Source: a virus. From it: 25,057 bases of DNA. Under the pieces are notes generated by a model. The model searched no databases, was not told where the DNA came from, and worked only from the letters and a program-made list of their open reading frames with translations. The position numbers and the translations under genes were made by a program. Below, in pieces: positions 1 to 25,057 of this stretch; position 1 is the stretch's first letter; every line of letters starts with the position of its first letter. Where the stretch lies: IMG/VR virus record IMGVR_UViG_3300013126_000225, positions 1 through 25,057 of that record, one strand, 5' to 3'.

Positions 1-1
1 C

Positions 2-541
2 GACGCCGATGGCGTCAAGGAGTTGGAGAAGTTCATCGGCTATTCCAAGTTGGCGTTCCTCAACGTCGGCGACGAACTGGACAAGCCGTTCTACATCATC
101 AACGAACGTCTCGGCCATTGGAGTGACGGCGTGTGGTACAGCAACTCGTCGTACGAAGAGTCGCTGTATCTGCCACGTGGCTACACGTCGTCTCGCACCT
201 GGGAGTCATCGTGGCTTCCTCCGCACTACGACGACGACGAGACTGGTGCGGGAGTTATGGAGCCCGACTACCGCAACTACGACTATTCGGGTCGTTCCTC
301 CAATGCGGACATGGCTTTCTGTAACGATCGTCTGGAATGGTTGCCCGCCCATGAGGTGGAGGACTATGACCTCGTGGAGTGGGTGTGCGGAGAGTGCGGT
401 CACAGAGAGATGTTCGATCTTCTGGAACGAGATCCGATTCTCTGCCGTGAGTGCGAGACGTGCTACTACTGTTCGCTGAACAAGGATTGGTGTACCTGCT
501 CCGATCTGTCCGACGAGATTCTGTTTGGAGATGTGCGATGA
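2..541 (+). CDS. Cys-rich hypothetical protein, 5' end outside window
   Basis: The frame is open from the first bases of the window, so the true start lies upstream; a TTG at 23 is an internal possibility with no clear ribosome binding site. I do not recognise the family. The visible part is acidic and rich in Tyr, Trp and Asp. Its C-terminal third carries clustered cysteines in CxxC arrangements (CGEC, then CREC, CYYC and CTC), which suggests one or two bound zinc ions, a zinc-ribbon-like fold. The stop overlaps the next start as ATGA (538-541), so translation of the two genes is probably coupled. The function is unknown; a zinc-stabilised early phage protein is the most that can be said. 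Confidence 0.7.
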   Translation, partial: DADGVKELEKFIGYSKLAFLNVGDELDKPFYIINERLGHWSDGVWYSNSSYEESLYLPRGYTSSRTWESSWLPPHYDDDETGAGVMEPDYRNYDYSGRSSNADMAFCNDRLEWLPAHEVEDYDLVEWVCGECGHREMFDLLERDPILCRECETCYYCSLNKDWCTCSDLSDEILFGDVR

Positions 542-1002
542 GCGACGTGACCCAATACAACGAACAGGTGGAGACGGCGTTCCTCGATACGAGCCGTCGT
601 CTACGTCAGGCTTTGACCGCTCTTCAGGCTTGTGTGAACCGCCTGAATGAAACGTGTAGCCCCAACGAAGAATGGTGGCAGGATGTCGATGCCCTGTTTG
701 AGGACGGGAGCGTACACGATCCACGTTCCAGGACTCACACTCTGATCGTCAGACAGAATGCTGAGCGTGGAATCAAGGTGACTGTGCCTCACGCCCTGAA
801 CATCAGCAACAATCTGAACTGGGACATGGTTCAGACAGCCGTACAGGAATACTGTAAGCGGTTCCAGATCGGCCAGTACCCGCCCATCCCAGCCACCTGC
901 CTGACCGTGGCAGGCCACGTCATCAGCGTTGAGCCGACAGAACTGGACGACACACAACTTAGCCCAGCGTTGTACGTGGTGAACGGAGACTCGCCGTGGT
1001 GA
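538..1002 (+). CDS. hypothetical protein (154 aa)
   Basis: I chose the ATG at 538 because it overlaps the preceding stop by four bases (ATGA); the frame is open further upstream but only across the coding region of the preceding gene. The product is 154 aa, with a predicted helical N-terminus (about residues 8-40, ending in LNETC) followed by a mixed region with a NISNNLNWDMV stretch. There is no signal peptide or membrane segment, and I recognise no catalytic motif or family. It sits in a run of small early-region genes of unknown function. The call as a real gene rests on length, the overlap and the continuous frame. Confidence 0.7.
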   Translation: MSDVTQYNEQVETAFLDTSRRLRQALTALQACVNRLNETCSPNEEWWQDVDALFEDGSVHDPRSRTHTLIVRQNAERGIKVTVPHALNISNNLNWDMVQTAVQEYCKRFQIGQYPPIPATCLTVAGHVISVEPTELDDTQLSPALYVVNGDSPW

Positions 1003-1054
1003 TGACAAACATTCAGGTACAATTGGTATGTCACTATACGAAAGGAGAAAGCAA

Positions 1055-1279
1055 ATGAACCGAGTGACATCAGTTGAATTTACCGTCGCAGAATTGGAGG
1101 CTCTTTCCAAGACTGTCGGTATCGCGTTGGACAACATCGCATCAAAGGCAGAGAAGTTCCCTGCGTCTACGGACATGGGTCGCACCGCCCGCAACGACCG
1201 CGCCCTTCTCGGGAGTGTTCGTTCGATTGTGGCGGACGCTTTGATGGATGCGTACAACGATGAGAGCGACGTGCTTTGA
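1055..1279 (+). CDS. small hypothetical protein (74 aa)
   Basis: I chose the ATG at 1055 because AAAGGAG (1041-1047) lies eight bases upstream, a good Shine-Dalgarno; an earlier ATG at 1028 has none. The 52-bp gap before it is the first non-coding gap in the window and contains a TACAAT (1018-1023) that could be a -10 element, but I found no convincing -35. The product is 74 aa and predicted to be mostly helical (VAELEALSKTV, then SIVADALMDAY), acidic at the C-terminus, with no cysteine and no membrane segment. The family is not recognised. The stop overlaps the TTG start of the next small gene (TTGA). Confidence 0.65.
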   Translation: MNRVTSVEFTVAELEALSKTVGIALDNIASKAEKFPASTDMGRTARNDRALLGSVRSIVADALMDAYNDESDVL

Positions 1280-1428
1280 GCCGTACGCCCAAGGGTGTGA
1301 AGTGGGTATGCCCCAAGTGTGATGCTTGGGTCATAACCCACCTTCCACTCACAGCAGATCCCGCCTGTTCCAAACACGCAGGCGGTTACACCAAGATGAC
1401 CAAACAGAAAGGCAACGACAATGAATGA
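1276..1428 (+). CDS. 50-aa zinc-ribbon-like protein, TTG start
   Basis: This short frame fills the gap between two better genes and overlaps both: TTG at 1276 shares bases with the upstream stop (TTGA), and its own stop at 1426-1428 lies inside the next gene, which begins at 1421. The peptide begins MSRTPKGVKWVCPKCDAW and contains CPKC, then 16 residues later C-x2-H (CSKH), a C2-CH pattern typical of a zinc-bound knuckle or half-ribbon. It is basic at both ends (VKW, KMTKQK), so nucleic-acid binding is plausible but inferred. The tight fit between neighbours and the conserved-looking Cys/His spacing are the evidence that it is translated; the TTG start is the weak point. Confidence 0.55.
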   Translation: MSRTPKGVKWVCPKCDAWVITHLPLTADPACSKHAGGYTKMTKQKGNDNE

Positions 1429-1837
1429 GCAAGTGAAGAAGATGTGGCTGGACGCACTCCGTTCGGGCGAGTACAAGCAGGGGCAGAACGTGCTTCACGC
1501 CTACAACTCTGTGGGCGATGAACGGTTCTGCTGTCTGGGCGTGCTGTGTGACATCGCAGTCAAGCACAATGTGGTGGCACGTTCGGAGGAAGCCAAAACG
1601 AATTACCCTGAGATCGACGGGTACAACACGGCTGGCTTCTCCTACGGGTGGCAGAGTGCGATGGTTGATCTCCCCGTTGAGGTCATCAAATGGGCGGGCC
1701 TGCCCATTTGTGACGGCGACCCTCTCGTCGTCGTGAACTGGGACGACGACATTGAGGGCGAGAAGAACATCTCAACGCTCAACGACAGCGGATGGAGTTT
1801 CTCAGACATCGCGGACATCATTGAGGAACAACTGTAG
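1421..1837 (+). CDS. phage protein of the 'FCCLGVLCD' family
   Basis: The product is 138 aa from ATG 1421. The N-terminal pattern, W-x2-ALRSGEYKQG at residues 9-21 followed by RFCCLGVLCD, is one I recognise from many unrelated phages and prophages, where it is always a short protein of unknown function. The rest contains a conserved-looking segment about the state of bound residues (STLNDSGWSFSDIADIIEE at the C-terminus) that usually closes the family. There is no membrane segment. The length fits the family. It is the last gene before the dyad-rich gap and is followed directly by a terminator-like hairpin. Its role is not known; its presence supports a phage origin for the whole block. Confidence 0.8.
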   Translation: MNEQVKKMWLDALRSGEYKQGQNVLHAYNSVGDERFCCLGVLCDIAVKHNVVARSEEAKTNYPEIDGYNTAGFSYGWQSAMVDLPVEVIKWAGLPICDGDPLVVVNWDDDIEGEKNISTLNDSGWSFSDIADIIEEQL

Positions 1838-1838
1838 T

Positions 1839-1853
1839 TGATACGTCGTATCA
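1839..1853. promoter_or_regulatory. 15-nt near-perfect palindrome (operator-like)
   Basis: TGATACG-T-CGTATCA is an exact 7-bp inverted repeat around a single central base. It begins two bases after the stop of the preceding gene. The size and symmetry fit the binding site of a dimeric HTH protein; a very short RNA hairpin is impossible with a one-base loop, so a DNA-level role is more likely. No direct proof. Confidence 0.4.
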
Positions 1854-1861
1854 GGTTCGGG

Positions 1862-1893
1862 GATCGCCCACCACGGTTTCGTGGTGGGCTATC
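1862..1893 (+). terminator. terminator-like hairpin, 10-bp perfect stem
   Basis: GCCCACCACG (1866-1875) pairs exactly with CGTGGTGGGC (1880-1889) across a GTTT loop; past one mismatch the stem continues for three pairs (GAT/ATC, 1862-1864 and 1891-1893). The downstream sequence CTCCGTTTCT is only weakly T-rich. The position just after a run of five genes fits transcription termination of the leftmost operon. Confidence 0.65.
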
Positions 1894-1901
1894 TCCGTTT
1901 C

Positions 1902-1972
1902 TACGTGCCTGTCCACGTACACTTCGTCAACGGTTGACAAACTGGCTACGGCTGGCAGACCCCCGTTGACAA
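1902..1972. promoter_or_regulatory. cluster of short dyads and a GTTGACAA direct repeat
   Basis: The segment holds TACGTG-N6-CACGTA (1902-1919), GTCAAC-G-GTTGAC (1926-1938), and the octamer GTTGACAA twice (1933-1940 and 1965-1972, 32 bp apart, about three helical turns). Each octamer contains TTGACA, the consensus -35, but I found no acceptable -10 at 16-18 bp from either, so promoter activity is not supported by a complete pair. Regulator binding or an iteron-like origin element are the alternatives. Confidence 0.4.
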
Positions 1973-2010
1973 GGTGCCACATAGACTTTCCGACAGGGGA
2001 GGAAACAAGC

Positions 2011-2045
2011 AACCACAAGGGACACCCCGAGGTGTCCTTGTGGTT
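2011..2045 (+). promoter_or_regulatory. long leader hairpin upstream of the replication operon
   Basis: AACCACAAGG (2011-2020) plus GACACC pairs with GGTGTCCTTGTGGTT (2031-2045): 15 base pairs with one bulged G and a short CCGA loop. It ends 25 bases before the ATG at 2071. An AGGGGAGG stretch (1995-2002) precedes it but no start codon follows at useful distance. It is followed by CTAGC, not a T-run, so an mRNA leader structure or replication-origin hairpin is as likely as a terminator. Confidence 0.5.
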
Positions 2046-2070
2046 CTAGCAACGACAAGAAAGGCAAACA

Positions 2071-2550
2071 ATGACCAGAGGAATACAACCCAAACACCAA
2101 CGCAGAGAACCCTGCCCAGACAGCACCCACCCCGAGGAATGTATCTGCGATGTCGTCGTCAACGAGACGACTCCCATCGCCGACATTGACCATGCCAACG
2201 ACTCTTGGTTCGCCAAAGAGATCATCCAGCACCTCGACTTGTCGTCGCCTTGGGATGACGACAAGATGCTTCGCTTCCTGTCGGCGCAAGCCCTCTTCTA
2301 CGATGAGGTCATGCTCCAACTGAAGATGGCTCGCATTGACGATGCGGAGCGTGAGCGACGCAAGAGCGAACGGCAAACCCTGCTCACGCCAGAGCAGATG
2401 CGTGAGGTACAGACGATGTTCGTCACGGGCTCAACGTCCGTGGCGGTACGTATCCATCTGAAGAGCACATACGGGATTGACATGACACCCAGTTATGCTT
2501 CCCACCTACGACGACGCACCATTGAGATGGTGGAAGGGACAGACAGATGA
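2071..2550 (+). CDS. probable HTH DNA-binding protein (159 aa)
   Basis: This is the first gene after the dyad-rich gap. The ATG at 2071 has an AGAAAGG stretch about six bases upstream as Shine-Dalgarno. The N-terminus has a small cysteine cluster (CPDS...ECICD, residues 15-26) and the middle is acidic. The C-terminal 55 residues look like a helix-turn-helix: LTPEQMREVQTMFVTG followed by a helix with STSVAVRIHLKSTYGI and a basic tail (SHLRRRTIEMV), the layout of homeodomain-like HTH regions in phage regulators and transposase N-termini. Its stop overlaps the next start (ATGA). A regulator acting on the dyads just upstream would fit the position, but that is inference; it could also be a structural or replication-accessory DNA binder. 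Confidence 0.65.
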   Translation: MTRGIQPKHQRREPCPDSTHPEECICDVVVNETTPIADIDHANDSWFAKEIIQHLDLSSPWDDDKMLRFLSAQALFYDEVMLQLKMARIDDAERERRKSERQTLLTPEQMREVQTMFVTGSTSVAVRIHLKSTYGIDMTPSYASHLRRRTIEMVEGTDR

Positions 2551-3368
2551 GAGTTGAACGCAGAGAGCACGGCATTGACGTGTACGTCCGCCAATCGTGG
2601 ATCAACGATGCGATGATGTGTGCGGAGCGGGGTCGCCAAGCGATCCTGCGTCCCGAATGGTCGGGGCCAAGCGATGCCACGGTCATGGGCACAGCAGTCC
2701 ACGCAGGCATCGAGGCGAACCTCACGGACGGCAGGCAGACACGCCTGGTTGGCTTGGAGGCTCTCCATGATCTGATGGAGGGCAACTTCAAGCGGACGAA
2801 GTTTACCGACGACGAGATGATCGGCTACGTCATGGACATGTGCGACGAGTGGGAGGCGAACATCAAGCCTGTGCTCGGCAAGGTGTTGTACACGGAAAAG
2901 GAGTTCCACTTTGAGTTGGACAAATTCAAGATCGGCGATGCCGATGTCACCGTGTACGGCAAGGGTACAATCGACTGTGTGACCGAGACTGGACTGTGGG
3001 ATTGGAAGACTTCCGCACGGAAGTACAACGCCCGTGACAAGCAGTCGCAGGCCCTACAGCCGACCATGTACACAGCCGCCGCAGTCGCACAGGGCTGGCA
3101 CGAATACCCTGTCACGTTCAACTATGGCGTGATGGTTCGTGGAGGCAAGTCACAGATCGTCAGCGTTCATCGCAACGAGAGCCACACCGAATGGCTCAGA
3201 GAGTTGGTGCGACCGTTCGTACGGTCAGCCGTCTCACTCGGTACTGACGACTCATGGGCCAAGAACGACACCCACTTCCTGTGTAGTGAAACGTGGTGCC
3301 CGTGGTGGTCAATCTGTAAGGGAAGCAAACTGTCCCCCGAGGACATCACACCAAAGGAGCAATCATGA
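2547..3368 (+). CDS. Cas4/RecB-type PD-(D/E)XK nuclease with Fe-S cysteines
   Basis: The product is 273 aa. The core motifs of the RecB/Cas4 exonuclease family appear in order: GTAVHAGIEA at 48-57 (the motif I region), TIDCV with Asp143, WDWKTS at 151-156 (the D-x-K catalytic motif, Asp152 and Lys154), and QPTMY at 171-175 (the Q-x3-Y motif). A single cysteine at 25 and three at 246, 251 and 257 (CSETWCPWWSIC) match the four-cysteine arrangement that holds an iron-sulphur cluster in Cas4 and AddB. The family digests DNA ends, often 5' to 3' on single strands. There is no cas1 or cas2 nearby, so this is a stand-alone phage recombination or replication nuclease, not part of a CRISPR system. It overlaps the neighbours on both sides by four bases. 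Confidence 0.88.
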   Translation: MRVERREHGIDVYVRQSWINDAMMCAERGRQAILRPEWSGPSDATVMGTAVHAGIEANLTDGRQTRLVGLEALHDLMEGNFKRTKFTDDEMIGYVMDMCDEWEANIKPVLGKVLYTEKEFHFELDKFKIGDADVTVYGKGTIDCVTETGLWDWKTSARKYNARDKQSQALQPTMYTAAAVAQGWHEYPVTFNYGVMVRGGKSQIVSVHRNESHTEWLRELVRPFVRSAVSLGTDDSWAKNDTHFLCSETWCPWWSICKGSKLSPEDITPKEQS

Positions 3369-3841
3369 TTAGCAAGGATCAGTCCATCGTCACTCAGGTC
3401 GCCGCAAAGATTGCGAGCGAAATGGTGAACACCACCGCCATTCCCGAGCGTACGCCCGAGGCCGTTCAGGCGTTGTACCTCAGCCACTACGACTTCGTGT
3501 GCGAAGTGTTGAACAATACTCACGGCTTCAACGCCAAGCACGGCGAGGAACTGTTGGTACAGGCTTTCCCCAACTCGGAGATGACCAACGTCAACGGCGA
3601 ACAGCCGTCGCCCACGATCACGTCCGCCCCTGCCATCGGTAGCGGTGATGTCACCATCGCAGGCAAGCAACACGGCGACCTGCCGAAGTGGTTGGTGACA
3701 GCCGCTAAGAAGGCTGGCGTGACCCGTGTGTGGGACAACCGTGACACCGCTGTCGGCACGAAGCGTCCGTGGTTCAAGCAGGCTGATGTCGTCGATGGTC
3801 AGGAGCCTGTCGCTTTTTGGCCCCCCCGAGGTGCGGCGTGA
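3365..3841 (+). CDS. hypothetical protein between nuclease and helicase (158 aa)
   Basis: The ATG at 3365 overlaps the preceding stop (ATGA) and has AAAGGAGC upstream (3353-3360). The N-terminal 75 residues look helical (AAKIASEMV, VQALYLSHYDFVCEVLN). A low-complexity linker rich in Pro, Thr and Ser (about 78-92) leads to a compact C-terminal segment with LPKWLVTAAKKAGVTRVWDN, then RPWFKQAD and FWPPRG. I do not know a named family. Its place inside the replication operon suggests a DNA-metabolism partner of the nuclease or helicase. The gene ends in a run of seven C (3821-3827) directly before the helicase ribosome binding site, and its stop overlaps the helicase GTG start. Confidence 0.7.
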   Translation: MISKDQSIVTQVAAKIASEMVNTTAIPERTPEAVQALYLSHYDFVCEVLNNTHGFNAKHGEELLVQAFPNSEMTNVNGEQPSPTITSAPAIGSGDVTIAGKQHGDLPKWLVTAAKKAGVTRVWDNRDTAVGTKRPWFKQADVVDGQEPVAFWPPRGAA

Positions 3842-4884
3842 CGGACAAGTCAGCACTCGCCCTGAAATGGGAAGCGTTGATGGCGGGGGGCGAAAGCCCC
3901 CCGTCCCCGTCTGTGGCGGAAACGAAGACGCACACCTACTACCGTCCGCTGGAGGAAGCGGCACACGAGTTTGTGCGATGGGCGCAGTCCCCACACGAAC
4001 GCATCTACACGGGCTTCACCGATCTTGACAACGAGATGCGTGGCATAGCCGCAGGCGAGATGTGTCTCGTCATCGGCTACAGCCACAGCGGTAAAACGCT
4101 CACGCTGTTGGAGATGCTGAAAGCCAACCGTAACAAGAACATCGTGTACTTCGTGCCCGACGAACCTCGCACCCTTGTCCTCATCAAGTTGGCGTGCGTA
4201 ACCCACGGTGTCAATGCGATAGACTTGGAACGCATGGTGTCCGCAGACGAACCCGAAGCGATTGATCTGCTGAAGCAGACAGCCAACGAGTTCTTCCCGA
4301 CGCTCGCCGTGTTTGACCAGCCGATGTCGTTGTCTGATATGGAGCGTGCGATGGGTGAGGTGACGGACATGTGGGGTCAGAAGCCTGACCTCGTTGTGTT
4401 TGATTACCTTGAACTGCTTCAGGGCGGTGGCGAAGACGTGCCGTCCAAAGCCAACACGTTGAAGGCATGGGGGCGACGACATGATGTGCCGTTGCTTGTG
4501 CTTCATCAGACTTCACGTTCGTCTGGTGCTGACGGCAAGCGTCTCACCATCTCGTCTGGTGCGTTCGGCGGTGAACAGCAGGCTACACACGTCGTTGGTG
4601 TGCGTCGCAAACGGTTTGAGATTGAATCGCAAATCCGAGAACTGGAAGCCAAGCTGGACAAGTCCACCGCATCGGAACGCACGATGGAACAGTTGGACAG
4701 TCTGCGGTATGATGCACGCATCCACGCACACACGCTCACCCTCAACTTGGTGAAGAACAAGCGTCCTGCTGGCAACTTGCTGGACGACATTGACTTTGAG
4801 ATTGAGCAAGGGACAGGTCGCCTTACACGCTTGCGTGACGGCGAACTACCATCCCAGTTCTATGGGGTGGTGCGTTGTGGGTGA
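3838..4884 (+). CDS. RecA/DnaB-fold ATPase, probable replicative helicase
   Basis: The product is 348 aa from the GTG at 3838, chosen because it overlaps the preceding stop (GTGA) and has GAGGTG (3828-3833) four bases upstream. The protein has one RecA-type ATPase core: the lead-in IYTGFTDLDNEMRGIAAGE is the usual DnaB/RadA opening, Walker A is GYSHSGKT at about 80-87, Walker B is DLVVFDY ending near 190, and LHQTSR at about 222-227 is the sensor/H4-like motif. A Lys/Arg segment (VVGVRRKR, about 252-259) is followed by a charged coiled coil (about 260-300) and a final strand region (TLNLVKNKRP). A DnaB N-terminal domain is absent, as in short phage helicases. Next to a primase, loading and unwinding at the fork is the likely job; a RadA/KaiC-like recombination ATPase is the alternative. 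Confidence 0.85.
   Translation: MTDKSALALKWEALMAGGESPPSPSVAETKTHTYYRPLEEAAHEFVRWAQSPHERIYTGFTDLDNEMRGIAAGEMCLVIGYSHSGKTLTLLEMLKANRNKNIVYFVPDEPRTLVLIKLACVTHGVNAIDLERMVSADEPEAIDLLKQTANEFFPTLAVFDQPMSLSDMERAMGEVTDMWGQKPDLVVFDYLELLQGGGEDVPSKANTLKAWGRRHDVPLLVLHQTSRSSGADGKRLTISSGAFGGEQQATHVVGVRRKRFEIESQIRELEAKLDKSTASERTMEQLDSLRYDARIHAHTLTLNLVKNKRPAGNLLDDIDFEIEQGTGRLTRLRDGELPSQFYGVVRCG
3882..3905 (+). promoter_or_regulatory. GC hairpin with GAAA tetraloop in early helicase codons
   Basis: CGGGGGGC (3884-3891) pairs exactly with GCCCCCCG (3896-3903) around GAAA, a GNRA-type tetraloop; one G-U and one G-C pair extend the stem. It lies 44 bases after the GTG start, within codons for AGGESPPS. The seven-C run at 3821-3827, next to the helicase Shine-Dalgarno, could pair with the same G-run instead. 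A regulatory role is inferred. Confidence 0.45.
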
Positions 4885-5767
4885 CATCGTGGACGACTTC
4901 GTCACCCTGTTCCGTGGCCGTGGCGACTGCTACGGTGCGTGGGAGGGAGGATGCGTCCGTGAGCCTCTGCGAGCCACGACATTCAAGGAGCATCTGTTCG
5001 GTGAATCATTCATCGGCGTGTATCCGTGTGTACCGCACAACGGTGAAACAATGTGCGTGTGGGGATGCTCCGACATTGACTACGACAACCCCGATCACGC
5101 ATGGCTCCTACACGACGCCTTTGAGGCGGCTGGGGTTCACTCGTGGGTTGAACGCACACGTCGTGGCTATCACATTTGGGTGTTCACACCCGAACTAATT
5201 GAGGCGAAGTACATGAGGCGAATGTTTCTGGCGGCACATCAGGTCGCAGAACTTCCTGCCAAGGAAGTGAACCCGAAACAAGAGACACTCATGAGAGGTC
5301 AAGTGGGCAACTATGTGCGTCTCCCCTACCCCAACGACGGGACAGGGCGACGTGCCATGGTCACCAGAGACTTGACACCCATCGCCTTGGACACGTTTGT
5401 GGCAGACGCATTCAACAAGTACACGTCGGCTGACACAATCATCCGACTATCCAACTACTACCGTCCACCCACAATCTCGCATGTGGCAACACCACCAACA
5501 CATGACATGACAGAATCCGCGAGACGGCTCACGCCGCTCGGACGCACCATCTTCCGTGATGGCCCGTTGGAAGGGCGTGACAGGTCAACAACCCTGACAC
5601 ATCTCGCACACGAATGCAGGAAGGCAAACCTCAATCCCGAGGATGCCATGTCAATTTTGGAGGATGCTGATACACGATGGGGCAAGTACATGATCAGGGG
5701 CGAAGCAGGCAGAATGGAACTGGAAAAGTTGCTGGTACGAGCGTACGGTCACACTCCGTCTTCATAG
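4877..5767 (+). CDS. archaeo-eukaryotic-type primase (AEP / prim-pol-like)
   Basis: I took the GTG at 4877, which overlaps the helicase stop by eight bases and has GGGGTGG (4864-4870) upstream; the ATG at 4862 would add five residues and cannot be excluded. The product is about 296 aa. CSDIDYDN at residues 64-71 carries the D-x-D metal-binding motif (Asp66, Asp68) of AEP primases, and RTRRGYHIWVF (about 93-103) supplies the conserved Arg-Gly-x-His motif of the second active-site strand. A further conserved-looking stretch is VGNYVRLPYP. The C-terminal third (after about 200) is a helical region that in this family is a helicase-binding or PriCT-like domain. It makes primers at the fork together with the adjacent helicase. 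No zinc-binding domain of the DnaG type is present. Confidence 0.82.
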   Translation: MGDIVDDFVTLFRGRGDCYGAWEGGCVREPLRATTFKEHLFGESFIGVYPCVPHNGETMCVWGCSDIDYDNPDHAWLLHDAFEAAGVHSWVERTRRGYHIWVFTPELIEAKYMRRMFLAAHQVAELPAKEVNPKQETLMRGQVGNYVRLPYPNDGTGRRAMVTRDLTPIALDTFVADAFNKYTSADTIIRLSNYYRPPTISHVATPPTHDMTESARRLTPLGRTIFRDGPLEGRDRSTTLTHLAHECRKANLNPEDAMSILEDADTRWGKYMIRGEAGRMELEKLLVRAYGHTPSS

Positions 5768-6090
5768 AGGGCAAACCGCACCCGAAAGAACGAGCCAGAG
5801 TCACAGCACGAAACGGCAAAGCGTTCGCCTACACGCCAGCCAAGACTGTCGATGCGGAAAAGAAGATTGCTGAAGCATGGGACGGCCCCGTGTTCCACGG
5901 CGAGGTGGCAGTCCACATCGTCGTGGACAAGGAGGGCACAGCCATCATCGTAGAACGCATCGACATTGAAAGCAAGTCCTCTTTGCGAGGGGATCTCGAT
6001 AACTACGTAAAGACGATCCTTGATGGACTCAACGGTGTAGCCTGGGTTGACGATTCGCAAGTAGTCAAGATTGTGGCGATCAAAGCATGA
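5677..6090 (+). CDS. RusA-like Holliday junction resolvase
   Basis: The conserved RusA core is clear: FIEGKPHPKERARV at 29-42, then the catalytic segment GDLDNYVKTILDGLNG (Asp106, Asp108, Lys112) and VDDSQV (Asp125, Asp126). These match the three Asp and one Lys needed for cutting four-way junctions in RusA. From the ATG at 5677 the product is 137 aa, with about 27 unusual residues before the conserved start, all encoded inside the primase gene. No other standard start lies closer to the core; GGAGG (5658-5662) is 14 bases away. So either the start is 5677 with a long overlap, or a non-standard start is used. The enzyme resolves recombination or replication junctions before packaging. Stop and next start overlap (ATGA). 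Confidence 0.85.
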   Translation: MGQVHDQGRSRQNGTGKVAGTSVRSHSVFIEGKPHPKERARVTARNGKAFAYTPAKTVDAEKKIAEAWDGPVFHGEVAVHIVVDKEGTAIIVERIDIESKSSLRGDLDNYVKTILDGLNGVAWVDDSQVVKIVAIKA

Positions 6091-6551
6091 GCAACTTCAG
6101 AGACCAAAGCTGGGCGAACCGACTTGGCGTAATGGGAGACACCGCAGAGAAAGCGTTTCTGTCAGTCCACCCGTACGCCCACCGTGTCGGGCTCAACCGC
6201 CCCGACTTTGATGTGAGGGGCATGCTAGACCCCATGAGATACGCACCCGACTTCATGACCTCAACATTCATGTATGAGGTCATGGGATGCACGTCTCGTG
6301 GAGACGGGAAACTCAAAGTCAAATTTGAGAAACTGTCGGCACTCGCCACATGGTCATGCATCGGCCCAGTCCGAATCTGGATTTGGGACTCAGGACGCAA
6401 ACGCTACTGGGACGCAACCCTGGAAGACTGGACGAAAGCATGTCACGCCCACGGGGAAGTCGCACGATTCCCCGACAACAACAAACCATACTTTGCTCTA
6501 CCCATAGACAAGTTTCCTGCGGAGCCGATCAGGCATGATTTTCAACCCTGA
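6087..6551 (+). CDS. hypothetical protein, possible PD-(D/E)XK nuclease fold
   Basis: The product is 154 aa from ATG 6087, overlapping the resolvase stop. The middle has RYAPDFM (Asp55), YEVMG (Glu64) and KLKVKFEKLSAL (Lys75, 77, 79), an order and spacing reminiscent of the Asp...Glu-x-Lys pattern of phage VRR/T7-endonuclease-like nucleases. IWIWDSGRKRYW follows as a likely beta hairpin. I have seen similar 'PDF...YEVxG...LKxxKxxAL' proteins in actinobacterial phages, but the exact E-x-K is not present, so the catalytic claim is tentative. The operon position among recombination genes agrees with a nuclease. There is no membrane segment or signal. It ends with a 17-base overlap of the next gene. 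Confidence 0.6.
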   Translation: MSNFRDQSWANRLGVMGDTAEKAFLSVHPYAHRVGLNRPDFDVRGMLDPMRYAPDFMTSTFMYEVMGCTSRGDGKLKVKFEKLSALATWSCIGPVRIWIWDSGRKRYWDATLEDWTKACHAHGEVARFPDNNKPYFALPIDKFPAEPIRHDFQP

Positions 6552-7308
6552 CATCTATGCGACAGAGCCACGCAACGAAGCCGAATGGCTTCTCCAACTA
6601 GGCGACATCCCCTACAACACCGACACCGCACACATCGACACGGTAATCCAAGCAGTAGAACGACTGTCGCCGCAATCCAAACTGTGTGTAGAAGCCATCT
6701 TCTATGAGCGCATCCCCTACAGCCAACTAGGGGAACGGCTCGGCTGTAGCAAGCCTCACGCATGGAGGCTTGCGCAGAAAGCAATGGACGAACTACGCAG
6801 ACAACTCATCAACCAACCATCAATCAACAGGAGGTACAACATGTTCCGCAACTGGAACGAAGCATGCTGGTCACAGCTGGAAGAAGTCAACGACGTAATC
6901 ACCATCACCACAAGCGAAGAAGGTTTGAGCCACGTCCAATCCTTGCTTGTCGTCTACGTGGATGAGAAGGGCGACCCGTTTGCCCCCGACATCCACGACC
7001 TGTTCAAGTCCGTGGCCCTGCACGCCATCAGTTACCTGCGTGACTACGACATCAAACTGAACGACGTACACGATCTGCTCTGCTCCAAGCAGGCAGATTA
7101 CGGTCACGAGAACATCCTCGCTTTCGGAGACATTGGCATTTGCGTCCGCATGTCAGACAAGATTGCTCGTATCAAGAACTTGCGCAACAAAAACGCGATG
7201 AATGAGTCCCTAATGGACTCTTGGCTCGATCTTCTGGGCTATGCTGTTATCGGCCTCATGTTGCTGGCCGACACTTTCACCCTACCTTTGGAGAAGAACA
7301 ATGACTGA
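6535..7308 (+). CDS. sigma-region-4-like HTH joined to DUF1599/Nmad1-like domain
   Basis: A single uninterrupted frame of 257 aa holds two parts. Residues 35-92 look like a sigma-70 region 4: LSPQSKLCVEAIFYERIPYS, then the HTH LGERLGCSKPHAWRLAQKAM and DELRRQL. Residues about 160-250 match the DUF1599 (nucleotide modification associated domain 1) pattern: KQADYGHENI, then GICVRMSDKIARIKNL and ESLMDSWLDLLGYAVIGLM, with the conserved DYG, R-x2-DK-x2-R and acidic residues near the end, a MazG-like helical bundle linked to nucleotide metabolism. Residue 103 is a Met preceded by a strong internal ribosome binding site, so the Nmad1-like part may also be made alone (155 aa). The normal state in other phages is separate genes; the frame here shows no stop between them. 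The HTH part might direct transcription or bind phage DNA. Confidence 0.78.
   Translation: MIFNPDIYATEPRNEAEWLLQLGDIPYNTDTAHIDTVIQAVERLSPQSKLCVEAIFYERIPYSQLGERLGCSKPHAWRLAQKAMDELRRQLINQPSINRRYNMFRNWNEACWSQLEEVNDVITITTSEEGLSHVQSLLVVYVDEKGDPFAPDIHDLFKSVALHAISYLRDYDIKLNDVHDLLCSKQADYGHENILAFGDIGICVRMSDKIARIKNLRNKNAMNESLMDSWLDLLGYAVIGLMLLADTFTLPLEKNND
6829..6843 (+). promoter_or_regulatory. internal Shine-Dalgarno and ATG for a 155-aa product
   Basis: AGGAGG at 6829-6834 is a perfect core Shine-Dalgarno, six bases before an in-frame ATG at 6841. It is the strongest ribosome binding site on the plus strand here, yet lies in the middle of an open frame. Initiation would give the Nmad1-like domain alone, ending at 7308. 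Confidence 0.65.
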
Positions 7309-7486
7309 ATTCAATAGCACCAAGAACATCCTCGACGAAGGCGGCGACATTGCGTTCCCCGACATTGCGGCACTCACGCTCGCTGTCGCCCTGTGGTTGA
7401 CGGCAGGCAACGAGAAGGCGTTGGAGGAGATCGGAACCATCGCAGATGAGATCAAGGGGAGGTTCCAGGGCAATGACGGCAAATGA
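7301..7486 (+). CDS. small hypothetical protein (61 aa)
   Basis: The ATG at 7301 was chosen because TTTGGAGAAG lies just upstream and the gene overlaps the preceding stop by eight bases. The product is 61 aa: a polar N-terminus (TEFNSTKNILDEGG), a moderately hydrophobic stretch IAALTLAVALWLTAG (about residues 22-36), then a charged helix (KALEEIGTIADEIKGRF). The hydrophobic part could be a short membrane helix or a buried helix in a small bundle; it is interrupted by no charge for 15 residues, which is short for a transmembrane span. The family is not recognised. Confidence 0.6.
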   Translation: MTEFNSTKNILDEGGDIAFPDIAALTLAVALWLTAGNEKALEEIGTIADEIKGRFQGNDGK

Positions 7487-7631
7487 ACTGAAGGTTCTTG
7501 AAGTTCTTCTCGGGGAACTTGAAGAAGCGATCATTGAGCGTGGCATGCCGAAAAGCCATCTGCATAACGTCAGAGATTTGAGACGCAAGACGCTTTCTCA
7601 TTTCATGGACAATCGGCAGGGAAAATCATGA
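7473..7631 (+). CDS. small hypothetical protein (52 aa)
   Basis: The start is taken at ATG 7473, which overlaps the preceding gene by 14 bases; GGGGAGG (7455-7461) lies upstream at a slightly long distance. The product is a 52-aa, highly charged, predicted all-helical protein (LKVLEVLLGELEEAIIERG, then LHNVRDLRRKTLSHFM), which suggests a helical hairpin or dimer. No cysteines, no membrane segment. Family not recognised. Its stop overlaps the next start (ATGA). Confidence 0.55.
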   Translation: MTANELKVLEVLLGELEEAIIERGMPKSHLHNVRDLRRKTLSHFMDNRQGKS

Positions 7632-7879
7632 GCGACCTAGAGGGATTCGACCCCGACGACATCGCAGACCTCAAAGCCAAAGCCGACAGAATCGTCAAAG
7701 ACTCAACCACCTACTATGAGATCGGAATGTACGTCCCCCACGAAGGGGCAGAAGAATTCCTTATCGCATACGACAAAGCCAGCAACGGCGACATCGTCGC
7801 ACTCATGGAGTTGCTCATGTTCATCCACGTAATCGCAGACTCACTACGAGAAGCAGTAGAAGGAGACACTAATGATTGA
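7628..7879 (+). CDS. small acidic hypothetical protein (83 aa)
   Basis: The product is 83 aa from ATG 7628, overlapping the previous stop. It is strongly acidic (FDPDDIADLKAKADRIV at the start, EAVEGDTND at the end) and looks helical throughout, with a hydrophobic central helix LMELLMFIHVIADSL. This hydrophobic stretch contains a His and Asp and is better explained as a buried helix than a membrane span. Family not recognised. GAAGGAGA near its end serves as Shine-Dalgarno for the following microprotein, so the two are translationally linked. Confidence 0.6.
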   Translation: MSDLEGFDPDDIADLKAKADRIVKDSTTYYEIGMYVPHEGAEEFLIAYDKASNGDIVALMELLMFIHVIADSLREAVEGDTND

Positions 7880-7940
7880 AACAATTATCGTACTCGCACT
7901 CATCATCGTGCCAGTCGTACTGTTCTGGAAGATCATCTAA
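7872..7940 (+). CDS. 22-aa single-span membrane microprotein
   Basis: ATG 7872 is preceded at ideal distance by AAGGAGA (7859-7865), overlaps the previous stop, and opens a 22-codon frame: MIETIIVLALIIVPVVLFW followed by KII and TAA. Residues 5-19 are entirely hydrophobic with one Pro, bounded by Glu3 and Lys20, a single membrane helix with almost nothing outside it. It is the last gene of the plus-strand block, and its stop overlaps the stop of the endolysin gene on the other strand. A role in the envelope, possibly helping lysis or acting early on the membrane, is a guess; it is too short for a typical holin. Confidence 0.6.
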   Translation: MIETIIVLALIIVPVVLFWKII

Positions 7941-8401
7941 CGAACAGGATTCAACAAACAACCGAACACCGCATCAACATAGGCGGCATCTTTGGCGACG
8001 GCGGGACTGAGTTCAACATGAATCCAGTTCCCGCCACGGCCAATCGACTTCTTCTTATACACAGTCCAATCACCACGATTGCAATACCAGCCACGACCCC
8101 AATCACCATAACGATAATCGTGGATAGCCTCAATGCCGAACGCCTCAGCGTTCCGCACACAGAAATCAACAAACGCCAAACCGTCCTCACGGTTGACGTA
8201 ACCGAAATCGATCGCCCGACCAGTCGCATGAACCGAATACTTGTCGGAACCTCTGATCTTTCGCACCTGAAACGAACCATAGTTCTTTAGCTTCCCACCA
8301 TTCAGAAACAAAACCATGTTTTTGAACCGCTCCGTACCAGCCAAATAACCATTGGCAATCCCATCAAACCCCGTGTACTTGCGCTTCCTCATCTCACTCA
8401 C
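7937..8401 (-). CDS. endolysin, M15-type zinc peptidase domain
   Basis: The product is 154 aa from GTG 8401, which overlaps the upstream stop by eight bases; ATG 8392 would remove three residues. SVHATGRAIDFGYV (His58, Asp65) and NWIHVELS (His128, Glu130) form the S-x-H-x2-G-x-A-x-D ... W-x-H-x-E signature of M15-type D-Ala-D-Ala carboxypeptidase/L-Ala-D-Glu endopeptidase lysins, in which the two His and the Asp bind zinc. The family cuts peptide cross-links in peptidoglycan. There is one domain only, no wall-binding repeats and no signal peptide, so release would need a holin; none is obvious among its minus-strand neighbours. It is the last gene of the structural operon, the usual place for lysis. 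Being carried in the virion is an alternative. Confidence 0.8.
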   Translation of the reverse strand: MSEMRKRKYTGFDGIANGYLAGTERFKNMVLFLNGGKLKNYGSFQVRKIRGSDKYSVHATGRAIDFGYVNREDGLAFVDFCVRNAEAFGIEAIHDYRYGDWGRGWYCNRGDWTVYKKKSIGRGGNWIHVELSPAVAKDAAYVDAVFGCLLNPVR

Positions 8402-11400
8402 CAGCCGCTTTCTTCCTCAACGCTTCCTGCTCGATCTGTCGTCGCCTCTGCTCCGCCCGACGCATCTCAGGCGTAACCGTCTTCAACGGCACACCGAAAT
8501 ACGACAGAATAGAACCACCCTGCTTGCCCTTATACAAATCCGTAGCAGGCAACAAACGCTCAGTTTGTGCCAGCGGAGGCAACAAGTTCATCAACGCATA
8601 ATTCAACTTCGGATCAACACCCATCTCACCCTCACGAGTACGCTTCTCCTGACCCAAGATAGAAGCCAACGCCGCCACAGCACCAGACGCAGGGCCGCCC
8701 ATCGGTTGCTCGCCACGCTCACTAAACGGCACATCATTATAGAAACGACGCTCACCCAACAACTCGACAGGCACACGCAACGCAGGGTTCACATACGAAA
8801 GCAACCGCTTCGGATCTTTCAACTCGTTGAACTGCTGGCTAATCCTATTGAAACCAAGATCAGGCGCAAGATAAGTGTTCGCCCCAACCTTGATACCACC
8901 CTGCTCCTTCAACCAAGAAGGAACCATCTCGTCCTCATCATCCTGGGCGACAGACTTCATAGCCTTCTGATAAATCAGATAGGCGCGAGGATTCTCATAC
9001 TGGTTCACAATCTGCATCGGCAAGTTGCGAGACATCCAGAACCAGAACGGAATGATAGACCGCATCACCTCATCGCCAGCACTCGTTGCCTCATAATCAA
9101 ACAGATAACGCTTTACCCGTGCTGTCGCCGCATCAAAGTCCGCACCCTTACGCACAGAGTCCCACGCCAGAATAAACCGTGCCGAACCCTCAGACACCTC
9201 GTTGGCCTTACGGAACGTATTCACCCAACGGTTATTGACAAGCCACTTGCGCTTCGGGTTGAAAGCCTGAACAGCCTCCATGCCTCGGCCATAGCCTGAG
9301 GCATCCATCGCAGCAACCGCAGTCTCAACAAGGTTGCGTCGAGAAGCAGGTAGAGAAGCGATCCAAGCCGCCTCCTTGCCCTCAGCCGCCGCACGACGCC
9401 ACAGATTGTACAACTCCAATCCTTGCGTCATGCTCTTCACATCGGCACCAGCTGCAAACAACATGAACGTGTTGCCCATCGTGTTACGCACAACGAACCC
9501 AGGCGACGACACAGCATACGCTTTGAAGAAACTGGTGTACTTCGTCAAGAACGGTGTCAGGCCACGCACAAACTCTGGCTTGCTCAAACGGTTCAAGTTC
9601 ACCGACATCTCGGACAGCCACTTTTGCGCCTGATAAGACGGCAAGCCGATGCTCGCAAGACTCTTGAATCCCTTGGAGACCTTCTCCTCGACGGTACGTC
9701 CAAACGTGCCGTCGTCGATGAACTTCTGGAACGAACGGTACAGTTCGTCATGCTTGTCCGCCATGAAGAAATTCACCTGGTTGATTAGGAAGTCGTTGCG
9801 CAACTTCTCCAACACGGGCATCATCTCGGGGTTGGTCTTAGCCAACTCGGGGCCGTTGCGACCAATCACTTCTTCAAGTTCATCCAACAGGGCCAACACG
9901 AAAGGAAGATCCTTCGGATCTTTCACCTTGCCAGCAGGGAACTGTTCCTCGACACGCTTAGCGTAGTCGCTCAGATCGGCGACATACTTCTCCAAACGCT
10001 GTGCGTTCTCCGAATACTGTGCGTCTCCGTAGGCGATGGTGGCCGCCTCAAAAGTGTCAATAGCCTCGTCGTAAGCCTTCTGCGCCTTGGCAACATTTGC
10101 CTCAGCTTTCTCGCCTTCCTTCAACATGGCCTTGCCACGGGCCTGCTCGTCCTTGGCCACACGAGCCTTCACCGTCTTCGTGGCCTTTTCCCACGCAGCC
10201 GCCTCGGCTTCCATAGCACCGATGCGTGCCATCAAATAATCTTGCTGATCGGAGAAGATAGACCTTCCATTGGCCATCATGTAATTGCGGGCAATGAAAT
10301 CTGCTTCGTCGAGAAGATCGCCCATCTTTCCGAGAAGCGAATCATAATCAGCGATCTTGGCGACACCACCAAACTCGCCCTTCAACAAATTCTTCTTCGG
10401 CAAACGAGGAACAACCTTCTCAAGTTCCGCACGCATCATCGCAACAATCTCAACAGGACTCTTGCCAGCATTCTTCTTGTTCGCCATCAACTCACGGAAA
10501 CGAACCTTCGCATCATACTGACCACCAGTTTGCTTAGTGACAAGATCCAACAGATCATCGAAGTTCTTCTTTGTCGCCGCCGCAACCCCACGACTCACAT
10601 CAATGGCCATACCAAACTTATCTACTGCGCCAAGACCAGCGACGGCTTCTTCTGTCGCCTGACCCTTGGCTACGAGACGGCGACTTACGGCGTCGCCTTT
10701 GTCGCTCAAAGCAATTTGTGTGCGGTCAAGCAATCTATTCATCTTGTTTTCATCGGCCACAATTGCACGTTGGATGCGTGCGCCGACAGAAGCGTTGAGT
10801 TTCGCCATGCGCTCAACGGCAAGCCGTTCGTCTGATCCTTTCCATGCGTCATCAAGGAACTTCAAACGTGCCCGAACCGTATCATCCGTAGCTTTGCCGC
10901 TTACTGCCGCTATCGATTCGGCAATGTCGCCCATAGTAATTTCGCCCATCGAAATCAAGGTAGAAAGTCTATGGGCTTTCTGAAGCGCAGAATTTCGCAC
11001 AATCGGATCAGCCGCATCAATACGCATCTGCGCCTTAGCGTATTCACGACGCAAACTAACCATGTCACGACGCAACTCTTCAGCAATACTTTCATTCAAA
11101 TTGCGTTGCACATCATACTCAGCCCGACTAATCTTGCGACGCCTAAAAGCGTCGTCAAGACGAATGCTCTTCTGCTCAACAGCACGAATCTCTTTCCCGA
11201 CACGCGACAACTGCTGCTGGACTTCCTGCTGGGCCTGCCACAACGGACGCATCTCCTTCGTCAAACGACCTGGCGACGACAAAACAGAAACATCAGGTAC
11301 AACTTGGCCCTGCACAATCGGCATAAACAAGGCTTCAATTTCCTTGGGATCAAATTTGGGCCCAATAGCAACATCGTTCGGAACGCCTGCCAACAAATAC

Positions 11401-14400
11401 GATTTACGACGACTCAACCCATCAATCTTTTTGCGAATAGCCTCAGAAACATCTCCCGATTGAGATACCTGCAAATCGTATGTGTCAGATGAAACCATCC
11501 TACCCTTTTCGGCAGGATTGATAGAAAGAGAGTAATCCTTTTCAAGGCGAGCAATCTCTTTGTCCAACTGTTTGACTTGCTCGTCAACACTACTGCTCCA
11601 ACCAGTAATCGGCTTGAACTCATCAATAGAACTTTCCCTTGGCGCACCAAAATTGAGCAACTCTTTGTCGGCTTCGTCACGGATCTTGTCGGCCTGCGCC
11701 TTATTGGCGGCAGCCTTCTTCGGATCTGTCGTAAACTTCGCTTCCAAACTGTCAGCTTTTTCAATCGCCTTCTGATGTCTACGCTGAGCAGAAATCCATT
11801 CGGGGCTATCCTTGCCAGATGCAGTTCGCTTTTGGGCCGAACGTGTGCCGATAGGAGAACGTGTATAGAACGTGGCGTTCTCGGCTCGGCTTGCATCTTT
11901 GGCAAACTTATCTAGTTCTTTCAAAGAAGCCAGCTTCACGTATGTGCCATCCCCCTTGGCCACATAAACATCAGTACCACGATTGAAAGTCTGTCTGGCA
12001 ATAGAGACATCACGAGATTTACTCTTCAAAACAAACGTATCGGAGGGATCAAGTTGAGCCAACAACTTGATAACCTCATTCAACTGTTGACGCTCAACAC
12101 CAGACAAATAATTCGGATCATTACTCAACTCCGAAATCTGCTTGTAGGCCTCACGAGCCAACTTCAAATCATCGCTAGAGAACTCACGATACGGCTCGCT
12201 CTGCCCCACATAAGGACGCACAGGGCCACCCACACCCTCCACATCCTCGACAGTACGCCGAGCGGCGCCAGCACGCTTGGCTTTCTTCTCCGCAACAGCA
12301 ACTTCACCAACAAGCTTACGGCGCTCAATACTCAATGAAGCGATCCTGTCACGCTCCAACAACAAATCATTGTAGGTGCGGCGAGCCACATCGGCAATAA
12401 ACGTAGGCATCGCATCACCACGAACAGCACGAACACCTTGACTAGCCATACTGGGGGTGGAGAACGGATCAGCCATCGCCAACATGCCTCGGAACTGGCG
12501 TCGAGTCGCACGAGCCTGATTGCCCATAATCGCACTAACGGAAGCCAACCAAGAAATCATCTCCTCACGAGAAGCATCCTCGGCAATAGAACCATACGCA
12601 CGACCACGCTCAACAGCCTGAGTACGAATCTGATCCTGGCCAGAACGCACAGCCTTCAACACCGCACGCTTCTCGGCTTTCTCCGAAGCCTTCGGCGCAT
12701 ACACATTCAAAGCATTCTGGATCTCAGCATACGTGACACGCCCCTTAGAACGGCCAGTCACACTACGATACCAAGGAATCCACTCTTCCTTCAACAGGCG
12801 GGCACGCTTAGCAGACATCTCCTTGTAGGAACGACCAGCCAAACTCGCAACGATCTCCTGCTTCTCACTAACTGTCGTCGCTTTCCTCAACTCGATTTCG
12901 AGTTTGCGTACACGCTCCAACTCGCCACGGGCACCAGTACGACCACCATACAAATCGAAGCTACGACGAATCTCGTAGCTGCTAGCCGAACCAGCGTGCT
13001 TCGACAGATGAACATTGCCATTGTTCGCACGGAGAAAACGTGTGATCTCATCGTGGAGCGAAGCGGCATCTGCGTGCTGGCCCTCAAGGGCGGCACGATA
13101 GATCTTGTCAAGCCCATCAGAGACATCGTACAAACTAGAAATCTCACGTCGTGTGTCGCCAACAAATTCCTGTGCGACCTTCTGATAAATGCGCTGTCCG
13201 ATAACTTCATCGGGCACCAACCCGACAGGAATCAAAGTATCGGTTATGGCCTTCATTCGACGCTCTGTTTCAAAAGCAAACCAAGCGTCGATAATGTCGC
13301 TCTTCGCTTTGTCGCCAATCTCGCTAGCCCAAGTCGGGCTTACGCCATCAACACGAATCTTCGGGTTGATCTTACGCAACCTGCTGGACTCAGACTGAAT
13401 ACGTCCCAGGAGGGAGGCCTGAGCGACTTCCTGCTCCTGCAACTCCTTCAAGTAAAACTTGATAATCACCTTACGCAGTTCCGCTTCGGGTTGCGGAGTC
13501 AAACCGCCAGCGGCCTTCGCTTGCTCAACCCTCAAGCGTTCCTTCAGGTTCTTCACACCACCTGCAACACGCTCGCTGGGTTCGACGGCACGACCGCCAG
13601 TCGTAGCCCTACCGCCACGACCTTTAGCCTTTGGCCCAGGCTCAGCCAATCCCGATGCGGCCCGTCCCAGCGAAGCTACTTCTTCGTTTGTTCTGGCGGG
13701 GCCAGGAGTGATGGTCGTATCCAATGATGCTGGAGTGCGCCCACTCAACATCAACTCAACAAAGCTCGTGATGTCATCGGCATCACCGCTAGCAACAATC
13801 TCATCAATGTCGTCGATAAATCGCATTGCGTTGAAACTGACAGAACCAACCTTGGTCGCTTCTTGGCCAAACTTCTGTGCAGTAAAGTCAACTTGCTGCT
13901 GGAACCCAACCTTGCTTTCGGCAAGGGTTGTCAAACTCTTGACGAAATCGTCGAACGAATCCAACTGTCCTTCAAACGTGTCATCCAAATAGTTGGCGAA
14001 ATGTGTTTGCAAAGAATCAAACTCTGTCTTAGCCAAGAAGGTGCCGACAAAAGCGCGAGGGTTCTCATCGTAAGCTTTGCGTGCCATCGCTTCGGTGACA
14101 GTCGGCAAACCCTGCCGTTCAAACCTGTTGACACCCATGATCTCGTTCAACATCTTGTTGGACGAATAATAAGTCATGACAGCCGCAGTCACATCATCGT
14201 AAACTTTCTGATAGTTGTTTACGACTCTTTCAACACGAACAAACTCTTTGTTCTGACGGGCTTCGGCCAGCAACTTCTTCCATTGCGACAGTTCCCCCAT
14301 GCGACGCAAAGAACCATTATCCGTAACACCGTCCATCTCGAACATGCGACGCAACGCTTGTTCGGTGCGTGAACTACGAGACAAAGCGCCATCGCTGACA

Positions 14401-16775
14401 GCATCCATCCAAACAATGGCAGCCCGAATGTCGTCGATCTCGGCTTCGCCACGAGCAGCAGTACGCACAACATCCAACACAGTTTCGGGAGTAAACTCCC
14501 GCAACTTCTTCATAGAAATCTCTGCCTGACCATTGATAGCCTTGAACTTCGGCGAAGCAACATAATCAGCCAACACCTTGTCACGCCCACCAGCAATTCG
14601 GACATCGCCACGAGCAGACTTCTTCACGTCACGCAACATCTCTGCGCCGACAGCAGAGTCGGGAATGTTCTTGCCGTCAATCACATCGTCGATGTGCATC
14701 TGAAGCGAGTTGCCGAACTGGAACATGATCTCTTCTGTTTCACGCAAAGCAGTAATCTCATCCTCGATCTGCTTCAAACGTGCTGTCGTCTGCTCTGCGC
14801 TAGACATGATGTCAGTCAAATTGGAGCGCATGTGCTCAATGCTTCGCAACGCCCTCTGATGCTGCTCTTCCAAACCTCGGACAAGATCAGGAACCTCATC
14901 ATCAAACATGTTTGAAATAGCCATACTGGTTTCGTTCATCACACGAGACATCTCATCAAGATGCTCTCGTGTGCGAACAACCGCACGACCAGCAAGCTCC
15001 ACCGCCTCATCGGCGGCAGCAGTACCCTTAGCCCAAGCATCCAAACGCCCCTCAGCGTTCTTCAACCTGCCGCCAGTAACCTCATCGATAACCTTGCGGA
15101 TGTCATCAACGGACTTCTGAACAACCTTGGCCGCATTAGAACGATTCGCCGCCATCTCATTCATCGACCTACGCAAAGCCTTGACAGCATCCTTGTCCAC
15201 CTTGTCGACACGCTCCAACTTCTGGAACACACCCTTATCAACAAGATACTTCTTGCGGGCAACCATACCCATCTGCTCCGCATAACTGCCAACATACTTA
15301 TCCATCACAGCCGCAAGGTTCGTCTCAAAGAAGTCCCCCTTATAGCCAGCATTACGAGCGATCTCATTCAGACGCTCAATCTTCAAATCATCAACACCAA
15401 GCTTCACGCCAAAGAACAAATCGTCAGCCATCATACGAGGCTTGAAAGCACCAGCAGGATCAAGAGGGTTATAGATAACCTCACGCAAACCACGAGCAAA
15501 ATCGCTTTGGCTTGAAGTCACAAACCTCATCGCATCATCCGTCAACACGTGAGGGAAATACTGGCTCACCTTACGTGTCGTCGCATTCGGGTCTACGGCA
15601 CGAGCCGCACCATCAACACGACCCCACAAATCATCAAACCACGAAACAACACGATCATACACAACGCGATCAGTAGCACCCAACGTATCGAGAGCAACAG
15701 CACCCTCCAACGCCTTATACAAATTCGGTGTAGCAGAACGATAGCTCTGCTCACCGACATCACCCACCAACTGTCGTAGCGACGCCTGCGCATAACGTGC
15801 CTCAGCCGCCTTGGCGGCACGCCTAGTGTTCTCCGAAGCAACCATACGCAAATACGTTTCAACACGCTCACTCGGAGCAGTACCACGAGCCAAAGCCTTA
15901 CGGGCTTCCTTCACATCATCCAACGTAAAAAATTCGTTGGCACGCTTGAAGAAATGATCGCCGCTCCACACACGCATGGAGGTCAATCCCTTCTCAGCGG
16001 ATTGACCGACACGAGTAGTGCCCTTGATACGCTTCCCCATGAAATAGACGCCAGCACGCTCCAAGCCAACCTGCTGGAACACATCATCCGAAAGCGTCGA
16101 CATAGCGGAACGACCGTAGCGTGCCACCTGCTTCGCAAGTTCCGCATTGCCCGTCTTATCCAAAACTCGTGTAGCCAAGGCCTCACGGCCCGCACGTCCT
16201 GTAACACGCACGCCCTTAGTACCAGCCTCAACAACATCGTCGATCTTGCCGACAGCCCCCAAAGCCTTGTTGGCCCCAAAGGTCACGTAGGTGAGCGGGT
16301 CTGTAATAATGTCGCCAGCCAAACCAATGAGACGATTACCCCACTTCGCCCAACCAGAATCACCCTCAAATACGTCGCCAGTCAACGAGCCGAACCCGTA
16401 AATCGGGTCGGCTACGTTCTTGGTGAAATCGTTCCATGAGGCCACAGTATTCGGATCGCCATCAAGGGCATCCCTGATCTCCTCAATGGAAGCGACGACA
16501 GCACGCCCAGGCATGGAAATAACTTCGCCTGCCTTGACGACAACTTTGCCGATGGGCGACTCGATAACGTCTGTCAGGAATCCCTTCCAGCCGCCTAGTT
16601 CAGGCTGGTTGGCTTTCGCTACATCTCCAGCCCAATAGTCCTTGCGCAACGGGTTATCTAGTTGCGTGGAGTTGACGAGGTTCTGGCTCCTCATTACGTC
16701 CTTCAGGGACTGTACTGCGGAACGCCCCTCTAGGCGAGGATTGACAAAGCCTTTATTGGAGTCGTAAACAGCCAT
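8394..16775 (-). CDS. giant virion protein (2,793 aa), probable internal/ejection protein
   Basis: ATG 16775 is used; a TTG at 16778 precedes it directly and the Shine-Dalgarno is weak. The gene is one third of the window. Near the N-terminus (about 149-167) GLAGDIITDPLTYVTFG is a stretch I recognise from very large phage proteins; it follows a helical lead-in. Residues about 320-2380 are dominated by charged, Ala-rich helices with long coiled-coil potential, broken by a Gly/Pro/Arg linker (about 1010-1070, with PGPKAKGRGGRATTGG). The C-terminal part has SSPGFVVRNTMGN (about 2421), FDYEATSAGDEVMRSIIPF and WFWMSRNLPMQI (about 2560-2590), motifs shared by giant phage minor structural proteins. 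I saw no transglycosylase or peptidase motif. By position, after fibres and before lysin, and with no tape measure gene, it is likely packed in the head and ejected with DNA. The family name is uncertain. Confidence 0.75.
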   Translation of the reverse strand: MAVYDSNKGFVNPRLEGRSAVQSLKDVMRSQNLVNSTQLDNPLRKDYWAGDVAKANQPELGGWKGFLTDVIESPIGKVVVKAGEVISMPGRAVVASIEEIRDALDGDPNTVASWNDFTKNVADPIYGFGSLTGDVFEGDSGWAKWGNRLIGLAGDIITDPLTYVTFGANKALGAVGKIDDVVEAGTKGVRVTGRAGREALATRVLDKTGNAELAKQVARYGRSAMSTLSDDVFQQVGLERAGVYFMGKRIKGTTRVGQSAEKGLTSMRVWSGDHFFKRANEFFTLDDVKEARKALARGTAPSERVETYLRMVASENTRRAAKAAEARYAQASLRQLVGDVGEQSYRSATPNLYKALEGAVALDTLGATDRVVYDRVVSWFDDLWGRVDGAARAVDPNATTRKVSQYFPHVLTDDAMRFVTSSQSDFARGLREVIYNPLDPAGAFKPRMMADDLFFGVKLGVDDLKIERLNEIARNAGYKGDFFETNLAAVMDKYVGSYAEQMGMVARKKYLVDKGVFQKLERVDKVDKDAVKALRRSMNEMAANRSNAAKVVQKSVDDIRKVIDEVTGGRLKNAEGRLDAWAKGTAAADEAVELAGRAVVRTREHLDEMSRVMNETSMAISNMFDDEVPDLVRGLEEQHQRALRSIEHMRSNLTDIMSSAEQTTARLKQIEDEITALRETEEIMFQFGNSLQMHIDDVIDGKNIPDSAVGAEMLRDVKKSARGDVRIAGGRDKVLADYVASPKFKAINGQAEISMKKLREFTPETVLDVVRTAARGEAEIDDIRAAIVWMDAVSDGALSRSSRTEQALRRMFEMDGVTDNGSLRRMGELSQWKKLLAEARQNKEFVRVERVVNNYQKVYDDVTAAVMTYYSSNKMLNEIMGVNRFERQGLPTVTEAMARKAYDENPRAFVGTFLAKTEFDSLQTHFANYLDDTFEGQLDSFDDFVKSLTTLAESKVGFQQQVDFTAQKFGQEATKVGSVSFNAMRFIDDIDEIVASGDADDITSFVELMLSGRTPASLDTTITPGPARTNEEVASLGRAASGLAEPGPKAKGRGGRATTGGRAVEPSERVAGGVKNLKERLRVEQAKAAGGLTPQPEAELRKVIIKFYLKELQEQEVAQASLLGRIQSESSRLRKINPKIRVDGVSPTWASEIGDKAKSDIIDAWFAFETERRMKAITDTLIPVGLVPDEVIGQRIYQKVAQEFVGDTRREISSLYDVSDGLDKIYRAALEGQHADAASLHDEITRFLRANNGNVHLSKHAGSASSYEIRRSFDLYGGRTGARGELERVRKLEIELRKATTVSEKQEIVASLAGRSYKEMSAKRARLLKEEWIPWYRSVTGRSKGRVTYAEIQNALNVYAPKASEKAEKRAVLKAVRSGQDQIRTQAVERGRAYGSIAEDASREEMISWLASVSAIMGNQARATRRQFRGMLAMADPFSTPSMASQGVRAVRGDAMPTFIADVARRTYNDLLLERDRIASLSIERRKLVGEVAVAEKKAKRAGAARRTVEDVEGVGGPVRPYVGQSEPYREFSSDDLKLAREAYKQISELSNDPNYLSGVERQQLNEVIKLLAQLDPSDTFVLKSKSRDVSIARQTFNRGTDVYVAKGDGTYVKLASLKELDKFAKDASRAENATFYTRSPIGTRSAQKRTASGKDSPEWISAQRRHQKAIEKADSLEAKFTTDPKKAAANKAQADKIRDEADKELLNFGAPRESSIDEFKPITGWSSSVDEQVKQLDKEIARLEKDYSLSINPAEKGRMVSSDTYDLQVSQSGDVSEAIRKKIDGLSRRKSYLLAGVPNDVAIGPKFDPKEIEALFMPIVQGQVVPDVSVLSSPGRLTKEMRPLWQAQQEVQQQLSRVGKEIRAVEQKSIRLDDAFRRRKISRAEYDVQRNLNESIAEELRRDMVSLRREYAKAQMRIDAADPIVRNSALQKAHRLSTLISMGEITMGDIAESIAAVSGKATDDTVRARLKFLDDAWKGSDERLAVERMAKLNASVGARIQRAIVADENKMNRLLDRTQIALSDKGDAVSRRLVAKGQATEEAVAGLGAVDKFGMAIDVSRGVAAATKKNFDDLLDLVTKQTGGQYDAKVRFRELMANKKNAGKSPVEIVAMMRAELEKVVPRLPKKNLLKGEFGGVAKIADYDSLLGKMGDLLDEADFIARNYMMANGRSIFSDQQDYLMARIGAMEAEAAAWEKATKTVKARVAKDEQARGKAMLKEGEKAEANVAKAQKAYDEAIDTFEAATIAYGDAQYSENAQRLEKYVADLSDYAKRVEEQFPAGKVKDPKDLPFVLALLDELEEVIGRNGPELAKTNPEMMPVLEKLRNDFLINQVNFFMADKHDELYRSFQKFIDDGTFGRTVEEKVSKGFKSLASIGLPSYQAQKWLSEMSVNLNRLSKPEFVRGLTPFLTKYTSFFKAYAVSSPGFVVRNTMGNTFMLFAAGADVKSMTQGLELYNLWRRAAAEGKEAAWIASLPASRRNLVETAVAAMDASGYGRGMEAVQAFNPKRKWLVNNRWVNTFRKANEVSEGSARFILAWDSVRKGADFDAATARVKRYLFDYEATSAGDEVMRSIIPFWFWMSRNLPMQIVNQYENPRAYLIYQKAMKSVAQDDEDEMVPSWLKEQGGIKVGANTYLAPDLGFNRISQQFNELKDPKRLLSYVNPALRVPVELLGERRFYNDVPFSERGEQPMGGPASGAVAALASILGQEKRTREGEMGVDPKLNYALMNLLPPLAQTERLLPATDLYKGKQGGSILSYFGVPLKTVTPEMRRAEQRRRQIEQEALRKKAAGE

Positions 16776-16793
16776 CAATAATAGGGCGGGCTG

Positions 16794-17876
16794 TTACATG
16801 CCCTGGAGGCCCAAAGCCCGTCTACGCAGGGCTTCGGTCAACGGTGTACGACCCTGCATCCCCAAGGCAATCTTCTCGCCCAGAAGCCTGTTAGCCCCCA
16901 TAGCCTGGTTCACGAGTAGTTGCTTTTGGAGTCTGGCGTACTCGTCACGTTCAGACTGAACGGACTCTTGTACGGCTTTGCCCAACATCCTAAGGTTTTC
17001 CCGTTCTTCTTCTTGGCTAATTTCACGGCGTTTTGACGCAGACTCTTCAGCGTGTTGCTCAGCCAGAATGTCGGCACGAGTTCTCAAGGCAACTGGATCT
17101 CCCGATCCCCTGCGTATTACGGCAGTCTTATCTGGCCCGCCACGAACAACCGCAGATTTTTCCTCACCGCCACGAACAACCGCAGAACGATCCCTGCCAT
17201 AATCAATGGCTATTCTGTTGTCCTCGACCCTCACCCCCTCTGTCGGCGCAGAAGGGGTGATCTTGGCCAGCATCCTCTGCTCAGCCAACTTTGCGGCACC
17301 AGCCAAATCCTTCTCCTTATTCGACAAATCACCCTGCATCTTCTGCAAACGAGAAAAGAACGCCATCAAATCGTCCGACACAGGCATGTTCGTAACATCG
17401 AACTCTTCGGTCGGCTGAGGCAAACCAGCCTTACCGAAGATGTTCCCAGCCTCGGACTCCAACAAATCCTGATCGTATTTGATGCGAGCGGCCAAATCCC
17501 GCTCCTTCTCATCAAACATTTCCCTCACAGCACTACGAAGACCGTCCAAAGACAAACCCTGCTTGACCTCAGTTTCATAAGTGAAACCCAAACCATTATA
17601 CAAAGCCGCAACAGCAGAAGCCTCATCAAGGCTCCCGCTTTGGATACCCGAAGCAACATCACGCCACAACGGATTACTGCTATTCAAATACGAATCAAGC
17701 CTCGGCGTATTCGACACATACGGGGCAGGCAACACATACGACGACTCATACGTGTCACCAGTAACACCATACTGAGGGTTGAACAAATACGACGACAAAT
17801 CCTGCATCGTGTTCACAGACTTCGGATTCACCCCACTCAACATCTGCAACATCATCTCATAAGTATTGGACATCAT
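16794..17876 (-). CDS. probable internal virion protein with 10-aa repeats (360 aa)
   Basis: ATG 17876 overlaps the preceding stop (ATGA); the next codon is also ATG and is better spaced from GGGGGT upstream, so residue 2 may be the true start. The product is 360 aa. The N-terminal part is Ser/Tyr/Asn-rich (about 25-80); the middle is helical and charged (MFDEKERDLAARIKYDQ, LSNKEKDLAGAAKLAEQ); residues about 229-258 hold three tandem 10-residue repeats of the form SAVVRGG; the end is a long charged helix and a short LTEALRRRALGLQG tail. No enzyme motif is seen. Placement directly before the giant protein suggests a second internal or ejection protein that acts with it. The function is inferred from position only. 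Confidence 0.65.
   Translation of the reverse strand: MMSNTYEMMLQMLSGVNPKSVNTMQDLSSYLFNPQYGVTGDTYESSYVLPAPYVSNTPRLDSYLNSSNPLWRDVASGIQSGSLDEASAVAALYNGLGFTYETEVKQGLSLDGLRSAVREMFDEKERDLAARIKYDQDLLESEAGNIFGKAGLPQPTEEFDVTNMPVSDDLMAFFSRLQKMQGDLSNKEKDLAGAAKLAEQRMLAKITPSAPTEGVRVEDNRIAIDYGRDRSAVVRGGEEKSAVVRGGPDKTAVIRRGSGDPVALRTRADILAEQHAEESASKRREISQEEERENLRMLGKAVQESVQSERDEYARLQKQLLVNQAMGANRLLGEKIALGMQGRTPLTEALRRRALGLQGM
17137..17186 (-). repeat. 30-bp-period tandem repeat (SAVVRGG units)
   Basis: CCGCCACGAACAACCGCAGA occurs exactly at 17137-17156 and again at 17167-17186. On the coding strand this gives SAVVRGG twice; a third, diverged unit (TAVIRRG) lies at about 17107-17126. The spacing is 30 bp, ten residues, so recombination between copies would change length without shifting frame. 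Confidence 0.85.
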
Positions 17877-19120
17877 CGACCCCCAAGCTGAGCCATCAGA
17901 CGAGAAACATCAACACCCTGGGCCGCCAACTCCAACAGACGCTCCTGCAAACTGCCACGAACAGACTGCTGACCCTGACGCTCCTGCAACAACGTCTGCA
18001 AACGCTGCGAACCCAAACTGTTCAGAATGTCGTTCAACTGACCCGACACGCCAAGGCGGGCCTGCAGAGCCTGCTGACCCAAACCCAACCTCTGCTCATC
18101 AAAACGGGCACGCTGAGCCATCTCCTGCTGATTACGCTGGTTCAACAACTGCAAAGCAACCGCACGCTGATTTGCACCCAAATCCTGCTGTGCGCCAGCA
18201 CGAGCAACATTCACATCACCAATACGAGACTGCTGGGCCGCAGTCTGCGAAGCACCCAACAGTTGCGCCAAATTATTGAACGCATTGCCTGTCGCCGCAT
18301 TCTGGGACTGCAACATCGCCTGCAACGCATCGGTACCACCAGAAGGCGCACCAACAGCCTGCGAATAAGCGGCCATCGGATCAGTCACCGCAGGAGCCGC
18401 CAACATCTGCAAACCAGCATACGGATTCTGCTGGGCTTGCAACGCCTCCAACGCACGCTGAGTCGTATCATCAATCGTCTGCCGCCCTTCGGCGGTCTGA
18501 CGATCAACCTCACCAGTAGCCTGCGTATACATGTTCGCCAACTGCGACAACATGTCAGCATTGCTTCGCTCCAACTGGCTTGTCTGCTCACCAAACAACG
18601 AGTTGATCAAAGCATCCTGACCAGAACTACGCTCGCTGATTTGACGTATCAGATCATCGTAGCCTGACTGGATCATCCCAGTATTGTCTGGGAGCGACGA
18701 CGACAGCTGGGCGATAGCCGACATCAGATTTGCCCCACCACCACCACCACCACCGCCAATAGTGGGCGGGGTTGTACGAGCATTAGCCGCATTGCTCATC
18801 ATAATCGCACGCTGAACATCCGCAATGTCCGAATACTTACCGAGACCGCTAGCAGTCACATCACCAGCATCAAAAGCGGCCATAGCCGCTTGTGTCGCAG
18901 GATCATCCCATTGCCAAATCGGCGTAGCCTGACCATACTCGTCCATCACCTTAGTGAAGGTCTCACGAGGCGCAACACGGGTCGTACCCGTAGGAGCAGG
19001 AGCCTGCGAAGCGGGCGTCTGCGCACGACGCTCAGCCACATCAGCACTAGTCGTGGGTGTACGCCGACGACCAGGCTGAATGCGACGCTCTTGTGAATCC
19101 GCAGAACCATAACGTGCCAT
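17873..19120 (-). CDS. Gln/Ala-rich probable internal virion protein (415 aa)
   Basis: ATG 19120 is chosen because GGGGAG lies six bases upstream; earlier TTG at 19126 would sit on top of it. The product is 415 aa. It starts basic and disordered (ERRIQPGRRRTPTT), with a Pro/Ala/Thr stretch (about 35-55), then eight consecutive Gly (about 120-127) as a flexible linker. The rest, from about 140 to the end, is helical and very rich in Gln, Ala and Leu (ALEALQAQQNPYAGLQMLAA, LLQERQGQQSVRGSLQERLL), with no cysteine. Low complexity and coiled-coil character fit a scaffold-like or ejected internal virion protein; scaffolding normally lies next to the capsid gene, which is remote, so ejection is preferred. 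No named family is recognised. Confidence 0.65.
   Translation of the reverse strand: MARYGSADSQERRIQPGRRRTPTTSADVAERRAQTPASQAPAPTGTTRVAPRETFTKVMDEYGQATPIWQWDDPATQAAMAAFDAGDVTASGLGKYSDIADVQRAIMMSNAANARTTPPTIGGGGGGGGANLMSAIAQLSSSLPDNTGMIQSGYDDLIRQISERSSGQDALINSLFGEQTSQLERSNADMLSQLANMYTQATGEVDRQTAEGRQTIDDTTQRALEALQAQQNPYAGLQMLAAPAVTDPMAAYSQAVGAPSGGTDALQAMLQSQNAATGNAFNNLAQLLGASQTAAQQSRIGDVNVARAGAQQDLGANQRAVALQLLNQRNQQEMAQRARFDEQRLGLGQQALQARLGVSGQLNDILNSLGSQRLQTLLQERQGQQSVRGSLQERLLELAAQGVDVSRLMAQLGGR
18633..18652 (-). repeat. dispersed 20-mer, copy 1
   Basis: Read on the coding strand this is CTGATACGTCAAATCAGCGA, encoding LIRQISE in the Gln/Ala-rich protein. Nineteen of twenty bases match the copy at 19636-19655 in another gene of the same operon. 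Confidence 0.75.
18734..18757 (-). repeat. GGT triplet run encoding eight Gly
   Basis: Six GGT codons in a row, flanked by GGG and GGC, encode the Gly linker. Such a run is prone to slippage in whole codons, which would change linker length but not frame. Confidence 0.85.
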
Positions 19121-19122
19121 AA

Positions 19123-19554
19123 TCAACTCCCCAGGAATGGGCGCAAGCCCGACAACGAAGCAGCAGTCGCAAGAATGTCACGCTGCTTAGCGATCTCGAT
19201 CTCAGCCAAAGTGTCCTCATACCCCGCACGAGCCTGAGCATCACTCAAATCGTATTGGGCGGCCTGCTGACGCAAAGCATCCAACATGTCGTTGCGTTGC
19301 GTCATCCAGTTCTGCGCATAGTCCGAAGTCGCCTGACGGTAAATACCACTATTCCGCAAACCACGCTTACCGTATCCAGCACCAAACCCTTCAAGGCCAC
19401 GGGAAGACGACCTGTCCAAATCTGACAGTTGGCGTGATCCACGCTGCTGGGACAGGAATCGGCTGAAGGCGTTTTGGGACATGACCGCATCCCGCTGTTG
19501 GGCGGTGGAACGTCGTTTAGGTTCATAAGCAAGTCCAATGTCGGTGTAGGCCAT
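19123..19554 (-). CDS. hypothetical structural-region protein (143 aa)
   Basis: ATG 19554 is used; a GTG at 19557 directly precedes it and AAAAGGCAG lies upstream at suitable distance. The product is 143 aa. The first half is Arg/Ser/Gly-rich and basic (EPKRRSTAQQRDAVMSQ, RSSSRGLEGFGAGYGKRGLR), the second half helical (WMTQRNDMLDALRQQAAQYD, then YEDTLAEIEIAKQRDILATA). It ends two bases before the next gene. Codon choice and Gln-rich composition are like the two following proteins, so it probably belongs to the same group of internal or assembly proteins. No family recognised. Confidence 0.6.
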   Translation of the reverse strand: MAYTDIGLAYEPKRRSTAQQRDAVMSQNAFSRFLSQQRGSRQLSDLDRSSSRGLEGFGAGYGKRGLRNSGIYRQATSDYAQNWMTQRNDMLDALRQQAAQYDLSDAQARAGYEDTLAEIEIAKQRDILATAASLSGLRPFLGS

Positions 19555-19556
19555 CA

Positions 19557-19697
19557 CTAATCTGCCTTTTCGTTACCCTGCTGGGCTTGTATCTGGCTGA
19601 TTGTCGCCTCCAGCACAGCAACTTTCTGGGCATAATCGCTGATCTGACGTATCAGCGATTCGATGACCTTGAAGGCGTCTACATTTACTTCGTTCAT
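19557..19697 (-). CDS. 46-aa coiled-coil protein
   Basis: ATG 19697 overlaps the tail-fibre stop (ATGA), so I use it rather than the earlier in-frame codons at 19763, which lie inside the fibre gene and have no ribosome binding site. The 46-aa product is almost one helix with a heptad-like pattern (VDAFKVIESLIRQISDYA, then KVAVLEATISQIQAQQ), which suggests a small oligomeric coiled coil. It shares LIRQIS, at the DNA level too, with the Gln/Ala-rich protein 1 kb away. In this place it could be a fibre chaperone or a minor tail subunit; neither is shown. Confidence 0.6.
   Translation of the reverse strand: MNEVNVDAFKVIESLIRQISDYAQKVAVLEATISQIQAQQGNEKAD
19636..19655 (-). repeat. dispersed 20-mer, copy 2
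   Basis: Coding-strand CTGATACGTCAGATCAGCGA encodes LIRQISD in the 46-aa protein; it differs from the copy at 18633-18652 at one silent position. Confidence 0.75.
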
Positions 19698-21055
19698 CGG
19701 GACTCCAATTCTGCGATACGGCGACGACAATCCTGGAGGGCGATCGTCAACAAACTGAGCCAACCATTCTGGTTGATTCCTTCTGGTCCTGTAGCCACAA
19801 CATTCCCATCTTTATCTAGGTCCATTGCACGAACAGAAAGGAACGGCGACACAGCATCCATCTCCTCGGCCATAGGACCAACTTCAGGAATCCCATCGGC
19901 GTTCTTTCTGGACCACAACTTGACATCAATGCCATCCACCATTTCGGCGGTAAGCACAGAACCAAGAGGCTGGATGTTCTCTTTATCTCGCAACGTAGAC
20001 GAGTTGCGGACCAAATACCAGTTGCCGAACGCACCCAGCCATTGTGCCGCCTGCCCCGATGAGGCTACGCCATCGTCGGCAACAAGGAAGTTGGTGAAAA
20101 AGAAACTGTCGGTGACACGACCGTTACCTGTTACGACCAGAGCCTCGCTCGTAACTGCCGTTCCACCAACGTTGAGACCAGAGTCAGCAAGGAATCTTTT
20201 GCTATTGTATGTGCGAATCCACGTTGAATCCGACATCCAAATGCCGCCACCATATGTTTCGTTATACCAACCCGAATTACCCGTACTTCGCCACCAGTTG
20301 TTACAAAACGCCACCCCGTCGATGGTCACGCTGTATGTACCGTATGGTGAGTAATAGCCAACCGCCAAAGTGTTCTGTTGGTTGGCACCAATATAGACAG
20401 GTGTTGATGTTGAGTTAGACCTCAAATAAATGCCGCCCGTATTAGAGGGATGACCCAACAGCAGGTAACCACGGTTTGACTCAACGGAAGCCCAACCACC
20501 ATCACCAGACCAACCCTTCAGGGAAATGCTAGGAGAATAAACATCGTCGCCAGTAATAACCTGACCGCTAATAGTTCCGCTAGAAGTCAGACCACTAAGT
20601 GTTCCAACAGCAGTAATACCAGCGTAGGAACCACCGATACGTGCCGACGCAACCGTACCACTAGACAAGTTCGACGCATTCAACGTCGTCAAGTTCGCGC
20701 CAGACACCGCACCAAACGAACCAGACCACGTGCCAGTCGTGACCGTACCTACGCCCGTAATGCCCGTGTAGGAACCAGACAAACGCGCCGAAAGCAACGT
20801 ACCAGAAGTAATGTTGCTGGCATTGGTTGTGTCTGTCGTGGCAGAAGCAGCCAAGCCGATCCATTGCGTGTTGTAATCGATCGCATCAATCTTGGACAAG
20901 ACCTGCCCAGCTGTTCCCCCAGCAGGCACATTGCCGACCAGCAAAGCGTCGGATAGCGACAACAGATACTCTGTCAGGGACGCAAACGTCCGCTGCAGAG
21001 GAATCGTATTGTCACCCCTCAGGGATGCAATTGCGGGCGCAGTCCACTTCTCCAT
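19694..21055 (-). CDS. tail fibre with C-terminal S74 intramolecular chaperone
   Basis: The product is 453 aa. The N-terminus (about 1-45) is probably the virion attachment part. Residues about 75-160 hold two copies of a Gly/Thr/Ser-rich fibre repeat (NITSGTLLSARLSGSYTGIT and NLSSGTVASARIGGSYAGIT, then VGT), typical of trimeric beta-structured fibres. A Trp/Tyr/Gly-rich receptor-binding-like region follows (about 190-345). From about 351 the S74 peptidase/chaperone domain is clear: NSSTLRDKENIQPL with the self-cleavage Ser, VGPMAEEMDAVSPFL, and a final helix LLTIALQDCRRRIAELESR. S74 domains trimerise the fibre and then cut themselves off. ATG 21055 shares one base with the preceding stop. 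It most likely recognises the host surface. Confidence 0.88.
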   Translation of the reverse strand: MEKWTAPAIASLRGDNTIPLQRTFASLTEYLLSLSDALLVGNVPAGGTAGQVLSKIDAIDYNTQWIGLAASATTDTTNASNITSGTLLSARLSGSYTGITGVGTVTTGTWSGSFGAVSGANLTTLNASNLSSGTVASARIGGSYAGITAVGTLSGLTSSGTISGQVITGDDVYSPSISLKGWSGDGGWASVESNRGYLLLGHPSNTGGIYLRSNSTSTPVYIGANQQNTLAVGYYSPYGTYSVTIDGVAFCNNWWRSTGNSGWYNETYGGGIWMSDSTWIRTYNSKRFLADSGLNVGGTAVTSEALVVTGNGRVTDSFFFTNFLVADDGVASSGQAAQWLGAFGNWYLVRNSSTLRDKENIQPLGSVLTAEMVDGIDVKLWSRKNADGIPEVGPMAEEMDAVSPFLSVRAMDLDKDGNVVATGPEGINQNGWLSLLTIALQDCRRRIAELESR

Positions 21056-22020
21056 CAGAGTTTGATGATGTGATTCACCACTAGGTACGGCTGAAGATTG
21101 TTGTGGGCCTGTCCTTCGCCCGTAGCGAGCGAAGCACCAGAAAGCGTGTGGGTGTGGGCACCGTCGCTGGTGATACTTCCAGAAATTGTGTGGGTGTGCG
21201 TTCCTGCGTCTCCCGTGGTTCCGCTCACATCGTGCGTGTGGGCGGACGATGTGTTGTTCAGATTTATGGGGTCAACTGTAGCCACAGCCATTCCACTACT
21301 ACCGCCAACATTGGTGGTGAAGCCAGTATTGTAGGTGTTTGAAGACCACACCCAACCTTGGAATGAGGTATTTTCCGCCCAGTTGTGGATGTGGTGTCCG
21401 CTTGAAGGAACAGTCAATGTGCCATCAGAGTGGTTGTGGTTCGCTTGCGTAGACAAACTGAACGTGTTGGCGTGCGTGTGACCAGCATGTGAAGACACGG
21501 AATAGGTGCCGACACCATGCGTGTGCGACGGCAACTGTGCCGTCGTCAACGCATGAGTCTTCGCCCCACCAGTCTCAGCCAAAGCATCAAACTCCGTCTG
21601 AGTCGCATCATAACCTACAGGCACACGCCCCTTCAGGTTGGGGATGTTGAATGTCGTAGCACCATCACCCACACCATAGGTAGTTCCGATTGCAGCGAAT
21701 AGACGGCTGTAGGTCGGATTTGTGCGTGAAACCGCTGAGCCATCACAAATGAGCCATCCGCTTGGCGCAGAACTACCCCCAAATTGCGTGATGATACCAG
21801 CAGGAATAAACGCATCGACATACGCCTTCCTGACAGCATGGTTATCAAGAGTGGGTGACGTAGCAGGCAAAGAAGGGATCGCAGTAAAGGCCACCGACGC
21901 ATCACGTTGCACCACCTCAGTATTCAAAAAGTTCAGAACAGCATTGAAATTGGAATTGACCTGTGTGCCATCGGCATTCGTGCCGTTGGCGAACACATAA
22001 GTAATAGAAGCAGTAGCCAT
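21055..22020 (-). CDS. tail-collar-domain fibre with His-rich tip
   Basis: The product is 321 aa. Residues about 72-136 are a phage tail collar domain: PAGIITQFGGSSAPSGWLIC, then YSRLFAAIGTTYGVGDGATT and FNIPNLKGRVPVG. The start (residues 1-45) resembles head-proximal attachment parts. The second half carries repeated His pairs: SHTHG, GHTHAN, NHNHSD, HHIHN, AHTHDV, GTHTHT, GAHTHT, closing with NLQPYLVVNHIIKL, the usual end of these short fibres. In related fibre tips such HxH motifs bind metal ions along the trimer axis; this is known for T4 fibres and inferred here. It may form a tail spike or needle below the hub. The stop and the next start share a base. Confidence 0.88.
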   Translation of the reverse strand: MATASITYVFANGTNADGTQVNSNFNAVLNFLNTEVVQRDASVAFTAIPSLPATSPTLDNHAVRKAYVDAFIPAGIITQFGGSSAPSGWLICDGSAVSRTNPTYSRLFAAIGTTYGVGDGATTFNIPNLKGRVPVGYDATQTEFDALAETGGAKTHALTTAQLPSHTHGVGTYSVSSHAGHTHANTFSLSTQANHNHSDGTLTVPSSGHHIHNWAENTSFQGWVWSSNTYNTGFTTNVGGSSGMAVATVDPINLNNTSSAHTHDVSGTTGDAGTHTHTISGSITSDGAHTHTLSGASLATGEGQAHNNLQPYLVVNHIIKL

Positions 22021-23633
22021 CAGGCACGCACCTTTCTAGGATTGAACTTGTAAGTAATAGAATTGACACCCCAAGGCTTACCGCCCTCACCAGCAATCTT
22101 CAACTGGACGGAACGAGCCAAACCAACATTCTTGCCTTTATGCAAAGCAGAACCGCGAGCCTCCTCACCCCAAGCAGCCTCACCCCAGCCGTCAACACCA
22201 TCAGGTTCCGAAGCAACAGCAGCCCAGATCAGAGCGTCAGACGAACCTTCCAGAAACACCTGGAACGTACGAGCGACAATCGCCTCTTCCCAATCATGGT
22301 AAACCAAAACATCCAACATGGTGTCCACCGTCGTCTGCTTCATAACAAAATCGGGGCGCCGCCACATCTTACGAGACGACACATTCCGAGCATCATGCCA
22401 ACGTGTCACATAATACGAATCGAAATCCGCTGAACCGCCACCAACATCATCCTGGTACACAAACATTTGGTCAGCCTTCAACACGTAAGCGTTTGAAGGA
22501 TGACACACCAAGAAATGTGTCGCACCAGTAGAAGTAACAAAATCGCATCCAGGGCCAACACCCCTGCTATCCGATGTACGATACCTTGACCAAGCACCAC
22601 GCTGACCGATGGACGGATCATAAACAAACGTAGACGAAGGTTTCGTATCAACGCCTTCTGGAGCCGATACCCAAATCTTGCGGTTCACAGCAGAAACACA
22701 AATAGCATCCTGGGCCGCAGGATTCACACTCCCATCCTGAATCAGCGGACGAATAGAAGTAAACAAATCCATGAACCGCTGACCGTCATACATGAACAAA
22801 CCGTCAGGCCAAGAAAAGAAATACACAGCCCGTTCTGTCGCCGCCACCGCCGTAGCGTTCACGGCACCAACCTCAGAAGTCAAACCGACAACCTGAAAGG
22901 TGTCGGTCGAATAGCCGAGAATCGCAAACACAGAACGCTTCTTGAACACAAGAAGATTACCGCCAAACGGCACAATAGCAGTAATACCAGAACCGCCCTC
23001 AACAATGTCAATGTAATCCGCTTCAGCCCAAGACTCACGATTGATCGGATGCGAAAAACGCACCCGATTCGGATAGTCCACACCACCCTCAGTCGTATAA
23101 GCGCACCACAAACGATCAACATGCGACGACACGAAACGAGACGTAGGCATGTGCGTACCAGTAGGAGACGAATAGTCGTTCTGGAACTGTCCAGGGCCAG
23201 AAGCAGTCAAAGCGGTAGCCGACGAACCATTCCACTTGTAAGAGGTGGTTCCAGTCGCAATGTACACGAGGCTCTGATCCGAAGCAGACCAAGCAGCAAA
23301 CGACGCACCAAACGGTGCTGTCGTCGTCACACTCATCGATGTAAAAGCAGAAGTGGACGCATAGTAGACAGCATTGTTGGCCGCCAACAGCACCTGCGGT
23401 GTGGCGGCGTCCCAAGCAAACAGACGTTTCGGAGCGAACGAACCGTTGGCGATACTGCCGATAGCTGAACTGTTCAGTTTGGTCATGCCGCCACGCATCT
23501 GAAATCCGCCTCGTGGGTCGATGTCTACGTTCAGCAGGTCGGGCGACTCGTTGTCGCCCAACTGGAACGGATCAGCACGAAGGTTGATACCACCCGTGAA
23601 GTCGTCGGTACGAAGCAGCGACAGACGACTCAT
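22020..23633 (-). CDS. tail hub / nozzle-type structural protein (537 aa)
   Basis: The product is 537 aa from ATG 23633, overlapping the preceding stop (ATGA). The opening, DDFTGGINLRADPFQLGDNE followed by SPDLLNVDIDPRGGFQMRGG, is typical of large beta-rich head-tail or tail-nozzle proteins of podoviruses and related phages. The body contains repeated beta-propeller-like strands (RLFAWDAATPQVLLAANNAV, DQSLVYIATGTTSYKWNG, GNLLVFKKRSVFAILG, ERAVYFFSWPDGLFMYDG). No catalytic motif. A functional analogue of T7 gp12 is suggested by fold type and by position between an adaptor-like gene and the fibres; sequence similarity to gp12 itself cannot be judged here. Confidence 0.75.
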   Translation of the reverse strand: MSRLSLLRTDDFTGGINLRADPFQLGDNESPDLLNVDIDPRGGFQMRGGMTKLNSSAIGSIANGSFAPKRLFAWDAATPQVLLAANNAVYYASTSAFTSMSVTTTAPFGASFAAWSASDQSLVYIATGTTSYKWNGSSATALTASGPGQFQNDYSSPTGTHMPTSRFVSSHVDRLWCAYTTEGGVDYPNRVRFSHPINRESWAEADYIDIVEGGSGITAIVPFGGNLLVFKKRSVFAILGYSTDTFQVVGLTSEVGAVNATAVAATERAVYFFSWPDGLFMYDGQRFMDLFTSIRPLIQDGSVNPAAQDAICVSAVNRKIWVSAPEGVDTKPSSTFVYDPSIGQRGAWSRYRTSDSRGVGPGCDFVTSTGATHFLVCHPSNAYVLKADQMFVYQDDVGGGSADFDSYYVTRWHDARNVSSRKMWRRPDFVMKQTTVDTMLDVLVYHDWEEAIVARTFQVFLEGSSDALIWAAVASEPDGVDGWGEAAWGEEARGSALHKGKNVGLARSVQLKIAGEGGKPWGVNSITYKFNPRKVRA

Positions 23634-24322
23634 TGCCCAAGAGTCCTACCCAAAGACTGCATCCACCAGCGTCCAGAAGGACGAGGCACCCCATCGGAGA
23701 AAGCGAGCGGACGTTGCGACGAAGGACGCATAATGTCCGCAGAAGCCAAACGCACAGCCTCATCAAAGTTCTTGCGATAGAAAGTTGCCAGCTCTACGTC
23801 TTCCTGAAGCTGATAAACTTGCGCCACCCCATAGTACACCAGCGGCTGATGAAGCCGCTCGTCGGCATCAACTTGCGCAGAGTCAGACGCAGACCAGTCC
23901 GAAGGCTTACGGTATCCCCGAACCACCAGCGGATAAACAGAATCGGGCTTGGGCCACAAATGCATCTTGCCCTGCCACAATGAGAAATAGAGCGGGCGTT
24001 GCGCTTGATCATACGAGCCAACCCAAACCCCCTCAGCGTCGTCGTACGAGATCAACTCGATACGGTTGCCGACAGCCGAAGTGTCGACGATAGAAGTGAT
24101 CTCACGCAGATCGCCGTCACCGATCAGCGTGATCTGATACTCACGCTGGTTCGCTACCGTGTTCAGGCTGTAGGTCTGTTGGAAGAACGGCCAACGTCGC
24201 TCCAAGGCGATGATGCGGTCGTATCCGTCTTTGATGTACATGTCCAGCAGGGTGTCCGAAAGGTCTTGCTGATCCAAGTCAACGATTTCACGAATCTTCG
24301 CTCTAATCTCCGACTTGTTCAT
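23630..24322 (-). CDS. head-tail adaptor / gatekeeper-like protein (230 aa)
   Basis: ATG 24322 is used because AAGGAG lies eight bases upstream; the frame is open further but only inside the neighbouring gene. The product is 230 aa: helical N-terminus (EIRAKIREIVDLDQQDLSDT), then DGYDRIIALERRWPFFQQ, beta segments with NQREYQIT and GDLREITSIV, and a C-terminal helical region (LVYYGVAQVYQLQEDVEL). The pattern of a short helical start, an 'ALERRWPFF' motif and later YGxAQVYxLQ is common in phage connector or 'tail tubular A'-like proteins that sit below the portal. It overlaps the upstream gene by 20 bases. Confidence 0.68.
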   Translation of the reverse strand: MNKSEIRAKIREIVDLDQQDLSDTLLDMYIKDGYDRIIALERRWPFFQQTYSLNTVANQREYQITLIGDGDLREITSIVDTSAVGNRIELISYDDAEGVWVGSYDQAQRPLYFSLWQGKMHLWPKPDSVYPLVVRGYRKPSDWSASDSAQVDADERLHQPLVYYGVAQVYQLQEDVELATFYRKNFDEAVRLASADIMRPSSQRPLAFSDGVPRPSGRWWMQSLGRTLGQ

Positions 24323-24539
24323 TGGACTTCTCCTTAGCCATCTGACGCAAATGACCGATACAGTAATCGGTGCCTTTGGCACGTGCGCCTTGACATGTTT
24401 CTTCGTTTGCCATACAGCGTGTGTGCCCGAGAAATGGCATGCCCCCAGCCTGGGGTGCGCCAGCGTTGGGGGACATGCTGCTACGAGAATTCCGTGTTGC
24501 GGATTCTCCGTAGTATGAGTATAGGGGTGTTCCAGCCAT
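24303..24539 (-). CDS. small Cys/His protein (78 aa)
   Basis: ATG 24539 is taken; a GTG directly precedes it. The product is 78 aa: a Ser/Gly/Pro-rich disordered N-terminus (SYYGESATRNSRSSM, NAGAPQAGGM) then a short segment with three Cys and a His, CMANEETCQGARAKGTDYCI and GH, that is C-x6-C-x10-C-x2-H. This looks like a small zinc-binding unit; I recall near-identical patterns in structural-region genes of actinobacterial phages, with no known function. Its end overlaps the adaptor-like gene. Confidence 0.62.
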   Translation of the reverse strand: MAGTPLYSYYGESATRNSRSSMSPNAGAPQAGGMPFLGHTRCMANEETCQGARAKGTDYCIGHLRQMAKEKSNEQVGD

Positions 24540-24566
24540 CACAAATAGATGGCTTCGTTACCTCTA

Positions 24567-24803
24567 TTACTTGGTCTTGGGAAGAGTCTTCGGCTGCAGA
24601 CGGCCACGGCTTCGGCCAATGGCTCGATCAACTTCCTTCTTCAATCCAGACTGACGACGACGAGCCGCCGCTGAACGACCCTTGCCACCAACGTCAGTCG
24701 CATTGAGATGATCGGCAAACTTCTTGAAAGCCGCCATCGCCGCACGTTCCGCATCACGCTTGGGAGCGGTCTTCTTCTTACCACCAACAGGCTTATCACG
24801 CAT
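24567..24803 (-). CDS. very basic small protein (78 aa)
   Basis: ATG 24803 has AAGGAG five bases upstream, a strong site; a longer frame exists but would cross the terminator hairpin. The 78 residues include many Lys and Arg (VGGKKKTAPKRDAERAAM, KGRSAAARRRQSGLKKEVD, ending RGRLQPKTLPKTK), with one likely amphipathic helix (AAMAAFKKFADHLNA). Such a charge suggests binding to nucleic acid or to a negatively charged capsid interior. It is the first gene after the capsid terminator. No family recognised. Confidence 0.65.
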   Translation of the reverse strand: MRDKPVGGKKKTAPKRDAERAAMAAFKKFADHLNATDVGGKGRSAAARRRQSGLKKEVDRAIGRSRGRLQPKTLPKTK

Positions 24804-24843
24804 TTTGACTCCTTGAAATAATAGTTGTTGCATTGGACTAGAA

Positions 24844-24869
24844 ACGGGAGGGGGCGTACCCCCTCCCGT
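24844..24869 (-). terminator. strong hairpin terminator after the capsid gene
   Basis: ACGGGAGGGGG (24844-24854) pairs with CCCCCTCCCGT (24859-24869), an 11-bp perfect stem with a four-base loop. On the minus strand the stem is followed by TTTCTAG, a short T-tract. It lies 12 bases after the stop of the probable capsid gene and before the next ribosome binding site, so it probably gives partial termination and higher capsid mRNA. Confidence 0.78.
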
Positions 24870-24880
24870 AACCAGAATGG

Positions 24881-25057
24881 TCAGGCAGTCTTGCCCGTCA
24901 GCTTGCCCTGCTTCGCACGGTTGCGCACGGTCAGGTTGCCGTAGCACATGATCAGCGAGTAGCGGGCATCCAGGTTCTCGGGACGCACGAACTCGGTGTT
25001 CGCAAACCACTTGTCGCTGTGACCGACCAGGGTGAGGTACTTGCTGTTCAGGAAGTA
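24881..25057 (-). CDS. probable major capsid protein, C-terminus only
   Basis: The minus-strand frame from the right edge is open for 58 codons and ends with TGA at 24883-24881. The visible end reads YFLNSKYLTLVGHSDKWF, then FVRPENLDARYSLIMCYGN and LTVRNRAKQGKLTGKTA. A final 'LNSKYL...F.RPEN.DARY...GNLT.RNR..QG' segment is one I associate with phage capsid proteins, and the position upstream of connector genes and before a strong terminator agrees. Codons are nearly all the C- or G-ending preferred ones (AAC, AAG, CTG, GGC), more biased than the neighbours, as expected for the most abundant protein. The start and most of the gene are outside the window. Confidence 0.6.
   Translation of the reverse strand, partial: YFLNSKYLTLVGHSDKWFANTEFVRPENLDARYSLIMCYGNLTVRNRAKQGKLTGKTA

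Follow-up and report, generated by a model that had tools for sequence, protein, structure and literature searches.

A phage gene joining a sigma-70 region-4-like helix–turn–helix to a DUF1599/Nmad1 domain retains a conserved internal start and is predicted to yield two products

In this work we describe a gene that is, most probably, a nested in-frame two-product phage gene, derived from two coupled genes that became fused while the start of the second one was retained. It lies on the plus strand of a 25-kb virus record (25,057 nucleotides, called the window below; all coordinates are positions in the window). The open frame at 6535–7308 runs uninterrupted for 257 amino acids with no internal stop, and joins an N-terminal helix–turn–helix (HTH) to a C-terminal DUF1599/Nmad1 domain. 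Inside it, a Shine–Dalgarno (SD) sequence, AGGAGG, occupies positions 6829–6834 in the codons of Arg99 and Arg100, and is separated by six bases from an in-frame ATG at 6841–6843, which opens a 155-amino acid inner gene (6841–7308, plus strand) in frame with the long product. The initial annotation of this DNA placed the frame, the AGGAGG and the ATG exactly so, and its idea that one frame gives two proteins is strongly supported by the conservation of the inner start among relatives: judged from sequence, the gene very likely yields both a 257- and a 155-amino acid product.

AGGAGG is rare in the window (three occurrences on the plus strand and two on the minus strand). Of 2901 candidate start codons, only 26 have a calculated anti-SD duplex that matches or exceeds in strength the one at 6841 (−11.7 kcal/mol), which also slightly surpasses the duplex of the full-length start at 6535 (−11.2 kcal/mol). 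That the internal SD is more than a chance occurrence follows from comparative tests. In the first set of fused relatives, the codon for residue 103 is ATG, GTG or TTG in 29 of 30 distinct sequences, and AGGAGG, GAGGT, AAAGG, AGAAGGAGA or AAGAAGG is found a short distance upstream of it; some SDs of relatives are just four bases long. The mean SD score peaks at this codon among all codon columns, and a start codon with an SD is present there in 17 of 18 representatives, compared with 2 of 18 at the invariant Met242 and none of 18 at position 178. When synonymous codons were shuffled within each gene, the observed SD score was reached in none of 5000 trials, with 18 sequences and also with 9 spread ones, and in a wider set, in which a script counts 23 of 25 with a start and an SD against 4.5 expected, this was reached in none of 2000 trials; these shuffles ignore shared ancestry, which makes the p-value too small, and arginine columns within the same genes are the fairer control. 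Among the lineages that retain Arg-Tyr at this point, Arg100 is encoded by AGG in 11 representatives and by AGA in the three of one separate lineage, whereas the invariant Arg68, Arg78, Arg205 and Arg212 of the same genes use five to six codons each. Moreover, synonymous constraint measured over five-codon windows is at its strongest around codons 96–102, on which the seven top-ranking windows of the gene are centred. The initial proposal of an internal start is thus upheld by conservation at the nucleotide level across relatives, and internal initiation is very probably under selection, as far as codon conservation and synonymous constraint can tell.

One lineage (L185), in which AAAGGAAACGGAAAC stands immediately 5′ of an in-frame ATG, was missed by the script, whose nominal position was too early; counted by eye with L185 included, an SD followed by ATG, GTG or TTG is present at the junction in 24 of 25 representative lineages. 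L032 (around 4280–4330) is a true exception, the sole fused relative with a non-standard junction codon (ATC) and with a weaker SD (GAAG upstream); internal initiation may have been lost or displaced in this lineage. The mRNA around the internal start shows no notable structure (z 0.41), and we therefore propose no structural switch.

The initial annotation had suggested that the two halves be searched separately for fused or neighbouring occurrences; this was done, and both arrangements were found, the upstream gene being the same in each. Searching with an alignment built from the first relatives identified 38 other virus contigs in which a single frame contains both parts, as well as 32 that have only the HTH. 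The gene upstream of the fusion (6087–6551, plus strand; alignment A3), of unknown function, overlaps the start of the fusion gene at 6535 by 17 nt and served as a synteny marker for finding split relatives; searching with it added eight fused contigs, making 46 other fused contigs in all. A search of genome_contigs returned no relative. In nine relatives, eight IMG/VR contigs and MW202803, the HTH and DUF1599 are two genes in different frames that overlap by 8–26 nt, and the eight contigs have the same upstream gene as the fusion locus. The second gene of the split pair starts with ATG and has its SD in the last HTH codons, mostly as AAGGA(G/T)TAYTTARATG; judged from this arrangement, DUF1599 can in these phages only come from a start behind such an SD. 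Near its N-terminus the split DUF1599 protein has a Trp-(Asp/Asn/Glu)-x-Ala-like motif, which the fusion also carries, after residue 103. MW202803, the best phage record, had appeared as a fused relative over 85% of the query, an assignment that we rejected: the HTH part of the tblastn alignment crosses a stop in the wrong frame and is spurious, and the record has two overlapping genes. The HTH, DUF1599 and upstream genes are not annotated in this arrangement there (L012, 7853–8852), the deposited record being featureless at 17441–18232. Searching with the MW202803 HTH gave no relatives, and querying deposited phages with the HTH alone likewise gave no match.

These arrangements suggest a model in which two translationally coupled neighbours, HTH then Nmad1, acquired continuous frames, most simply once and early in the phage group, and in which the start signal of the second gene would have stayed under selection after fusion. 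In a tree of the DUF1599 domain, all 25 fused forms fall to the same side of a branch that has 98/93 support and recurs in every bootstrap tree; this tree is rooted by midpoint only, and the order 'split first' is a parsimony argument. The HTH-only relatives would be a later stage. In this subclade, the HTH gene ends a little beyond the junction. The gene after it (58–61 amino acids) lies in another frame and begins 32 nt before the HTH stop codon, in most cases with GAAAGG, written in HTH codons, ahead of its start; in the closest fused subclade this small gene comes after the fused gene and overlaps it in the same way. This small conserved gene (MKTRQITVGFDVEVS...) overlaps the preceding gene, in another frame, by about 32 nt both in L051–L082 (HTH-only) and in L033–L050 (fused). 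DUF1599 was absent from the eight HTH-only contigs checked, which may be incomplete. We rejected the HTH-only form as the ancestral state, as in a DnaB tree HTH-only phages form one clade (89/99) among fused ones; the simplest reading of these sequences is that Nmad1 was lost from a fused ancestor.

The initial annotation had also considered that the fusion might be a recent event, a stop before 6841 having been lost, or that a sequencing error had hidden this stop, in which case the true state would be two genes. Relatives with two separate overlapping genes do exist, in keeping with this possibility. Nevertheless, the fusion is shared by the 46 other contigs, which represent deeply diverged lineages with constant spacing, and the fused forms group together in the DUF1599 tree. 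Because identity to the window goes down to about 32% among these contigs and residues 58–121, across the junction, are gap-free in 18 representatives, both a recent event and a sequencing error are ruled out for practical purposes, with a probability that we regard as close to nil.

It could also be argued that the fusion alone is made, and that the AGG codons and the Met, Val or Leu at position 103 are kept for the sake of the protein or for translational pausing. The AGG-coded arginines and residue 103 do lie within a conserved linker, but conservation acts at the codon level, as shown by the contrast between Arg100 and the four invariant arginines above; residue 103 varies between Met, Val and Leu yet its codon is nearly always a start codon, and the same region is the start of the second gene in split relatives. 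We therefore consider this explanation very unlikely. Conversely, the inner gene might be the one mainly used, with the HTH as a relic leader that is hardly translated. The slightly stronger duplex of the internal SD and the fact that stand-alone Nmad1 proteins are common in viruses would fit such a situation. However, the HTH half is under purifying selection (dN 0.09, dS 0.49, window versus L001), which acts on both halves of the fusion; the recognition stretch SKPHAWR (residues 72–78) is invariant in alignment A2; and one subclade kept the HTH while losing Nmad1. We consider a relic leader very unlikely as well, and we retain the reading in which both starts are used.

The N-terminal part of the fusion contains a sigma-70 region-4-like HTH (residues 41–88; 6655–6798, plus strand), recognized by Pfam Sigma70_r4 (E 2e-6, 27.7 bits for a curated cut-off of 24.1) as well as by its invariant columns, which confirms the initial assignment. 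In an hmmsearch against the PDB, the HTH matches sigma factors, with 7e-7 to a FliA-type protein, and by Foldseek it matches region-4 domains with a probability of 1.00 but an E-value of about 0.3. Both the sequence and the predicted fold of the HTH are therefore those of sigma-70 region 4. A complete sigma factor has region 2 as well as region 4, whereas Pfam and PDB profile searches matched region 4 alone and found neither region 2 nor region 3; identity as a complete sigma factor was thus rejected.

DUF1599 (PF07659) is, by family name, nucleotide modification associated domain 1 (Nmad1). It is matched by the whole 257-amino acid protein (E 6e-5) and by the C-terminal part alone (E 2.6e-5, 24.9 bits, marginally below the cut-off of 25), as well as by 36 of 36 members of alignment A5 (best 7e-9), and PHROG_1485 matches the C-terminal part with 7e-15, so that the DUF1599/Nmad1 call made initially stands. 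The conserved core covers residues 185–245 of the fusion (7087–7269, plus strand; Pfam DUF1599 over residues 83–141 of the inner product), and the invariant columns of A5 and A6 read KQxDYGHxNI ... DKxxR ... NESxxDxxxDxxGY. The C-terminal domain is, by profile, a member of the PF07659/PHROG_1485 family, but the PF07659 relatives that we found are mostly stand-alone proteins of about 105–150 amino acids, whereas in the present gene it is joined to an HTH. In one contig (L010, 4746–5225) a stand-alone DUF1599 gene is broken in two by a stop codon following NNGI, its parts succeeding each other in a single frame; the break is either a stop mutation or an assembly error.

The AlphaFold model of the 155-amino acid chain has a mean pLDDT of 90.4 and consists of helices only, and since the first helix starts at residue 5, the inner start coincides with a domain boundary. 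The inner product, which in split relatives is encoded by a separate gene, is thus predicted to be a complete all-helical domain. In the full-length model the region-4 helices are followed by the same all-helical domain. A Foldseek search of a viral structure library gave one clear match to the inner domain, a 273-amino acid phage protein (E 2e-7); the remaining matches were non-significant, several of them being named NTP-PPase or MazG-like (best E 0.23, probability 0.87). PDB profile and Foldseek searches with the Nmad1 domain gave no significant match. The predicted inner product shares an all-helical fold with the all-alpha NTP pyrophosphatases (MazG-like), but given the lack of a Pfam or PDB match and a best viral structure E-value of 0.23, we did not assign it to this group; its conserved residues presumably do not correspond to the classical MazG motif. 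Invariant charged residues lie on the last two long helices of the model (D106, K107, R110, E122, D126 and D130, in inner-product numbering) and could, we infer, form an active site. Literature searches found no functional study of Nmad1/DUF1599. A nucleotide-hydrolase or base-modification role is possible for this domain, as a tentative assignment.

Our observations suggest the following scheme. Initiation at 6535 would give the 257-amino acid protein, with its sigma-4-like DNA-binding domain at the N-terminus and DUF1599/Nmad1 at the C-terminus, and initiation at the 6829/6841 signal would give the 155-amino acid Nmad1 protein alone, both products presumably being made in infected cells. The Nmad1 domain may act on nucleotides; the long form might carry it to DNA or to RNA polymerase, while the short form might be a free enzyme, perhaps also entering mixed oligomers with the long form. 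As there is no stop between the domains, the HTH without Nmad1 cannot be made from the fused gene except by proteolysis, whereas Nmad1 without the HTH, according to the sequence, can. The long form may be a DNA-tethered or autoregulatory version, although this is less likely than not. A more elaborate scheme must be regarded as unlikely: a nucleotide- or base-modifying enzyme would exist in two forms, one of them equipped with a sequence-specific HTH for docking on RNA polymerase or at a conserved site in the phage DNA, which would couple local nucleotide processing or modification to transcription or replication, and the internal start, kept since fusion, would set the ratio of the two forms.

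Inner starts are known in other phage genes. The T7 gene 4A/4B primase-helicase exists as 63- and 56-kDa forms, and its inner start gives a product without the N-terminal nucleic-acid-recognition part. Like the fusion, it is a protein of two domains from the replication region of a phage and has an inner start, but the two share no homology, and the zinc-binding segment alone is left out in T7, whereas the inner product described here leaves out the whole HTH. The closest working analogy is lysA of mycobacteriophage Ms6: a second gene (lysA241), preceded by a consensus ribosome-binding site, lies within it in the same frame, its product is the C-terminal part of the endolysin, and both products were shown (PMC3111421). 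An inner in-frame start behind a ribosome-binding site and a C-terminal inner product are thus common to both genes, although the endolysin is an unrelated protein, the two products are here predicted from sequence, and the inner product of the fusion is a whole domain that forms a separate gene in relatives.

The interest of this locus is that overlapping coupled genes, an in-frame fusion with an inner start, and the loss of one half form a traceable series at one place in related phage genomes, which shows a route from operon overlap to a multi-domain protein with a separate product kept. It also becomes directly possible to test what DUF1599/Nmad1 does, both alone and joined to a DNA-binding partner. 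Gene callers assign a single start to each stop and would overlook the conserved second product predicted here.

On its 5′ side, the fusion gene is preceded by genes for an exonuclease, a DnaB-like helicase, an AEP-type primase and RusA, and by an uncharacterised gene. The primase-like protein, encoded at 4790–5767 between the DnaB-like helicase and RusA, matches the archaeo-eukaryotic primase domain of TOTE conflict systems (Pfam AEP-TOTE, E 1e-15). Facing these early genes on the minus strand, a single open frame of 2794 amino acids (8394–16778) takes up one third of the contig.
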